A stretch of DNA of 64,000 bases from Candidatus Bathyarchaeota archaeon (GCA_030739585.1 JASLYX010000004.1:1-64000); one strand, 5' to 3'. Positions 1 to 64,000 are shown, counted from the first letter of the stretch. Made by a program: numbers and translations. Notes: generated by a model from the letters alone, not told the origin.

Positions 1-648
1 AAAGAGCAGGAGGAGGACTATGGCTACATCACGGATCCTGACCTCGTCCGAATCGACATCGACGACGCCTGGATAGCCCGGCTCGAGTCCGAGATGCCCG
101 AGCTCCCCGACGCCCGGATACAGAGATACGTCGAGGAGCATGGGGTCCCCCGGTTCCAGGCCGGGATCATAGTGAACACCGGACTAGACCTCTCCCAGTT
201 CTTCGAGGAATGCATCGCGTTCTTCCCCAAACCAGAGATGGTGGCCAACTGGACGGTCACCTTCCTGCTGAAGAGCCTCAACTACGAGGGCGTCAGCTTA
301 CGTGAGTCGAAGGTGGAACCTGAGACCTTCGTGGAGCTCCTGACGCTCATCGATGATAGGACCATCACGGAAAGGCTCGCCCGGGAGCTCATCAAGGAGT
401 ACGTGAGCACCGGGGAGTCCCCCAGGGGTCTCGTGGAGAGGAAGGGGCTCGCCTCTGCGGATAGGGGTGAGTTGGGCGAAGCGATAGATGCGGTGTTAGC
501 AGATAATCGGAATGCTGTCACCGATTACCAGGCGGGGCAAACCAGAGCTATTGACTATCTCCTGGGGCAGGTGCTCAGGAGGATCAGGGCCCGGGGCGAC
601 CCCGTCGAGGTGAAAAAGCAAATAAGGGAAGTATTAGACAACAAGTGA
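1..648 (+). CDS. gatB: Asp/Glu-tRNA amidotransferase subunit B, C-terminal part
   Basis: This is the 3' part of GatB, which with GatA and GatC converts Asp-tRNA(Asn) or Glu-tRNA(Gln) to the amidated form. The frame is open from base 1, so the gene is cut by the window edge. About 215 residues remain of a family length near 480. Visible are the end of the catalytic part, including the segment DDAWIARLESEMPELPDAR that is typical before the tail, and the helical GatB/YqeY tail, which ends in the pattern VKKQIREVLDNK. That tail binds tRNA in this family. The gene stops with TGA only 7 nt before a tRNA-Asn gene, one of the substrates of the enzyme. Identification is secure; the missing 5' end cannot be judged. 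Confidence 0.93.
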   Translation, partial: KEQEEDYGYITDPDLVRIDIDDAWIARLESEMPELPDARIQRYVEEHGVPRFQAGIIVNTGLDLSQFFEECIAFFPKPEMVANWTVTFLLKSLNYEGVSLRESKVEPETFVELLTLIDDRTITERLARELIKEYVSTGESPRGLVERKGLASADRGELGEAIDAVLADNRNAVTDYQAGQTRAIDYLLGQVLRRIRARGDPVEVKKQIREVLDNK

Positions 649-655
649 AGGATGT

Positions 656-731
656 GCCTCGGTAGCTCAGTAGGTAGAGCACCCGGCTGTTAACCGGACG
701 GTCGAAAGTTCGAGTCTTTCCCGGGGCGCCA
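656..731 (+). tRNA. tRNA-Asn (GTT)
   Basis: A full cloverleaf can be folded. The acceptor stem is GCCTCGG with CCGGGGC, allowing one G-T pair. The D stem is GCTC/GAGC. The anticodon loop CTGTTAA has anticodon GTT at 689-691, and the T arm is GAAAG-TTCGAGT-CTTTC. The discriminator is G and CCA is encoded at 729-731. The first anticodon-stem pair (C682/A698) is mismatched. No intron is seen. It lies directly after gatB. Confidence 0.95.
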
Positions 732-742
732 TTCATCTTCCA

Positions 743-869
743 CTTGGTTTTCACGAGAGTTTAGTGAAGGCACTGTGGAGCATCAGAAACCTGAGTAAAA
801 ACACTCAGAAAATCTATTCGAGAAATCTGAGGCGAATCGCCATAAACTCTGACCTGAACGAAAACCAAG
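743..869 (+). ncRNA. Candidate structured RNA downstream of tRNA-Asn
   Basis: Four nested perfect complementarities lie in 127 nt. The outer stem CTTGGTTTTC (743-752) pairs with GAAAACCAAG (860-869). An inner stem AGAGTTTA (756-763) pairs with TAAACTCT (843-850). Inside are two hairpins: CTGAGT/ACTCAG (791-796/803-808) and GGCG/CGCC (831-834/838-841). CTGAAC (854-859) can alternatively pair with GTTCAG (874-879), which would compete with the outer stem. It starts 12 nt after the tRNA and could be released by tRNA 3' processing. I recognise no known family (not SRP or RNase P RNA). The strand is assumed from the tRNA; the function is unknown. Confidence 0.45.
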
Positions 870-945
870 GTTTGAAAAGGTAGGTTCAGAATTAAAGGGG
901 ACCAACAAGTATCGCGACACACTCTCGCCCGCAGTAAACAACAAG

Positions 946-955
946 CCTTATATTT
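946..955 (+). promoter_or_regulatory. TATA box of the SSB gene
   Basis: The A/T-rich core CTTATATTT lies about 45 nt before the SSB start codon, which predicts transcription from about position 977 and a leader of about 20 nt. Confidence 0.45.
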
Positions 956-998
956 CTATTGTGATGTCTTTCGCTCGCATAACAAGAGTAGAAATAAA

Positions 999-1445
999 AT
1001 GGAGTCTAATAATAACGAAACCCCTATGGTGAAAATCGGGAATTTAACACAGTACAGTAGAAAGGTATACACAGTTGCTAAGGTAATCGCCAAAACCGAG
1101 GAGAGAGAGGTTACATCTAGATCCGATATGTCGTCTCATAGAGTTGCTGAGGCTCTGATCGCCGACGAAACTGGAAGCATATACCTCACTCTCTGGGACG
1201 ATGTCCTTGACCAAGTTGAGGAAGATCAGATCCTGAACATCAAGGACGCATACGTCAACCTGTTTAGAGGTTCCATGCGTCTCAATCTAGGCCGATACGG
1301 AAGCTACGATCTCCTTGATGATGCCCCCTTTGAGGACGTGGACCTTGATAATAATCTGTCAAGCAAAGTGTTCACAAGGGAGCCCAGAGGGTACGATAGA
1401 GGGCGGGGCCGGGGCTTCGGCCAGGGCAATCGTAGAAGATACTAA
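999..1445 (+). CDS. ssb: Single-stranded DNA-binding protein, crenarchaeal RPA-like
   Basis: This 148-residue protein has one OB fold (about residues 10-110) and a flexible, basic, Arg/Gly-rich tail ending in RGRGRGFGQGNRRRY. The length and layout match the crenarchaeal SSB from Sulfolobus, which is also about 148 residues with a single OB domain and a disordered tail. It would coat and protect single-stranded DNA in replication and repair and recruit partners through its tail. The segment SIYLTLWDDVLDQV matches OB-fold strands of that family. It is a single gene with its own TATA box and a T-rich stretch after the stop. The acidic C-terminal tip of bacterial SSB is absent, as expected for this family. 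Confidence 0.85.
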   Translation: MESNNNETPMVKIGNLTQYSRKVYTVAKVIAKTEEREVTSRSDMSSHRVAEALIADETGSIYLTLWDDVLDQVEEDQILNIKDAYVNLFRGSMRLNLGRYGSYDLLDDAPFEDVDLDNNLSSKVFTREPRGYDRGRGRGFGQGNRRRY

Positions 1446-1468
1446 ATTAACTCACTGCTATCAATACA

Positions 1469-1485
1469 CTCTTTTTCTTTATTTC
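1469..1485 (+). terminator. T-rich terminator after SSB gene
   Basis: The pyrimidine-rich run CTCTTTTTCTTTATTTC sits about 25 nt after the SSB stop codon, which fits archaeal intrinsic termination at oligo-T tracts. Confidence 0.35.
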
Positions 1486-1667
1486 ATAATTTAGTGGGTT
1501 CTCTCTCACTGTCTAGAAGCGTTTTTGGATAATCATTGATAGGATGGTTTTCTATTGTCCAATAATTTATTTCCATTCTCGATATTTTCGATGTGATTAG
1601 AGAAATAGATTTAAATTGACCCCGTTTTGGTAGTATACCGTATTCCGGATTACAGGTTTGAATCGAT

Positions 1668-3875
1668 ATGTCCAAGTTTAAGCAGACAAAAGAGCTCTTG
1701 GGCCTGATGAATGACAAGGAACACATCAGGAACATAGGAATCATCGCTCATATCGACCACGGAAAGACGACGATGAGCGACAGCCTCCTCGCAATGGCGG
1801 GCTTCATGGCCCCCGAGAGGGCTGGGGAGACTAGAGCCCTCGACTTCCTCGAGGAGGAGCAGCGAAGAGGGATCACAATCAAGACGGCGAACATCAGCCT
1901 CCTCTACGAGGAGGGAGACCAGCCATATGTCATTAACCTCATCGACACACCTGGGCACGTCGACTTCTCCGGTAAAGTTACTCGGGCCCTCAGGGCATTG
2001 GACGGCTGCATCCTCCTTGTTGACGCCGTGGAGGAGTTCCAGATAATGACAGAGGTGAGGCTAAGGGTCGCCCTCGAGGAGAGGGTGAAGCCGGTGATGT
2101 ACATCAACAAGTTTGACCGGCTCATCAAGGAGCTAAAGATGGACGCAGACGCCGTCATGAAGAAGCTCATGAGGGTCATCAACCAGTTCAACACCATCGT
2201 CCAGACCTTTGGCGAGGACGCCGTGAGGAACGAGTGGACCGTCAACGCGGCCAACGGCACAGTCGCCTTCGGCTCCGCACTCGACAGGTGGGGCTTCACA
2301 CTACCCCAACTCCAGGCAAAAGGGCTAACGTTCAAGGACATCGTCGAATTTTACAAGAACGGGGAGCTCGAGAAACTCCAGGAGTTGCTGCCCCTCCCCG
2401 ACGCCATCTTCTCGATGGCCGTCGAACACCTCCCTAATCCAGTCGTTTCTCAGCCTTTCCGGCTAGAGAAGATCTGGCAAGGTGATATTGACAGCCCTAT
2501 GGGGCAGTCGATGGTGAATCTCGATGACGATGGACCTCTAGTGGTGGCTATCACGAACGTCCTCATCGACCCCCAGGCAGGGGTGGTGAGCACGGGGCGC
2601 ATCTTCTCAGGTACTATTAGGAAGGGTCAGGACGTTTACCTCCTCATCGCGAACAAGCAGTACAAGATCCAGCAGGTCGCCATCTATATGGGCCAGTACA
2701 GGGAGATCGTCGAGGAGATTCCCGCTGGGAACCTGGTGGCCCTCTTGGGCCTCGATCAGGGTAGAGCAGGGGAGACCCTCGTCGACATGGCTGACAGCAA
2801 GGGCGCGATCGGCTTCGAGTCCATCAAATACATCTCCGACCCGGTGCTGACGGTGGCCGTGGAGCCCAAGAAGCCTACAGACCTTCCGAGGCTCATCGAC
2901 GCGATGCAGAAGCTATCCATCCAGGACCCGAACCTCGTCGCCACCATCAACCAGGAGACAGGAGAGTACCTTCTTTCGGGGATGGGAGAACTCCACCTAG
3001 AGATCGCCATCAAGGACCTCGGAAGAGAACACCGACTCGACGTCACCGCGACCGAGCCCACAGTTGTCTACAGGGAGACAATTCAACAAAAAGTCGGTCC
3101 ATTTATGGGGAAAAGCCCTAACAAGCATAATAGGGTCTGGTTCGACATAGAGCCCTTGGAGCCTGAGATCGTCGAGCTTATCAGGAATGGGGAGCTGAGT
3201 GAGCTGAGCTCCAGACGTCAGAGAGAGGAAGCTCTTCGCGAGAAGGCGGGCTGGAATGTCAGGGACTCTAGAAGAGTTGTATCTGTGGGACAAAATGCCA
3301 ACCTCTTCACGGACTTCACTTCTGGGATCCAGGGCCTCAGGGAGGTCCTTCAGCACCTAGCTGGAGGCTTCCAATGGGCGGTAGAGTCTGGCCCATTTGC
3401 GGGGGAAGCGGTCAGAGGCGTCCACATCAAGCTGATGGATTGCCAGTTACACGAGGACCCCGTCCACCGGGGTCCAGCCCAAATGATGCCTGCTGCACGT
3501 GGGGCCCTTTTTGCGGGAATCCTCTCGGCAGAGCCCACATTGCTAGAGCCGATTTACAAGATCCAGGTTAGGATACCTCCTGAGGAGCTAGGAAGCGTCA
3601 CAGGACTCCTGAGCAGAAAGAGGGGGAGCATCCACAATGTGGAACAAAAAGGCCCCGCCGTTACCGTGACGGGCATGGTCCCAGTCTCCGAGACCCTAGG
3701 TCTTTCCCAGGAGATGCGGGCTGCTACCTCCGGGAGTGCCTTCTGGCAGAGTACTTTCGACCACTGGTCCCCTGTGCCCAACACACTCCTAAAAAATACC
3801 GTGCGTAAGGTGAGGACTAAGAAAGGAATGGAGCCAGACCCGCCTCACGCTAGCCGATATATCGTGCGGGAATAA
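1668..3875 (+). CDS. fusA: Translation elongation factor 2
   Basis: Archaeal EF-2 is the GTPase that moves tRNA and mRNA through the ribosome. At 735 residues it is full length. The G1 loop AHIDHGKTT is at residues 27-35, and G3 (DTPGH) and G4 (NKFD) follow. The domain IV tip LHEDPVHRGPAQ carries His600, the residue that becomes diphthamide in this family. In many archaea EF-2 lies in the rpo-nusA-rps12-rps7 cluster. Here it stands alone about 27 kb from the polymerase operon, upstream of glycerate 2-kinase. No SD motif is seen at the ATG. Confidence 0.97.
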   Translation: MSKFKQTKELLGLMNDKEHIRNIGIIAHIDHGKTTMSDSLLAMAGFMAPERAGETRALDFLEEEQRRGITIKTANISLLYEEGDQPYVINLIDTPGHVDFSGKVTRALRALDGCILLVDAVEEFQIMTEVRLRVALEERVKPVMYINKFDRLIKELKMDADAVMKKLMRVINQFNTIVQTFGEDAVRNEWTVNAANGTVAFGSALDRWGFTLPQLQAKGLTFKDIVEFYKNGELEKLQELLPLPDAIFSMAVEHLPNPVVSQPFRLEKIWQGDIDSPMGQSMVNLDDDGPLVVAITNVLIDPQAGVVSTGRIFSGTIRKGQDVYLLIANKQYKIQQVAIYMGQYREIVEEIPAGNLVALLGLDQGRAGETLVDMADSKGAIGFESIKYISDPVLTVAVEPKKPTDLPRLIDAMQKLSIQDPNLVATINQETGEYLLSGMGELHLEIAIKDLGREHRLDVTATEPTVVYRETIQQKVGPFMGKSPNKHNRVWFDIEPLEPEIVELIRNGELSELSSRRQREEALREKAGWNVRDSRRVVSVGQNANLFTDFTSGIQGLREVLQHLAGGFQWAVESGPFAGEAVRGVHIKLMDCQLHEDPVHRGPAQMMPAARGALFAGILSAEPTLLEPIYKIQVRIPPEELGSVTGLLSRKRGSIHNVEQKGPAVTVTGMVPVSETLGLSQEMRAATSGSAFWQSTFDHWSPVPNTLLKNTVRKVRTKKGMEPDPPHASRYIVRE

Positions 3876-3960
3876 CTGATTAACCTTTAATCCTCTGCCA
3901 GACACGGAATGAATGCCCCGTAACACTTTTTGAATCTCTCTTAATGGATATCAACTAAGG

Positions 3961-5364
3961 TTGACCCCAACTGTGTTCCGCAACCGCGATGAACTACTGG
4001 AGAACGCATCATCCGATATCCTTCTACGGCTGAGAATGGATGCCTTGGACATCTTGGAGGCTGCAGTAAATGCGGTGGATCCAGGAGAAGCCGTAAGACG
4101 GAACCTCAATCTAAAGGGAACCATACTAACAATTTGTGGACTCAAATGGGATCTGAACCACTTTGGAGGCATTCATGTCATCGGAGGTGGCAAAGCCTGC
4201 GGGGCCATGGCGGAGACCGTCGAGGAGATCCTGGGCAACAGGATCTCATCAGGTGAAGTCAACGTATTGAAGGGAACGGAGTCGAGGCACAACCTTAACC
4301 GGATCTCAATAAACGGGGCCTCTCACCCCATACCTGACGTGGAAAGCGTTGCAGGGGTAAAGAGGATGATGAAGATGTTGGATAACGTAGACTCAACGGA
4401 TCTTGTAATAGTTCTTATATCCGGGGGAGGCTCCTCGCTTCTAGCGTATCCCGCTGAGGGCATAGCCCTGGAGGACATCCAGGACGTAACACAGAAGCTA
4501 CTTAAGAGTGGTGCCACCATCAGCGAGATCAATGCCGTCCGGAAGCACTTATCAGCGGTGAAGGGAGGGCGATTGGTCCAGAGGTCCCAGCAGGCAACGG
4601 TCATTGGCCTAATCCTGTCAGATGTAGTAGGAGACCCCCTTGATACAATCGCATCTGGCCCGACTGCCCCCGATGAAACCACTTTTGGGGATGCAAGAGC
4701 TGTCCTTGAGCGATACGGGATCTGGGAGGGAGCTCCTCAAATGGTCAAGGAGCATCTGGAGGAAGGGGATCTAGGGATGATCCCTGAGACACCAAAACCG
4801 GGTTACCCAATATTCCAGAGAGTGCAGAACTTTGTTATCGGGAGTAACCTCGTCGCAGCAAGAGCCGCTGTGGAACGGGCAAGAGAGTTAGGTTATAACT
4901 CTGATTTGATATCCACCGAGGTCGAGGGGGAGGCCCGGAAAGTTGGGAGGTCTTTCGCCAAGGCAGCCCTTGACGTTATCCAGTATGGTTCTCCTATACA
5001 AACCCCAGCGGTCCTTGTGGCCGGGGGAGAGACTACAGTGTCAGTGACTGGTAGTGGTGTAGGTGGAAGAAATATGGAAGTTGCTCTAGCTATATCTGAG
5101 GGGATCGAGGACATGGTATGCGTGGTTGCAGCTTTTGCAACAGATGGAATAGACGGGCCGACTGTCGCAGCCGGAGCGATGGTCGACGGCTCAACGCAGA
5201 TAAAGGCGAAGGCTCGGGGCATTGATCCCTTAAAATATCTGTCAGAAAATGACTCCTACACGTTTTTCAAGAGTCTGGGGGACGCCTTCATCACAGGGCC
5301 CACGGGCACTAATGTCAACGATCTGATAATAATATTGGTTTTAGACCAAGAGGAATCAGTTTGA
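3961..5364 (+). CDS. Glycerate 2-kinase (MOFRL family)
   Basis: This 467-residue protein matches the GckA/MOFRL family of ATP-dependent kinases that turn D-glycerate into 2-phosphoglycerate. The N-terminal DUF4147 part shows HVIGGGKACGAMAE and the glycine-rich ISGGGSSLLAYP. The MOFRL domain follows at the C-terminus with VAGGETTVSV, GGRNMEVAL, ATDGIDGP and TGTNVNDL. It starts at TTG, the first usable codon of the frame. Its stop overlaps the start of the Toprim gene (TTGA), so the two are translationally coupled. It would feed glycerate from sugar-acid or serine breakdown into lower glycolysis. Confidence 0.93.
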   Translation: MTPTVFRNRDELLENASSDILLRLRMDALDILEAAVNAVDPGEAVRRNLNLKGTILTICGLKWDLNHFGGIHVIGGGKACGAMAETVEEILGNRISSGEVNVLKGTESRHNLNRISINGASHPIPDVESVAGVKRMMKMLDNVDSTDLVIVLISGGGSSLLAYPAEGIALEDIQDVTQKLLKSGATISEINAVRKHLSAVKGGRLVQRSQQATVIGLILSDVVGDPLDTIASGPTAPDETTFGDARAVLERYGIWEGAPQMVKEHLEEGDLGMIPETPKPGYPIFQRVQNFVIGSNLVAARAAVERARELGYNSDLISTEVEGEARKVGRSFAKAALDVIQYGSPIQTPAVLVAGGETTVSVTGSGVGGRNMEVALAISEGIEDMVCVVAAFATDGIDGPTVAAGAMVDGSTQIKAKARGIDPLKYLSENDSYTFFKSLGDAFITGPTGTNVNDLIIILVLDQEESV

Positions 5365-5759
5365 AGAAGAGGCGGAGGATCAAGTCTACATACGAGGCTC
5401 TGAAGAGATTACCCCGGCTCCTGGGAGAGATCGAGACCCTGGCTGACGCAGTTATCGTGGAGGGTTTTCGGGACCTAGAGGCCCTGAGACACCTTGGATT
5501 CCGAGGCGTAGTAATCCTTTTCTCACAGGTAGGGGTTTCCGATGCTGATTTCATGGATGCAACCTCAAAAGGGCACGGATCCGTGGTTATACTGACGGAC
5601 TTTGATGAGGAAGGGCTCAAGATTGACCGTTTCCTCTCGGATGGGTTAGAGAGACGGGGAGTGAAAGTAGAAAAAGGATTGAGGCATGAGATGAATCGAA
5701 TAATGGTAACCCTCAGGATATCCGCTATAGAGTCTCTGGACAACATCCATAAAAAGTGA
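5361..5759 (+). CDS. Small Toprim-domain protein (UPF0292-like)
   Basis: This 132-residue protein consists essentially of one Toprim domain. The metal-binding glutamate sits in AVIVEGFRD (about residues 31-39) and the DxD motif in ILTDFDEEG (about residues 76-84). Small archaeal stand-alone Toprim proteins resemble the catalytic part of RNase M5 and primases; their function is not established. The start TTG overlaps the stop of glycerate 2-kinase by 4 nt, so the genes are co-transcribed although the functional link is not obvious. Confidence 0.8.
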   Translation: MKKRRRIKSTYEALKRLPRLLGEIETLADAVIVEGFRDLEALRHLGFRGVVILFSQVGVSDADFMDATSKGHGSVVILTDFDEEGLKIDRFLSDGLERRGVKVEKGLRHEMNRIMVTLRISAIESLDNIHKK

Positions 5760-6249
5760 AAGGCAAGAAAAGGGATTGAACTAATTCAAACCTTTCAGAG
5801 TTCCCCTAGATAAGGACAATGAAAAACTTGGACATTAACAAAACGGTCTCCTATAGAATCAAGATAGAAGTGGAGGGGCTCTCTCTACCATGGTGCTCGT
5901 CAGGGGAAATAGGAGATTCTAGATATGAGATTATTTCCACATAGACCCAAGAGTCCTTGAGGGACCGCTGCAGGGGTCTCCTAGATATGAGGCGGGTAAG
6001 AAACCCTTACAGCCAGATAAAAGACGGCGACAACAAAGACAAATCGCTTGGATTGGATCCAGATAGAGTCGGCCGTAAAGTTATAGTAACCATTACCTAA
6101 CTCCCTGTCCAAGCACAAATCCTCACAACACAATCGAAGAAGGTATCTTTGGAGATCTTTGTCATCCGCAGGGTTATGCTAAACGGTGTTTATTCCCTCA
6201 AATACCTTTGCCCTAGTGGATTTTCTGTGCTTCGGGGTGATTATTTTTT
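5760..6249. other. 490-bp intergenic stretch with one interrupted small frame
   Basis: No recognised gene lies here. It holds the small interrupted frame at 5819-6100 (separate entry). The 11-mer CTAGATATGAG is directly repeated at 5919-5929 and 5981-5991, and a short hairpin TTGAA/TTCAA lies near 5776-5789. No tRNA or mobile-element signature was found. Confidence 0.4.
5819..6100 (+). pseudogene. Small frame interrupted by one in-frame TAG
   Basis: An ATG at 5819 opens a frame of 41 codons ending in TAG at 5942-5944. The same frame then stays open for another 51 codons to TAA at 6098-6100. The first half contains SYRIKIEVEGLSLPW, which could be a beta-strand. I do not recognise a family. 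It could be a decayed small gene, a read-through gene or chance. Confidence 0.2.
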
Positions 6250-6471
6250 TTAATAGCTCTTGTCCTCTACCTCAACTATCTTCGTTGTGGAGGTTAACCC
6301 GCTCACAATACGGGCTTGCCGCCCGAAGTGTTTTTTGAGGAGCTTGAGGACGGCGATGTTTGCTTTTCCCTTCTTTCTTTGAGCCTTCACCCTTACAATA
6401 TAGTGATCCCCCTCTCCTTGGATCACCCCATCTTTTTTGGATCCTGCTTTCACCTCAACCGTGATCCTCAA
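6250..6471 (-). CDS. DUF167 / YggU family protein
   Basis: This 73-residue protein shows the whole DUF167 (UPF0235) pattern. It begins MRITVEVKAGSKKDGV, has HYIVRVKAQRKKGKANIAV in the middle, and ends with the conserved HFGRQARIVSGLTSTTKIVEV. The family has a small alpha/beta fold and no proven function. The stop is TAA. It appears to be a single gene; the upstream neighbour on this strand is only a broken frame. Confidence 0.85.
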   Translation of the reverse strand: MRITVEVKAGSKKDGVIQGEGDHYIVRVKAQRKKGKANIAVLKLLKKHFGRQARIVSGLTSTTKIVEVEDKSY

Positions 6472-6489
6472 CGTGACATCATCAGGTAA

Positions 6490-6927
6490 TTATTTCTCCT
6501 CAGGATTGAATAACACTTGTTTTGCCATGGATAGTAAATTAGGAAAAGAGTATTCCCCTTTACGGGGAATGTAATGGCTTTCGTCATTCTAGGTTATGGA
6601 CGTCCGTATGCTTTTTGACTCAGAGGAGTCTCTTAGGGCTTCTAAGGAATGAATAGGGAAGTCTTTCAGGAGGATATAGAAGACAGATCGTGTGCTGTAA
6701 ATCTTGGATGCCACCCCGTCCAAGGAGGCAATGTATTTCCTAATAGTTTCGCCTTCATATGTCTCTCCAGTGAACTTGAGCATGCCTTTGCTCTACATCT
6801 ATTTGCTGAAGTTAATTATTGAGGCTAAGGAGATCTTTTTCCCGCCGTCCAGCATATCAGTTACATTGGTGTAGATTTTTCTGAAGGTGGCTCTGCTCTA
6901 CGGTCTTTGTGCGTGAGATAATCTCAT
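6490..6927 (-). pseudogene. Open frame with four internal TAG codons
   Basis: Reading down from ATG at 6927, this frame runs 145 codons to TAA at 6490-6492. It is broken only by TAG codons, at 6898-6900, 6799-6801, 6793-6795 and 6589-6591. The longest uninterrupted piece (6589-6783) encodes 64 residues beginning MLKFTGETYEGETIRKY. Other pieces such as ATFRKIYTNVTDMLDGGKK and GEYSFPNLLSMAKQVLF also look protein-like. I do not recognise a family. A TATA-like AATTATATT lies just upstream. It is probably a decayed gene; recoding of TAG is the alternative. The rest of 6472-7042 is AT-rich with no other gene. Confidence 0.3.
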
Positions 6928-7042
6928 ATTGTTAATATAATTTGAACTATTTTCGCTAAAAAAAGTTATTCTAGGTTCTAAATTATTTACAAAATAATAA
7001 TTCTAACATCTTAAGCGTAGAAACAAAAACTGAGTTGATTTT

Positions 7043-7429
7043 TCAGTTTAAGACGTGGTCCTCAAGAACGAAGCAGGAGAAGACACCGGTGAAGACATGA
7101 AGGTCGCTGACAAATACCTCGACTCTAACTGATCTGCGACTTCCCTTGGTCTCTTGCACTTTGGCAAAGGCGATCATAGAATCCCCGACCTTCACTGGAG
7201 CAAGAAAACGGCTTTCTGATCCTCCAAGCACCACAAAAGGATGATTGACGGCCAACATGGCAGCGTAGTCAGCGAGGCCAAACGTGAAGCCCCCGTGAAT
7301 CAATCCTCTCCCGTCCACCGCCATCTCCTCTGTGGCAATCAGGATTACCTCGGCAGATTCCCCTGTGGCTATCCTCAAAGGAGTGCCGAGAAGGTCTCCC
7401 CTTGCAAGAGTGTGAGTCTGTTTCTCCAT
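7043..7429 (-). CDS. Hotdog-fold thioesterase
   Basis: This is a 128-residue single hotdog-domain protein of the PaaI/acyl-CoA thioesterase type. The signature GLIHGGFTFGLADYAAMLAVN matches the central helix and active-site region of the family. Such enzymes hydrolyse acyl-CoA thioesters; the substrate is unknown here. The frame opens ten codons earlier, but an AGGAGGA Shine-Dalgarno lies 6 nt before the internal ATG at 7429, so I place the start there. The next gene on this strand is an FAH-family enzyme with its own signals. Confidence 0.8.
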   Translation of the reverse strand: MEKQTHTLARGDLLGTPLRIATGESAEVILIATEEMAVDGRGLIHGGFTFGLADYAAMLAVNHPFVVLGGSESRFLAPVKVGDSMIAFAKVQETKGSRRSVRVEVFVSDLHVFTGVFSCFVLEDHVLN

Positions 7430-7634
7430 TTGAATTCCTCCTGTTCCTTTCTTTCCCACCTGTATTGCGCTAGAATGTTAAATCTTTACTGAAGTCTTTT
7501 TACTAGTCTATAAGACTAATAAATTGCAAGCACGTGAGATCATCCGCCTTTTGCTTTTGGATAAAGGTAGAAACAGTCGTGCTCAATGCTCTATAGCTGG
7601 TTTGGGACAACAATGGCCTTCGGCACACGCAAGA

Positions 7635-8576
7635 TTAGTCTTCCGAAACAACCCGGTTTTTTTGGGAGCCTAATCCCTTGATTTTTGCCTCAACCAAATC
7701 TCCAACGTTCATCAAGCCTAGCTTGTGGGCGCTCCCCACCCCTGCCGGCGTCCCTGTTGCGATGATGTCCCCGACCTCGAGGGTGATCCCATCGGACAGG
7801 ATACTAATGATTTTTGGAATGTTGAAAATAAGGTGGGATGTGTTTGAGTCCTGACGGATGACCCCATTAACGCTTAAACTGAGATCCAAGTTCATGGGGT
7901 CAACTACTTCGTCTGGAGTTACAAGATAAGGCCCCATTGGAGCAAAAGTATCTATGCTTTTCCCCTTGAACCATTGTCCGTGCCTCGTTTGGAGGTCGCG
8001 GGCGGAGACGTCGTTGAACACAGAATACCCTGCTATGTGGGTATATGCGTCCTCCTCTGCGATATACTTGCCTTCTTTTCCAATTACCACAGCGAGTTCC
8101 ACCTCATAATCGAGTTTTTCTGTGACCCGGGGATAGACTATATTATTGTATGGGCCGATGACCGCCGTCGGGGCCTTTGTGAAGAAAATAGGGTGCTCTG
8201 GGATAGATTGCTCCTCGTCAAGGGTTTTACTCCCCTCTGCAACGTGGTCAGAGTAATTAAGGCCCAAACAGACAATACCCTTCCTCGGACGAGGAATAGG
8301 CGCTTCAACATCAATCTTATCAAGATCAACAAGGCCTTTTACATCTTGGTCTAAAGCAATCTGTTCAGTTACCCACTCAATAGCCTTGCGAGCCTCACTG
8401 AGGCCTTTTTCACCTAGACAGAGAAACGAGATCATATCGGAGACCTCGTCCATAGTGATATCCATAAATGCCCCCCCAAAATTATTTTTAACTGTCTCGT
8501 TGATATCTAAAACTCTGGACCCAATCACGATGCCTATCCCAAAAATATCTCGTTTACGATAGCTCAGAAGTTTCAT
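7635..8576 (-). CDS. Fumarylacetoacetate hydrolase family protein
   Basis: The 313-residue protein has a short N-terminal domain and a full FAH fold. Motifs include IVCLGLNYSDHVAEG, the acidic metal site DYEVELAVVIGKEGKYI, AGYSVFNDVSARDLQ and GDIIATGTPAGVG. Family members cleave or decarboxylate acylpyruvates and 2-keto-3-deoxy sugar-acid or aromatic ring-cleavage products with Mg2+ or Mn2+. The exact substrate cannot be read from sequence. A GGGAG ribosome site lies before the ATG and an A/T-rich TATA candidate near 8613-8624. It is divergent from the thermosome gene. Confidence 0.88.
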   Translation of the reverse strand: MKLLSYRKRDIFGIGIVIGSRVLDINETVKNNFGGAFMDITMDEVSDMISFLCLGEKGLSEARKAIEWVTEQIALDQDVKGLVDLDKIDVEAPIPRPRKGIVCLGLNYSDHVAEGSKTLDEEQSIPEHPIFFTKAPTAVIGPYNNIVYPRVTEKLDYEVELAVVIGKEGKYIAEEDAYTHIAGYSVFNDVSARDLQTRHGQWFKGKSIDTFAPMGPYLVTPDEVVDPMNLDLSLSVNGVIRQDSNTSHLIFNIPKIISILSDGITLEVGDIIATGTPAGVGSAHKLGLMNVGDLVEAKIKGLGSQKNRVVSED

Positions 8577-8716
8577 ACATTTAAAACTCCCTTAATAGAG
8601 ATATAACATTGCATCAAAATATATTGCACACGTAAGCAATCAATTAACCTCATGATTTTGATATAAAATGGTCCTAGTCTGGTAACCCCAAGATAACTAT
8701 GCGCGCGACGGCAATA

Positions 8717-8724
8717 TTTATATT
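8717..8724 (+). promoter_or_regulatory. TATA box of the thermosome gene
   Basis: TTTATATT, preceded by a GC-rich stretch, lies 41 nt before the TTG start of the thermosome gene. Transcription is predicted from about 8747. Confidence 0.5.
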
Positions 8725-8764
8725 CCATATCCTTGTTTGTGCTATAGTTTCAAGGTGAATTTGT

Positions 8765-10444
8765 TTGAGTGCAAGTGGTTATGGCGGACAACCAATCATT
8801 ATTCTTAAGGAAGGGACTGAGCGTAACCGAGGCAGTGACGCTAGAAATGCCAACATTCAGGCTGCTAGAATTGTCGCCGAGGCTGTGAAGACCTCCCTCG
8901 GACCAAAAGGCATGGATAAGATGCTGGTGGACAGCTTCGGGGATGTTACCATCACCAACGATGGCGCTACGATGCTAAAGGAGATGGACGTCCAGCACCC
9001 AGCCGCAAAGATGATGGTGGAGGTTTCCAAGACTCAGGATGACGAGGTCGGGGATGGCACCACAAGTGTTGTGGTGTTAACAGGGGAGCTTCTTGGAAAA
9101 GCAGTAGAGCTCATGGACAAAAAAATCCATCCAACAGTCATCATAGACGGCTATAGGGATGCTCAGGAGCAGGCCCTCAAGATCTTAGATGATATCTCTA
9201 TTGAGGTCGAACCCAAGGATAAGGATAGTCTCAAAAAAGTCGCAATTACATCCATGGCTAGCAAGCTAGTATCAGGTTATAGCGATTACCTATCTGACCT
9301 AGCAGTGGACGCGGTCCTCCAAGTTGCAGTTGAGGCCAACAGCGGCTTTGAAGTAGATCTAGACATGGTAAAGATGGAGAAGAAACCTGGAGGGTCCCTT
9401 ACTGATACAAACCTCATAAGGGGGCTAATTATCGACAAGGAGGTAGTCCATGCCGATATGCCGAAGGTAGTCAAGGACGCCAAGATTGGCCTCCTAAACG
9501 CGGCTCTGGAGATAGAAAAGACCGAGTTCGATGCTAAAATACAGATCGAGACACCTGAGGAGATGCAGGCCTATCTTGACCAGGAGGAAAACATGCTCCG
9601 GCAAATGGTCCAGAAGATCAAGGATGCCGGCATTAATGTGCTCTTTTGCCAGAAAGGGATTGATGACATGGTTCAGCACTTCTTGGCCCGGGAGGGTATT
9701 TTCGCCGGCCGGAGGCTCAAAAAGAGTGACCTAGAGGCCCTTGCCAAGGCGACGGGAGCCAAGGTCGTAACCAATGTAGACGACCTAACGGCTGAAGATG
9801 TAGGTTACGCCGAGAATGTCGAGGAGAAAAAGATCGGCGATGATAAGCTCATCTTCGTAGAGGGATGCAAGAACCCCAAGGCGGTCTCCATACTAGTGAG
9901 GGGTGGCACAGAGCGAATCGTCGACGAGGCAGACAGGAGCCTTCATGACGCCCTATGTGTCATCAAGGACGTGGTCGAAGACCCAAAGATCTTGGCGGGC
10001 GGTGGAGCCCCTGAGATCGAAGTATCTCGAAAGCTGAGGCGCCACGCGGAGACCCTAACAGGCCGGGAGAGGCTCGCAGTTGTGGCATTTGCTGAAGCGA
10101 TAGAAGTCATACCTGTGACCCTCGCTGAAAATTCAGGTATGGATCCCATTGATGCACTGTCTGAACTTCAGGCTGCGCACGAAAGGGGAGAGCTCTGGAG
10201 TGGCATCAACGGCCTAGCTGGAGAGGTCTCAGATATGGCGGAGATCGACGTCTACGAGCCCACCCAGGTAAAGGTACAGGCCATAAAATCTGCAACTGAG
10301 GCGTCAACATTGCTGCTAAAGATCGACGATATCATCGCAGCCTCCAAAATGAGCATGCCTGCAGGTCCCCCAGGTGGGGGCATGGGTGGAATGGGTGGAA
10401 TGGGTGGAATGCCTCCCGGAATGGGCGGCATGCCCCCTATGTAG
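8765..10444 (+). CDS. thsA: Thermosome subunit (group II chaperonin)
   Basis: This 559-residue ATP-driven protein-folding chaperonin subunit assembles into double rings in archaea. Clear motifs are [32 protein letters not shown] (Asp97 in the catalytic GDGTT) and [15 protein letters not shown]. The tail is the typical Gly/Met-rich repeat that lies in the ring cavity. The start is TTG at 8765, supported by an N-terminus that matches the family. The stop is TAG. rpoK follows after 17 nt and is likely in the same transcript. Only one chaperonin gene is seen in the window. Confidence 0.96.
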
Positions 10445-10461
10445 ATTTTCGATCTAATGGA

Positions 10462-10722
10462 TTGAATGAGAAAATATTGTCTAACGAAATTCAGATAGGG
10501 CCTGTAAAGATCACCCGATTTGAGCGGGCTAGAATAATTGGCGCCAGGTCGCTTCAGATCTCCCTAGGTGCACCTATCTTAGTCGAGCTCCCTGACTCTA
10601 TGAATGCCCCCATTGACATCTCTTTGGAGGAGCTCAAGGGAGATATACTACCCATGACTCTTAGGAGAGCCCTTCCGAACGGGATTTATCAGGATATACC
10701 CCTTGCAACCCTGAACTCCTAG
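10462..10722 (+). CDS. rpoK: RNA polymerase subunit K (Rpb6/omega homologue)
   Basis: The 86-residue protein carries the hallmark TRFERARIIGARSLQIS and GAPILVELP, followed by PMTLRRALPNG and the ending YQDIPLATL. This subunit stabilises the clamp and assembly of archaeal RNA polymerase. It starts with TTG and follows the thermosome gene closely. A 7-bp hairpin with a pyrimidine loop follows the stop. Confidence 0.93.
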   Translation: MNEKILSNEIQIGPVKITRFERARIIGARSLQISLGAPILVELPDSMNAPIDISLEELKGDILPMTLRRALPNGIYQDIPLATLNS

Positions 10723-10728
10723 AAAGAT

Positions 10729-10755
10729 ACGTGATCTTCTTTTCTTTCATCACGT
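10729..10755 (+). terminator. Hairpin after rpoK
   Basis: ACGTGAT (10729-10735) and ATCACGT (10749-10755) form a perfect 7-bp stem around the all-pyrimidine loop CTTCTTTTCTTTC. It begins 7 nt after the rpoK stop and probably ends the thermosome-rpoK transcript. Nothing else is seen up to 11014. Confidence 0.45.
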
Positions 10756-11014
10756 TCCGTTGGGGGATGAATTGAGATAAAGGGAGATGGTGGATCTTGG
10801 AGACTCAGCACACTGTTGCTGGTTAGCCTGTCAATCGTTATCTTCCTTGTTCAACGGACTTCATGGGCAATTTTCGACACTGTCTTTGAAGTTAGCATTT
10901 TTCACATACCCGCACTCTTCAGCGCAATACTGAACTTGAAGTTCATTAGTAATTCCGATTAGGCTCTCCAAAAACGGTAAATATACAGGTATCAGATAAT
11001 CCCTACGGTACAAT

Positions 11015-12016
11015 TTGAAGTTCTCTCGTATTATCGAGTGTATCGACACCCACTCATCAGGGGAGGCGACCAGAGTTGTCGTGGGGGGTATACCCAAGCT
11101 CAAAGGCTCAACGATGGCTGAGAAGCAGTCATATTTCCAAGAACATTATGATCACCTAAGACCCACAATGCTCAGGGAACCCAGGGGCTTCGCGGGGCTC
11201 CTAGGGGCCGTGGTGACCGAGCCCACTGTGCCTGAGGCAGATATTGGGGTTATCTACCTCTGGACAGACGGATATTTCAGCGCCTGCGGGGATAGCACGT
11301 ATAGCGTCTCCGCGGTTCTAGTGAACACTGGGATGGTGGAAGTGACTGAGCCTGTAACCGAGATCGTGATGGACACTGTAGCAGGCCTCGTAAAGTCAAA
11401 GGTCACGGTGGAGGACATGGAGGCGAAATCTATCTCCATGGAGGGGGTGCCCTCATTCTATTCCGAGACCGTGAAGATGGATGTCCCTGACGTCGGGATG
11501 GTTGAAGCGGACATAGCTTACGGTGGTCTCTGGTATGCATTTATCAATGCTGCGAGCATAGGTCTTGAGCCCACACTCCAGAACAAGGATTACTGGATAC
11601 CCCTAGGCTGGAAGATCAGGAACCACCTCGCCGAGAATGTCAAGATAGCCCACCCTGATTTCCCTGAGTTCAATGTCCTTGACCTTGTGACATTTTACAC
11701 TGAACCTACGGTGAAGGGAGCAGACAGCAGGCACTGGAACGTTTTCGGGCCGAAGCAATCATGCAGGTCTCCCGCAGGCACATGCACAAACGCACGGATG
11801 GCGGCCCTTTATGGGAAGGGGGAGATGAAACTGGGGGACGAGTTTGTCGCAGAGAGCACTATCAACACCCTCCATTACGGCAAAGTCGCGAAGGAGGTCA
11901 AAGTCGGGAATTACGATGCGATTCAACCTGATGTTGCCGCGACGGCATATATTACCGCCCTCAACCATATAGTGATTGACCCCAATGATCCCAAAAAAGA
12001 AGGCTTCCTTTTCTAA
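11015..12016 (+). CDS. Proline racemase/hydroxyproline dehydratase family protein, atypical active site
   Basis: At 333 residues it has the length and fold features of the PrpA/proline racemase family (CIDTHSSGEATRVVVGG near the N-terminus, then a symmetric second half). Family members racemise or dehydrate proline derivatives through two catalytic Cys/Thr/Ser residues. Here the first motif is SACGDSTYS with Cys91. In the second motif, RSPAGTCTNARMA, the catalytic position is Ala254 and a Cys appears three residues later (Cys257). A classical two-cysteine racemase is therefore unlikely, and the reaction is unknown. The start is TTG with a TATA-like AAATATA about 30 nt upstream. A PLP aminotransferase follows after 40 nt. 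Confidence 0.82.
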   Translation: MKFSRIIECIDTHSSGEATRVVVGGIPKLKGSTMAEKQSYFQEHYDHLRPTMLREPRGFAGLLGAVVTEPTVPEADIGVIYLWTDGYFSACGDSTYSVSAVLVNTGMVEVTEPVTEIVMDTVAGLVKSKVTVEDMEAKSISMEGVPSFYSETVKMDVPDVGMVEADIAYGGLWYAFINAASIGLEPTLQNKDYWIPLGWKIRNHLAENVKIAHPDFPEFNVLDLVTFYTEPTVKGADSRHWNVFGPKQSCRSPAGTCTNARMAALYGKGEMKLGDEFVAESTINTLHYGKVAKEVKVGNYDAIQPDVAATAYITALNHIVIDPNDPKKEGFLF

Positions 12017-12056
12017 CTATTTTTTCCCTCATCCTTTGAGTTAAATAAGACCTCGA

Positions 12057-13175
12057 ATGTCCTATCCTCAGCAGGAGGAAGTTGATATCTCCAATAATTA
12101 TGTCAAGTTAACAGCAGGAGACCCAGACGTTGAGGCTCCCTCATGGGTCATAGATGCGGCACTTAACGCTATAAAGGAGGGGGGAAAGTGGACCCACTAC
12201 GCCAGGGGGGCGATTCCAGAGAACTTTAAGGAGGCAGTGGTAGAATACTATGCCAACTTTGGAACCGCATATGAGACTAGGAACGTGGTCCCAACGGCGG
12301 GGAGCAGCGCTGCCCTATATATCGCTCTCGCTTCAGTCCTTGAGGAGGGGGACGAGGTCCTAATGTGGAGTCCCAGCTATGCGGGACATTATAGGATTCT
12401 CAACGAGATGGGGGTAAAGGCTTCTATTGCACCGCTTAATCGGGAGAATGGGTACCATCCTGACATAGACACCCTTGAGGACTATGTCAGTCCCGACACC
12501 AAGGCCGTGCTCATCTGCAATCCAAATAATCCTACTGGAACTGTTTTTACCAAAAAGGAACTCAAGGGTATTGGAGAGATCGCCACTGACTACGACCTAG
12601 CCATCTTTAGTGACGAGATCTATCTTCACTTTGTTTATGACGATAATGAGTTTATCGCAACTTCAACTCTGGAGGGACTAAAGGAGAGGACCATCAACAT
12701 CATGAGTTTCTCCAAGACGTTCTCCATGACAGGGTGGCGCCTCGGCTACACTATCGTCCCTGAGAGATATCTTGATAAGGCAACTAAAATCAATGCTCTC
12801 ACAGCTCCCCGACCGGCCACATTCGTCTATGCTGCGGGAACTGCAGCCCTCAAAGGGAGTATGTCCTACGTTGAGGAGAGGAGACAGGAATACGACAGGA
12901 GGCGCAAGTACTTCTGTCACGCCATCAACGGTATTGATGGTCTTGACTGTCATCTCTTCGAGGGAGCATTCTATTCCTGGTTCAATGCAAAAAGCTATGG
13001 CATCAGTTCCGAGGATTTCGTAAAAAAGTTCGAGGAGGCTGAAAACGTGGGTCTGAGCTCTGGCCATAGGTTCGGGATCAGTACTGATGGATTCATCAGG
13101 GTCCCTCTGGTACAACCCGTACCAGTCCTTAAGAATGTCGTGGGACGGTTAGAAAGGTTCCTAGACACGCTTTAG
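12057..13175 (+). CDS. PLP-dependent aminotransferase, class I/II
   Basis: This 372-residue fold-type I aminotransferase shows the NPNNPTG motif in LICNPNNPTGTVF, the aspartate that contacts PLP in AIFSDEIYLHF, and the Schiff-base lysine in MSFSKTFSMTGWRLGY. Substrate prediction beyond an amino acid/2-oxo-acid pair is not possible. It probably shares a transcript with the proline racemase-like gene 40 nt upstream, although a T6 tract lies between them. The pair suggests catabolism or interconversion of an unusual amino acid. Confidence 0.9.
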   Translation: MSYPQQEEVDISNNYVKLTAGDPDVEAPSWVIDAALNAIKEGGKWTHYARGAIPENFKEAVVEYYANFGTAYETRNVVPTAGSSAALYIALASVLEEGDEVLMWSPSYAGHYRILNEMGVKASIAPLNRENGYHPDIDTLEDYVSPDTKAVLICNPNNPTGTVFTKKELKGIGEIATDYDLAIFSDEIYLHFVYDDNEFIATSTLEGLKERTINIMSFSKTFSMTGWRLGYTIVPERYLDKATKINALTAPRPATFVYAAGTAALKGSMSYVEERRQEYDRRRKYFCHAINGIDGLDCHLFEGAFYSWFNAKSYGISSEDFVKKFEEAENVGLSSGHRFGISTDGFIRVPLVQPVPVLKNVVGRLERFLDTL

Positions 13176-13604
13176 AATGTCCCTTTTTTCTAGTTGTCTA
13201 ACATGGTCCAGACTGCGCAAGCCTGACAAATTTTGTCTAGTGCCTCTATTTTGATACAATATAGTGATAAGTACCCGACTCCGGTGAGAGATCTGACCAT
13301 TAGTGCCCTTTTTTGAAATGGTATACCTCTTCTTTGCCAGTATGGCGGCTCAATGACCTCAATGTGGCCCCCGAAAATCAATTTCTTCAAGAGGGGGGAT
13401 CCATTACACATTGGCATGGTCTATGATGCAAATGAGTTTGTTTTCGACTGCTTGATATCGCGCACGTATAAATCTAGTTTGTGTTTATAGATTTCCCCGG
13501 AGTGTGTGGGGTTTAAAAATTGTTTTGCTTCATGGACGCGTACGATTTATTAAAAAGACAAATTAAGCCCATTTTTCTTTACACACGCTTAAGTCTAAGC
13601 TAAC
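13176..13604. other. Intergenic stretch without a supported gene
   Basis: A 75-codon minus-strand frame (13190-13417) lacks a ribosome site and a recognisable family. A good plus-strand TATA candidate CGTATAAATC (about 13464-13473) has no gene at the expected distance; only a 24-codon frame beginning MDAYDLLKRQIK follows. Otherwise nothing is seen. Confidence 0.35.
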
Positions 13605-13612
13605 CATATATA
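13605..13612 (+). promoter_or_regulatory. TATA box of the HpcH-type aldolase gene
   Basis: CATATATA predicts transcription from about 13634, 25 nt before the ATG at 13659. Confidence 0.45.
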
Positions 13613-13658
13613 CAGCATACTGAGACCGTACTTTCATGCGCCTTGGAGTTTGGAGAGT

Positions 13659-14411
13659 ATGAAGAATGTACTTAAGAGGAGGCTCAAAGCAGGTGAGCAG
13701 GTATACGGAACCTGGACCACTCTCGAGAGCCCTATCGCGGCCGAGATGATGTCTACCCTTGGATTTGACTATTTCGTTTTCGATACCGAGCACGCTCCCC
13801 TAGACACCTATATGGCCCAGACACTAATGCAGGCAATGAGGGGAGACTCGAAGACCACCCCTATTGTCAGAGTCTGGTGGAACGAAAAAGTCGCCATAAA
13901 GAAGGCTTTAGATATTGGCGCCCACGGAATTCTAGTCCCCTGGGTGAACAATAGGGAGGAGGCCGAGATGGCTGTGAAGGCAACACGATATCCCCCAGAT
14001 GGCCAGAGAGGGTGTGGTCCTAGGCGAGCCGCAATGTTTGACCCAGAATATCTCGAGACAGCCAACGACGAGATCCTGGTGATCTGCCAGATCGAGACTA
14101 AGGAGGCCGTTAAGAACATTGAGGACATCGTCTCCGTGGAAGGAATGGATGTGAGCTATATCGGTCCGGCAGACCTCTCTGCCTCGTATGGCCACCTAGG
14201 CAACATGTCTCATCCAGATGTGCAGAAAGCTATCGATCGGGTGTATGAAGCCACAGAAGCTGCGGGGAAGGCAACGGGGGTCCACCTAGCATCAGGGAAG
14301 ACAATAAAGGATCGGATGGAGAAGGGCTATAATTTAATTACCATCGGTAGCGATCTAACCTACCTGAAGCAAGGGGTACTGAGCCAAAGAAAGGAGCTTG
14401 GCTTGGACTAA
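13659..14411 (+). CDS. HpcH/HpaI-family aldolase
   Basis: This class II pyruvate aldolase of about 250 residues cleaves 2-keto-3-deoxy acids to pyruvate plus an aldehyde in this family. Motifs include YGTWTTLESPIAAEMMS, FDTEHAPLDTY (acid residues near the metal), GAHGILVPWVNNREEAE, CQIETKEAVKNIEDI and GMDVSYIGPADLSASYG. I use ATG at 13659, with GGAG 10 nt upstream, rather than TTG at 13650, because the family begins near MKNxLKxxLKxGE. It fits the sugar-acid theme of the window. Confidence 0.9.
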   Translation: MKNVLKRRLKAGEQVYGTWTTLESPIAAEMMSTLGFDYFVFDTEHAPLDTYMAQTLMQAMRGDSKTTPIVRVWWNEKVAIKKALDIGAHGILVPWVNNREEAEMAVKATRYPPDGQRGCGPRRAAMFDPEYLETANDEILVICQIETKEAVKNIEDIVSVEGMDVSYIGPADLSASYGHLGNMSHPDVQKAIDRVYEATEAAGKATGVHLASGKTIKDRMEKGYNLITIGSDLTYLKQGVLSQRKELGLD

Positions 14412-14443
14412 CTACCAACCTATTTTTCCGTCAAGAATAAATT

Positions 14444-14830
14444 TTAGATAGAGCATCCCCCTGGCAGGGTTTCCTGGATCTCGATGATGTAACCTTCGGG
14501 GTCCTTGAACATGAAAACCTTGATCTTGAGGCGCTTTGACTCCTTTGGTTGCATCTCCAGGGCCAAGCCTTTCTCAATAAGCATTCGATGCCATTCATCG
14601 GCATCGCTTACGTTTATACAGAGGATCACAGGCTTAATTTCACTGGCCTGATGGTAGCCATGCTTCCCGTCAACAAGTCCCACATAAGACCCGTCATTTA
14701 TCTTGAATATCTTCGACCAGCCCTGGTCGACTTTCATCTTAAAGCCCATGACATTCTTATAGAACTCTACGGCTACAGGCAAGTCCCTGTAGTATAACCA
14801 GGTGATAACTCCTTTTATCTTGTCTCTCAT
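14444..14830 (-). CDS. Glyoxalase/VOC family protein
   Basis: This 128-residue protein of the vicinal oxygen chelate superfamily has two beta-alpha-beta-beta-beta units. Features are ITWLYYRDLPVAVEFYKNVM at the start and VFMFKDPEGYIIEIQE at the end, the latter with the conserved metal-ligand Glu. The substrate is unknown. It is convergent with the aldolase gene. Confidence 0.8.
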   Translation of the reverse strand: MRDKIKGVITWLYYRDLPVAVEFYKNVMGFKMKVDQGWSKIFKINDGSYVGLVDGKHGYHQASEIKPVILCINVSDADEWHRMLIEKGLALEMQPKESKRLKIKVFMFKDPEGYIIEIQETLPGGCSI

Positions 14831-15257
14831 GCCAAGCCTCCTATGCTTCGATGATGTAATTTTTATAGATGACTTCTACTTAAAGCAGATTCCGCATCAA
14901 GGGTTATCTAACTTGTTCATTTTGAGGAGCAGGTAATAGTGAATTCTTGGACTCGCAGATTGATACGTGTAGAGTCTCAACCCCTCTTCTTAGTTCGGCT
15001 TGATAGTCTGTATGACCCGTTTATGATGCAACCGCTCTACGAGTTTCAATTCATTCAAATCGTTTTACTGCAGTCAGAATATGTATATTGGACACTATAT
15101 TCCACCCGCAATAGAAAGGATTCTTGCCAAGGATCAATCATTAAAATCAAACCCGTTTTTCTAGTTTTTAGCAATATTTGACGAAGAGTTGAGACAGGAT
15201 AAAGATTTATGAACTTCTGCCCAAGGTCAATATCCTATACACTGAGGAGAAACTAAT
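14831..15257. other. Intergenic stretch without a gene
   Basis: No supported coding frame is present. The proC promoter probably lies at its right end: the A/T-rich AAGATTTATGAA near 15199-15210 is about 50 nt before the start. A GAGGAG ribosome site sits just before the proC ATG. Confidence 0.4.
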
Positions 15258-16067
15258 ATGGCAGAAACGATTACTATAGTCGGCGCTGGAGTGATAGGTG
15301 AAGCAGTTGCAAAATGCCTCAGCAAGAGCCCCTACCAGTACCGGATCATAGCCACCCGGCGGAGAACCGAAAGACTGGATGAGCTTAAGAGCCTCGGAGT
15401 TGAGGTCACTCAAGATAACGCCCAGGCGGCAAAACAGGCGAATATTATATTCATCTGCGTGAAGCCCAGGGATGTAGCCGGCATCTTAAAGGAGATTGCA
15501 TCGGAGATCCAGGGTAAACTCGTTATCTCCACAGCGGCCATCATTTCCCTTGATTTCTATGATAAAGCGGTTCCGGGGGCCAAATTCGTCAGGACTATGC
15601 CCAATGTCGCTGCGTTTGTCGGCGAGTCATTTACAGCTTATAGCTGCAATAGCAGGATCACAGATGATGACAGATCAGTTACAAAGCGCCTCTTAGACAC
15701 CATGGGTCAGCACCAAGAGGTCGAGGAAAGATTTATGGACGCAATCACTGGCCTTAGCGGAAGCGGCCCAGCATTCATCGCCATCGTTATAGAGGCCCTC
15801 ATGTACGCCGGCCTCAAGGTCGGGCTTCCAAGGGAGCTGAGCATCCACTCTTGCGCCCAGGCAGTACTAGGTACGGCCAAGCTCATCCTAGACGGAGAGA
15901 TGAATACATCCCAGATTAAGAACGCTGTCACGACCCCCGGAGGGACCACAATTGAAGGAATCTACCAGCTGGAGGACGGAAAGCTTCGTACGACGCTCAT
16001 AAATGCCGTCGTCGCCGCAACGGAAAAGTGCACCAGCATCCGAGATAATTGGAATAATAGATCTTAA
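15258..16067 (+). CDS. proC: Pyrroline-5-carboxylate reductase
   Basis: The 269-residue enzyme reduces pyrroline-5-carboxylate to L-proline with NAD(P)H. The N-terminal Rossmann fold shows TIVGAGVIGEAVAKCLSKS. The C-terminal dimer domain shows TGLSGSGPAFIAIVIEAL and TTPGGTTIEGIYQLE, the classical ProC signature. The ATG has a GAGGAG site 8 nt upstream. It is transcribed alone. In context with the proline racemase-like gene it may act in proline-type metabolism as well as biosynthesis. Confidence 0.95.
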   Translation: MAETITIVGAGVIGEAVAKCLSKSPYQYRIIATRRRTERLDELKSLGVEVTQDNAQAAKQANIIFICVKPRDVAGILKEIASEIQGKLVISTAAIISLDFYDKAVPGAKFVRTMPNVAAFVGESFTAYSCNSRITDDDRSVTKRLLDTMGQHQEVEERFMDAITGLSGSGPAFIAIVIEALMYAGLKVGLPRELSIHSCAQAVLGTAKLILDGEMNTSQIKNAVTTPGGTTIEGIYQLEDGKLRTTLINAVVAATEKCTSIRDNWNNRS

Positions 16068-16479
16068 CGATCCTTTCAAGAAGGATTATCCTCTCCCCCA
16101 TCAACTCATTTTGGATTAACCGGAATGGATGATAAACGCCTAATCAAGGGAGGGAAGAACGTTTACTGCTCATAAAATCCACTATGTAAAAGTAACACAA
16201 TAATCTCTTTGGGAAAGGTGCTTCGCATTTCTGCAAATAAAGAAAATAAGTTACACAGGAGGGTAAGGGGATGGGTCTCTGAGTGCCCTTGAGTTTCATC
16301 TACATCCACTTGAATAATATCCTATTTATCAGCCGTGAAATGGAAAGCTTTGTCACCTGGGAGAATACACCTTAATTGTGGATAAACGTGGTATCTATAT
16401 AGTTTCTATTAGTTCATATCCATCGAGAACCGCCCTCCCCCTGAAAAAAGATATAGTGTAAACTCGGAAATATTTCAAA
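16068..16479. other. Intergenic stretch with a short hairpin after proC
   Basis: ATCCTT (16070-16075) and AAGGAT (16081-16086) form a small hairpin right after the proC stop, possibly a terminator or mRNA end. The remaining 390 bp are AT-rich and show no gene, tRNA or repeat. Confidence 0.35.
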
Positions 16480-17514
16480 TTAGTAATCTTCTATTCGGAG
16501 GCCGAGTTCCTCTGCGAGCCTCAGGATCCCTTCCCAGGTCTCCTCAGGGAGGGGAATCCCATCAGCGAGGCGAGACTCTTTTGTCTCCCACTCCGGTTCC
16601 CCAGGAATAATGACTCTCATACCAGGTTCTGGCTCCACCTTCTTTACGCGCCCAATGACACCATCCACTCCCTCTGTGAATGTATCAAGACCAACGAAAG
16701 CGTTCGGATCGACAGCGATTATGAAAACGCCATTGGTTGAGGGTGGTATCTGAACCGGATCCATTCCAACCCTTGAACCTGTCAGGACAGCTCCCAGCAG
16801 CTCAGAAACGAGCTGGAGCGCATAGCCCTTGTATTCACCGAACGGCAGCAGCCATCCCCCCTTATCATGGGCGAAGGGATCATCTGTCGGTTTTCCGTCC
16901 TTGTCCCTAGTCCAATTGAGAGGGATCTTGTCATGTTTGGCTTGGGCTACCCCAATCTTTCCAGCAGCTGCGACCGAAGTAGCATAATCCAAGAGGAAAG
17001 GCTTGGTATTTTTGGTCGGTATTCCAACGCTTATCGGGTTTGTCCCAAAGAATTTGCCCGTTCCTCCGTAAACGCTCACAGATGGACTTCCCACATTGAC
17101 GAACATGAGGGCGATCACTCCTTGCTTCGCCGCCCAGTTTGTATAATATCCGATCCTCCCGATGTGATTACAGTTGAAAGCTCCCACAGCGCTTACCATG
17201 TGCTTTTTAGCTTTAGCCACGGCAACTTCGGTAAGCTTCTTGGCTGTCACCTGGCCGGGTGCATACTTACCGTCAATGAAGGCGGTTACAGGCGTCTCAT
17301 GAAAGATGACGGGATGGGTGTCCACCTTAATATATCCTTTTTTAATCCTTTCAGAGTATCTGATAAAATAGGAAACACCATGCGAGTCGTGACCGGTTAG
17401 GTTGCCTTCCACGAGAGTCTCTACGAGAAACTCGGATTTCTCCTTTGAGAGCCCTTGAGCTATGAAGATATCTATTCCCAGTTTCAGAAGTTTTTCGGCT
17501 GAGACGATAATCAT
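16480..17514 (-). CDS. Ldh2-family malate/lactate/sulfolactate dehydrogenase
   Basis: This NAD(P)-dependent 2-hydroxyacid dehydrogenase belongs to the Ldh_2 (YlbC/MdhC) family, not the Rossmann LDH family. It has 345 residues. Motifs are GHDSHGVSYFIRYSERI near the start, GAFNCNHIGRIGYY, GTNPISVGIPTKN, LLDYATSVAAAGKI and GEYKGYALQLVSELL. The open frame extends 55 codons upstream into the threonine aldolase gene, which cannot be coding. I place the start at ATG 17514 because the TATA box CTTTATAT (about 17535-17542) predicts a transcript starting at about 17512-17515, i.e. leaderless. ATG 17529 is the alternative. Confidence 0.88.
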   Translation of the reverse strand: MIIVSAEKLLKLGIDIFIAQGLSKEKSEFLVETLVEGNLTGHDSHGVSYFIRYSERIKKGYIKVDTHPVIFHETPVTAFIDGKYAPGQVTAKKLTEVAVAKAKKHMVSAVGAFNCNHIGRIGYYTNWAAKQGVIALMFVNVGSPSVSVYGGTGKFFGTNPISVGIPTKNTKPFLLDYATSVAAAGKIGVAQAKHDKIPLNWTRDKDGKPTDDPFAHDKGGWLLPFGEYKGYALQLVSELLGAVLTGSRVGMDPVQIPPSTNGVFIIAVDPNAFVGLDTFTEGVDGVIGRVKKVEPEPGMRVIIPGEPEWETKESRLADGIPLPEETWEGILRLAEELGLRIEDY

Positions 17515-17564
17515 AACGGAGAGAAGCATATAGGAGATATAAAGATGTGAAGGGGCCCTCTGGG

Positions 17565-18602
17565 CTAAATTTTCGGAGCCGCCGCAGTTATGCCGTCGAG
17601 GAAGGCCTCGATGTCCTCCCTCTCGATTCCGTAATGCGTGACCATCCTGAGGCTCGTCTTCCTTCCCCTGCTCTTCCACCCAATTTTAGCGCATGCATCA
17701 CTCCAGTCAACACCCGTCCATCCGAGGCCCCCTATGTCGATGTAGACCATATTGGTTCTCACTGGTTTGAGGATCTTGATCCCGTTGATCTTACGGAGAC
17801 CCTCCTCGAGGAGTTTCGCGTTTGCATGGTCGTCTACTAGCCGGTCAACCATTTTGGTGAGAGCGATGATCCCCGGTGCAGCGATAATGCCCACCTGGCG
17901 CATCCCTCCTCCCAGCATCTTCCTGTATTTCCGGGCCTTTAGAATAAAGTCCTCGCTTCCCACCACCAAAGATCCTATGGGAGCCGCCAGCCCCTTGGAA
18001 AGACAAAGCTGGACAGAGTCAGTATACTGAGAAATTTCTTTCACGTCTACCCCAAGCGCTACAGCAGCATTGAAAATCCTTGCCCCGTCGAGGTGCACAC
18101 TTAGGTTGTTCTCCTTAGCGACTTCCCAGTCGGCCTTCATCTGATCCACGGTGAGAGGTATCCCCCCGGAGGTGTTGTGGGTATTCTCTATACAGAGGAG
18201 ACTCGTCGTGGGTTGATGGATATTATCGGCCCTGATGGCCCCCCGGATATCATCTGGATTCATCCAACCCATCTCACCCTTCAACGTTCGGGCCATGAGA
18301 CTGCCGAGGACTGCTAAGCCCCCCACCTCATTCAAGTAGATGTGACTCCGTTCCTCGAGGATAATCTCGTCCCCCCTGTTCGTATGGGCTAGGATCGCAA
18401 CTGCGTTTCCCTGAGTCCCACTCGTAACGAAGAGTCCAGCCTCCATACCAAGCATATCCGCTGCGATGGCTTCGAGCTCGTTGACCGTGGGATCTTCCCC
18501 GTAGACATCGTCTCCGACAACCGCTTTGTGAGCAGCCGCCCTCATCTCCGGGCTTGGTCGGGTGACTGTATCGCTCCTGAAATCGAGGTTCTTTTCTTCC
18601 AT
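17565..18602 (-). CDS. ltaE: Low-specificity threonine aldolase
   Basis: This PLP enzyme of 345 residues cleaves threonine or allo-threonine to glycine and acetaldehyde. Motifs are FRSDTVTRPSPEMR at the N-terminus, GDDVYGEDPTVNELE, FVTSGTQGNAVAI, the PLP-binding aspartate in VHLDGARIFNA and the Schiff-base lysine in CLSKGLAAPIGS. The C-terminal RMVTHYGIEREDIEAFL is also typical. It is followed downstream on the same strand by the Ldh2-type dehydrogenase, which has its own TATA box. Confidence 0.94.
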   Translation of the reverse strand: MEEKNLDFRSDTVTRPSPEMRAAAHKAVVGDDVYGEDPTVNELEAIAADMLGMEAGLFVTSGTQGNAVAILAHTNRGDEIILEERSHIYLNEVGGLAVLGSLMARTLKGEMGWMNPDDIRGAIRADNIHQPTTSLLCIENTHNTSGGIPLTVDQMKADWEVAKENNLSVHLDGARIFNAAVALGVDVKEISQYTDSVQLCLSKGLAAPIGSLVVGSEDFILKARKYRKMLGGGMRQVGIIAAPGIIALTKMVDRLVDDHANAKLLEEGLRKINGIKILKPVRTNMVYIDIGGLGWTGVDWSDACAKIGWKSRGRKTSLRMVTHYGIEREDIEAFLDGITAAAPKI

Positions 18603-18649
18603 CTTGAATCCGCGTTTCCTAGAATGAACCGGATGAATATTTAAGATGT

Positions 18650-19300
18650 TTAGATGCGGAGTGAAGCATTCTGGTACGCCGTCAGAATGTGCTTTCCTGC
18701 TCCCTCGAAGACAGGCATACCATGCCCAGGTAACATGGTATCTACGTCGATCTCACTGAGCTTCCGTAGAGACTCGATAATTGCCTCGAGGCTACCGGAT
18801 TCTCCGTCATATCGCCCGTAATACCCATCAGGGAAGACTGTGTCGCCAGAAAAGAGGACTCTCTCATCCTCGTTATAGAGGCAGATCCCCCCCTCCGTGT
18901 GACCCGGGGTCCAGAGGGTCTTTAAGGGCCAAAGATCGGTCTCAATAAGGTGATCCTCCTCCACTTTAACTAGGTTAGGGCCGAAGTTGGACGCGATGTA
19001 ATTGGCGTCAAGACTATGGACAAATATCTTTGGATTCGTTTTCTCGAGGATGATGAACGCCCCCATAGCGTGGTCATGGTGGGCATGGGTCAACACAACG
19101 CTTTTCACGTTTTCAGGAGAGATTTTAAGCTTCTCAAGCTCAGGCCATACGCTGTTAATAGAGTTTCCTATCCCGGTGTCCACTATGACGGCGTTCTCCC
19201 TGCCTATGACATAAATGTTGCTGCAGAGGCCGTTGCCCACGATTAGACTCATAGATGAGAGCTTCTTGGTATATTCACTTAGGTCGTAGATCTGAGGCAT
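18650..19300 (-). CDS. Metallo-beta-lactamase fold hydrolase
   Basis: The 216-residue protein has the MBL metal site THAHHDHAMGA (HxHxDH), the third ligand in TPGHTEGGICLY, and LFSGDTVFPDG and MLPGHGMP further on, so all zinc ligands are present. The family includes glyoxalase II-like thioesterases and lactonases; the substrate cannot be told. A TATA box 31-36 nt upstream predicts a nearly leaderless message. It runs in the same direction as the threonine aldolase gene 47 nt downstream. Confidence 0.88.
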   Translation of the reverse strand: MPQIYDLSEYTKKLSSMSLIVGNGLCSNIYVIGRENAVIVDTGIGNSINSVWPELEKLKISPENVKSVVLTHAHHDHAMGAFIILEKTNPKIFVHSLDANYIASNFGPNLVKVEEDHLIETDLWPLKTLWTPGHTEGGICLYNEDERVLFSGDTVFPDGYYGRYDGESGSLEAIIESLRKLSEIDVDTMLPGHGMPVFEGAGKHILTAYQNASLRI

Positions 19301-19329
19301 TAAAAGTCAAGAAAACGAGTCCCCCGATC

Positions 19330-19336
19330 ATATATA
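19330..19336 (-). promoter_or_regulatory. TATA box of the MBL hydrolase gene
   Basis: CTATATAT on the minus strand is centred about 33 nt before the ATG at 19300, predicting transcription from about 19307. It argues against the 85-codon frame that overlaps this region being a gene. Confidence 0.45.
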
Positions 19337-19574
19337 GGTGTAGCGCGCGAATCAGAATTTCTCTCATAGAGTAGAAAACCGGAACGTTTGGAGTCTTGTC
19401 CATCGAAAGCAATTTGAGGACCTTCTCGACGTATCCCCTGATCTCTGGCTCTTGTGACTCGCTGGGAGGCTGTCGTTGATCAGCTCTCCTTAGCGTGCCA
19501 CCCCCCCTAGACATGTGGACGAGCAGGCGCATTATCTACAAGTTAAAGAGCGCACTGTCTTTCCGTTCTCTGTC

Positions 19575-20207
19575 CTAAAGTGACCATAGGGCGGCCTTTC
19601 CCAGGTACTCATTAACTTCCCACTCCCTCACAAAGACCATATCAACGTCAATCGCGTAGATCGAGTGGAGACGAGCATTCCTTATCTCCTCGATGCTAAC
19701 CGGGGGGTTGGTATAATACAGATCACAGAGCCCCTTTATGGCCGCGATCTCCTCATCAGTTCTGAACCTAGGGGGCTTGGTGAGGGCAGGTGGTATCTGC
19801 ATGATATAATATGGCGGAGTCCCTAGAATGAACTTGTTCGCAAAACCGCTATATCTGGTGATTTTGCTGGCGATACGAGCCTTCAGGTATGTGTTCGGGT
19901 CGAGGGCGTTCGCAGGAGAGACGAATCCGGTCTCCACCTCTACTAGCGCCGTCCCAAACCCTTTAGTCCCGAATACGTCGCAGGAGACCTTATCGATCAT
20001 GTGTTCTATCTCGACCTGGAATCCGTTCATTATAAGGTGTTTTGCGCAGATAAGCTCCATCACGGAGTGGTTTATCTTGACTTGGTTCGTCTGATGGTAT
20101 CCGAGGAGCGTATCCCTAAGATTGTGGAGCTGGGAGTATTCATCGTTATCCAATCCGGGCATCATCCTACTCATGACCTCATCAACATCTGCCCTGAAAT
20201 GGCTCAC
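19575..20207 (-). CDS. Conserved-looking archaeal protein, possible PD-(D/E)xK fold
   Basis: The 210-residue protein has no family I can name. A helical N-terminus is followed by ELICAKHLIMNGFQVEIEH, then KVSCDVFGTKGFGTALVEVETG. This helix-strand-Asp-strand-ExE spacing resembles the core of PD-(D/E)xK nucleases, with Asp in SCDVF and Glu in VEVETG, although the final lysine is not in the usual place. There are no transmembrane segments. It lies between an MBL and a HAD hydrolase on the same strand. The nuclease reading is inference. Confidence 0.65.
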   Translation of the reverse strand: MSHFRADVDEVMSRMMPGLDNDEYSQLHNLRDTLLGYHQTNQVKINHSVMELICAKHLIMNGFQVEIEHMIDKVSCDVFGTKGFGTALVEVETGFVSPANALDPNTYLKARIASKITRYSGFANKFILGTPPYYIMQIPPALTKPPRFRTDEEIAAIKGLCDLYYTNPPVSIEEIRNARLHSIYAIDVDMVFVREWEVNEYLGKAALWSL

Positions 20208-20272
20208 CTCGAAAACCCCCGCGAATGCATGTTACTCCTTTGACAAAGGGCCGATATTTAACATCTAAGGTG

Positions 20273-20962
20273 TCAGGCCTCTTGTATCGTCTCCAAGAAC
20301 TGAGGAAGGTCGCAGATATTAGATATTGCCTGTCCCGGCCAATAGCCCTGATCGGAGGTCCTGATCCAGATGGGAGTGATGCCAGAATTTGAGGCCCCCT
20401 CCATATCGGCTTCCACATTATCCCCTACGTGGACGGTCTCACTAGAACAAACGCCTAACTTATCAAGGGCATACTTGAAAATGGCAGGGTTGGGCTTTCT
20501 GATTCCAAGGTCCATAGAACAGATTATGAGTTCAAATAGGTTATCCATCCCGGTCTTTTCCAACATCTCACGGGGTTGGTTGCTCATGGTATTGGATATG
20601 AGAACTAGTCTGTAGCTCTCAGAGAGTTTTTTGAGTACCTCCTCGGTGCAAGGATAGAACGTTGAGACATAATAATTCTTGAAGGTATCGAGTATCATTT
20701 TGAGTGTATCATCGTCTGCTGGAATGCCCACCTTTCTGAGGACTTTTCTGTAAAACTCCTCGTGAGTTTTCTCCAGACCCTTTGAGCGATGCCTTTGGAG
20801 TTCCAGTAACGCAGCTCCAACGGCCTTTTTCAGACTTGCAGCATCTAGATTATAGCCTAGGCTAGCCAGAAGGACCCTTACGGCCATGTGATAATCACCC
20901 CAGTCTATTCCCCCATAAGCCAGTGTCCCGCCGAAATCCAGAAAGACAGCTTTTACTTTCAT
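20273..20962 (-). CDS. HAD-superfamily hydrolase
   Basis: This phosphatase-like protein of 229 residues shows all four HAD motifs: motif I VFLDFGGTLAY, motif II LISNTMSNQ, motif III Lys in GIRKPNPAIF, and motif IV VGDNVEADMEGA. The second acidic residue of motif I (usually DxD) is replaced by Gly (DFGGT), as in some phosphatase subfamilies of this superfamily. A helical cap follows motif I. The substrate is unknown. Confidence 0.87.
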   Translation of the reverse strand: MKVKAVFLDFGGTLAYGGIDWGDYHMAVRVLLASLGYNLDAASLKKAVGAALLELQRHRSKGLEKTHEEFYRKVLRKVGIPADDDTLKMILDTFKNYYVSTFYPCTEEVLKKLSESYRLVLISNTMSNQPREMLEKTGMDNLFELIICSMDLGIRKPNPAIFKYALDKLGVCSSETVHVGDNVEADMEGASNSGITPIWIRTSDQGYWPGQAISNICDLPQFLETIQEA

Positions 20963-21100
20963 TGCCTAGATTAGCCCCCTAAAGATTATTTCATGTTCTG
21001 TAAAGGACATATGACCAGTAAATGATGGTTGACATCCGTCTAACATAAAGAATATACCTGAAAGGACGCCATATTCTCTTTAATCTAAGCAAGTTTATTC

Positions 21101-21538
21101 ATGGTTATGGTGGTGAAGGGAGTCTACTGCCTCTGTATCGCAGTTAAGGAAGATCTATGCTTACAGATAGGCGTCCTGGGTCGTATTAAATTTCTGGAGG
21201 GCAGTTATATCTACGTCGGTTCTGCCCTCAACGGACTGAATGCAAGGATAATCCGGCATCTCAACACTAGTAAGGGAATCTATAAGGCTATACACTGGCA
21301 TATTGATTATCTGCTGAGAGAGAAAAGCGTTAGCGTGGATGCGGTGTACGTTAGGCTCAGCGATCAGAAGATTGAGTGCGGGATTGCTGCAAAAGTCTCA
21401 GGGTACGGCTCGAGTGTCAAGAACTTTGGAAGTAGTGATTGCAGGTGCCAAAGTCATCTTTTCACTATGGAAAGTTGGAGTTTTCTGCCTGATCTGAACA
21501 TGAAGAAATGGGAAACGGTCAGTGTTCATCGAACATGA
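21101..21538 (+). CDS. DUF123 / GIY-YIG-like nuclease domain protein
   Basis: The 145-residue protein matches DUF123, a GIY-YIG-related domain found alone or fused to endonuclease III in archaea. It shows VKGVYCLCIAVKED, GSYIYVGSALNGLNARIIRHL with the conserved Arg, and AIHWHIDYLL. The C-terminal CRCQSHLF is also typical. Activity is unproven for the family. The start at 21101 is ATG, with a second in-frame ATG two codons later. It converges on the methyltransferase gene 17 nt downstream. Confidence 0.82.
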   Translation: MVMVVKGVYCLCIAVKEDLCLQIGVLGRIKFLEGSYIYVGSALNGLNARIIRHLNTSKGIYKAIHWHIDYLLREKSVSVDAVYVRLSDQKIECGIAAKVSGYGSSVKNFGSSDCRCQSHLFTMESWSFLPDLNMKKWETVSVHRT

Positions 21539-21555
21539 TGGATTATAGTTGGAAT

Positions 21556-22056
21556 CTATCGCACGCGTGATCCGTCTGGGGCCCAGCGATAGAGGTAGAT
21601 ATTATGGCTTCTGTATCCTTCTTGGAACTTTAGGTTCCTCTCCTGTTTCCAACCGGGAATTGAAAAATCATGGGTCACAATGCGTGCTCCCTTTTTAAGC
21701 TCATTTTCGAGCTTTGGCCTCACTTTCTCATTTGCCCTCGTTGTCAGGTACATAGTGACCACGTCCGCCTGGCTTAGGTCTAAGTCAAAGATGTTGCCAT
21801 GAATGATCTTAACGCTCTCGCCTAGTCCGAGAGCCTTAGCGTTCTTCCTCGCCTCTGAGACGAGGCGTTTGTTAAGGTCCACCCCGACACTGTTCGCCCC
21901 AAACTCCTCGGCCGCCATCATCACAACCCTACCATCCCCGCACCCTAGGTCGTATAGGTTCTCACCGGGTTTTAGGTCACTATACTTAAGCATCGTCCTC
22001 ACCACCTCAACGGGCGAGGCGACAAAAGGGGCTAAAGAACCTCTGCCGGCGTACAT
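21556..22056 (-). CDS. SAM-dependent methyltransferase, archaeal protein-lysine methyltransferase-like
   Basis: This 166-residue class I methyltransferase shows motif I LYDLGCGDGRVVMMA, an acidic post-I in VGVDLNKRLVSEA and the strand 4 motif ADVVTMYLTT. The SPVEVVRTMLKYSDLKPGE start resembles archaeal aKMT and eukaryotic FAM173, which methylate protein lysines. The first codon of the frame is GTG at 22077, but GGAAGAGG lies just before ATG 22056, which I prefer. The length then fits aKMT at about 160 residues. Confidence 0.82.
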   Translation of the reverse strand: MYAGRGSLAPFVASPVEVVRTMLKYSDLKPGENLYDLGCGDGRVVMMAAEEFGANSVGVDLNKRLVSEARKNAKALGLGESVKIIHGNIFDLDLSQADVVTMYLTTRANEKVRPKLENELKKGARIVTHDFSIPGWKQERNLKFQEGYRSHNIYLYRWAPDGSRVR

Positions 22057-22237
22057 TAATCCTCTTCCTTTGTGCACTTAATTATTGCCAGAGAGTCTGA
22101 AATAAAAATGGTATGGAACAGTTTTCCATATCTCAAGAGCTTCTAACTAAATGGCTGGCTAGCGCTTTAGAGCCATTAAAGGGGATATAAAAGGACTTTT
22201 AGGAAAGGAGGGCATCAAGCAACTAAAGACAAGGAAA

Positions 22238-23215
22238 TTAGGGTATATCAAATAGCTGAATGACGGATAATCCCTGTTTAACCGCACGATAAGACGTCAT
22301 TAGTGATACAATCCCATCAACAGGGGATATGATAACCTCCTTTTGGTTTCCGAATGGGTCCCGGATCTCCGCCACTGCTTGACACTTTGATACATAGTCA
22401 TCGGCCTCTACTAAAGGGAACAAGATCCCTGAGTGTTTTGCCTTTAGATATACAATATTAGTTATTGGCTTTTCTTTCGATTGGTATGGTGTTCCATCGA
22501 TCATACCGATTAATTTCATCAAGTTATCCACGCCTTCAATATTCCAGCCGATCTTGTCCTCCTCAAAAAATCCGGTCATAGATGAAACGCCCATCATGCT
22601 TCCTACCTCCGTCAGTATACTTGGTATCCCCTCGTTAGTGGCATATCCAAGGGCTGAACTATAGTCTCTTACTTTGGACTCTCTCAGATATTTCGTCTTA
22701 AAGCAACGGGCCATAGCCTCCGATTTTGGATCCACATCATCGTTGCCTGTCCTATTGTAGATTACATTGCTGGGCCCCACCCACTGAACATCGTTGCAGT
22801 GATGATCGATATAATAATCTGACTGAGACAAAACCTCGTTAGCTATTGTATGCGCTATTCTTTGGCTGATACCCCCATTTGGATTCCCAGGGAAGGAGTT
22901 GATAGGATGAGCGTCGTCAATGGGACATTTTCGTCCCCTCACCTCAAAGCCGGGCGTATTCACTATGTGGACTATGATTGCGCTACCCTTGATGGTGGCT
23001 GGATCGATAAGATTTGATAACCGGGTCAAAGACTCTATTGACGCATATTCCCGGGGGTGGAATCCCGCAGTCATGGCCAATGTCTGCCCGGACTTGGCAC
23101 CATTGATCACCGTTACAGGCATCACGACATCACTCAACGATGTCTCACCTACATGGAGATACCCGGTTTTTTTCTCGCCTTTTTTTGCATCTAAATTACC
23201 CACAGACAGTGTCAT
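22238..23215 (-). CDS. AstE/AspA-like deacylase (M14 carboxypeptidase fold)
   Basis: The 325-residue protein resembles succinylglutamate desuccinylase/aspartoacylase zinc enzymes, which remove N-acyl groups from amino acids. The zinc site His-x-x-Glu is in AGFHPREYASIESLT, the third-ligand His in YYIDHHCNDVQ and the catalytic Glu probably in SILTEVGSMMG. The C-terminal beta domain has the typical GIVSLMTSYRAVKQG turn. A TATA box and an 18-bp perfect palindrome lie directly upstream, so it is probably regulated. The LarA-like gene lies upstream on the same strand. Confidence 0.85.
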   Translation of the reverse strand: MTLSVGNLDAKKGEKKTGYLHVGETSLSDVVMPVTVINGAKSGQTLAMTAGFHPREYASIESLTRLSNLIDPATIKGSAIIVHIVNTPGFEVRGRKCPIDDAHPINSFPGNPNGGISQRIAHTIANEVLSQSDYYIDHHCNDVQWVGPSNVIYNRTGNDDVDPKSEAMARCFKTKYLRESKVRDYSSALGYATNEGIPSILTEVGSMMGVSSMTGFFEEDKIGWNIEGVDNLMKLIGMIDGTPYQSKEKPITNIVYLKAKHSGILFPLVEADDYVSKCQAVAEIRDPFGNQKEVIISPVDGIVSLMTSYRAVKQGLSVIQLFDIP

Positions 23216-23235
23216 AGTGATACTCTACTGAATTG

Positions 23236-23261
23236 AATTATATTTTTACGCATGCGTAAAA
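23236..23261 (-). promoter_or_regulatory. TATA box overlapped by an 18-bp perfect palindrome
   Basis: On the minus strand AAAATATAATTC (23236-23247) is a TATA box about 26 nt before the ATG at 23215. TTTTACGCATGCGTAAAA (23244-23261) is a perfect palindrome covering the BRE position and the upstream edge of the TATA box. This is where an archaeal repressor would block TBP/TFB. Confidence 0.5.
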
Positions 23262-23358
23262 TGATGTAGTTACTAAGCTTCGGAGATTGGGATGAAAAAA
23301 TCTAAGCTGTGGGGGGAAACCCTTCGAGGTAATACTAACACGGTCAGACTATGCAGAT

Positions 23359-24624
23359 TCATCTTATTCTTAGCTGTTCAATAGTCCGCTGATGGCCTTC
23401 AGTCGGATATATGGCAACCTTGGTACCCTTGCCATGACGCTCCGCCAATTTTTCCAACGCAGCTTCCCAAGTCTTGACCCATTGGATCTTGTCGGTCTGC
23501 CATCTCCACTCCTGGGACTTACTATGGGGAAAAGGATTTACTACGACAATTCCGTTAGCATTCAGGCCCCCTGTGGCGCTCTCCCCCTCACTGACGCTGT
23601 TAGTCAATGATCCGGGTCGGAACAGGGGGCCACCGTAGTCCGTCCCCCATCTCCCAAAGGTTCTGTGTATCAGCATCCCCATCGCATTGAAGTTTAGGGC
23701 AACGATGTCTCCATCCGTCTTCACAGACATCTTGGATAGGCTGTATTGTGCGTAACCGATAGAGTACACGTTTGATACCGAAACATCCACTTCCTTTCTA
23801 AGCTCAGTGGCATAAGCCTTGCTCACCCGTTCAGAACCAGCCCTATGGGCTTGTATAAAGTCACCGCAGAAGAGATCTATTAACTCGTATCCCCCATTCC
23901 AAACAGCGTCGATTACATAGTCGAGACCTACCATCCGTGCGGCCTCCTCCATGTCGGCTCTGCAATCGTTTGCAGATAGGTTACTAATGCCGGCTTTCCC
24001 TCCCTTCTCCCTGATGGTTTTGTGCATGTAGCAGATCGTGTCTATGCCTGAAATTCCGGGTATGATCATTTTTGCGCCCCCAGAATACCCGGCTGACCCA
24101 TGAGCATCTATGGACCCTATGGAAATCTTCAGATCACACGCCATCACCTCTTTATTCACCTTCAGGGTGTTCCCTCGAGAGGTCTTCCCCAGCTTGACGA
24201 GGTTCATCCAGGGAGAGTGGGTGAAAACATTGATACGCTCTAGAATATCGCCTCCTACCTTTTTTGCCAGATGCTCCAGCCAATGGTGGCCATGGGACCC
24301 GCAGCTAACAATTATCCTGATGTGCTCGTCAGAGATCCCTGAATCATTCAGCTCCCTCAGGACATAGGGCAATGTTAATCCAGCCTTAGTAATACGGGAC
24401 ATGTCATCTACCATTATCACGGCTTCCTTCCTGTTTCTAGCAAGCTTACTGAGGGGTTTCGTGCCTATAGGATTCGATATCTTGTTCTGGATCTCATCGG
24501 GAGTCAAGGCCTCCTCGTCATGACATGCCATCTTGCACATCTCAACGTCCCAATCATCCGGAAAAGTTAGGTCAAGTGGGCCATCATAAAAGAAATGGTT
24601 AGGATACACCCTGAATTTTTGCAT
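23359..24624 (-). CDS. LarA-like (DUF2088) nickel-pincer racemase family protein
   Basis: The 421-residue protein has the LarA fold signature. An N-terminal lobe with AVIMVDDMSRITKAG is followed by VSCGSHGHHWLEHL, the counterpart of the catalytic His region. AHGSAGYSGGAKMIIPGISG then contains the Lys that binds the nickel-pincer cofactor in LarA. LarA interconverts lactate enantiomers; relatives act on other 2-hydroxy acids. The frame opens 20 codons earlier, but ATG 24624 matches the family start MQKFRVYP. No LarB, LarC or LarE is nearby. The dehydrogenases and epimerases around it suit a hydroxy-acid racemase. Confidence 0.82.
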   Translation of the reverse strand: MQKFRVYPNHFFYDGPLDLTFPDDWDVEMCKMACHDEEALTPDEIQNKISNPIGTKPLSKLARNRKEAVIMVDDMSRITKAGLTLPYVLRELNDSGISDEHIRIIVSCGSHGHHWLEHLAKKVGGDILERINVFTHSPWMNLVKLGKTSRGNTLKVNKEVMACDLKISIGSIDAHGSAGYSGGAKMIIPGISGIDTICYMHKTIREKGGKAGISNLSANDCRADMEEAARMVGLDYVIDAVWNGGYELIDLFCGDFIQAHRAGSERVSKAYATELRKEVDVSVSNVYSIGYAQYSLSKMSVKTDGDIVALNFNAMGMLIHRTFGRWGTDYGGPLFRPGSLTNSVSEGESATGGLNANGIVVVNPFPHSKSQEWRWQTDKIQWVKTWEAALEKLAERHGKGTKVAIYPTEGHQRTIEQLRIR

Positions 24625-24731
24625 ATAATTCACTAAACTAATAGATACATCTAAGAAAAATAAAAAACCGCCCACGCGCAACAAAATAGGCTTTACATAG
24701 TTTTTTCCATAAGTGAGATGATGTCTGTGTC

Positions 24732-25571
24732 ATGGGAAGCCAGGACAATACCGGAAGAGCAAGCTTTGATTTTACTGGAAAAACTGTCATCGTGACCGGA
24801 GCCGCCCGCGGCATCGGGCGCTCCATAGTGAAACACTTTGTCAAATCAGGGGCCCAAGTGATGGCAGCAGACCGCGACGCCGGAGGTCTCGCTGAGACTT
24901 GTACTCCCCTTGGCGATCGAGTTAAGGCGTTAGTGTCTGACATAAGCACCGTAGAGGGTGCTAAGGCCATCATTGACGAGGCTATGATCGAGTTCGGTAG
25001 AGTTGACACCTGCGTAAACAATGCAGCCGTGGCCCCCCACGCCTCGCTTCTCGAGGAACGGGCAGAGGTCTGGGATAGGGTATACGCGGTGAACTGCCGG
25101 GGCACCTTTCTGATGACTCAGGCCGCGGCGCAGGCCATGATCAAGGTAGGTGGAGGTGGTCGGATCATCAACTTCTCGTCGGGAGCAGCCAAAAGGGGCT
25201 CCCCGGGGGGCGCGGCCTACGCCAGCAGCAGGGCCGCCGTCGAGGCCTTCACCAGAGTGGCGGCTATCGAGCTGTCTCCTTACGGCATCCTTGTCAACAC
25301 GGTGAGCCCCGGCCTTATAGATACCCAACCTAAGCCCTTACCTGAAATGATGGCCGAGAGGCTCGGAGCCCGGATCCCAACACTGCCTCTAGCGAGACCA
25401 GGGGAGCCTGAGGAGATCGTAGGAGTTGTCCTCTTCCTGGCATCGGATGCCTCTAGCTACATCAACGGGGCAGTCATTAACGTCGATGGTGGGGCAAGCG
25501 TGGGGACCCGGCCCACAAACCGGGTCGTGGACGACGACCCCCGTTACTTTTGGGTGACCGGACGGGAATAA
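24732..25571 (+). CDS. Short-chain dehydrogenase with Lys-to-Arg change in the active site
   Basis: This classical SDR of 279 residues has cofactor motif VTGAARGIGRSI, the NNAA motif in CVNNAAVAP, catalytic Ser in INFSSGAAKRG, and YINGAVINVDGGASVG near the end. The active-site YxxxK motif reads YASSR: Tyr163 is present but Lys is replaced by Arg167. This lysine is nearly invariant in active SDRs, so activity may be reduced or changed. The last 25 residues extend past the usual end. It is divergent from the LarA-like gene. Confidence 0.88.
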   Translation: MGSQDNTGRASFDFTGKTVIVTGAARGIGRSIVKHFVKSGAQVMAADRDAGGLAETCTPLGDRVKALVSDISTVEGAKAIIDEAMIEFGRVDTCVNNAAVAPHASLLEERAEVWDRVYAVNCRGTFLMTQAAAQAMIKVGGGGRIINFSSGAAKRGSPGGAAYASSRAAVEAFTRVAAIELSPYGILVNTVSPGLIDTQPKPLPEMMAERLGARIPTLPLARPGEPEEIVGVVLFLASDASSYINGAVINVDGGASVGTRPTNRVVDDDPRYFWVTGRE

Positions 25572-26277
25572 CCTACAATGCGTGATCCCAGGGGATAGTT
25601 GAGCTATAATTCCCACAGAACCTCGCGTCCAAGTCCATCCATGAGAAAAAAGTTCACAGCTATTTTATCTCTACCGGTTAGCTATTTCATGTGAGTTAGA
25701 TATGGGCTATCAATGAGGGATAACCTCCTAGTCTAGATAATAAGGAAAATCGGTAATTTCAACTTCTCTCATTCACCCGTAGAGAAGGAGAATCATCTGA
25801 TGCAGTTATAATGTCTATTTACTTGTCTTGGGTTAGCCAATCGAAGTTCGCACACGCAGCATTAAACTCAGGACACTGAGAGTAGCTCAATATCAGGTAG
25901 GATAACGATCCTTTTCAACATAAAGGACCCGATCAACCTCTCCGGCCTCACTTTCAACCAACCCATCAGGATCACATTCCTCATCGCCCATGCCACCATC
26001 TTAACCCATATAATTGAGGAACACTCCTGAAACCCTTCCATTTTAAGCCACCTATTCCCATCCCCTGGCCCCTCATTAAATGCTAGTTGGATCATGGTAC
26101 ACTTATACTCAGCAATCATCATCCAGAATGTTGACCGAAGCACAGTCATGATACTCCGCAGCATCAGACCGGATGGTCCAAAAAATAACAGCAAACTGTT
26201 CAAGAAAACCAGTATTACATGCACAAACAACTAATTATATAAGAAAATCGCCTGCGCGACAAGGGTCCCGATGACCG
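25572..26277. other. 706-bp stretch with one doubtful minus-strand frame
   Basis: A frame of 120 codons runs 26230 down to 25868, opened by TTG and preceded by the strong TATA-like TTATATAATTAG. It is Met/Trp-rich and not a family I know, so I give it about 0.25 as a gene. Left of it, a TTCTCT/AGAGAA hairpin (25764-25769/25781-25786) is seen and nothing else. Confidence 0.3.
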
Positions 26278-26790
26278 CTAGATTAGCTCTTTGGTTGACT
26301 CTATAATCTTGGCCGCGACTTTTGCCGATATGCCTGTCTTCTCCGATAGGGTGTCAGCGTCAGCGGATGCTATTAACTCCAAAGCCTCGAAACCAGCCCC
26401 CATTAGCTTTTCTGCTGTTGCCTTGCCCACACCCTTGATGTCACCGATCCCCAAACTGGAAGCCTCGGGAACTGCATCCTCAGGGGTCTCCTCCTCAGGG
26501 GTCTCCTCCTCAGGGGTCTCCTCCTCAGGGGTCTCCTCCTCAGGGGTCTCCTCCTCAGGGGTCTCAACTTGAGTGGGCTTATCCTCAGGCTCTCCACCAA
26601 GGACTGTAATGTTTTTTGCCTCGTTTCCCTTGGGGGTCTCAATTAATTCAAAGCCCACACTCTGCCCGATCTCGGGCGGGGCCTCCTCGGGGAAGTTAGA
26701 GACATGAAAGAATATCTCGTCCTGGCTGTTTTCGGGCGTTATAAATCCGAAGCCTCTACGCGAGAAATATTTTACAATCTTACCGTTCAT
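26278..26790 (-). CDS. Cold-shock domain protein with repeat linker and C-terminal HhH domain
   Basis: The 170-residue protein has three parts. Residues 1-65 are a cold-shock domain with RNP1-like RRGFGFITPEN and RNP2-like IFFHVSNF. Residues about 75-105 are a Pro/Glu linker of six ETPEE-type units. Residues about 112-170 form a helix-hairpin-helix domain (IKGVGKATAEKLMGAGFEA, then KTGISAKVAAKIIESTK). Both ends are nucleic-acid-binding folds, so the protein may bridge or scan RNA/DNA, with the acidic linker as a flexible arm. A cold-shock domain joined to HhH is unusual. It is a single gene with no clear operon partner. Confidence 0.85.
   Translation of the reverse strand: MNGKIVKYFSRRGFGFITPENSQDEIFFHVSNFPEEAPPEIGQSVGFELIETPKGNEAKNITVLGGEPEDKPTQVETPEEETPEEETPEEETPEEETPEEETPEDAVPEASSLGIGDIKGVGKATAEKLMGAGFEALELIASADADTLSEKTGISAKVAAKIIESTKELI
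26476..26565 (-). repeat. Six tandem 15-bp units inside the cold-shock/HhH gene
   Basis: Six near-exact copies of a 15-bp unit (plus-strand core CAGGGGTCTC) encode ETPEE five times and ETPED once. The array is in frame, so slippage would change linker length without breaking the gene. Confidence 0.9.
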
Positions 26791-26973
26791 GTGTGAACAC
26801 GCACCTCACTAAAGGACCTCTCAATAAAATACCTTGCGATCATATGAGACCTAAACTTGGGGATACCTTTAAATGGATCACGTTGGTCTGAATGCGAGGT
26901 TATACTTAATGCATTTATTTTCTAGACAGATGCTAAAGCAGCTGGATTTATAGTTTAAAAAGAGGCGGTTCAT

Positions 26974-28242
26974 ATACAGGTACAAGAATTCAAGGATTTT
27001 CCCTTAAGCAAAAACGTGCTGAAAGGCATCAATTCCCTAGGCTTCAAGACTCCATCACCTATTCAAGCTCAGTCTATTATCCCAATCCTAAAAGGAAGGG
27101 ATGTGATCGGTCAAGCCCAGACTGGGACAGGAAAAACAGCAGCATTTAGCATCCCGATGATTGAGGCCATCAATATCAGTGAAAGAAAAGTCCAAGGGCT
27201 TGTGCTGGCCCCCACTCGGGAACTGGCTATCCAAATCGCCGACCATATATACAAAATCAGCAAGTTCACCGGGATCCGTGTTACCCCTATCTACGGAGGC
27301 CAAAAGATCAACCGCCAGATTAGAACCCTAAAGAGTGGGGTCCACATAGTAGTAGGCACCCCTGGCCGGATCATCGACCACTTAGAGAGGGGTACCTTAA
27401 AACTGAAAGAGGTCAGCATGGTAGTCCTTGACGAGGCTGACAGGATGCTAGACATGGGATTCATCAAGGACATCAATAAGATCCTAGACCGGGTCCCCCA
27501 GAACAAGCAAATCAGCTTATTCAGCGCCACCATGGACCAGAACATCTGGAAGATCTGCAACAAATACATGAATAACCCTGAAAAGATTCTGGTGAGCAAG
27601 GACGAGATCACTCTCGAGCAGATCCACCAACACTATGTCAATGTTGATTCCAGCAGCCGCTACCCAATACTCAAGGAACTTATAAGAGACCAAGGGATCC
27701 GCAAAGCCATCATATTCACGAGGACTAAGCGGGGCGCCCATAAACTAGCTAGGAACCTAAAACGGAGCGGATATAACGCGGACGCCCTCCACGGCAACCT
27801 GTCGCAGCCCCAGAGGGATAGGGTAACCCGGGGATTCAGGGCGAACAAGATAGACTTCCTGGTAGCCACTGACATCGCGGCTAGAGGCCTAGATATTACA
27901 GGCATTACCCACATCATAAACTATAACATACCCCGGGAGACTCTTTCATATTTCCATCGGATAGGGAGAACCGCGAGGATGGAGGCCGAGGGGACAGCCA
28001 TCACATTCGTTGCCCATGGCGAGAAGAAGGCAATGGACGACATAATGGCCCACACTAAAATGAAGATTACGGAGCTAAAGACGACCGTCAGCGTAAACTA
28101 TGGTCCGCCTAACAAGTATAAGGCTATCTGCCGGAAATGCAAGACAGAGTTCGATCTCCCGTTCAAGCCTACAAGCGGACGACCCGTGTACTGTCTGACC
28201 TGCTTAAAGTCTAGGAAGCGCCATTACAGGCGAAGGTACTAA
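26974..28242 (+). CDS. DEAD-box RNA helicase with C-terminal CxxC-x17-CxxC zinc motif
   Basis: An RNA helicase with motif I AQTGTGKT, Ia APTREL, II LDEADRMLDMGF, III LFSATM, V ATDIAARGLDI and VI HRIGRTAR. The C-terminus adds CRKC, 17 residues and CLTC, the CxxC-x17-CxxC zinc domain. The first ordinary start codon is GTG at 27016 (408 residues). The family's Q-motif aromatic and leader (EFKDFPLSKNVL) lie upstream in the same open frame, where no ATG, GTG or TTG exists. GAGGCGG is placed 5 nt before an ATA at 26974, which I give as the possible start. If GTG 27016 is correct the Q motif is truncated. It probably remodels structured RNA. Confidence 0.85.
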   Translation: MQVQEFKDFPLSKNVLKGINSLGFKTPSPIQAQSIIPILKGRDVIGQAQTGTGKTAAFSIPMIEAINISERKVQGLVLAPTRELAIQIADHIYKISKFTGIRVTPIYGGQKINRQIRTLKSGVHIVVGTPGRIIDHLERGTLKLKEVSMVVLDEADRMLDMGFIKDINKILDRVPQNKQISLFSATMDQNIWKICNKYMNNPEKILVSKDEITLEQIHQHYVNVDSSSRYPILKELIRDQGIRKAIIFTRTKRGAHKLARNLKRSGYNADALHGNLSQPQRDRVTRGFRANKIDFLVATDIAARGLDITGITHIINYNIPRETLSYFHRIGRTARMEAEGTAITFVAHGEKKAMDDIMAHTKMKITELKTTVSVNYGPPNKYKAICRKCKTEFDLPFKPTSGRPVYCLTCLKSRKRHYRRRY

Positions 28243-28499
28243 AAACCCTTTTCCAATTTGACAAGCATTAAATCTACCAAGATTGAAGTTAGGGCACTAT
28301 ATGGAATAAAATAACCCCGTACTTTTTTTGCGTCATTGTTTACTAGGAGACTTTTTTCAACTTTGTTTGTTAAGTCAGGAAACAACACCAAGAAGGATCC
28401 GGTAATCCATCTAATCGGGGCATATTATATGCTCTTTCTAATGTTGATGAAGAAAGTTTCCTCTGGTGATTTTTAACGGAGAACAATACTTTACTACAA

Positions 28500-29525
28500 T
28501 TATCCGTATTTTTTAAGGGTCCTGTATACCTCATCCTGATCTACAGCCTCTAAATCAACTCTAGTCCCATCTAATTTCACTAAAACACGCCCTTCTTGAA
28601 GATGTTTTATTTCGCCAATCACAGAGGCCTCAACCTCGATCTCTAACAGCAAAGAGATTAGCTTCTCTACTCTCTTCCTCTCGAGAGCTATGAGGAGAGC
28701 TCCAGATCCCATGAGTTTAAGGGGATCGACGTTAAGCGCCTCGCAAACAGCCTTGGTCTCAGGAGCTATAGAGATCTTGGACTCAATTATCTCGACACCC
28801 ACACCTGCGGCCTCCGCCATCTCCCAGATACCGTTCAGGAGACCCCCTTCAGTTGGATCATGAAGGCTATGAACCCCTCCTAGCTCAACCGCCTTCATCG
28901 CCTCGGGGACGATGCTGATTCTCCTCACCATTTGTTTCGCAACCTGGATAACCGATGATTCGATCTTATTCTCAAGGACCCAAGAGAGGTCTTCCGCAAG
29001 CACGGCTGTGCCCTCGATCCCAGCCCCTTTTGTCAGGACCAAGATATCTCCTGGGATAGCGTCTCCAGTTTTTATGTAGTCCTCTTTTGACGCCTCTCCC
29101 ATCATAAATCCGATGAGTATAGGTCGGTCTAGACCCGGAGTAGTCTCCGTGTGCCCTCCAACTAAGGCGACCCCGACCTCCATACATGCTCTATGAATCT
29201 GCTCCATTATGTCCTCGAGGAGGCCCTCATTAGTTCCCTCCGGCAGAAGGGTGACACAAAGAAACCAGAGGGGATGAGCCCCCGTAGACGCGACATCATT
29301 CGCGTTTATGTGTACCGCGAGCCAGCCTATATTCCCCACCGCGCCTGTGATGGGATCCGTAGCAAAGACGATCACCCGGTCTCCCATCTCGATGACAGCG
29401 GCATCCTCGCCCACACACGGCCCTAGGAGAACTCTATCACTGTAAACTCCTAGCTTTTCTAAAACTACCCGCCTCAGGACATCTTGGGGTAGCTTCCCCG
29501 TTGGCAGACGACCTGCTCTTCCCAT
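28500..29525 (-). CDS. AIR synthase-related protein (HypE/SelD/ThiL superfamily, HypE-like)
   Basis: The 341-residue protein has the two-domain AIR-synthase fold. Motifs are GPCVGEDAAVIE, VIVFATDPITG, HINANDVASTGAHPLWF, the glycine-rich VALVGGHTETTPG, and SLHDPTEGGLLNGIWEMAEAAG. It is closest in pattern to HypE-like proteins, although no hydrogenase or other hyp gene is here, so hydrogenase maturation is not implied. It lies 126 nt downstream of nusA, where rps12 is normally found. ATP binding is likely; the substrate is unknown. Confidence 0.85.
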   Translation of the reverse strand: MGRAGRLPTGKLPQDVLRRVVLEKLGVYSDRVLLGPCVGEDAAVIEMGDRVIVFATDPITGAVGNIGWLAVHINANDVASTGAHPLWFLCVTLLPEGTNEGLLEDIMEQIHRACMEVGVALVGGHTETTPGLDRPILIGFMMGEASKEDYIKTGDAIPGDILVLTKGAGIEGTAVLAEDLSWVLENKIESSVIQVAKQMVRRISIVPEAMKAVELGGVHSLHDPTEGGLLNGIWEMAEAAGVGVEIIESKISIAPETKAVCEALNVDPLKLMGSGALLIALERKRVEKLISLLLEIEVEASVIGEIKHLQEGRVLVKLDGTRVDLEAVDQDEVYRTLKKYG

Positions 29526-29651
29526 TAGACCTCACCTCTAATTCACATAGGCAAGATTAAGACTTTCCCGCCTCTTAGCCCCGACATAATGTCTAGCATC
29601 TAATCAGTATTACCCTGAAATAAACTGCAAGGGAGGCAAATAAGTTGAAAC

Positions 29652-30089
29652 TTAGTTTATCAAAACAGTGTCAAGCCCAAAATAGCGCTGGGCGAGAAAC
29701 CTAATCTTTTTGATGTTAGACCCATTCCTGCCGATAGCGATACCTTTGTCCTTAACATCAACGTTCACCATAGCGATGCGGTCGCCCCCAACCCGATCTA
29801 CCAAACGGATCTCCTTGATCTTAGCGGGCTTCATAGCGTTTCGGATGAACCCCTCTGCGTTGTCGATGTACTCGTAGACCTCCACTTGCTTGTTTGTCAT
29901 CCTCCGGAAACGCTTGATCTTCTCACCGCCCTTACCTACTGCAAGGCCGACCTCCCCCTTTTTCACAGAGAAGATGACCGTCTCATTCTCATCCTCAAGG
30001 ATACAATCGACAATCGTGGCACCAGTCATGTTCTCTAAAAGGGCCATGTAACGCATCTCGTTTTCGGTTATCTTGATATTGCTTAGCAT
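29652..30089 (-). CDS. nusA: Archaeal NusA-type KH protein
   Basis: The 145-residue protein is made of two KH domains, the short archaeal form without the bacterial N-terminal and S1 parts. The GxxG loops appear in VGKGGEKIKRFRR and IGRNGSNIKKIRFL. It is thought to act in transcription elongation or termination by binding RNA. It starts 1 nt after the L30e stop, in the rpoB-rpoA-rpl30e-nusA operon. Confidence 0.93.
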   Translation of the reverse strand: MLSNIKITENEMRYMALLENMTGATIVDCILEDENETVIFSVKKGEVGLAVGKGGEKIKRFRRMTNKQVEVYEYIDNAEGFIRNAMKPAKIKEIRLVDRVGGDRIAMVNVDVKDKGIAIGRNGSNIKKIRFLAQRYFGLDTVLIN

Positions 30090-30090
30090 G

Positions 30091-30393
30091 CTACTCCCTC
30101 GCTAAATCGAGGATCTTGGAGTCCCCAGGATCATTTATCACGAGTGTTGAAACGGGGAATGGTTTACCGCATAGGATTCCCAGATCCCTGCTATCCTTCT
30201 GATGATGGAGAACAGGAATGTTGGAAAGCTTCCCATAACGGTCTATTTCACCCCTAGTCGCCGAAGGGCAGTTAGAAGCGAGTATCGCCATCACAGCCCT
30301 GCCTCGACGGAGTTCCCTGATGGCCACCTTGGAGCCTAAATAAATGCGACCTGTCCGGAAGGCCATTCTGAATTCGTGATCGATGCTACTCAT
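30091..30393 (-). CDS. rpl30e: Ribosomal protein L30e
   Basis: The 100-residue protein of the L7Ae/L30e fold is encoded, as usual, after rpoA. Typical are TGRIYLGSKVAIRELRRG, AILASNCPSATRGEI, and ILCGKPFPVSTLVINDPG. It overlaps the rpoA stop by 8 nt, indicating coupled translation. Confidence 0.93.
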   Translation of the reverse strand: MSSIDHEFRMAFRTGRIYLGSKVAIRELRRGRAVMAILASNCPSATRGEIDRYGKLSNIPVLHHQKDSRDLGILCGKPFPVSTLVINDPGDSKILDLARE

Positions 30394-33300
30394 CTTTCTT
30401 GCCCCCCATCGTCATAAACAGCTCAACGCTCCCTGTGCCTAAGGGCATTGACTGGCCGACAATGATGTTCTCGATCACACCTTTAAGGGGATCGGTCTCA
30501 CCTTTGATCGCTGCGTTAACCAAATGCTGGATGGTCAACTCAAACGCTGCTCTTGCTAAGACGCTATCCTTTTTCCCACTGATACCATGGCGGCCAATCT
30601 GCTGGATCGTGCCAGTATTCGTCATAATGTCCGAGACAAGCATCACATGCCTAATGTCTACGTCGAGGCCTTGCTCCTCAAGGACTGCGTGAGCCTCTTT
30701 GATGAGGGCGTTCCTGGCCGCCTCGATCCCCAGTATTCTTGCTATCTCATGGATGTCATTTGTCGTCGTCCTAGTAGGGTCAACGCCCTCGATATTGAGG
30801 ACTCCCTCGAGATTTGATCCGTCTGTCCTGATGACCCATTCTCCGTTTTCATAGGTCGTTAATACTCGGTTAATCTCTGAAAGTCCCCTAATGGGTGTCT
30901 CTATTATCTTTTTAACTAATTTCTCAGGGTTCTTATTTTTCTCTTCTGAGAGTTCTATTCGGAACAAGTCACCATCGATCTTTTCGAACTTCAGGAGGAG
31001 AGCTTTCTCAACTTCAGTAATATTTACATTCAGGTTCTCCATGAACTCCGGTGACACTGAAAATTTGATGGCATCGTCATTCAGATCGACGTTGAGCACA
31101 TCAATGATATCGTCAAGTTTTATGAAAGTTAGCTTCTCCGCAACCTCTCTTGTTTTAGACTTACTCCTCTTATGCTTTGAGTCAAGGTATATATTCATGA
31201 CAGGTGTTGAGGGCTGTCTCCTGGCATCCACAAGCTCTATGAGCCTTGGTAGTCCTAGTGTGACGTTGAGCTCCGCTACACCTGCATAGTGAAACGTCCG
31301 GAGTGTCATCTGAGTGCCGGGTTCTCCGATGGACTGAGCAGCAATAGTTCCTACAGCTTCCCCCGGCTCCACGAGGCTAAAATCATAGCTTTGAACGACA
31401 GTATCAATAACGGTGTCTACGCCCTGCTTAGACATCTTTAATGGAACGAGATTATCCCGGAGTTTGTTGACTAGGTGTGGGGTGAGCGCTTTAGAGTTTT
31501 CCTCTAGCTTTCCTGTAATATACTTTTCTGAGGCTGATCTACCCTTTGGGATTGCTATCTTTACCCTCTCTATTAAATTCTCGACATCGACTGCTTTTCC
31601 GTGGTCGCTCTTGGCCGGGTCCACGCCGTCCTCGCCGTATGTGAACTGGACTATCTTCCCCGAAGATGTCCTAACGGTGCCGTCATATTCAACCCTGAGG
31701 TGCTCCAAGGCATTGATGAGCCTGCGCTGCATGTATCCGCTTTGTTGTGTTCGGACTGCAGTGTCAACCAGTCCCTCTCTACCTCCCATGGAGTGGAAGA
31801 AAAACTCGATGGGATCGAGGCCATCCCTGTAGCAGTTATAGATAAACCCTCGCGCTCTGGGAGCTGGATCGTGTTCTCTGAAATGGGCAAGAGTCCTATT
31901 CCTATAACCTCTCATGATTCGTTTCCCACGAATAGCTTGTTGTCCCACGCTCCCCATCATCTGGCCAATGTTGAGGCTTGACCCTCTCGCCCCGCTTCGT
32001 GCCATCACAATGCCGGAGTTCTTCATCCCAAGGCCTGATTCGACAGTCTCGCCTGCCTTATCTCTCGCTTTGGCGAGTTCACTCATCACCTGGATCTCGA
32101 AAGTCTCTTGAAGGTTTTGGCCAGGAAGGCGTTCCAACTCCCCTGAGCTGAGTTCGTCAATGAGTTTATCGACGTTCCTCTCCATCTTTCTCATAACTCT
32201 GTTGATTTCGGTTCTTTCATTTGGTCCGATGACGAGTTCATCAACTGAATAGGTGAATCCCCTAAACATTAGGAATTTGTTGATGAGATTCGTGACGTTG
32301 TTGAGGAAGTCGTGACCTGCTTCTGTCCCATAGTCCTTGATAATCCTATGGAAGATGGTCTCTGCCCTCTCAGCGCCAATTGTGTTTGTATCGATGACAC
32401 CTGTCTTGATCTGCCCATTCCTTATCGTGACATATGCATCATGTTGACAGTCTTCTTTCGAACAATCAGTGTGGTGAATACAGATGTTTGCTCTGGTCGT
32501 AAAGTTAAAGTCAGTGGGTATAAACAAACTGAATATGTCTTTTCCGGACCATAGAGGCTCAGGCTCTTTGATCATTGGTTCAGGCTCAGGCCCCACATAG
32601 TTCGTGGCTGCGAGGAGCTTCCCGACTTCGTTTTGAGTGAGAATTGTCTCTTTCCTTGTCAGGAGGTATGCCCCGGTGAGGAAGTCCTTGGTTGCTCCGA
32701 TGATGGGTGCCCCGTACCTAGGGGAGAGAATCTGATCCTGCACCTGCATCAAAAGCCTAGCTTCAGTCTGAGCTTCCTTGCTCTGGGGAATATGTAGGTT
32801 CATCTCATCGCCGTCGAAGTCGGCGTTATAGGGCGGGCAGACGGTAAGGTGCATTCTAAAAGTCCTGTAGGGGAATACCTTGACCTTGTGGGCCATGATG
32901 CTCATCCTATGGAGGCTGGGCTGCCGGTTGAATAAGGCGATATCGCCTTCCTTTAGGTGGCGTTCTATGACAAAGCCTGGCTCGATAGACTCGGCTACGA
33001 GTTTCTTATCTGCTACAAACTCTAGTCGTATCCGTTTCCCATCGGGCCTAATGATATACAGGGCGCCCGGGTGCTTGGAGGGGCCGTTTTTGATGAGTTG
33101 TCTCATCTCATCGATGTTTCTCTCAGTGACTATATCTGGAACAGTGAGCCGTGTCGCGATGTGTACTGGTACTCCAACCTCGTTAATGTCAAGGTTGGGA
33201 TCTGGGGAGATGACCGTGCGGGCGGAATAGTCGACCCTCTTACCTGAGAGGTTTCCTCTGAATCGCCCCTCTTTTCCCTTGAGTCTCTGAGCCAGACTCT

Positions 33301-34234
33301 TTAGTGTACGTCCGCTCCTGTGACGTGCTGGGGGGATTCCAGAGACCTCGTTGTTGAAGTAAGTTGTGATATGATATTGGAGAAGCTCCGATAGGTCCTC
33401 TATGATGAGCGTAGGGGCTCCCGCCTCGATGTTCTCTTTGAGCCTTTGATTTATCCTGATGATATCGACGAGCTTATGGGTTAGATCGTCCTCAGCCCTG
33501 ATGCCAGATTCAAGGATGATGCTAGGTCTCACGTCCACGGGTGGAACGGGTAGTACTTGAAGGATCATCCATTCAGGGCGTGCTACGTCTGGATCAAAGT
33601 CTAAAAGCTTTAAGTCATCGTTGGGGATTCTCTCAAACCATTCTCTGATCATGTTAGGGGTTAGTCTGCGACTGATTTCCTCCATGAGAGATTCGTCGCC
33701 TGTATTGAATTTCTCCTCCTCAATCTCTAAGAAGCTTGTAGGCTTTTGGAATTTAACGTTGGACTGAGTCATCCCACAGACCGGACAGTCCTTGAATTTT
33801 TTAAACTTTTTAGCTTGCTTAATTATATCTTTTGATGTTTCAACACTTACTTTCCCGTATAGTTCGCTCTCCTTGTTACGGAGTTCCTGGTATTCCTCGT
33901 TCTTCTCTGGGGTTAGTAGGACACGTCCGCAGCTCCTACAGGTCGTGGAGAGGAGCTTGTAGATGTGCTTGGCGAACTCAACGTGAATCACTGGGACTGC
34001 CAGCTCGATATGGCCATAGTGGCCAGGACAGTTTATTGAAATATTTCCGCAGGTTCTGCAACGTTGCCTAGGTTCCAGGGTACCGAGTCTCTGGTCCATG
34101 AGGCCGCCTGCGATGGATCCACCGTCCTCGTCGTAAGTATCAGATGTGTTGGTCTCTACCACGCTAAGGCGGCGGATCTCGTCAGGAGGGAGAACCCCGA
34201 ATTTGACTGCATCTATGATCTTGGACATTTTCAT
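30386..34234 (-). CDS. rpoA: RNA polymerase subunit A, fused A'+A''
   Basis: The largest catalytic subunit is a single 1282-residue chain. The zinc region CRTCGNISINCPGHYGH is near the N-terminus. The catalytic Mg-binding loop NADFDGDEMN has Asp472, Asp474 and Asp476. The bridge/trigger segment QSIGEPGTQMTLRTFHYAG belongs to what is A'' in other archaea. In most Euryarchaeota and Crenarchaeota the gene is split just before that segment; the unsplit form is known from Nitrososphaeria and Korarchaeia. The ATG overlaps the rpoB stop (ATGA). Confidence 0.97.
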   Translation of the reverse strand: MKMSKIIDAVKFGVLPPDEIRRLSVVETNTSDTYDEDGGSIAGGLMDQRLGTLEPRQRCRTCGNISINCPGHYGHIELAVPVIHVEFAKHIYKLLSTTCRSCGRVLLTPEKNEEYQELRNKESELYGKVSVETSKDIIKQAKKFKKFKDCPVCGMTQSNVKFQKPTSFLEIEEEKFNTGDESLMEEISRRLTPNMIREWFERIPNDDLKLLDFDPDVARPEWMILQVLPVPPVDVRPSIILESGIRAEDDLTHKLVDIIRINQRLKENIEAGAPTLIIEDLSELLQYHITTYFNNEVSGIPPARHRSGRTLKSLAQRLKGKEGRFRGNLSGKRVDYSARTVISPDPNLDINEVGVPVHIATRLTVPDIVTERNIDEMRQLIKNGPSKHPGALYIIRPDGKRIRLEFVADKKLVAESIEPGFVIERHLKEGDIALFNRQPSLHRMSIMAHKVKVFPYRTFRMHLTVCPPYNADFDGDEMNLHIPQSKEAQTEARLLMQVQDQILSPRYGAPIIGATKDFLTGAYLLTRKETILTQNEVGKLLAATNYVGPEPEPMIKEPEPLWSGKDIFSLFIPTDFNFTTRANICIHHTDCSKEDCQHDAYVTIRNGQIKTGVIDTNTIGAERAETIFHRIIKDYGTEAGHDFLNNVTNLINKFLMFRGFTYSVDELVIGPNERTEINRVMRKMERNVDKLIDELSSGELERLPGQNLQETFEIQVMSELAKARDKAGETVESGLGMKNSGIVMARSGARGSSLNIGQMMGSVGQQAIRGKRIMRGYRNRTLAHFREHDPAPRARGFIYNCYRDGLDPIEFFFHSMGGREGLVDTAVRTQQSGYMQRRLINALEHLRVEYDGTVRTSSGKIVQFTYGEDGVDPAKSDHGKAVDVENLIERVKIAIPKGRSASEKYITGKLEENSKALTPHLVNKLRDNLVPLKMSKQGVDTVIDTVVQSYDFSLVEPGEAVGTIAAQSIGEPGTQMTLRTFHYAGVAELNVTLGLPRLIELVDARRQPSTPVMNIYLDSKHKRSKSKTREVAEKLTFIKLDDIIDVLNVDLNDDAIKFSVSPEFMENLNVNITEVEKALLLKFEKIDGDLFRIELSEEKNKNPEKLVKKIIETPIRGLSEINRVLTTYENGEWVIRTDGSNLEGVLNIEGVDPTRTTTNDIHEIARILGIEAARNALIKEAHAVLEEQGLDVDIRHVMLVSDIMTNTGTIQQIGRHGISGKKDSVLARAAFELTIQHLVNAAIKGETDPLKGVIENIIVGQSMPLGTGSVELFMTMGGKKDE

Positions 34235-37200
34235 CCAACCTCTTTGGCCAGCTCCAGGGTAGGTGACAAACAGAGGCTCTGGAGCTCCTGAAGGAGAAGC
34301 TTAAATGCGTAGGAGACGACCACGGGCTCAACTTGTCCTTTTCCTTCACATATGGGGCAGATGTATTTCCTCTGCCTGATGTCGTAAAAGGCAAGTTTTC
34401 CGCAGCGTTCGCAGATATATATAGTATAGGAATCTGATTCCTCGAGAAGTCTATCCTTGAGGAGCATTGCAGTTCCGTGGCCTACGAGGCAGTCCCGTTC
34501 CATCTCTCCGAATCTAAGACCTCCCCCCCTAGCTCTACCTTCAGTGGGCTGGCGTGTGAGCATCTGGACTTGGCCTCGGGCTCTGGCGTGGATCTTGTCG
34601 ACCACCATATGGTGGAGCTTTTGGTAGAACGTGAGGCCGACGTATATATGGGAATCAAACATGCGCCCACTCTGACCGTCGTACATAAGTTCTCGGCCTC
34701 CAGGCTCGAGGCCGAGCTTTCTAAGGGTCTCTGATATACTTTCAAGGGGTTCGTTGATAAAAGGCGTGCCGTCCACCATCTCTCCCTTTAAGGCTGCTGC
34801 TTTACCCGCCACGGATTCGAGGAATTGACCTACTGTCATTCGACTTGGGAATGCGTGTGGGTTTATTATGATGTCGGGGACGATTCCGTGAGCGCTGAAG
34901 GGCATATCCTCTTGGGGGATCACCATACCTATGACTCCCTTCTGGCCGTGGCGGGAGACAAATTTATCTCCGAGCTCCGGGATTCTATGGCTCCTGACTT
35001 TGGCCTTAATAAGATAGCTACCCTCAATGTTTTTCGTGACGAATACAGTGTCGACAACTCCTTGTTCCGTAGGTCTAACAGCGATGCTTGTGTCCCTTAG
35101 TTTGGGCCCTCGGACCTCGAAGCCTCTGTATTCCTCGCTGAATCTGGGAGGGCTCGTCTTGCCGATGAGGATATCGCCTCCTCTTACTTGGGCCTCGGTG
35201 GAGATGAGGCCGTCCTCCTCAAGCATCCTATAGGATTCAGCTCCGTGGTAGCCTCTTATGCCTGCCTCAGGGAGGGTAAGTCTGTCCTTTGCTCCGCCAA
35301 GGTATTGTTTACAAATGGCCTTGTAGATACGATAAAAGCTGCTGTGACCCAGGCCCCTTTCGATACTGGATTTATTGAAAATAATGGCGTCTTCCATATT
35401 GTATCCGTTGGAGCTGAGGACCGCTACGACATAGTTCTGACCCGCAGGGCGGTCGTTGAATCCCATAATTTCCATAGGCCTGGTCTGGGCGAGGGGCATC
35501 TGCGGGTAGTGGAGGATGTGACCTCTTGTATCCGCCCGGTCCTTAAAATTAAGGGCATACATCCCGGGAGCCTGCTTAGCCATGGCGGCTTGGTAAGTGT
35601 TCCTGGGGGACTGGTTGTGCTCGGGGAATGGTATGATGGATGCCGTGACGCCAAGGATAGAATAGATGCAGATCTCCATGTGGGTGTGCTCCTCAGAGAC
35701 CTCGGTATTATCAGTAGCGATGAAAGCGTTTTCCTCTTCTTCGGCATCGATGTACTCTATGATGCCTTCTTTGATGAGGTCGCTCCACTGCCAGCGACCT
35801 TGCCGGATGTTACGAACGTGCCTAGCCTTTAAGAGGGGTTTTCCCTCTCTCACGAGGATGAGTGGTCTCCTAATGCGACCCTCGTCGCAGTTGACATAGA
35901 TCTCGTTATGATTCGGGTAGAAAGCGATGTTCATCTCTCCGCTGATCTCTCCTCTCAATCTCATCTCCCTGACGGTGTCAACAAGTTGGTTGGGGAGGAC
36001 AGAATATCCAAGTAGATACCCCTCTACAAACAGCTTGGCTTCCTCCTGGGGGAATTTCTTATCTGCATCTTTTGCGGGAGTAACCCCTAGATAGAGGAGT
36101 GTTCGCTTTATCTTCTCAAGATCGGTCCCGACTGAGATGCTAGCCATAAGGGCCAGGTTCTTGACGAGACCACAATTGGCTCCCTCGGGGGTCTCATTTG
36201 GACAGAGCCGACCCCAATGCGTCGAGTGAAGGTCTCTGGCCTCAAAGTTAGGCTGGCTCCGGCTTAGGGGGCTTTGGAGACGACGTAAATGGCTGAGGGT
36301 TGCCAGTGTGTTGGTCCTGTCGAGGAGTTGGGTCATGCCAACGCGGCCCCTGCGCCAGTTGCCTGTAGCAAGGGCGTGTTGCACCCTACTACTGATTATG
36401 CCAGGTCTAATGGCTGCGCTGATTTGGACTCCTTTTCTGCGTGTGCTCATCCTGCGAAACTGGTAGCGCATGTCCCTGTATAGACCCCAGAATGCGCTCC
36501 TGAATAACTCGGCTAGGAGGGGCCCCGCGAGTTTAGTCCTCTTGTTTTTTAGGTGGTCTTTATCGTCTTCCACTCTCCTTCCAAATTTGAGCTCTATAAT
36601 TCGAGAGGCCATCTCGCCTAAGAATATGGCTTTGTCGAGGCGATCTGTAGGGTCCCTTCCGATGTGGGGGAGGAGATTTCGATCTACTATTGTCTCTGCT
36701 CTTTTAAGCCTGAATTCTCGGACCTGTCCAAATGCAACTCTATTGCCAATGAATAGTATGGCATCCTCTATTGTTTGGACGTCTGTGGCATCGACAAAGC
36801 TTTTCTCAAGCTCATTAAGGATCTCGGGGTCGAGGTCCACCATCTCCGCGATATTTCGGTCTGTTTCGACGCCGAGAGCTCTCATAAGTACGACGAAGGG
36901 TACAGGTACAGGGACTCCAGGAATACTGATGACTATCTCGCCCTTGGCTTTAAGGGCCATTTCGATGCGGGCCCTGAATCCTACTGTTGTTGAGAAAACT
37001 TTACCCCTATAGACTGGTTTAGAGCCACGATTATCTGATTCTATGAGAATCCGGTTAGGGGCGAGGTCTTCAAGGCTAACGATGACCCGTTCAGATCCGT
37101 TGATTATGAAATATCCTCCGACCTCTGTAGGGTCCTCGCCGATGCTGATGAGTTCATCCGGGGTATGCTTGGAGAGGAGGCAGAGGTTGGATTTGACCAT

Positions 37201-37548
37201 GATGGGAAGGTTCCCTATGTTAACCCTTTCATCTCGGCCGTCAAGGAATATATCGAGATAGAGTGGGGCTGAGTAGGTTAGGTTACGGATACGGGTCTCG
37301 CGAGGGTAGACGCTACGGACGGTGCCATCCACCTCTACAATCCGGGGGGGATTGAGCCCGATTGTGCCGAATTTTATATCATAGGTGTGTTCAGACGTCT
37401 CAATTTTGATGCCTTTGATCTCATCTATAATATGTTGAAGCGTATTATTGACGAAATCGTTGTAGCTATCCAGGTGCTGCTTTACAAGCCCTTCCTCAGT
37501 AAAGAAGGACTTCATTACGTCCCAATGATCTTGATCTGATAGTAACAT
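34231..37548 (-). CDS. rpoB: RNA polymerase subunit B, unsplit
   Basis: The second catalytic subunit is a single 1105-residue chain, not divided into B' and B''. Motifs are GGYFIINGSERVIVSLE in the lobe, RLCPNETPEGANCGLVKNLA, FNDRPAGQNYVVAVLSSNGYNMEDA (catalytic core), RSHRIPELGDKFVSRHGQKG and a C-terminal zinc ribbon CERCGKLAFY...CPICEG. It is the first gene of the operon. rpoH, often found just upstream in archaea, is not present; the region upstream is a divergent promoter region. Confidence 0.97.
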   Translation of the reverse strand: MLLSDQDHWDVMKSFFTEEGLVKQHLDSYNDFVNNTLQHIIDEIKGIKIETSEHTYDIKFGTIGLNPPRIVEVDGTVRSVYPRETRIRNLTYSAPLYLDIFLDGRDERVNIGNLPIMVKSNLCLLSKHTPDELISIGEDPTEVGGYFIINGSERVIVSLEDLAPNRILIESDNRGSKPVYRGKVFSTTVGFRARIEMALKAKGEIVISIPGVPVPVPFVVLMRALGVETDRNIAEMVDLDPEILNELEKSFVDATDVQTIEDAILFIGNRVAFGQVREFRLKRAETIVDRNLLPHIGRDPTDRLDKAIFLGEMASRIIELKFGRRVEDDKDHLKNKRTKLAGPLLAELFRSAFWGLYRDMRYQFRRMSTRRKGVQISAAIRPGIISSRVQHALATGNWRRGRVGMTQLLDRTNTLATLSHLRRLQSPLSRSQPNFEARDLHSTHWGRLCPNETPEGANCGLVKNLALMASISVGTDLEKIKRTLLYLGVTPAKDADKKFPQEEAKLFVEGYLLGYSVLPNQLVDTVREMRLRGEISGEMNIAFYPNHNEIYVNCDEGRIRRPLILVREGKPLLKARHVRNIRQGRWQWSDLIKEGIIEYIDAEEEENAFIATDNTEVSEEHTHMEICIYSILGVTASIIPFPEHNQSPRNTYQAAMAKQAPGMYALNFKDRADTRGHILHYPQMPLAQTRPMEIMGFNDRPAGQNYVVAVLSSNGYNMEDAIIFNKSSIERGLGHSSFYRIYKAICKQYLGGAKDRLTLPEAGIRGYHGAESYRMLEEDGLISTEAQVRGGDILIGKTSPPRFSEEYRGFEVRGPKLRDTSIAVRPTEQGVVDTVFVTKNIEGSYLIKAKVRSHRIPELGDKFVSRHGQKGVIGMVIPQEDMPFSAHGIVPDIIINPHAFPSRMTVGQFLESVAGKAAALKGEMVDGTPFINEPLESISETLRKLGLEPGGRELMYDGQSGRMFDSHIYVGLTFYQKLHHMVVDKIHARARGQVQMLTRQPTEGRARGGGLRFGEMERDCLVGHGTAMLLKDRLLEESDSYTIYICERCGKLAFYDIRQRKYICPICEGKGQVEPVVVSYAFKLLLQELQSLCLSPTLELAKEVG

Positions 37549-37850
37549 TCTCTCTCTCCACCTTTAACTTAGACTGGATGGTTTTTGTGTTGTTTAGGGG
37601 GATACGTCATCCGGTCTAACTTTTTTTCCCCCTCTCTCGGCGTCCTTCATTCGGTTAAAAGCCATCCAAACCTGATAGAGGCTACATAGCTTGCAGATAG
37701 CCTGTTAATAAATGTTATTGCAGTGTTTCGAGAGATTTAGGAGGGTATCAGTTACTTACGGTGATTATAAAAACCTTTAAATTCGTATTGTAGTATGTCG
37801 GTATTACTCTATCGGCGGATTTTGGGTTTTAATATCTTTGATGTGATGAT
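37549..37850. promoter_or_regulatory. Divergent promoter region between rpoB and lsm
   Basis: This 302-bp region has no coding frame. It holds A/T-rich candidates for both directions: GATTATAAAAACC and CTTTAAATTCG (37759-37784), and TTTTAATATCT (37826-37837) for lsm, which would give a nearly leaderless lsm message. If the central element serves rpoB its leader would be about 180 nt long. Confidence 0.4.
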
Positions 37851-38081
37851 TTGGCTGAGATGATTACGCAGGTTCTAGACTCGAGTTTGGGTAGAACTAT
37901 TTTGATTCAGTTGCGCGGTGGCAGAACTCTCCGGGGTATTCTGGAAGGCTTTGATCAGCACGTTAACCTAGTTTTAAAGGAGGCGGTGGATGTAAGCGAT
38001 CCTTCTGCTGAATTAGATCTGGGAACCATAGTGTTGCGGGGGGATAATGTGATCATGATCTCTCCCCCTCCGGTGGTATGA
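37851..38081 (+). CDS. lsm: LSm (Sm-like archaeal) protein
   Basis: The 76-residue Sm-fold protein has Sm1 ([20 protein letters not shown]) and Sm2 ([12 protein letters not shown]). Archaeal Sm proteins form heptameric rings that bind U-rich RNA. The start is TTG at 37851, with ATG at 37860 as alternative. The stop lies inside the ribosome-binding region of the next gene, rpl37e, a conserved archaeal neighbour. Confidence 0.94.
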
Positions 38082-38091
38082 GGAGTCTCCG

Positions 38092-38271
38092 TTGCCAACT
38101 AAGCATGCACTCCATCATGGTAAGCGTGTCCATATACGATGCCGTAGGTGTGGAAGCAGGTCTTATCATCTCCGGAACAAGTCGTGCTCATCATGTGGAT
38201 TCGGAGCCTCCGCAAGGATCCGGGCTCCAGGTTGGGGGACGAAAACAGCGAATGGGTTCCGGCGCCGATAG
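38092..38271 (+). CDS. rpl37e: Ribosomal protein L37e
   Basis: This 59-residue protein is easy to miss because of its size. It carries the L37e zinc-ribbon pattern [17 protein letters not shown], then SCSSCGFG (two CxxC pairs), followed by a basic tail ending in GFRRR. It starts with TTG at 38092, preceded by AGGAG at 6 nt spacing, and stops with TAG at 38269-38271. The gap to lsm is 10 nt, matching the common archaeal lsm-rpl37e pair. The N-terminus ([12 protein letters not shown]) fits the family. Confidence 0.93.
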
Positions 38272-38600
38272 TTGGATTTTTATTCCGATTACGCCGATGA
38301 TTATGTTTGTAGATAGATTGTTTTTGAACGGCCCTATTTGATAGGTTGGGGGGTTTTGGGTTTGGAGTTACGCGCACGAATGGGGTTTTGATATCGAATG
38401 ACTATTGAATCATCCAGAGTGGATCGTTGGAATTTTCTTTGCCTCAGGTGTCATCAGTGGCGCGCCTGAGGGTCTTCTCTTCTTGGGCCTAGGTGTAGGT
38501 GTAGATTATGGGGGGATACGGGTTCGGTTGGTTGCTGTTGAGGATGAGGCGGTTTTCAAGTGATCATATATCCTATCGGTCATTTTTTTGTGAGGGATCA
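38272..38600. other. Intergenic stretch with a doubtful small frame
   Basis: After rpl37e there is G/T-rich DNA without a recognised gene. A 52-codon frame (TTG 38405 to TGA 38563) encodes a hydrophobic stretch WIVGIFFASGVISGAPEG that could be a small membrane peptide. It has no ribosome site and I do not call it a gene. Confidence 0.3.
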
Positions 38601-38605
38601 AAACA

Positions 38606-38668
38606 TTTTAATATTTAACGCTGTTAACAAGCCTACGACGATGTTAATGGTATGTTAACGCCGTTAAT
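38606..38668 (+). promoter_or_regulatory. Promoter with four phased GTTAAY repeats
   Basis: The TATA-like TTTTAATATTTA (38606-38617) is followed by GTTAAC (38623), GTTAAT (38643), GTTAAC (38653) and GTTAAT (38663). Spacings are 20, 10 and 10 bp, i.e. on the same helix face. They lie between the TATA box and the zinc-ribbon gene, a position for a repressor operator. Confidence 0.45.
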
Positions 38669-38694
38669 AAAATGCGTCATTTGAAGAGTTGGAG

Positions 38695-38874
38695 ATGTCG
38701 AAATTGGTTGTTGTTGGTGTAACTGAATCCCCCTCCCCTAACTGCCCCTCTTGTGGAGGAACTACCATTCTACAGAGGAAGAATGTCTTTCTCCAGTGGT
38801 GCGAAATCCAAGACGGCGACACGGCCTGTAGATTCTGCACGAGATGTGGGGAGATTTATATGTCTTCCAAATAA
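38695..38874 (+). CDS. Small zinc-ribbon protein
   Basis: The 59-residue protein has two CxxC pairs, NCPSCGG and CTRCGEIY, separated by about 32 residues with an extra CRF(C) near the second. It is a typical stand-alone zinc ribbon of unknown role. The start may be ATG 38695 or TTG 38689. It is monocistronic and preceded by the phased GTTAAY repeats, so its expression is probably controlled. Confidence 0.65.
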   Translation: MSKLVVVGVTESPSPNCPSCGGTTILQRKNVFLQWCEIQDGDTACRFCTRCGEIYMSSK

Positions 38875-39299
38875 AGCGTGATAAATATTTATTGTGTCTC
38901 TCAACGCGGTTATTAGATTTAAGAAGGGAAGACCGGCAAATATTATGAGCAAAGGAAGGTTATAGTCTTTCGATCACTTGAAAATTTGAATGAAGATGGT
39001 TAACAGTTCTCAGTGCGTTTCACTTATATGAGCGGCGATGATGCCATGCTCACATACCCATGATCCTTGGCGATGAAGGGGGATGGTACAACAAAATTGG
39101 TCTTGGTGATTTTGTGCATCACGCGTGCATGAAACGTATGAGGTTTACCCTGAGAGAGGATTTGGTGCGCTGTAGATTAAATCGGGAATGTTGTATTCAG
39201 GTTACTTTGATTTTCCTAGATGCCTGTAGGTTAGTTAGGTCAAGTGAGCCTTACCTCTGTTAGAATCATTATTTAACATTCCATAAGTATTAGATATAG
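38875..39299. other. Intergenic stretch without a supported gene
   Basis: A 67-codon plus-strand frame at 39060-39263 has a strange composition and no family. The right end is A/T-rich (ATTATTTAACATTCC near 39270) and probably holds the rio2 promoter. Nothing else is seen. Confidence 0.3.
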
Positions 39300-40181
39300 A
39301 TGTCTTCAGCCGAGAAGGCGGCAAGGTTGCTCCTGAAGCTTGAACCGGAAGAGTGGATGGTACTCCAAGCTGTGGAGCGGGGCATGGCTAATTACAGCAT
39401 TGTCCCAATGACGCAACTCCTGAAGTATACAAAGATGCCCGATAGAGATGTCGAGTTCAGTTTGAGAGCGCTTAACAAAAAAGACCTCATCTGGCGGAGC
39501 TTTGATCCATATCACGGATACATCCTAAATTATTCGGGGTATGATCTTTTAGCCTTGAACGCTCTGGCAAAGATGAATATTCTCAATTCTTTAGGTCGGC
39601 AAATCGGGGTGGGTAAAGAGTCGGACATCCTTGATGCAATCACCGATAAAGGGAAACGGGTTGCCCTGAAGTTTCATAGGCTCGGAAGAACTAGCTTCAG
39701 GGAGACAAGAAGGCGGAGAGACTACATTAAGCGACGAGGATACACGTCTTGGCACTATCAGTCTCGGTTGGCGGCGAAAAAAGAGTTTAGCGTCCAAACT
39801 CGTGTTCATAACGGGAGCGTCTCGACTCCCCAGCCCATTCATCAGAACCGGCATGTAATTGTGATGGAGTTTATAGACGGCTATAACCTAAATGACGTTT
39901 CTAGACTCGACGATCCGAGTAGCTTCCTCGAAGACATACTTGAAAACGTTAGGGCAACATTCAGAATAGGATTAATACATGCGGACCTAAGCGAATACAA
40001 TATCATTGTTCAAAAAGATAGCAGAGTTTTATTGATTGACTGGCCACAGGCAATAGAAGTCGACCATCCGAATGCAGAAAACATTCTAGAGAGAGATATC
40101 CGAAATGTCTTACGATTTTTCCAACGAAAGTTTAAAGTCCATCGATGCTTTAAAAAAATCCTAGATTTTATAAAAAACTAG
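39300..40181 (+). CDS. rio2: Rio2 atypical protein kinase
   Basis: The 293-residue kinase of ribosome maturation in archaea has a winged-helix domain (residues about 10-90). The RIO kinase core follows: nucleotide loop IGVGKESDIL, ALKFHRLGRTSFR with the ATP-contacting Lys, hinge VMEFIDGYNL, catalytic HADLSEYNI and metal-binding LLIDWPQAI. In eukaryotes Rio2 acts on the small ribosomal subunit. Its TAG stop shares the palindrome CTAG with the stop of the convergent CitG-like gene. Confidence 0.94.
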   Translation: MSSAEKAARLLLKLEPEEWMVLQAVERGMANYSIVPMTQLLKYTKMPDRDVEFSLRALNKKDLIWRSFDPYHGYILNYSGYDLLALNALAKMNILNSLGRQIGVGKESDILDAITDKGKRVALKFHRLGRTSFRETRRRRDYIKRRGYTSWHYQSRLAAKKEFSVQTRVHNGSVSTPQPIHQNRHVIVMEFIDGYNLNDVSRLDDPSSFLEDILENVRATFRIGLIHADLSEYNIIVQKDSRVLLIDWPQAIEVDHPNAENILERDIRNVLRFFQRKFKVHRCFKKILDFIKN

Positions 40182-41128
40182 GGTCTCCAGCCTTCTAGAA
40201 GCAAAACAAAGAGCGATGCAGCGGTAAGGTCTGCAGTCGTCCCAGGATTCAGACCGCCTTCTGATTCATGAAGTTCATTATCAAAGTCCCATAGGAGTTT
40301 TTTTCCTTTAACAATATTAACCTCTCCTGCCTTGAGAATCTTTGTGGCTTGTTTGCTGACATCCACCGCTTTTGTTATACCAGACTTTCGGATTATCAAG
40401 GAATCCGGATATTTGGAGAGGATGTGCATGAATGTGTCAATGATCGCATCGTTTAGTGAAGCCCTGTTAAGGGCGGTCTTTAGTTTGGGAAGGCCAACTC
40501 CAAATGTTATCTGGAATATTGTTATCCATTCGGAGCATATGGAATCTCTTTTAGCACATTTCTCGAAGATATCAAGTGGAGAAAGCCCCTCATCATCGAT
40601 TCTTATAAGAGAATGCCTATCTGTGACGTCGAGCTCCACTACGTCCCCCAGGTTTTCACTTCTCATCGCGAGCTGGATGGCCTTGTAGATAGCAACCGTG
40701 TCAACAGGAGATGCGGCTTTAACAACCTTTTCTAGATTTTTTCTTAGGTCCATAGCATCGATGCTCAAAGATTCATAAAGTGTTGCTCCGGCTGCAGCTG
40801 CAATGGGAGAGAAGAGCAGAAGGACACCCAAGTTTACGTTTCCACCCCCTTGCCACTTAAGAGATTCATCCACGGCATTCAGGACAGATCTTCCGAGATT
40901 AATATGCTCCCAATCTAGAGTGCCTGAAATTGCATTTTGGCCCCTTAGGGCAAGTTCGCGCATCTCAGGACCAAGAGCGACACCACCTGCGAGGAAGTGC
41001 TCAAAACGAGTTTCAGGGAAGTCTCGCGTCCGATGAACATTTCCGGGCTTGGGATATGCAGATACCTCCATCAAAGTGGCTAAGCTAGCGCATCTGCTCA
41101 CGTAATCGCCTATCTTGGCTCTCTCCAT
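40178..41128 (-). CDS. CitG/MdcB-like triphosphoribosyl-dephospho-CoA synthase family protein
   Basis: The 316-residue all-helical protein has the family pattern LATLMEVSAYPKPGNVHRTRDF, then FEHFLAGGVALGP, and the ending ELHESEGGLNPGTTADLTAASLF. In bacteria CitG and MdcB make the prosthetic group of citrate lyase or malonate decarboxylase. Archaeal members occur without those enzymes and their role is not known. It is divergent from the nucleotidyltransferase gene and next to H4MPT-type genes, so a part in that coenzyme pathway is possible. Confidence 0.82.
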   Translation of the reverse strand: MERAKIGDYVSRCASLATLMEVSAYPKPGNVHRTRDFPETRFEHFLAGGVALGPEMRELALRGQNAISGTLDWEHINLGRSVLNAVDESLKWQGGGNVNLGVLLLFSPIAAAAGATLYESLSIDAMDLRKNLEKVVKAASPVDTVAIYKAIQLAMRSENLGDVVELDVTDRHSLIRIDDEGLSPLDIFEKCAKRDSICSEWITIFQITFGVGLPKLKTALNRASLNDAIIDTFMHILSKYPDSLIIRKSGITKAVDVSKQATKILKAGEVNIVKGKKLLWDFDNELHESEGGLNPGTTADLTAASLFVLLLEGWRP

Positions 41129-41194
41129 TAATGTCTCAAGTCAATCTTCTCAGAATTCGCTTATAAGAACCCCACCATGTATTGACGGGGCTAG

Positions 41195-42223
41195 ATGATC
41201 GTGGATATCGACGAAACGAAGCGATTAGAAGGCGACTATATAGAAACAATTGAAGGCCTTCTTTTCGCAGTAAAGGGCGTCCATCATCCCCCGGGGCTCA
41301 CAATTGCCTACCTCAGGTACTTGCCGAAGCCAAAAGGAGAAAGAATGAGGGACGGCCGAAGGTATGATAGGCTCTATGATATTGAGCATACAGAAAAGCT
41401 TCTCAGGCAGAATTTTCCCCATTACCTAAATCATATCGAGAAGTTGTCCCTTACCCTCCAATCAGTTCCAAGCAAATATATATTCAAAATTTATGATCCC
41501 CGAAAGAAACTGAGGGAAATTACGGAAAAGCCAGAAAGCCACCTCCAAGAGAAAATTGCCAAGCTCATAATGGCCTTGCAAAGTAAAGGAATTGACATTA
41601 AAACGTTGGGTATTTTAGGTTCCTTATTGATTAATCTCGCTGGATCAGATTCAGATATAGATATCGTTGTTTATGGAAGGGAAAACGGTAAGAAAGTATA
41701 CGAAAGTCTCAAAGAACTGAGGAAAGAAACGAGATGGATCGCTGCATATAACGAGGAGAATGTAGCGGATGTGGTATTATCTCGTTGGGCAGATTCCGAA
41801 CTCAATTTAAAAGAGTTAGGTTCATTGGAGATTCAGAAGGTCCTTCACGGAAGAGTGGACGGCATTGATTATTTTTTAAGGCTCTTGAAACTACCCCAGG
41901 AGGTAGAAATCGAAGACCATTCGAGACCTCTAGGGGTTGTTAAACTAAAGGCTAGGATCACAGAGGATAATGACGCGATATACGCTCCTTGCAGTTATCT
42001 GATAGAAGATTGTAAGTATCTGGATTCAAAGGGATTGCCAATCGCTTCTCAACTTTTTAGCTATAGAGGTAAATTTACTGAGCAGGCAAAAAAGGGAGAT
42101 CTCGTAGAGGCGAAAGGCACCTTGGAGGAGGTAGTAACAAGAGGTGAAAAGTCGTTTAGGGTAATCCTCGGAAGGAAAGGGGATTACTTGATTCCAATGG
42201 GCAAGAGGGATACCTTTTTCTGA
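41195..42223 (+). CDS. Predicted archaeal nucleotidyltransferase (COG1665-like)
   Basis: The 342-residue protein has a pol-beta-type nucleotidyltransferase signature in the middle, GILGSLLINLAGSDSDIDIVVYG, with the GS and DxD residues that bind metal and nucleotide. The C-terminal 100 residues resemble an OB-like beta domain (VVKLKARITEDND, then FRVILGRKGDYLIP). The substrate is unknown. It is the first gene of a plus-strand run leading to beta-RFAP synthase. Confidence 0.75.
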   Translation: MIVDIDETKRLEGDYIETIEGLLFAVKGVHHPPGLTIAYLRYLPKPKGERMRDGRRYDRLYDIEHTEKLLRQNFPHYLNHIEKLSLTLQSVPSKYIFKIYDPRKKLREITEKPESHLQEKIAKLIMALQSKGIDIKTLGILGSLLINLAGSDSDIDIVVYGRENGKKVYESLKELRKETRWIAAYNEENVADVVLSRWADSELNLKELGSLEIQKVLHGRVDGIDYFLRLLKLPQEVEIEDHSRPLGVVKLKARITEDNDAIYAPCSYLIEDCKYLDSKGLPIASQLFSYRGKFTEQAKKGDLVEAKGTLEEVVTRGEKSFRVILGRKGDYLIPMGKRDTFF

Positions 42224-42256
42224 ACATTTTTAGGTTAATTCCATCGTCGGTGTTGA

Positions 42257-42916
42257 TTGACGGTAATGACAAGATCGGGGTTTAGGAGGCTTCTCGACGT
42301 GATGGGCTTTTATAGGGGGGGAATCAGCGAAACTATTCTAACTACAGTGAGCCCTGATGGATTTTTCAACGCAGCTCCGATGGGGATCCGCAGAACAAGT
42401 GACGAAACTTTAGAGCTTAGACCGTACAAGTCGAGCTCAACCTTTACGAATCTTATTGATAATTCAAATGCGTGCATTAATGTAACAGATAACCCGGGGC
42501 TTTTCTTTGTGACGGCGTTCCGGGGTAAATCGATCGATGGATTACATGAACCAGTAATCGATAAAGAAATGAGGATTATAACATCAGTCGCTCACATCTT
42601 CGTAGACACCTCAAGAGGCAGGGACATCTCCAGGATTCAAGCGAATTTCACATGTCAAGTAAAAGGTATTGAGGTTAAAAAAATGATGCCGCGTTCCTTT
42701 TCTCGAGGAAAAGCAGAGGCTATTGAGGCCATCATACACGCCACACGCATAGAGGTCTTCTTAAAAGAGAGAAGGATGGGTGATGTGGAAAGGTTGATTA
42801 AATCTTTCGCCGAGTGTAAGGATGTGGTTTGGAGGGTTTCAGCGTCCGATTCGGTTGAAATCAAAGTAATTAGAGAGATTGAAAAGATGATAGTCACGTG
42901 GAAGGGAAAGGTATAG
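42257..42916 (+). CDS. DUF447 family protein, FMN-binding split-barrel type
   Basis: The 219-residue protein matches archaeal DUF447. It shows GISETILTTVSPDGFFNAAPMGIRR, LELRPYKSSSTFTNLI and NACINVTDNPGLFFVTAF, a layout like FMN-binding split barrels. In methanogens and relatives it is often found near H4MPT genes; the function is unproven. The start is TTG 42257 or ATG 42266. It overlaps the next gene by 19 nt. Confidence 0.8.
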   Translation: MTVMTRSGFRRLLDVMGFYRGGISETILTTVSPDGFFNAAPMGIRRTSDETLELRPYKSSSTFTNLIDNSNACINVTDNPGLFFVTAFRGKSIDGLHEPVIDKEMRIITSVAHIFVDTSRGRDISRIQANFTCQVKGIEVKKMMPRSFSRGKAEAIEAIIHATRIEVFLKERRMGDVERLIKSFAECKDVVWRVSASDSVEIKVIREIEKMIVTWKGKV

Positions 42917-43875
42917 AAGTCACGGTCAAGACGCCTTCAAGGCTACATTTCTGCATGATCGATTTGAGAGGTGACCTCGGAAGAATTCACGGTAGCGTCG
43001 GAGTTACTATTGATAACCCTAACATCATCCTCAAAGCGAAGGCTGCTTCCAGTGTCGAGGTAAAAGGATCTAGAGCAGACAGGATAAAGTCTTTTGCGGA
43101 GACTATCCTTGCCAGGTCAGGGATCAGTGGCGGTGTATCGATTGAGTTACTCTCGGATATTATGGAGCATTCTGGTTTTGGATCAGGGACTCAGCTAGCC
43201 CTCGCAGTCGGAACTGCCATTTCGGAACTATACGGTCTTCACTCGACAGTTGAAGAGATAGCGTTGAAGCTGGATCGTTCAAGGAGATCAGGAATTGGGA
43301 CATTTGCGTTTAAACACGGGGGATTTAACGTAGACGCCGGTCACAAGGTTGGTGATACGAGGAGTATCCCCCCCCTTTTTTTCCGTGCAGATTTTCCAGA
43401 TAACTGGCGATTTGTCATTGGGGTGCCATCGATTCCAACCAAGAAAAGCGGTTCTTCCGAGAAAAACGCATTCAATAAACTCAACCCACCCCCAACAACG
43501 CTCACAGCAGAGATTTCAAGAATAATTCTCATGCAGATGATCCCCGCGATTATCGAGGAGGACATTGTCTCATTCGGGAAGGCGATAACGAGCGTTGACT
43601 TTAAGTTTGGTCAATTCTGGGCCGAGATCCAAGGAGGATGTTTTACACACCCGATAATTGAGAGGGGCATCGCATTTCTTGCTGATAGAGGATCCCTCGG
43701 GCAAGGGCAGAGCTCATGGGGTCCAGCTTTTTACGGCTTATCCGAAAGTGAAGGACAGGCACAAAAAATTTGCATAGGTCTAGAAAAGTTTCTCAACCAG
43801 GATAAGAGAAAAGGTAGAGCTTTCATCGCTCGACCAAATAATCATGGGGCCAGTGTCTCCAGAACGAGTATCTAA
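42898..43875 (+). CDS. mptG: Beta-ribofuranosylaminobenzene 5'-phosphate synthase
   Basis: The 325-residue GHMP-fold enzyme joins 4-hydroxybenzoate or 4-aminobenzoate to PRPP in methanopterin synthesis. It begins VKTPSRLHFCMIDLRGDLGRIHGSVGV and shows the glycine-rich MEHSGFGSGTQLALAVGTAI. RRSGIGTFAFKHGGFNVDAGH and GQGQSSWGPAFYGL follow, all typical of RFAP synthase. Starting at GTG 42898 it overlaps DUF447, so they are co-translated. It implies that this organism makes H4MPT. Confidence 0.92.
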   Translation: MEGKGIEVTVKTPSRLHFCMIDLRGDLGRIHGSVGVTIDNPNIILKAKAASSVEVKGSRADRIKSFAETILARSGISGGVSIELLSDIMEHSGFGSGTQLALAVGTAISELYGLHSTVEEIALKLDRSRRSGIGTFAFKHGGFNVDAGHKVGDTRSIPPLFFRADFPDNWRFVIGVPSIPTKKSGSSEKNAFNKLNPPPTTLTAEISRIILMQMIPAIIEEDIVSFGKAITSVDFKFGQFWAEIQGGCFTHPIIERGIAFLADRGSLGQGQSSWGPAFYGLSESEGQAQKICIGLEKFLNQDKRKGRAFIARPNNHGASVSRTSI

Positions 43876-43902
43876 AATAATTGTTGGAGTCGACTTGAAA
43901 CC

Positions 43903-45471
43903 GTGAAGATTCTCGTGGTCACAGGGAGACTCGCTTTCGATACTGTGTCACGGAACGTCGCTGATTCGGGGTTTGATGTTGATGTCTTCTCTCTCCCGGT
44001 ATCGGTCGCAGCATTTATTACCCCGCAGTTCGCTACCCGGAACTTGGCCAGGGAGAGCGTGAAAGATTACGATCTCATTCTCCTCCCCGGAACAGTCAGA
44101 GGGGATGTTACCTTGGTGGAGAAAGCAACGGGTATTCCCACTTTCAAGGGTCCATCCAACATGAATGATATATCCCTCCTCCTTGGGCTTCTCGATAGAA
44201 TAGAACTTTCAAAAACAGTGTCAGCGACAGAGCGCCTAGTTGATGCACAGAGCGAGAGAGCGATCACTGAGATCAGGAGAGATGAGGAGAATTGGCGCTC
44301 TCTTCTGAAAGAACATGGGGGCCTTCTCATCGGTAGTAACGGGCACCAGGTGCCAATAGGTGCCTCATTTCCAATGCGGATAATTGCTGAGATCGTCAAC
44401 GCTCCAACTCTAGAACTCGAAAAAGTCACCGAAAGGGCCAGATACTACCAGCGTGAGGGAGCCGACATCGTGGATATTGGAATGATCGCTGGGCAATCAA
44501 GCCCAGAGTCCGCCCAGACCATTGTGGAGGAAGTCAAATCCGTCATCGACCTCCCAGTCAGCATCGATACGTTGGATCCACTCGAGATAGAGGCAGCTGT
44601 GGACGCCGGCGCCGATCTAGTGCTCAGCGTCGACGCAGGTACCCTAGAGGAGGTTGCACCCTATGTCTTAAACGTCCCTGTGGTGGTGCTCCCCTCTAAC
44701 ATGAGAAATGGATTCATCCCCCGAGGTGCAAACGAGAGGGTGGCATTATTAATTGCAAACATCAAGAGGGCAACTGAGTTAGGAATTGAGAAAATTATTG
44801 CAGACCCAGTGCTCGAGCCAGTTATCAAACCGGGCTTACTCGAGTCTCTGATGGCATACAAGCTCTTTAGGGACCTGGATAAGAGCACTCCCGTTCTGTA
44901 CGGTCTTGGAAATGTAACCGAGTTAATTGACGTCGACTCCACTGGGGTAAACGGAATTCTGGCTGCCTTGGCAGCGGAGGTCGGAGCCCAACTCCTCTTC
45001 ATCCCGGAGCATAGTACTAAGGCCAAGGGGAGTGTAAGGGAAACCTCCCGATCCGCGAAGATGATGTACCTAGCCAAACGGAGAGGGACTCCACCCAAGG
45101 ACCTCGGAATAGACGCGCTAGTTCTCAAGGAGAAGAAATGGAGAGAGCCAGAGTATCAAGAGAGATTATCTAGGGGAGCCAAGGTGATCCAAGCAATGCC
45201 TGAGGAAGACGGAGCTATAGACCGGCTCGGATGGTATAGGATTCTCGTGGACAGAACAAACGACAACATTGTTGCTATCCATTTCGACGGATGCGGGAGC
45301 CCGGACGTGGCTGTGAGGGGGAGGAACGCCCGGGAGGTCTACCAAACAATCATTAGGGAAAAACTAGTGGGGGACCTTAACCACGCAGCATACCTCGGAA
45401 AAGAGCTGCACAAAGCTGAGTTGGCGGTCATCCTCGGAAGATCGTATGTGCAGGACGATCCCTTATTTTAA
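43903..45471 (+). CDS. Dihydropteroate synthase-like archaeal protein
   Basis: The 522-residue protein belongs to the archaeal dihydropteroate synthase-related family (TIGR00284 type). The N-terminal domain (to about residue 150) is specific to the family. The TIM-barrel part shows GADIVDIGMIAGQSSPE, LPVSIDTLDPLEIEAAVDAGADLVLSVDAG and KIIADPVLEPVIKPG. Because RFAP synthase is just upstream, it probably belongs to pterin-coenzyme (H4MPT) synthesis; its exact step is not established. GTG start. A 7-bp hairpin overlaps its stop. Confidence 0.88.
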   Translation: MKILVVTGRLAFDTVSRNVADSGFDVDVFSLPVSVAAFITPQFATRNLARESVKDYDLILLPGTVRGDVTLVEKATGIPTFKGPSNMNDISLLLGLLDRIELSKTVSATERLVDAQSERAITEIRRDEENWRSLLKEHGGLLIGSNGHQVPIGASFPMRIIAEIVNAPTLELEKVTERARYYQREGADIVDIGMIAGQSSPESAQTIVEEVKSVIDLPVSIDTLDPLEIEAAVDAGADLVLSVDAGTLEEVAPYVLNVPVVVLPSNMRNGFIPRGANERVALLIANIKRATELGIEKIIADPVLEPVIKPGLLESLMAYKLFRDLDKSTPVLYGLGNVTELIDVDSTGVNGILAALAAEVGAQLLFIPEHSTKAKGSVRETSRSAKMMYLAKRRGTPPKDLGIDALVLKEKKWREPEYQERLSRGAKVIQAMPEEDGAIDRLGWYRILVDRTNDNIVAIHFDGCGSPDVAVRGRNAREVYQTIIREKLVGDLNHAAYLGKELHKAELAVILGRSYVQDDPLF

Positions 45472-45486
45472 CTCCTGCAAGGAGTT
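45470..45486 (+). terminator. Hairpin overlapping the stop of the DHPS-like gene
   Basis: AACTCCT and AGGAGTT form a perfect 7-bp stem with loop GCA, starting within the TAA stop. It is followed by CTAAAAAG. A possible terminator or mRNA-end structure. Confidence 0.35.
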
Positions 45487-45527
45487 CTAAAAAGATATTA
45501 ATTACTGTATATGCTCCACGCTATAAC

Positions 45528-46103
45528 ATGAAATCTCTCGGAGCTAAGGTCCTCGCGATACCCACCCCGGTATGGGTGGTAGGAACTTTCGATAGAGAAG
45601 GAAAGCCAAACGTTATGACAGCGGCCTGGGGAGGTGTCTGTTGCTCTCGCCCTCCCTGTGTAAATATTTCCCTCAGGAAGGCTACCTATAGTTACGGGAA
45701 CATCGTGGAGCGGCAGGCTTTCACGATAAATATCCCGAGGGAGGAGGACGTAGAGAAGGTGGACTTCATTGGGACGGCTTCAGGTAGGGATGTTGACAAA
45801 TTCGCTGTTACAAAATTGACCTCCGTGAGAAGCGTGTTAGTCGACGCGCCATACATAGCCGAGTTCCCCCTTGTCCTCGAGTGCAAGGTCATCCATTCGC
45901 TAGAGATTGGTCTGCACACTCAGTTTATAGGTGAGATAATTGACGTCAAGGCGGAGGATGCCGCTGTAACGGATCGGAACGTGCCTGATATCGAGGCCAT
46001 CAACCCTTTTGTATATAGCCCAGGTAACAGGACTTATCATGCAATTGGGAAATCCTTGAGTTTAGCATATACAAGTAGAGGAAAATATGCAGGCATTGAG
46101 TGA
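45528..46103 (+). CDS. Flavin reductase-like FMN-binding protein
   Basis: This 191-residue split-barrel flavoprotein shows VWVVGTFDREGKPNVMTAAWGGVCCSRPP, SLRKATYSYGNI and FTINIPREEDVE, the signatures of the flavin reductase-like domain. It may bind FMN or an iron centre and reduce flavins or act as an electron carrier. TATA-like GTATATG lies near 45507. Confidence 0.88.
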   Translation: MKSLGAKVLAIPTPVWVVGTFDREGKPNVMTAAWGGVCCSRPPCVNISLRKATYSYGNIVERQAFTINIPREEDVEKVDFIGTASGRDVDKFAVTKLTSVRSVLVDAPYIAEFPLVLECKVIHSLEIGLHTQFIGEIIDVKAEDAAVTDRNVPDIEAINPFVYSPGNRTYHAIGKSLSLAYTSRGKYAGIE

Positions 46104-46330
46104 AACTCTCGTATAAAATAGACCCTTTTCGTATATTTTACGCACGAGTGAGCCTCGATTGATCGGAGATCTGAGAGACAGAACCACGATTCCCACATGG
46201 TCGCGCGCGAAGCGTTTCAATCCCCTAGCCTGCTACATAGGATAGACCTTTCAACAAACCTTTTCCACTTGTCTTCCCTATTCAAGGTGGAATCCCTCTA
46301 AAAACCAAAAAAAATGGATGGTCGAACATT

Positions 46331-47569
46331 GTGAAAGTACTAATCGTTGGGAACGGGGCTAGGGAGCACGCAATCGCGAAAGCCCTCGTAGAGAGCGGTG
46401 TGGAACTCTACTCAGCCATGGCACGCAGAAACCCTGGCATAGCTGGGCTCTCCAAGAAGTCGGTAATAATGGACATCAACAACATAGGGCTCTACGCGCA
46501 GTTCACGGATGTTGACTTAGCGTTCATAGGGCCGGAAGCCCCACTCGCTGCGGGAGTGACAGACGTCCTGAACGAGAGGGAGATCCCAGTTGTTGGTCCA
46601 ACTAGGGCAGCGGCAAGGCTTGAATGGAGCAAAGCCTTCACACGGGAGTTCCTAGAGAAGTCAGGGATCGCCGGGAATCCTATGTACGCAGTGTGCAGAA
46701 ATAAGTCCCAGGTAAAGGATTTCCTTTCTAGTTATCCTGATATCGCGGTGAAGCCCGATGGGCTAACCGGGGGGAAGGGGGTCAAGATTACCGGAGAGCA
46801 TCTCCATGGGGCCTTGGAAGTCGTGGACTACGCCATGGAAAGGATACGGGAGGACGGGCTCATCGTACTTGAGGAGAAGCTCTCCGGGAATGAGTTCACC
46901 CTCCAGGCCTTCACTGACGGGAGTAATGTCGAGGTCATGCCCCTCGTCAGGGACTACAAAAGGGCCTATAACGGAGACACTGGCCCCAACACGGGCAGCA
47001 TGGGAAGCTACAGCTGCCCCGACCACGACCTTCCCATGATCAGCGACGAGAGCGTCAAAAAAGGCACCAGGATCATGGAGGAGACGGTCAAAAAGCTCAC
47101 GGGGACTGGTATAGCCTTCAAGGGGACCCTCTACGGAGGCTTCATGGAGACCGACCGGGGCGTCTACCTCATCGAGTACAACTGCAGGTTCGGGGACCCA
47201 GAGGCCATGAACGTCCTCTCCCTCCTCGAGGATCCCCTCCTTGATATTGGCTGGGAGATAATTGATGGAAAACTCCGTAAACCATCCTTTGAGCGGAAGG
47301 CTACCGTATGCGTCTACATGGTCCCTGAAGGCTACCCTACTGAACCGAAGCTGGGACGCGATTTGTCTATCACTGCCCTCAGTGACTCTGAGACCTATTA
47401 CGCTTCTGTTCATGAGGAAACCGGAGCGGTAAGGACAACAGGGAGCCGCGCTATTGCTCTCCTAGCGAAAGGCGATACAGTAGAGGAGGCAAGGGAAAAA
47501 GTGTATCGGGATATACCCGGGATTAGAGGAGACCTCTTCTACAGGACCGATATCGGGAAACTGATCTAG
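46331..47569 (+). CDS. purD: Phosphoribosylamine-glycine ligase
   Basis: The 412-residue ATP-grasp enzyme of purine synthesis shows VLIVGNGAREHAIAKAL, AFIGPEAPLAAGVTD, VKPDGLTGGKGVKI, the metal site IEYNCRFGDPEAMNVL and the C-terminal KGDTVEEAREKVY. The start is GTG. The nearest ATG-type alternatives do not preserve the nucleotide-binding N-terminus. It is followed 68 nt later by scpB. Confidence 0.95.
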   Translation: MKVLIVGNGAREHAIAKALVESGVELYSAMARRNPGIAGLSKKSVIMDINNIGLYAQFTDVDLAFIGPEAPLAAGVTDVLNEREIPVVGPTRAAARLEWSKAFTREFLEKSGIAGNPMYAVCRNKSQVKDFLSSYPDIAVKPDGLTGGKGVKITGEHLHGALEVVDYAMERIREDGLIVLEEKLSGNEFTLQAFTDGSNVEVMPLVRDYKRAYNGDTGPNTGSMGSYSCPDHDLPMISDESVKKGTRIMEETVKKLTGTGIAFKGTLYGGFMETDRGVYLIEYNCRFGDPEAMNVLSLLEDPLLDIGWEIIDGKLRKPSFERKATVCVYMVPEGYPTEPKLGRDLSITALSDSETYYASVHEETGAVRTTGSRAIALLAKGDTVEEAREKVYRDIPGIRGDLFYRTDIGKLI

Positions 47570-47637
47570 GCAGGAAGCGGGCGTATAGGTTATTAATCGA
47601 AGCCACGTTAAATATTTAGTTTTAAAGGGGATGTCTG

Positions 47638-48177
47638 GTGAAGGAGATGAATGAGAAGGTGGCCGAACTCGAGGCGATCCTGTATGCCTCCAGTCGTCCC
47701 GTCTCATTGACCTCCCTAGTAGCTTACTTAAGGCTCGGTTCAGAGATGGAGGCTATCTCTTTGATTCGGGAGCTCTCGGAGGCCTATGAGAAAGATGGGA
47801 GCCCCCTCGAAGTTGCCAAGGTAACGGGGGAGAGGGTTGTCCTCCAGCTCAAGCCCAACTTCAACAAACAGGCCCGCCGTTTTTCTATAAAGCCTATACT
47901 CACTGCGGGTCCGTTGAGAACCCTTAGCTACGTGGCGTACAACCAGCCCGTGGAGCAGAGGGAGGTCGCGACTGCCAGGGGGAGCCATGCATACAAGCAT
48001 CTTCGGGCCTTAGAGGATATGGGGCTCATTTCCAGGAAGAAGAACGGAAGAAGCGCCATCATTAAAACGACCCCATCTTTTGCAGACTACCTAGGCCTCA
48101 GCCCGAACCGCACCTCTATGAGGCGCCAGCTCCGGAGTATCTTCAGGCGCCTTGAGGTCCTAGAGATCGAGCGCTAG
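47638..48177 (+). CDS. scpB: Segregation and condensation protein B
   Basis: The 179-residue protein has two winged-helix domains. It matches the ScpB pattern AELEAILYASSRPVSLTSLVAYL, then RTLSYVAYNQPVEQREVATARGSHAYKHLRAL and a basic tail. It is the kite partner of SMC with ScpA; neither smc nor scpA is in the window. GTG start. TCGCTT/AAGCGA after the stop may end the transcript. Confidence 0.88.
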   Translation: MKEMNEKVAELEAILYASSRPVSLTSLVAYLRLGSEMEAISLIRELSEAYEKDGSPLEVAKVTGERVVLQLKPNFNKQARRFSIKPILTAGPLRTLSYVAYNQPVEQREVATARGSHAYKHLRALEDMGLISRKKNGRSAIIKTTPSFADYLGLSPNRTSMRRQLRSIFRRLEVLEIER

Positions 48178-48259
48178 ACTAATCGCTTACAAGCGAAAGT
48201 TTCCATCTAGGCCAAGATTTCAAATATGTTTGAGGTATGAAGATACTTAGTGAGTTAGC

Positions 48260-49303
48260 ATGATTAAAGTAGCTCTTCAAATTGGGCAGGATTTGACTGA
48301 CGAACGCCTAAAATTGGCGAAGCAGTTTGGGGTCGACGAGATAGTCGGTCAACCCCCCCTCGACCTCTACGAGGGATTCATGTATGGAAGTTCCACTCCA
48401 AAAGTAAGTCAGGTAATCAGGCCGGAGGTTTGGTCTTTTGATAATCTGCTAAAGATGAGGACGCGTATTGAGGATGCTGGTCTCAAGATCTCCATCATCG
48501 ACTCGGCAACCCCAATAGATCTGGTTAAGCTGGGGCTTCCGGGCAGGGACAAGCAAATTGAGAACTTTTGTACATCCATCAGAAACATGGGGGCAGCGGG
48601 GTTCCGCAGGATCACCTACAACTTCACCCCCATAGGGACTACAAGGACTTCGATGACGACACGTACTAGGGGAAACGCCAGAGTCACCAGCTTCGATATG
48701 GACCTCATGAAGAACGCTCCCCTCACAGAACATGGTGTCATCAGCCAGGAGAAGATGTTTGACAACTGGAAGTATTTCGTGGAGCGGGTTATCCCCGTTT
48801 GTGAGGAGGCAGATGTAAGGATGGCCGTCCACCCAGACGACCCCCCCGTTCCCATACTTAAGGGAATAGGGAGACCATTCACTAGTTTCGAGGGGTTCAA
48901 ACGCATCACCGAGGTGGTAGATAGTGAGTACAATGGCATTTCTTTCTGTATGGGCTGCTGGGCCGAGATGGGAGAGGACGTGCCTGCTATGATTCGATAC
49001 TTTGGGAAGAGGAAGAAGATCAACTTTGTCCACTTTAGGGACATCAAGGGGGTCGCCACGAAATTCTCCGAAGTTTTCCACGACGACGGCCAATCAGATC
49101 TGATTGCAAACATCCAAGCCTTAAAAGACGTCGGGTACGACGGCCCCATGAGACCAGACCACCAGGCTCGATCTGCGGGATACGCAACCCTTCCCCCCAA
49201 CTCAGGGTACCGGTTAATGGGGAAATTCTATGCCATCGGCTACATGAAGGGGATAATTGAGGCTGTCTACGGAAAGCAGCCTGGGACATCTTTAATGATG
49301 TGA
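48260..49303 (+). CDS. uxuA: Mannonate dehydratase
   Basis: The 347-residue TIM-barrel dehydratase turns D-mannonate into 2-keto-3-deoxygluconate in uronate breakdown. Signatures are RMAVHPDDPPVPILKGIGR, the Cys in FCMGCWAEMGEDVP, FVHFRDIKGVATKFSEVFHDDGQ and GPMRPDHQ, which supply the metal ligands of UxuA. It starts the sugar-acid island. Transcription is toward the convergent RraA-like gene 30 nt away. A KDG kinase or aldolase is not adjacent; the DapA-family gene 5 kb away could serve as aldolase. Confidence 0.9.
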   Translation: MIKVALQIGQDLTDERLKLAKQFGVDEIVGQPPLDLYEGFMYGSSTPKVSQVIRPEVWSFDNLLKMRTRIEDAGLKISIIDSATPIDLVKLGLPGRDKQIENFCTSIRNMGAAGFRRITYNFTPIGTTRTSMTTRTRGNARVTSFDMDLMKNAPLTEHGVISQEKMFDNWKYFVERVIPVCEEADVRMAVHPDDPPVPILKGIGRPFTSFEGFKRITEVVDSEYNGISFCMGCWAEMGEDVPAMIRYFGKRKKINFVHFRDIKGVATKFSEVFHDDGQSDLIANIQALKDVGYDGPMRPDHQARSAGYATLPPNSGYRLMGKFYAIGYMKGIIEAVYGKQPGTSLMM

Positions 49304-49333
49304 GCAGAAACCTCCGCACTCCACTATTTTTTA

Positions 49334-50089
49334 TTAGACCTGGGCTTCCCGGGTCATCTTATACTTCTCTAGGAGGCCATGCCTCTTTAGAGTCTCCTCG
49401 TCCATAGGCTGGCCGTGGGTATATTCACCGTTCTCGATGAGCCTCCTCTGGAGCTCCTCGATCTCCTCAAGGGCCGCACCGATCTCTCCTACCTTATCGG
49501 CATACTCGACGGGAATTACCTGGACGCCCCCTTCGTCCCCTATGATTATATCCCCGGGCCTTACGATGACCCCATCACACTCCACTAGAACGTTGACGTT
49601 TTGAGGGAGAACCCCGCTGGGCCGGCCTTTGTGGATGTGCCATCCAGCCGTGGTGAGGGTAGCTTGCCCCGTCATGTAAATAGGGATAGTAATGTCTGTC
49701 CTCAGTACAGGGACATCCCTCTCTCCTCCGTCAACTAGGACCCCCGAGGCACCATGGGCCTCGAAACCGTAGTTCATTCCCTCACCGGCCACCCCAGAGT
49801 CACCGTGGCCGCAGGCCGCGAGGATGAGGACGTCCCCCTCGCTGAGGGATTCCATCATCTCTACCATCATTTTCTTGTGGTTTGCTATAAGAAACTCGTG
49901 CTCTGCTGTTGGGTTCAGGGGATCGACCTCAAGATATCTCACGGTAACCGCGGGTCCGCAGATGGTACGTGAAATATCAATAGGCCTCATGTTCATCATA
50001 CGATAAGAGTCCCTAAGCATCCGGTTTCCCATTACACGACCCAAGGTGCCCCAGGCCGTTGTGGCAGAGATCTTTTTCAATTTCTCCAT
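49334..50089 (-). CDS. RraA-family aldolase/decarboxylase-like protein
   Basis: The protein of about 251 residues has the RraA/HMG-aldolase pattern GMNYGFEAHGASGVLVDGGERDVPVL with the conserved Arg and Asp, and GDIIIGDEGGVQVIP near the end. Relatives cleave 4-hydroxy-4-methyl-2-oxoglutarate-type acids or decarboxylate oxaloacetate. The frame opens at TTG 50143, but a TATA-like TTATATTTTG overlaps that start, so ATG 50089, which fits the family N-terminus, is preferred. Last gene of the minus-strand island. Confidence 0.82.
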   Translation of the reverse strand: MEKLKKISATTAWGTLGRVMGNRMLRDSYRMMNMRPIDISRTICGPAVTVRYLEVDPLNPTAEHEFLIANHKKMMVEMMESLSEGDVLILAACGHGDSGVAGEGMNYGFEAHGASGVLVDGGERDVPVLRTDITIPIYMTGQATLTTAGWHIHKGRPSGVLPQNVNVLVECDGVIVRPGDIIIGDEGGVQVIPVEYADKVGEIGAALEEIEELQRRLIENGEYTHGQPMDEETLKRHGLLEKYKMTREAQV

Positions 50090-50220
50090 CGTCTCTTGAG
50101 AAACTTTTTTGATTTTTGTCTCCTCACCCAAAATATAACACAAACCAATCTACTCTGTTCAAAGTTTAAAATGCTTGTACAGAGGGTTTCTCGAGAGAGT
50201 ACCTCATGATCGGATGAATC

Positions 50221-51174
50221 TCACCGAGGAGTAGGCGCCTCGGGGCGGATCAACTGCTCTTCTCTAAGCTCCCCCCACAAATCCGCGGGGATGGGATGAT
50301 CTATCATCCGGAAATTATCCTCCTGATGCTCGGGAGATTTCGTGCCTGGGATGACAGATGCCACAGCAGGATGGGCTAAGACAAACTGGAGGGCAGCAGC
50401 CCTTAGGGGGACACCGTATTTCTCGCAGATCCCCTTCAGCCTAAGCGTTCTATCAACTATCTCTGAAGGGGCAGCCCTGTACTCGTACCTCCCCTCTCCA
50501 GGGTTCGCGAGGACCCCACTGTTGTAGGGGCCCCCGATGATGACGCTAATGTCGTTTTTTTTACAGTAGGGAAGGAACTCAGTGATGGCCCCCTGCTCTA
50601 GCAGGGTATACCTGTTTGCCAGAAGGAAGCAATCGAATTCCCCCTCCTGAGCGAACTTTAGTTCCATCTCCCACTGGTTCATTCCCGCTCCGATAGCCTT
50701 CACAACCCCGTCATCTCGGAGCTCTGCGAGCGCGGGATAGGCATTTTCTATTGCTGGACCGTAATGACTATCCGGGCCATGGATGAAAAGAATGTTTACA
50801 AAGTCTACACCCATACGCTCCAGGCTCCCCTCTAAGGATTCGCGGACACCATCTCGAGTATAGTCATATATCAATTCAACCGAGGAGCCTCCGCCGAACC
50901 GTTTCCTGTTGCATAATGTCCTGCCTATCTTGGTAGAGATGACGATGTGACTCCTGTCAAACTCTGGGAGTACTCTACCCAGCCTCTCCTCGCTGGAGCC
51001 CAGGCCGTAAAGCGGTGCCGTATCGATGTAGTTTATCCCTTGCGCCATTGCAGTCCGGAATGTCTCGGCGGCTTGCTCGACCGTCCTAGATCGGGCGAGC
51101 CCTGAGCATCCCAGCCCAAGTCGGGTAACATGAATGTCAGTCTTCCCAATCCGGGCCTTATCCAGGAAGTTCAT
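50221..51174 (-). CDS. Aldo/keto reductase, fucose/aldose dehydrogenase type (copy 1)
   Basis: This NAD(P)-dependent aldo/keto reductase of 317 residues has catalytic Asp/Tyr in NYIDTAPLYGLGSSE and catalytic Lys in VISTKIGR. The catalytic His lies in NILFIHGPD and the cofactor region in SVIPGTKSPEHQEDNFR. The RIGKTDIHVTRLGLGCSGL start resembles L-fucose/D-threo-aldose 1-dehydrogenases. It overlaps the end of the upstream phosphodiesterase frame by 17 nt and has GAGGA just before ATG, so it is in the same operon. A related copy lies upstream. Confidence 0.9.
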   Translation of the reverse strand: MNFLDKARIGKTDIHVTRLGLGCSGLARSRTVEQAAETFRTAMAQGINYIDTAPLYGLGSSEERLGRVLPEFDRSHIVISTKIGRTLCNRKRFGGGSSVELIYDYTRDGVRESLEGSLERMGVDFVNILFIHGPDSHYGPAIENAYPALAELRDDGVVKAIGAGMNQWEMELKFAQEGEFDCFLLANRYTLLEQGAITEFLPYCKKNDISVIIGGPYNSGVLANPGEGRYEYRAAPSEIVDRTLRLKGICEKYGVPLRAAALQFVLAHPAVASVIPGTKSPEHQEDNFRMIDHPIPADLWGELREEQLIRPEAPTPR

Positions 51175-53109
51175 ACGGGTCCTCGAAGATGTCGTGTAGA
51201 ACCGCCCCGTTATTCTGTTTAGGTGGCCTCAGCCCCAAGACGTGACTTAACGTGGGGGCGATATCGATCTCCCGCATCAGTCCATACCGTTTCCAGTCTC
51301 TCTCGTATCCAGCCTTGATCCCAGGCCCCGTCATGATCATACAGCCCATATTAGTGAAGAGGGGGGTCTCGGTGCTGGGGATCATAGACCCGTGCAGCGC
51401 CCCTCTTCCAGGGCCGATGCTCTGACGGTTCATCACGGGCTCCGCTGAACCCCCCCGCTCATAGACTGCCCCCCAGCCGAATCCACCGTTGTAAGTAAAG
51501 ATCACGTCCCCCTGCTCCTCCCCCAGAAACCGATGATTTGAGAGTCTTTTAACTTCAAAGCGAGAGCTATAGGCCGCTTCCCGGTCATCCTGTCCCTCCA
51601 CTCTAGAAGGGCATCTATGACCGCCTCCTGAATGACCTCATAATCTTCTGAAGGGACAATCCCCATAGGCTCCCGGCCCTCCAGATTCACGAAGATCTCG
51701 GAGCCCCGGGTGGCCAGGGTGTAGACTTTTGAATGCTCGAAGTCGATCGCCCTCCCGTTCTCCTTGAATACCAAGAGACCTTTCTTGGCAAGGAGGACGT
51801 CTACATCGCACCAGCGATGGGCTGGGATCATCCCGTGGTCTGATATCACTATTACATAGGTTTCATCATCCGCCAGTTCGAGGAACTCCTCCAGGGCCTT
51901 ATCCGCAATCTTGTAGGCCCTCTTCTGGGCTTCTATGTTCCAGATCCCGGTCTAGATGTTATAATTAGGGCCCTCCGGGTCTGCAGGGTTAACTGAGTGG
52001 TGGTTGAGGTTATCAAAGAGGTGCCAGTGGCAGAAGTGGAGATCCCATCCATACTTCTCCTGTACATAGGCCGCAGCCTTGGCGATCCAGCACCCTTGGT
52101 AGAGATGCTCTAGGAGGAAGGCGTCAAGTTGAGGATCGTCTATTGGGCTCACTGAGTTCTTCACGAAGAAGGGACCCACCTCCTCTACTAGCTCCTTGCT
52201 CAGCCCCTCAGGATATGTGAAGCCCCGAATGGGATAGATTTGTGAGTGGCAGAACCGGAAGTTCCCGCCCCCAGGAGAGACCTCGAGGAGGTAGAATCTC
52301 ACGCTCCCCTCGCGGGTATTTTCCTCACCGAAGCCGTGAACCATCCAGTCTGTCCATTCGCCCAGCTCCAGCTCTGCAAGGAAGGCACCATTTTCCCCTC
52401 GCTCAGAGATCATGAACTTTTCTAAACCCCCGTCCTCGGAGGCGAGCACCGTGAGCTCTAAGCGGTTGTCAGTCATCCCATCCATGAGTTTGAAGTGTAG
52501 AACGCTGGTCCAGGCCTTGAGAGGCTCATATTGCCTACACTTGGAGGGTTTCAACTCGAGCACCGTGCTTCCGGGGGGCGGCCCCTCCTCAGCTCTGTCC
52601 ACTGTCAAGTCAATACTTTCTTGGATCAGGGGATCCTCCCCAGATACACCGATCCCAGACAGTGAGCAGTAGAACTGGACGGGGTCGGCGACCACAAAAG
52701 GGGGGTCACGGAATCCCGGGGCTACGACATAGCCGGATTCCACTGGAGTAGGCCACGTGGCAACGGGGTAAAAGGTTATCATAGATTTGAGGCCCGCCTC
52801 CTCAGCACCCTCCTAGATGGTCTCAGCCCTCCAGTCAGTTGTCTCCCAAGAAAGGATCCGGGGTGCATCCCAGGGCTGGGTCTTTTGCCTGCGTTCCCAC
52901 CCCGCCAGCCCGTGGACTCCGGGCTCAGCGCCTGTGACCTGGGCTGCCCAGTTGGTGGGAGTCCACGCGGGGATGGAGGGTAGCAGCCTATTGAGAGTCC
53001 CCCTTTCTATCATGCGCTTAAACGTTGGCAGGGCCCCCTCTGCGATGAACCTCTTGAGAAGGGGACGGTTCATCCCATCCAGTCCTATATGTAGTATCTT
53101 CTTGGCCAT
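51158..53109 (-). pseudogene. Type I phosphodiesterase/nucleotide pyrophosphatase gene, broken
   Basis: An alkaline phosphatase-superfamily gene (PF01663 type), about 650 codons long. It begins MAKKILHIGLDGMN after a GAGGAG site and keeps the metal-site segments IGLDGMNRPLL, FDNLNHHSVN, ISDHGMIPAHRW and TGPGIKAGYE. It is interrupted three times. TAG at 52813-52815 falls where relatives have WExAExAG (TGG to TAG). TAG at 51952-51954 lies in the same frame. A one-base frameshift sits in a run of five G near 51520-51526; a sixth G would restore GFWGEEQGDVIF. It is probably a recent pseudogene or carries sequence errors; TAG read-through is the other reading. Confidence 0.8.
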
Positions 53110-53209
53110 TCTTTTTCTCCTCGGCACATTGTGCTAGATATGTGGTCAAGTAATAACTTTGTCCAGAAACACCAGGGAAATCCCTGGAGATTAAATGGAA
53201 ATTCCAACC

Positions 53210-54160
53210 TTACTGGGGAACCGGAGCATCTGGATGGATCAGTTCCTTCTCCCGGAGTCCCTCCCAAAACTCCCCGGGGATGGGGTGACTCATCATCCGA
53301 AAATTGTCCTCCTGATGCCTGGGTGACTTGGTTCCTGGTATCACCGAGGCCACTGCAGGATGGGCCATCACGAATTGGAGGGCGGCTGCTCTCATCGGAA
53401 CTCCGTGTTTAATGCAAACCTCCTGGAGCCTCGCGACCTTGGCTGAGACCTCGGGGGGGACCTCCTTGTAATTATATCTCCCATCGGGCTTCGCAAGGAC
53501 CCCACTGTTGTAGGGTCCCCCTATGACGACGCTGATATGGTTCTCCTCGCAGTAGGGGAGGAACTCTGTGATAGCCTTCTGCTCCAAGAGGGTATATCTA
53601 CCCGCTAAGAGGAAGCAGTCGAACTCTCCCTCCTGGGCGAATCGGAGCTCCATCTCCCACTGGTTCATCCCAGCTCCGATGGCCTTGATCTTCCCGTCGT
53701 CCCTCATCTCAGCTAGGGCAGGATAGCCCTCACCTATCGCTTGGTCCCAGTGGTTGTCGGCGTCATGAATGTATAGTATGTCCACAGAGTCAACTCCCAG
53801 ACGACCTAGGCTACTCTCCAATGAGTCTACAATGGCCCCACGGGTGTAATTGTGGACTGGCGTATATCCGTGGCTCTTCTCGTAGTTATCTGTGGACCGG
53901 AGGAGTCTCCCCACTTTGGTTGAGATAACGATCTTTTCCCGGTCAAAGTCTTTGAGTGCCTCTCCGAGGCGGGCCTCGCTCCTGCCCTGCCCGTAAAGGG
54001 GGGCGGTGTCGATATAGCGTACCCCCTGTTCCATGGCAGTCCGGAAGGTCTCGATGGCCTCCCTGGTGGTATCAGCCCTTGCTAACCCCGAGCAGCCCAG
54101 CCCCAGAAGAGTAACTTGTAGGTCGGTTTTCCCGATTCTCGTTTTTTCAAGTGGATCCAT
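53210..54160 (-). CDS. Aldo/keto reductase, fucose/aldose dehydrogenase type (copy 2)
   Basis: The 316-residue paralogue of the enzyme at 50221-51174 shares long blocks such as AIGAGMNQWEMEL and EGEFDCFLLA almost unchanged. Catalytic residues are present in RYIDTAPLYGQGRSE, VISTKVGR and DILYIHDAD. The two copies flank the phosphodiesterase gene, so the unit probably arose by tandem duplication. It is likely an aldose 1-dehydrogenase; the two copies differ most near residues 88-105, a loop expected to shape the substrate pocket. Confidence 0.9.
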   Translation of the reverse strand: MDPLEKTRIGKTDLQVTLLGLGCSGLARADTTREAIETFRTAMEQGVRYIDTAPLYGQGRSEARLGEALKDFDREKIVISTKVGRLLRSTDNYEKSHGYTPVHNYTRGAIVDSLESSLGRLGVDSVDILYIHDADNHWDQAIGEGYPALAEMRDDGKIKAIGAGMNQWEMELRFAQEGEFDCFLLAGRYTLLEQKAITEFLPYCEENHISVVIGGPYNSGVLAKPDGRYNYKEVPPEVSAKVARLQEVCIKHGVPMRAAALQFVMAHPAVASVIPGTKSPRHQEDNFRMMSHPIPGEFWEGLREKELIHPDAPVPQ

Positions 54161-54225
54161 GTCTCCCCCTACCTCCGATAACGGGCATCAATTCACCTAG
54201 CAATGATAAAACTGTTTTATCTCCG

Positions 54226-54510
54226 CTATCCCCCGCTAACAGGGTGTAATATAACTAGGGCGTCGTTGTCGTTTAGTTTTCTCCCTGTCTGCTCGGGGAG
54301 GGCGATGTACTCCTCGTTTAGGAACAGATTAAAGTAGGTGCCGAAGGACTCGATGAGTGTCCTACCGCTTTGGCACTTGAAGGCCTCCCCGTAATCCTTC
54401 TCGAGCCTGGACAGGATGTCCTGAATAGTGACCTCCTCCCCTTGGAACTCCAGGGAAATGTTTCCCTTACCAAATACGCTGTAGTAGTAGATCTTGATGT
54501 CTACGATCAT
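54226..54510 (-). CDS. MoaD/ThiS-type ubiquitin-like sulfur carrier
   Basis: The 94-residue beta-grasp protein ends in HPVSGG, the Gly-Gly tail that is adenylated and thiocarboxylated in MoaD/ThiS proteins. The core shows EVTIQDILSRLEKDYGEAF and LFLNEEYIALPEQ. The frame opens at 54555, but an AGGTGA ribosome site 7 nt before ATG 54510 sets the start. It sits between a DapA-family and an aldo/keto reductase gene. MoaD-like proteins often serve tungsten or molybdenum cofactor enzymes, but none is seen here. Confidence 0.8.
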   Translation of the reverse strand: MIVDIKIYYYSVFGKGNISLEFQGEEVTIQDILSRLEKDYGEAFKCQSGRTLIESFGTYFNLFLNEEYIALPEQTGRKLNDNDALVILHPVSGG

Positions 54511-54559
54511 GTATAGTTCACCTGATTGGAGGGTGTTCTGACTAGTAGGTATCAAACCT

Positions 54560-54569
54560 AAAAAAAAAA
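54560..54569 (-). terminator. T10 terminator after the DapA-family gene
   Basis: Ten consecutive A on the plus strand give T10 on the minus strand, 14 nt after the DapA-family stop. It separates that gene from the MoaD-like gene. Confidence 0.5.
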
Positions 54570-54582
54570 GGTTGGTTTAGCT

Positions 54583-55476
54583 TTATAGCTGAACAGACTG
54601 GATTCTCTTAAAGATCTCCTCAGCTTGCTTCTTGTGCTCATCACTCAGAGGCAAAAGGGGCTTCCTAGATGGCCCCGCCTTCCTTCCGAAGTACTCTAGG
54701 CCGTATTTTGCCCCCTGGGTGAACTTGCCGGAGCCCTCTAAAAAGTTGCCGAGAGGCAGCACTGCGGAGTAGAGGGATTTGGCCTTATCGTAGTCTTTCT
54801 CCCAGTTCGCGTATTCGTACAGCTTGCTCATGTGCTTAGGGAAGATATTCGCTCCGACGCAAATGAAGCCCATGGCGCCCATGAAGAAGGACTCTAAGGC
54901 GAGGTTGTCGGATCCGCAAAAGACGACCATCTTTCCTTTGGTAAGGTCCAGTATCTGGGGTATTCGTGTGATATCCCCACTGCTCTCCTTTACGTACCGG
55001 ACGTTATCCAGCTCAGAGAGCCTCGCTAAGCCCTCTGGGGGGATATCGATCTTGCAGGTCCAGGGGTTGTTATAGACCATTATAGGGATGTTAACGGCCT
55101 CGTTGATCACCCTGAAATGTTGGTAGACCTCCTCCATATCAATTTTCGAATAGTACGGAGGGACTATGAGAGCTCCATCTACCCCCGCCTCCTCGGCGTA
55201 TTTTGTGAGTTCTATGACCCTCAGAGTTGAGCAAGCAGCTGTCCCACTGATTAGGGGGACCCTGCCATCCACGGCCTCAACAGCAGCGTCCATAACGCTC
55301 TTCAGCTCCTCTAAGCTTTGGGCGGCGAACTCCCCTGTGCTCCCGTTAACAGCTATCCCGTGAACGCCATTCTCGATGTAGTAATCGAGGTTATCCTTGA
55401 ACGACTCTAGGTCTAGCTCTTCATCTTTTGTCATGGGGGTGACTGAGACGACAAATGTTCCCTCGAATTTTTTCAT
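54583..55476 (-). CDS. DapA-family aldolase (dihydrodipicolinate synthase/N-acetylneuraminate lyase)
   Basis: This class I aldolase of 297 residues has GSTGE at residues 45-49, Tyr135 in MVYNNP and Schiff-base Lys163 in YVKESSGD. Family members add or remove pyruvate: DapA in lysine synthesis, KDG/KDPG aldolases, NanA and others. The neighbourhood of sugar dehydrogenases and dehydratases favours a 2-keto-3-deoxy sugar-acid aldolase over lysine synthesis; this is inference. It ends at the T10 terminator. Confidence 0.87.
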   Translation of the reverse strand: MKKFEGTFVVSVTPMTKDEELDLESFKDNLDYYIENGVHGIAVNGSTGEFAAQSLEELKSVMDAAVEAVDGRVPLISGTAACSTLRVIELTKYAEEAGVDGALIVPPYYSKIDMEEVYQHFRVINEAVNIPIMVYNNPWTCKIDIPPEGLARLSELDNVRYVKESSGDITRIPQILDLTKGKMVVFCGSDNLALESFFMGAMGFICVGANIFPKHMSKLYEYANWEKDYDKAKSLYSAVLPLGNFLEGSGKFTQGAKYGLEYFGRKAGPSRKPLLPLSDEHKKQAEEIFKRIQSVQL

Positions 55477-55565
55477 GATGTACTTGAAAGATATCAGGGA
55501 TAAGCATTAATAAGTTTGAACGAACTTTTCGCATTAAAAAAAATGTCACTTATTGATTGCACGTT

Positions 55566-55994
55566 CTATAGGCCAATAATTTTCATGAGCCTACTGAACC
55601 AGTTATCTCCCTTGTCCCTCTGGTTATTCTCCTTACGCTTCTTCTCGTCCCGTTCCTTCGCTAGGAACTCAATTCTCTCTACAAGACCTTTGACGTTATT
55701 GCTGTTGTTTAGGAATGCAATGTAATCGAAGCCAGGGATGTCAAATGCCTCCAGAAGAGGGGCAAAAGGGAGCAGCGTGAGCTGACTGACTATAGGGCTT
55801 ATAGGGCGCAAAGGGATGAGAAATAGCATCGCGACAGACTCCAACCTGTTGTCAACGATTCTTTTCGCCAAGATATCTAGGATCTCCTCCTCTCTATCCT
55901 CTGAAATATCCAGCGTTGGAACTTGGAACCCAACAGTTTTCTCTGGTTTAACAATGAAATCTTTTGTTTTTTTTTCAGGAGACTCATCGATCAA
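55566..55994 (-). CDS. Unrecognised protein with central hydrophobic segment
   Basis: The 142-residue protein is not a family I can name. It has a charged N-terminus, an acidic helix EDREEEILDILAKRIVD, and a central hydrophobic part LESVAMLFLIPLRPISPIV with LTLLPFAPLLEAF. A helix VKGLVERIEFLAKERDEKK follows, then a basic, Asn-rich tail. It may be peripheral or monotopic at the membrane. It is divergent from the four-gene membrane operon and may share a role with it. TTG start at 55994. Confidence 0.6.
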   Translation of the reverse strand: MIDESPEKKTKDFIVKPEKTVGFQVPTLDISEDREEEILDILAKRIVDNRLESVAMLFLIPLRPISPIVSQLTLLPFAPLLEAFDIPGFDYIAFLNNSNNVKGLVERIEFLAKERDEKKRKENNQRDKGDNWFSRLMKIIGL

Positions 55995-56098
55995 AGCAGA
56001 TCAGGAAAGGACTTACATCTAAAAAAGTGATTCTAATACATTAACTTAATCGCACGCGAACGAAAATTTTCATTATTCCACTTTTTGTGTCATGAAAA

Positions 56099-56107
56099 TC
56101 TTATATG
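56099..56107 (+). promoter_or_regulatory. TATA box of the four-gene membrane operon
   Basis: CTTATATG (56100-56107) predicts transcription from about 56129, with a short leader to the first start codon. Confidence 0.45.
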
Positions 56108-56141
56108 TATAATAAACATATACCGAAGTTAGCAAAAACAT

Positions 56142-56939
56142 GTGATACTTATGATAATAAGAACAGGACGTGAATTCGAAGTTCTGATACTTCTAGTCAT
56201 GATCGTGTACTATGTGTACTGGTTAATGCAATCAACGGGTGGTAAGTCTATTCCTGAGCTCAGAAACTTCCCTGCAATCGATGCCATCGAGGAGGGTGTG
56301 GGCCGAAGTGTAGAGACCGATAAGCCCGTACACTTTGGTCTTGGAGACGCGTCTCGGTTAGGTGGAGACCGGGCAGCTGGAACTATCTCTGCCCTTAACT
56401 TCCTCTCTTACACTGCCACGCTTTGTGCCAGAACAGGGGCGAACCTGATTGTCAGGATCTCCCCAAATCCACACCTTTACGCACAGGCAGACGCTATCGT
56501 TTCAGACGCGTATGCCGCGGAAGGTAAGCAAGACGAGCTGGACAAGGTCTCCACGCTTCGATACTACGGCGACTACAGGGGATATATGACGGGTGGGATC
56601 AGGGACATGGTGTCTCTAGGTACCGCAATGAATGTCACTATGGGCGCCTTATCAGTTGAGACCGTCTGGGCTTATGCAATCTGCAGAGCCCAGGGAGGGA
56701 TCGGGGTAGGCGGAGGCTCCAGGTGGGGCATGATCTTTGGCCTCGCGATGTTAGCGGACTATGCCCTTCTGGGTGACGAGATGTACGCGGCTTCTGCCAA
56801 AGTCTCGAATGACTCTGACATGGCGGCGAGCTTCATCGGTGGTGACTGGATGAAGTTCACTTTGGTCGCACTGACAATAATTACTTCTTTGGCTTACTTT
56901 GTTGGCGCACAAAAGCTGGTAGCTTGGATGTTTATTTAG
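56142..56939 (+). CDS. Membrane operon gene A: TM-domain-TM protein (DUF6754-like)
   Basis: This protein of about 265 residues has one N-terminal membrane helix (VLILLVMIVYYVYWLM), a soluble domain of about 190 residues and a C-terminal helix (TLVALTIITSLAYFVGAQ). The domain shows HFGLGDASRLGGDRAAGT, GANLIVRISPN, YYGDYRGYMTGGIRDMVSLG and FIGGDWM, which I associate with the uncharacterised DUF6754 family. First of four genes with strong ribosome sites and gaps of 13 nt or less. The start is GTG 56142 or ATG 56151. Its layout resembles gene C of the operon, suggesting distant paralogy. Function unknown. Confidence 0.75.
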   Translation: MILMIIRTGREFEVLILLVMIVYYVYWLMQSTGGKSIPELRNFPAIDAIEEGVGRSVETDKPVHFGLGDASRLGGDRAAGTISALNFLSYTATLCARTGANLIVRISPNPHLYAQADAIVSDAYAAEGKQDELDKVSTLRYYGDYRGYMTGGIRDMVSLGTAMNVTMGALSVETVWAYAICRAQGGIGVGGGSRWGMIFGLAMLADYALLGDEMYAASAKVSNDSDMAASFIGGDWMKFTLVALTIITSLAYFVGAQKLVAWMFI

Positions 56940-56952
56940 GGAGTATGATGAA

Positions 56953-57585
56953 ATGTCGTTTGATTATAAACGAAAAGTACCGCAATATATCCTTACGATT
57001 ATAGTTGCGGTTTTTCTCATCGAGTATGCTCTACCTGAAGGTCCATTGACATTCGTTAAAAATGAGCTGACGCTTTGGTTGACCATAATCGCCAGCTTCA
57101 CATTCTTTGTTGCTGCTATCACACTAATAGTAAGATACTCTAGGGAGTTAACAGGAGCCAAGCAAGGGTCAGGTATGATGTATGCCATAGAGTTCTTCGC
57201 GGTATTCGTAATATACATTGGCGTCGCTTTGCTGACGGGTGGAGTCAGTGGGGACAGTTACAAATGGCTAATGAATACTATCTACGGCAACCTCGCTCAG
57301 GCTGTCTGGGTGTTCTATGTATTCTTAGAGCCTTGGGCCGCTTACAAGGCGTTCCAGATGAGATCTAAGGAGTCCATTATACTTGCCGTCACCGGCTTGA
57401 CTTACTTACTAACCCTTGCTCCAAGTATACCCGCTATGGTTCCCTTAATTGGGGATTTCAAACAATGGATAGTGAATGTGCCCGGAAAGGGTGGCATGAG
57501 AGGAGCTATCATCACCATGGGTGTTGGTGCCCTTTTACTTTCTCTAAGAATGCTGACTGGTAAAGAGAAGGGGATCGTGGATTAG
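56953..57585 (+). CDS. Membrane operon gene B: polytopic membrane protein
   Basis: The 210-residue protein has about six membrane segments: YILTIIVAVFLIEYAL, LWLTIIASFTFFVAAITLIV, AIEFFAVFVIYIGVALL, QAVWVFYVFLEPWAAY, AVTGLTYLLTLAPSIPAM and ITMGVGALLLSL. No transporter signature is recognised. GGAG lies before the ATG. It probably forms the membrane part of a complex with genes A, C and D. Confidence 0.75.
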   Translation: MSFDYKRKVPQYILTIIVAVFLIEYALPEGPLTFVKNELTLWLTIIASFTFFVAAITLIVRYSRELTGAKQGSGMMYAIEFFAVFVIYIGVALLTGGVSGDSYKWLMNTIYGNLAQAVWVFYVFLEPWAAYKAFQMRSKESIILAVTGLTYLLTLAPSIPAMVPLIGDFKQWIVNVPGKGGMRGAIITMGVGALLLSLRMLTGKEKGIVD

Positions 57586-57598
57586 GAGGATATGAAAA

Positions 57599-58468
57599 AT
57601 GTCTGATCCAATGAAAATCGATGGCGATACCATGATCGAAAAGCTCGGGGGACTACACTGGTTCTGGGTTGGTGCTGTAATACTGGTCCTAATATTCATA
57701 CCTCTTTTGATACCACTGAATTTACCTATATCCACTACACAGTGGACACACGATGCAGTGGATGCAATACAAGACGTACCATCTAACAAGATTGTTGTCT
57801 GGGAGGATAATTGGGGCATGGGAGCATTGGCTGAAGCTGAAGTAGGGCACGTAGCACTAATGAGAATATTATTGAAAAATAATGTCAAATTTGTGATGGT
57901 TGCTCTAGGCGAGGATACGCCACTACTCCATGCATACATCTCCGACTTGGTCGCAAAATCCCCGGAGGCGGTGGGAAAGACCTATGGCAAAGACTGGGCT
58001 CAAATGGGCTTCCTCCCTGGAGGTGAGGGGGCGCTTTCGCTCATGGCCGAGGACTTCCATGCAACCTTCGGAAAGGACTTTGACGGAACATCTCTGAGTA
58101 GTCTACCTATCATGAACAACCTACATGATTCCAATGACATAGGCCTTGTAATCACAGGTTCCCCATCCCAAACTTGGGTTGAGGCGCCAGTAAGACAATG
58201 GTATACCAAATACAACATCCCACTCGTCTCATACACGCTAACTGGTGGAACAGTACTCTCGGGTACATACTATCCGAATAACGGTATCCTCGGTATAATC
58301 GAGGGGAGCACCGGTGGCGCTGAGCTTGAGTACATCGGCAAAGTACCCGGCAATGGTGCACGTATATCCGATGCAAAGACTCTGGCATATCTGGCAACCG
58401 CTGCCTTCATCGTGATAGGCAATATTTCTTACTTTGGTTCGAAGAAAAATAAAGGAGGCACAAGCTAA
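57599..58468 (+). CDS. Membrane operon gene C: TM-domain-TM protein
   Basis: The 289-residue protein has an N-terminal helix (WFWVGAVILVLIFIPLLIPL), a soluble domain of about 200 residues and a C-terminal helix (LAYLATAAFIVIGNISYF). The domain alternates beta strands and helices (NKIVVWEDNWGMGALAEAE, VKFVMVALGEDTP, IGLVITGSPSQTWVE, IPLVSYTLTGGTVLSG). It looks Rossmann-like and similar in layout to gene A. The ribosome site is GGAGG. It could be an extracytoplasmic or cytoplasmic binding domain; the side of the membrane is not known. Confidence 0.75.
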   Translation: MSDPMKIDGDTMIEKLGGLHWFWVGAVILVLIFIPLLIPLNLPISTTQWTHDAVDAIQDVPSNKIVVWEDNWGMGALAEAEVGHVALMRILLKNNVKFVMVALGEDTPLLHAYISDLVAKSPEAVGKTYGKDWAQMGFLPGGEGALSLMAEDFHATFGKDFDGTSLSSLPIMNNLHDSNDIGLVITGSPSQTWVEAPVRQWYTKYNIPLVSYTLTGGTVLSGTYYPNNGILGIIEGSTGGAELEYIGKVPGNGARISDAKTLAYLATAAFIVIGNISYFGSKKNKGGTS

Positions 58469-59089
58469 ATGGCAGATGCATTGACAGCATGGATCGCTGT
58501 GACCCTATGGCTCATGGTGGCTTCATGGACCTACAAAGACAACCCACTCTTCAAAATAGCGACCGTTGCATCGGTAGCTGGTGGCGCTGCGAACGGCGTA
58601 CTCGTCAACATCAACAACGTGATGCAAAAGGCAATCGTCCCCATCCTTGATGGGTCAAAGATTTTACTCATCATACCAATACTCATCGGAATAATGTTCG
58701 TGGGTGTGTTTGACCAGCGTTACAAGTGGTTAGCGCGCATCCCGACAGTTACTATGATGGGTATCTCTATGGGAGCGATGTTGACGGGAGTCATGAGCGC
58801 TCAGATTATCGGCCAGATTTCAGCTACAGCATCCAGTTTAGTTTCTGGGTCTAGCTTGGTTGGAACGATAAATGCGCTAATAGTCTTGGTCGCAACAGTA
58901 ACTGCAATACTTTACTTCACTTATAGTAAAGAACAAACTGGGATCTATGGAAACCTCACAACGCTAGGGAGATACTTTCTTCTGGCCTCGCTAGGCCCCT
59001 ACTGGGCTGGTGAGCTTGGTTTCCATATGGCTTTCGGTATAAAGTTCGTGCAAATTATCCTGGACGCCCTGGCGACAATCGGGTTTTAA
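58469..59089 (+). CDS. Membrane operon gene D: polytopic membrane protein
   Basis: The 206-residue protein begins directly after the stop of gene C (TAA-ATG). It has about six membrane segments, e.g. AWIAVTLWLMVASW, KILLIIPILIGIMFVGVF, VTMMGISMGAMLTGVM, INALIVLVATVTAILYF and YFLLASLGPYWAGELGF. Its size and helix count match gene B, so B and D may be a paralogous pair as A and C may be. The ribosome site AGGAGG lies in the end of gene C. Confidence 0.75.
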   Translation: MADALTAWIAVTLWLMVASWTYKDNPLFKIATVASVAGGAANGVLVNINNVMQKAIVPILDGSKILLIIPILIGIMFVGVFDQRYKWLARIPTVTMMGISMGAMLTGVMSAQIIGQISATASSLVSGSSLVGTINALIVLVATVTAILYFTYSKEQTGIYGNLTTLGRYFLLASLGPYWAGELGFHMAFGIKFVQIILDALATIGF

Positions 59090-59099
59090 ACACAAATCC

Positions 59100-59127
59100 T
59101 TTCCTTTTTATTTTATTTTTTTAATTC
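59100..59127 (+). terminator. T-rich terminator of the membrane operon
   Basis: A pyrimidine tract including CTTTTTATTTTATTTTTTT begins about 10 nt after the stop of gene D. Confidence 0.5.
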
Positions 59128-59219
59128 CAGTTGTTTTTATGCAAATAATTTTCCGCTAAATATGTGAAGCCTAGATCTTCATAAGAAAACGTTTTATCTT
59201 TTGAAAATACGTAGCTTTT

Positions 59220-60464
59220 TTGATCAGTACTTTGGAGATAACAAAAGTTGAGACCATCCCCGTAAGCATTCCCGTGGGATTCTTCAAGGATGGTATGTGC
59301 AAAGTCAGGGGAGTCAACGCCCCCGATAAATATTACACAGGAAAAACACTCTCGGGGAGCCGCAGAACGGCGCCCAACGACGCCCTCCTCCTCGATAATA
59401 TTATAGTCAAGATCCACACAGATGAAGATATTACAGGCATAGGTGCAGCGGCTCCAGACGTGGGATTTTTTGGGGAGCCCTGGGAGTCTGTAAAGATCAT
59501 CATAGACAACTACATGGGGCCCCGTATCATTGGAATGGATCCCTTTGACAGAGAGCAGATCCTCCATATAGTCACCAGGACAGGAGGATGGCACAACGTT
59601 CTGGCCACCTCTGGGATTGATCTCGCTTTACATGATCTTCTAGGGAAGGCGATGAACACATCTGTCTGCAATCTCCTAGGGGGCTGTCACCAAGACAAAA
59701 TACTTCTCTCTACGGAGGTGCCGCGGGGTGTCCCCGAAAAGATGGCTGAACACAGCCTGGAGTATTACGAGCAAGGGGTCCGAGGCTTCAAGGCTAAGGT
59801 TGGGTCTGACCCCCTCCGGGATGCCCTCTCCCTAAAGGCTATGCGGGATGCTATGGGAGACAAGATAAGCATCAGGGCGGATGCCAACCAAGCCTACACC
59901 CCCAAGGAGGCCATCAAGATGTGCAAGCTAACCCAGAAATTCGACGTGGATTTGGAGCTCCTTGAACAGCCTACCAAGAAATGGGACCTAGACGGGATGG
60001 CTAGGATAACCAAGACTGTGGACATCCCCATCGAGGCCGACGAGAGCGCCTTCAGCCTCTTTGATGTTATGAGGATCATCAAGAAGGGAGCTGCAGACGT
60101 AATCAACGCCAAGATCGCTAAGGCAGGGGGATTCTATGGGGTCAAGAAATGGGCTGCCGTAGCTGAGTCAGCTGGCCTCGCAACAGTCATCGGGACAGAG
60201 TGGGGGGTGGGTTCCCAGATCGCCGCGAAGTTGCATCTAGGAGGATCTACAAAGACCATCCACCCCGTTATAGAGTTCACGGAGATAATGATCCACGAAA
60301 CACTGCTTTCCGAACGCCTGAAGCTCAAGGACGGTTATCTTGACGTTCCCACAGGCCCAGGGTTGGGACTCGAGTTGGACCCAAAGAAGGTCGAGAAATA
60401 TATGAACCGTGATCCCTTGGCGAGCGCTCTCGCCTCAGCTTCGCGGGAGTCCATATATGGATGA
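59220..60464 (+). CDS. Enolase-superfamily enzyme, MLE-subgroup active site (copy 1)
   Basis: The 414-residue enzyme has an N-terminal capping domain and a TIM barrel. It shows KxK at Lys191/Lys193 (FKAKVGS), metal ligands Asp221 (RADANQ), Glu249 (LLEQP) and Asp274 (EADES), and Lys301 in AKAGG. A lysine on both faces (KxK and KxGG) is the muconate-lactonizing/epimerase pattern, not the Lys/His pattern of mandelate racemase or many sugar-acid dehydratases. Racemase, epimerase or cycloisomerase chemistry is therefore more likely. TTG start about 26 nt after a TATA-like TTTTATC, so possibly leaderless. A paralogue follows. Confidence 0.88.
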   Translation: MISTLEITKVETIPVSIPVGFFKDGMCKVRGVNAPDKYYTGKTLSGSRRTAPNDALLLDNIIVKIHTDEDITGIGAAAPDVGFFGEPWESVKIIIDNYMGPRIIGMDPFDREQILHIVTRTGGWHNVLATSGIDLALHDLLGKAMNTSVCNLLGGCHQDKILLSTEVPRGVPEKMAEHSLEYYEQGVRGFKAKVGSDPLRDALSLKAMRDAMGDKISIRADANQAYTPKEAIKMCKLTQKFDVDLELLEQPTKKWDLDGMARITKTVDIPIEADESAFSLFDVMRIIKKGAADVINAKIAKAGGFYGVKKWAAVAESAGLATVIGTEWGVGSQIAAKLHLGGSTKTIHPVIEFTEIMIHETLLSERLKLKDGYLDVPTGPGLGLELDPKKVEKYMNRDPLASALASASRESIYG

Positions 60465-60505
60465 ACTTGAATTAGTTGAATATACAAATCAGGAAGGAGA
60501 AATCT

Positions 60506-61690
60506 ATGAAGATAACAGAAATTGAGACCATCCCCGTGAGAATGCCCGTTGGCTTCTATAGGGATGGGGAAGACAAGACAGGGGGAAAAAATAGGCCAAA
60601 AAAGTTCTACACCGGGGATCCTTTGGTAAGAAACCCACTTAGAAATACTGACGGCCATAAGCTATTGGATTACGTAATAGTAAAGATCCACACAGATGAG
60701 GGTATTACCGGGGTTGGGGAGGCACCTACGGACGGTAAAGAGCCCCTCGAGGCGGTTAAGTTTATCATCGACAAAATGTTTGTCCCCCACCTCATAGGGC
60801 TGGATCCCTTTAATCTGGAGCGAACCATAGACACCATCAGAGGGAGAAAATCAAGGGGAGCTAACAGGGGCTCCGTATCGGCCATTGACCTCGCCCTCTA
60901 CGACCTTGTTGGCAAATCGCTAAACTGCAACGTTTCCACCCTCCTAGGTGGACTCTACCGGAACAAGGTCCTTGCCTCCATCGAAGTCCCTCGAAATACC
61001 CCCGAGAAGATGGCTGAGCACAGCCTGGAGTATTATGAACAGGGGATAAGGGGTATCAAGGCCAAGGTCGGCTCGGACTATGAAAACGACGCCAAGTGCC
61101 TCAGAGCTATCAGGGATGCCCTAGGCGATGACATCAGCCTTAGGGCCGATGTAAATGGAGCCTACACAGTACAGCAGGCCATCAGGTTTTGCGACCTCGC
61201 CAACAAGTACGACGTAGGCCTAGAACTCATTGAGCAACCTACCCCCACATGGGACCTGGATGGCATGGCCAGAGTCGTGAAGGCGGTGGATATTCCCGTT
61301 GAGGCCGACGAGAGCGCTTACAGCCTCTACCAGGTCTTCAAGATCCTGAAGCATGAAGCAGCGGATCTCATTAACCCCAAGTGTTCCAAAGCCGGGGGGA
61401 TCTTAGGAGTAAAAAAGTGGGCTTCGGTGACCGAGTCTGCGGGTAAGGAGATTGTAGTCGGCACCGAGTACGGTCTGGGGCTGAGGGTGGCAGCGAAGGT
61501 GATCCTCGGGTGCGCACTAAAGAACGCCCAGCCCATAGTGGAGTTCACCGAGATTATGCTCCACGACCTCCTCATCAAGAAACCTCTGGTACTCAAAGAC
61601 GGCTGGATCGACGTCCCCACGGGGCCAGGTATAGGCTGGGAGCTCGACGACGAGAAGATAGAAAAATACATCCCCGCTGTTTTTCCCTAG
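60506..61690 (+). CDS. Enolase-superfamily enzyme, MLE-subgroup active site (copy 2)
   Basis: The 394-residue paralogue of the preceding gene has the same catalytic set: KAK in IKAKVGS, Asp in RADVNGAY, Glu in LIEQP, EADES, and Lys in SKAGG. The start is ATG 60506, because AGGAAGGAG lies 7 nt upstream; the frame itself opens ten codons earlier. The 42-nt gap to copy 1 suggests one transcript. Blocks such as PEKMAEHSLEYYEQG are nearly identical in the two copies, indicating recent duplication. The substrate-specificity (20s) loop near residues 15-50 differs. Confidence 0.88.
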   Translation: MKITEIETIPVRMPVGFYRDGEDKTGGKNRPKKFYTGDPLVRNPLRNTDGHKLLDYVIVKIHTDEGITGVGEAPTDGKEPLEAVKFIIDKMFVPHLIGLDPFNLERTIDTIRGRKSRGANRGSVSAIDLALYDLVGKSLNCNVSTLLGGLYRNKVLASIEVPRNTPEKMAEHSLEYYEQGIRGIKAKVGSDYENDAKCLRAIRDALGDDISLRADVNGAYTVQQAIRFCDLANKYDVGLELIEQPTPTWDLDGMARVVKAVDIPVEADESAYSLYQVFKILKHEAADLINPKCSKAGGILGVKKWASVTESAGKEIVVGTEYGLGLRVAAKVILGCALKNAQPIVEFTEIMLHDLLIKKPLVLKDGWIDVPTGPGIGWELDDEKIEKYIPAVFP

Positions 61691-61763
61691 AACGTTTTTT
61701 AATTCTTTTTTTGTTCAAAGAAACAAGTGGATAAAAGGGACCGAGGCATAGCTGAGACCCGGA

Positions 61764-63317
61764 TTATCTCAACCTTTTCATTGCGAGGGCTGATGGGGTT
61801 ATCGCAAGTCCCCCAAGAGCTGTACATCTGAGCTCTCTTGGGAGCATCCTCCCCACTTTCATCACTGCGTCGATAGTCTCGTCTAAGGGAATAGGGTTAC
61901 TATATCCTCCGAGAATGAGGTCGGCGCAGACGAAGGCGGATGATGCGGCTAACGCGTTTCTGGTGTGGCACGGAATCTCCACCATGCCCTGAACCAGATC
62001 GCAGGGGGACCCCATGGTGTTCTGGAACGCGATGGCCGCAGCATCCAATGCTTGCCGGACAGAGCCCCCAGCCACCTCCACAACCGCGGCGGAGGACATT
62101 GCCCCTGCGGCCCCGATTTCCACTTGGCATCCCGCGACCTCAGCAGCAAAGGTCCCCCTCATTGCTAGCACAAGTCCTATTGCTCCGGCAGCGAAGAGAG
62201 CATTCACGGTCTGGATCTTATTCAGGCCTCGCTCATCGACCAGTGTCGTGATAGTACCGGGAATTGTTCCGGCAGCTCCCCCCGTAGGCGCCGCGCAAAC
62301 GACCCCCATGCTGCTGTTGACGTGCATCGCAGCTAGTGCTCTTGCTGCAGCTTTTGTATGCAGGCCGCCTGTAGCTAGGTCCCCTCTTGTTTCTAGCTCG
62401 TAGATCCTCTGTGCGCTGGGCTCTAGCAGTTGCATCCCTCTGATGTTACCCCTAAGGCCCTGCTCCACGGCTTGAGCCATGATCTCATATCGCCGCCACA
62501 TTTCGTCGATAGCCTCTTCTTGTGTGATGCCTAGTAGGGCTGCCTCGTAGTGGAGGGCTGCTTCTCCCAACGAACATCCCTCTTTCTTGGCATACTCGTC
62601 TAGGGTTTTTCCACTCAGATATAGGGGATCTCCGGGTTTGGGGAACTTTATAGAGCTAGTCTTCCAGATAGATTTTATCCCATCGGTTTTGTTGATTTCA
62701 TCCAACGCGTTTTCATTGAGCTGCCTGAAAAGTTGAGTCCTAATAAGGGCCATCCCATCGCGCTCCTTAATTGAGGGCTCTATTAATATCTGGTCATTGT
62801 AGGACAGTATTTCTTTAATCTTTAAGGCCGCACTGCTTTCTGTCTCAACTATTAAGTTATGGGCGTCCCCCGTGATGTTAACCTCCCAGCCGTTTAGATT
62901 CAGCAGTTCCACAGCACCTCCTCCGGTAGACCTCGCGTTCACAAAGATCTCCTGACCCCCCTGGGAGACGCCCTGTATCCAAATAGCGTTAGGATGATCG
63001 TCCTCCTCCAGAATCTCAACTGTGAAAGCTATCGATAACCCAGAATCTCGGGCTAGCTGGAGCGCGTCGAAGAATCTTTCGTCGGTAATCGGCCACCCCA
63101 TCAACCCAGTGGCAAAACCCAGATCGCTACCTTGCTGAGAGTAAACCTCTGCGTAGGAGCCCCCCTCCGCGAATGAGATGATGACGGTCTCAGGTTTGTC
63201 ATTGAGTAGATCCCTAATGAGTCTGCCGATGAAATATGACGCCGCTGTGTGGGAGCTTGAAGGCCCGTGCATTACGGGGCCAAGGACCTCATTAAAAATA
63301 CTTACTTTCTTCCTCAT
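61764..63317 (-). CDS. sdaA: L-serine dehydratase, iron-sulfur type, single chain
   Basis: The 517-residue enzyme converts serine to pyruvate and ammonia with an oxygen-sensitive 4Fe-4S cluster. The beta domain comes first (EVLGPVMHGPSSSHTAASYFIG), then the alpha domain (VVCAAPTGGAAGTIPGTI, AGCQVEIGAAGAMSSAA, and SPCDLVQGMVEIPCHTRN). The Cys residues that hold the cluster are in place. Presence of this oxygen-labile type suits an anaerobe. With threonine aldolase and glycerate kinase it fits use of serine and glycine. Confidence 0.94.
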   Translation of the reverse strand: MRKKVSIFNEVLGPVMHGPSSSHTAASYFIGRLIRDLLNDKPETVIISFAEGGSYAEVYSQQGSDLGFATGLMGWPITDERFFDALQLARDSGLSIAFTVEILEEDDHPNAIWIQGVSQGGQEIFVNARSTGGGAVELLNLNGWEVNITGDAHNLIVETESSAALKIKEILSYNDQILIEPSIKERDGMALIRTQLFRQLNENALDEINKTDGIKSIWKTSSIKFPKPGDPLYLSGKTLDEYAKKEGCSLGEAALHYEAALLGITQEEAIDEMWRRYEIMAQAVEQGLRGNIRGMQLLEPSAQRIYELETRGDLATGGLHTKAAARALAAMHVNSSMGVVCAAPTGGAAGTIPGTITTLVDERGLNKIQTVNALFAAGAIGLVLAMRGTFAAEVAGCQVEIGAAGAMSSAAVVEVAGGSVRQALDAAAIAFQNTMGSPCDLVQGMVEIPCHTRNALAASSAFVCADLILGGYSNPIPLDETIDAVMKVGRMLPRELRCTALGGLAITPSALAMKRLR

Positions 63318-63549
63318 CAGCTAAGTTCATCGCCTAAACGTTATATATTTCAATATTCTTGGTGGACATATAAGATCGATAAGCCATCAAGATCGAAGCT
63401 AACTGCCTTTCTATATACATGTCGGGACACGGTATATTATCTGAATACATGTACAATCCCCCTAATCCTTTCAGTTGATATCGTGAAGGGTTCCCCCTGA
63501 GCCAGGCGGTGAACGAATATTACTGAAATGTAGAGGTATGAATCTTGGT

Positions 63550-64000
63550 CTAGGGCGTGATGACCATCTTGATACCCTTCCGACTCCTCACCGTCTCGAT
63601 GGATCTCGCGGCGTTGGTGACTCTGAACTTATGGGTGATGATCTCGGTCAGAGGGAGATCGTCCATTCCCCTCTCCAAGAACTGGAGGGCTGTGTCGAAC
63701 TGGGCGGGGGGATAAGCCCAGCTCCCCAGGATGTCCACGTCCTTCATACAGATAGTGTGGGGGTTTATTTCAACGTTCCCCGGGTCGGTATAGTGACCCA
63801 CCTCAACGAATCGGCCACCCCTTCTTGTCAGTTCGATTCCCTCGGCGAAGGCTGCGGGGACCCCAGCGCACTCAATGACTACGTCGGCCCCAATGCCGCT
63901 GGTAAGGCGCTTGACCTCCGCGACCCTTGATCCGCGGTCCGTAAAGCTCCTCATATCGATGACGTAATCCGCCCCTAGCTTCTCGGCGATCTCCAAGCGA
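63550..64000 (-). CDS. Zinc-type alcohol/threonine dehydrogenase, C-terminal part
   Basis: The frame runs off the right edge, so only the last 150 residues of an MDR-family dehydrogenase of about 340 are here. Seen are the end of the Rossmann domain (KLGADYVIDMRSF, GADVVIECAGVPAAF, RRGGRFVEVGHYTD) and the C-terminal catalytic part (LPLTEIITHKFRVTNAARSIETV). The catalytic zinc ligands would lie outside the window. The substrate may be a polyol, threonine or sugar. The 232 bp to the serine dehydratase gene contain nothing recognised. Confidence 0.88.
   Translation of the reverse strand, partial: RLEIAEKLGADYVIDMRSFTDRGSRVAEVKRLTSGIGADVVIECAGVPAAFAEGIELTRRGGRFVEVGHYTDPGNVEINPHTICMKDVDILGSWAYPPAQFDTALQFLERGMDDLPLTEIITHKFRVTNAARSIETVRSRKGIKMVITP

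Follow-up and report, generated by a model that had tools for sequence, protein, structure and literature searches.

A conserved A-B-C-D membrane operon of archaea and bacteria with partner genes E, M and X: a candidate solute importer

Genes A, B, C and D of a Bathyarchaeota genome very probably encode a real membrane complex, which is kept in two domains of life, reaches about 14 copies in a single genome and is accompanied by three partner genes, E, M and X. For its function, a solute importer that M would energise or gate by way of X is given a rough probability of 0.45. No described system with the same parts as ABCD-E-M-X was found in a search of journal papers available without subscription. 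The databases used provided a family name for gene A only, and M is the only partner from a known superfamily.

The operon is located in a stretch of 64,000 nucleotides (GCA_030739585.1, JASLYX010000004.1:1-64000; the window) from a genome of 1.69 Mb in 28 contigs, which is 95% complete and contains one A gene. The closest named relatives are Bathyarchaeota MAGs. The features of the locus were assigned as follows, with the basis in parentheses.

53210-54160, minus strand: aldo/keto reductase, same divergent row as E (ORF, Pfam)
54226-54555, minus strand: ThiS/MoaD-family protein, in the sugar-acid gene row
54583-55476, minus strand: DapA/KDG-aldolase-type enzyme, next gene after E, same strand (ORF, NCBIfam)
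55566-55994, minus strand: gene E, divergent, small protein (ORF, homologues, alignment, linkage)
55995-56141, no strand: putative divergent promoter region common to E and ABCD (sequence)
about 56101-56110: TATA-like stretch, ~35-40 bp upstream of the gene A start (sequence)
56142-56939, plus strand: gene A, DUF6754 (PF20539) (ORF, Pfam, AlphaFold)
56953-57585, plus strand: gene B, polytopic, about 6 TM, 210 aa, apparently N-in (ORF, family alignment, TM/charge profile)
57599-58468, plus strand: gene C, extracellular alpha/beta domain between two TM helices, 289 aa (ORF, alignment, AlphaFold)
58469-59089, plus strand: gene D, polytopic, about 6 TM, 206 aa, apparently N-out (ORF, alignment, TM/charge profile)
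59098-59123, plus strand: T-rich stretch 3' of D, probable archaeal terminator (sequence)
59220-61690, plus strand: two dehydratase-like genes of the enolase superfamily (MR_MLE), following D (ORF, Pfam, NCBIfam)

The gaps between A and B, B and C, and C and D in the window are 13, 13 and 0 bp. Ribosome sites were recognised before B (GGAG) and, of the AGGAGG type, before C and D. Gene A has no ribosome site and may be leaderless, the position of the TATA-like stretch ~35-40 bp 5' of its start being that seen in leaderless archaeal genes; ATG 56151 is its more likely start. The resulting protein of 262-265 aa consists of a TM helix, a cytoplasmic alpha/beta domain and a second TM helix, as judged from the charge profile and the AlphaFold model. 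Family-averaged hydropathy gave two TM helices for A, six for B, two for C and six for D, with a seventh in D of many relatives.

The conservation of the operon was assessed in 40 neighbourhoods from the class of the source organism and 80 named loci from genome contigs, in which ORFs were called and homologues were labelled using profile HMMs. B, C and D were found directly after A, on the same strand and in the same order, at 95 of 114 distinct A loci with at least 2.4 kb downstream, and the median gaps in the conserved sets were about 11, 3.5 and -1 bp. Most of the remaining 19 loci lack one label, which may reflect missed detection or a broken assembly. In 84 sets, pairwise protein distances were compared between the four subunits and correlate with r between 0.81 and 0.90, at identities to the window copy of mostly 20-33%. 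Among archaea, the loci occur in Bathyarchaeota, Culexarchaeum and Methanomethylicota; the bacterial groups, six or more in number, include Fermentithermobacillaceae, Symbiobacterium, WOR-3, Zixibacteria, Eisenbacteria and Armatimonadetes, and further taxa are represented. Since the order is kept in distant genomes and the four subunits have diverged together, these data support the four-gene operon and heteromeric membrane complex proposed in the initial annotation, which had also raised the question of whether the four genes stay together across genomes. That unrelated membrane genes are adjacent merely by chance is scarcely credible for genes which overlap or nearly do so and whose order is maintained at this frequency in two domains.

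Gene A, described earlier as resembling the uncharacterised DUF6754, is a member of this family: it scored 86.9 bits where the cut-off is 27 (E 1.5e-24) and covered positions 11-251 of the 257 in the profile. The family description assigns no function and does not include the other genes of the set, B to E, M and X, and DUF6754 was named in no paper found among the journal papers available without subscription. For B, C and D, neither Pfam nor NCBIfam yielded a family above cut-off, and scanning every aligned member did not change this; the Pfam scans took in 42 B and 36 D members and, as sequence comparisons, revealed no S-component or EcfT family. B and D match no known transporter family, in line with the remark that no transporter signature was recognised; a single B member matches TctC with E 0.043 only. 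A PDB sequence search with the A and C profiles returned nothing below E 0.3, and a Foldseek search of the two models against the PDB nothing below E 0.001. The top Foldseek matches were SIS-type and eIF2B/isomerase-type folds, all of them low in TM-score; both lists included GmhA, eIF2B and trehalose-phosphate synthase. A search of plasmids yielded no C homologue.

The AlphaFold models of A and C (pLDDT 93.6 and 92.7) are alike, each leading from a TM helix through a helix-strand arrangement of six strands and a final helix to the second TM helix, with similar spacing. Comparison of A with C using hhalign gave P values of 1e-4 to 1e-3, and of 1.4e-4 with larger alignments, for which every other pair and the reversed controls remained at P >= 0.015. 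A and C are therefore probably paralogues, on profile and model evidence. For B and D the same comparison gave P 0.3 (42/36 sequences) and 0.03 (122/107 sequences), and reversed profiles scored equally well. Of the two paralogous pairs that had been suggested, with profile-profile comparison as the proposed check, A/C is thus retained and B/D was dropped. The tails of B and D are similar by eye (LLGxERGxLG and FTxEHxGxLG), a likeness without statistical support that would pair helices 2-6 of B with helices 1-5 of D.

The distribution of Lys and Arg around the first TM helix places the domain of A inside and that of C outside: per 20 residues, A has 4.2 after TM1 against 0.8 before it, and C has 3.3 before TM1, 1.7 after TM1 and 3.0 at the C-terminus. 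B appears to be N-in and D N-out by the charge profile. Several Zixibacterial A proteins (L192:8229-17193) carry long N-terminal extensions, some of which start with a hydrophobic, signal-peptide-like stretch by eye. These extensions agree with an A N-terminus outside, and some Zixibacterial A subunits may possess an extra periplasmic part.

The divergent gene at 55566-55994, which had been considered a possible member of the set, is gene E. The encoded protein is small and has a hydrophobic stretch as well as conserved N/E residues. For 37 A genes an E homologue was found no farther than 5 kb away, the side of ABCD and the orientation being variable, which supports E as a conserved partner of ABCD and of M and X. 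The last two were found by clustering of neighbour proteins, each recurring in 26-27 loci, and their identities across phyla are about 50-60%. X (about 380 aa; mean column identity 59%) gave no family above threshold and weak barrel-sandwich matches only (Biotin_lipoyl; RnfC_N, E about 1e-3). A lipoate ligase gene was seen by eye near some Eisenbacterial copies, but lipoylation of X was rejected, the lipoyl-lysine motif not being seen in X. M, X, E and ABCD are co-located in many orders, including a row E-M-X-ABCD-ABCD in Eisenbacteria and related MAGs. In the genome of the window, M (MutL domain at 109667-111088) adjoins X (111498-112616) on contig C5, apart from ABCD. Among 257 genomes of the class, 46 contain the A family, with as many as nine listed matches per genome; 42 contain both A and X, four A only and five X only, many of the exceptions being incomplete assemblies (Fisher 7e-38, relatedness ignored). 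18 of the shared genomes are outside the family of the source organism. A and M are found together in 40 of the 257, and both A and X in all six chromosome-level genomes reached through the loci.

M (about 616 aa) contains a whole PF13941 MutL domain (391-430 bits against a cut-off of 27; 387 bits for the copy of this genome) with the conserved ASKHA motifs DxGSTTTK and GGATT. It is in this respect similar to GlmL/MutL, and the named members of this superfamily are accessory proteins. M could accordingly be a chaperone or reactivase, like the GlmL relatives beside B12 mutases, and ABCD a transporter with an ion gradient as its driving force; M-X pairs located apart from ABCD, as in this genome, and the few class genomes in which X and M but no A could be detected would suit this arrangement. 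M is, however, longer by about 130 C-terminal residues, is far under the cut-off of the GlmL equivalog NCBIfam NF040745 (224 and 214 bits against 475) and occurs with X, E and ABCD. These are its recurrent neighbours; glutamate mutase (GlmS/GlmE) and other B12 mutase genes are not, within the top 25 families of the Pfam tally. We consider a separate chaperone unlikely on these grounds. No paper linking GlmL or glutamate mutase with Bathyarchaeota was found among the journal papers available without subscription.

The sub-threshold RnfC_N match of X, together with two ~200-aa six-TM subunits, B and D, that equal RnfA and RnfE in size and helix number, also recalls a membrane-bound redox or ion-pumping complex of the Rnf/Nqr kind with a barrel-sandwich-type partner, and aldehyde ferredoxin oxidoreductase (AOR) genes are near some copies. 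In contrast to Rnf/Nqr, no sequence match was obtained: PF02508 and the other Rnf/Nqr families gave no family-wide match in scans of B-D, and the flavin-domain family none in scans of A-D. The conserved Cys/His sets of iron-sulfur, haem or cobalamin sites were not found in A-E or X, and a redox or B12 complex was ruled against for want of conserved ligand residues; an Rnf/Nqr-like pump is thus very improbable.

The number of ABCD sets varies widely. About 14 A matches and about 5-6 of X are present in the complete chromosome of Fermentithermobacillus carboniphilus, and three Zixibacteria chromosomes contain five A and one X each. ABCD sets are mostly single and scattered in Bathyarchaeia and Bacillota; tandem arrays comprise two sets in Eisenbacteria and three in Zixibacteria, where on one chromosome the three sets (D of the second unlabelled) are beside divergent M and X. 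Such arrays beside M and X could belong to a single assembly that combines several paralogous sets and has a structural, envelope or export role. The Zixibacterial arrays and their housekeeping neighbours (metK, ahcY) fit a larger assembly equally well, and the signal-peptide-like extensions of some Zixibacterial A proteins point in the same direction. Against this stand the predominance of single sets in Bathyarchaeia and Bacillota, the one set of the present genome and the neighbour tallies, in which no secretin, pilin or secretion ATPase was found among the top 25 families; we regard a machine of this type as improbable. ExbB/TolQ- and ExbD/TolR-like genes were noticed by eye just beyond X on the Zixibacteria chromosome (L192:2447-3597).

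The surroundings of ABCD in the window look like sugar-acid catabolism by their gene content: besides the aldolase-type, reductase and dehydratase-like genes listed above, a UxuA-type and an RraA-type gene are found farther along. Two minus-strand ORFs without a Pfam match, 51158-51601 and 51952-52782, read like pieces of a sulfatase/phosphodiesterase-type gene and are possibly one broken gene. Other ABCD copies are near amidohydrolases, dipeptidases, gamma-glutamyltranspeptidase, other peptidases and AOR genes. A catabolic enrichment is suggestive but statistically unsupported (amidohydrolase hits in 5 and 5 of 112 near genes versus 2 and 2 of 84 far genes). ABC ATPases are not conserved neighbours, ABC_tran being present in only 2 of the 112 near genes. 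The idea that ABCD replaces peptide ABC importers was also rejected, the SBP_bac_5 count showing no anticorrelation with ABCD copies (rho 0.02). Two AOR genes are located beside the M-X pair of this genome (L163). ThiS/MoaD-family proteins are frequent companions of AOR-type tungsten enzymes.

Since no subunit has the sequence of a known transporter and neither A nor C matches a PDB fold below E 0.001, the assignment to transport is drawn from topology, copy number and gene context. In the proposed importer A-B-C-D would be the membrane part of a system that E, M and X complete. B and D would form the membrane path for the solute, which would be bound outside by C; A, the inward-facing paralogue of C, would control release and dock the cytoplasmic parts. 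ATP hydrolysis by M, which has the ASKHA fold and conserved nucleotide motifs, would drive or gate the cycle, X, as a barrel-sandwich-type protein, would couple M to the membrane subunits and E, small and attached to the membrane, would act as an adaptor. Each of the divergent ABCD sets would take a different substrate, with a few conserved M-X pairs in common, much as ECF transporters with one energy module; the divergence of ABCD against the conservation of M and X suggests variable substrates and a common cytoplasmic part. As the single ABCD set of this genome is among sugar-acid catabolic genes, its cargo would probably be an aldonate, uronate or related sugar acid.

The likeness to group II ECF transporters concerns the way of working only: many divergent membrane modules with subunits of about six TM helices, and fewer, putatively shared ATPase modules coded elsewhere. 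The five A to one X of the Zixibacteria chromosomes repeat this copy-number pattern as counts, not as physical sharing. Unlike ECF transporters, ABCD has no conserved ABC ATPase gene and, by Pfam scans of B and D, no EcfT family, its candidate ATPase is of the ASKHA fold and it has paralogous soluble domains on both faces. With TRAP/TTT transporters it shares an extracytoplasmic domain, two polytopic subunits, catabolic neighbours and about 16 TM helices in total, but A-D lack the DctP/TctC, DctM/TctA and DctQ/TctB families, C is anchored by two helices and M, X and E are additional partners.

If ABCD is a transporter, it would represent a new family. A transporter driven by an actin/Hsp70-type ATPase is not known to us, so one powered by M would be unprecedented. 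The wider proposal of a new class of primary transporter, in which substrate-specific ABCD modules with A/C paralogous domains on opposite faces are powered by ASKHA-fold M via X, with several modules of a cell sharing these parts across archaea and bacteria, is considered less probable than the importer reading. A transport function would also offer a clue to the nutrition of Bathyarchaeia and of several uncultured bacterial phyla, and the neighbours would point to a candidate substrate for each copy.

A divergent pair, M'-X', was observed in about a dozen Bathyarchaeia genomes beside an HTH regulator and mostly without adjacent ABCD (L179:9179-11861, L180:7894-10579, L181:8074-9806 and others). 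In both copies that were inspected, DIDNNRTK or NIDNLLTK stands in M' in place of DVGSTTTK, a loss of the ASKHA phosphate-1 motif, and X' is without the C-terminal ~75 residues of X; the pair may be a regulatory derivative of M-X. A DUF483-containing protein is encoded beside E/X at eight loci, mainly archaeal (L053:5738-6676, L193:12684-13631), and a similar protein adjoins M-X in Fermentithermobacillus; it is possibly an additional accessory gene.
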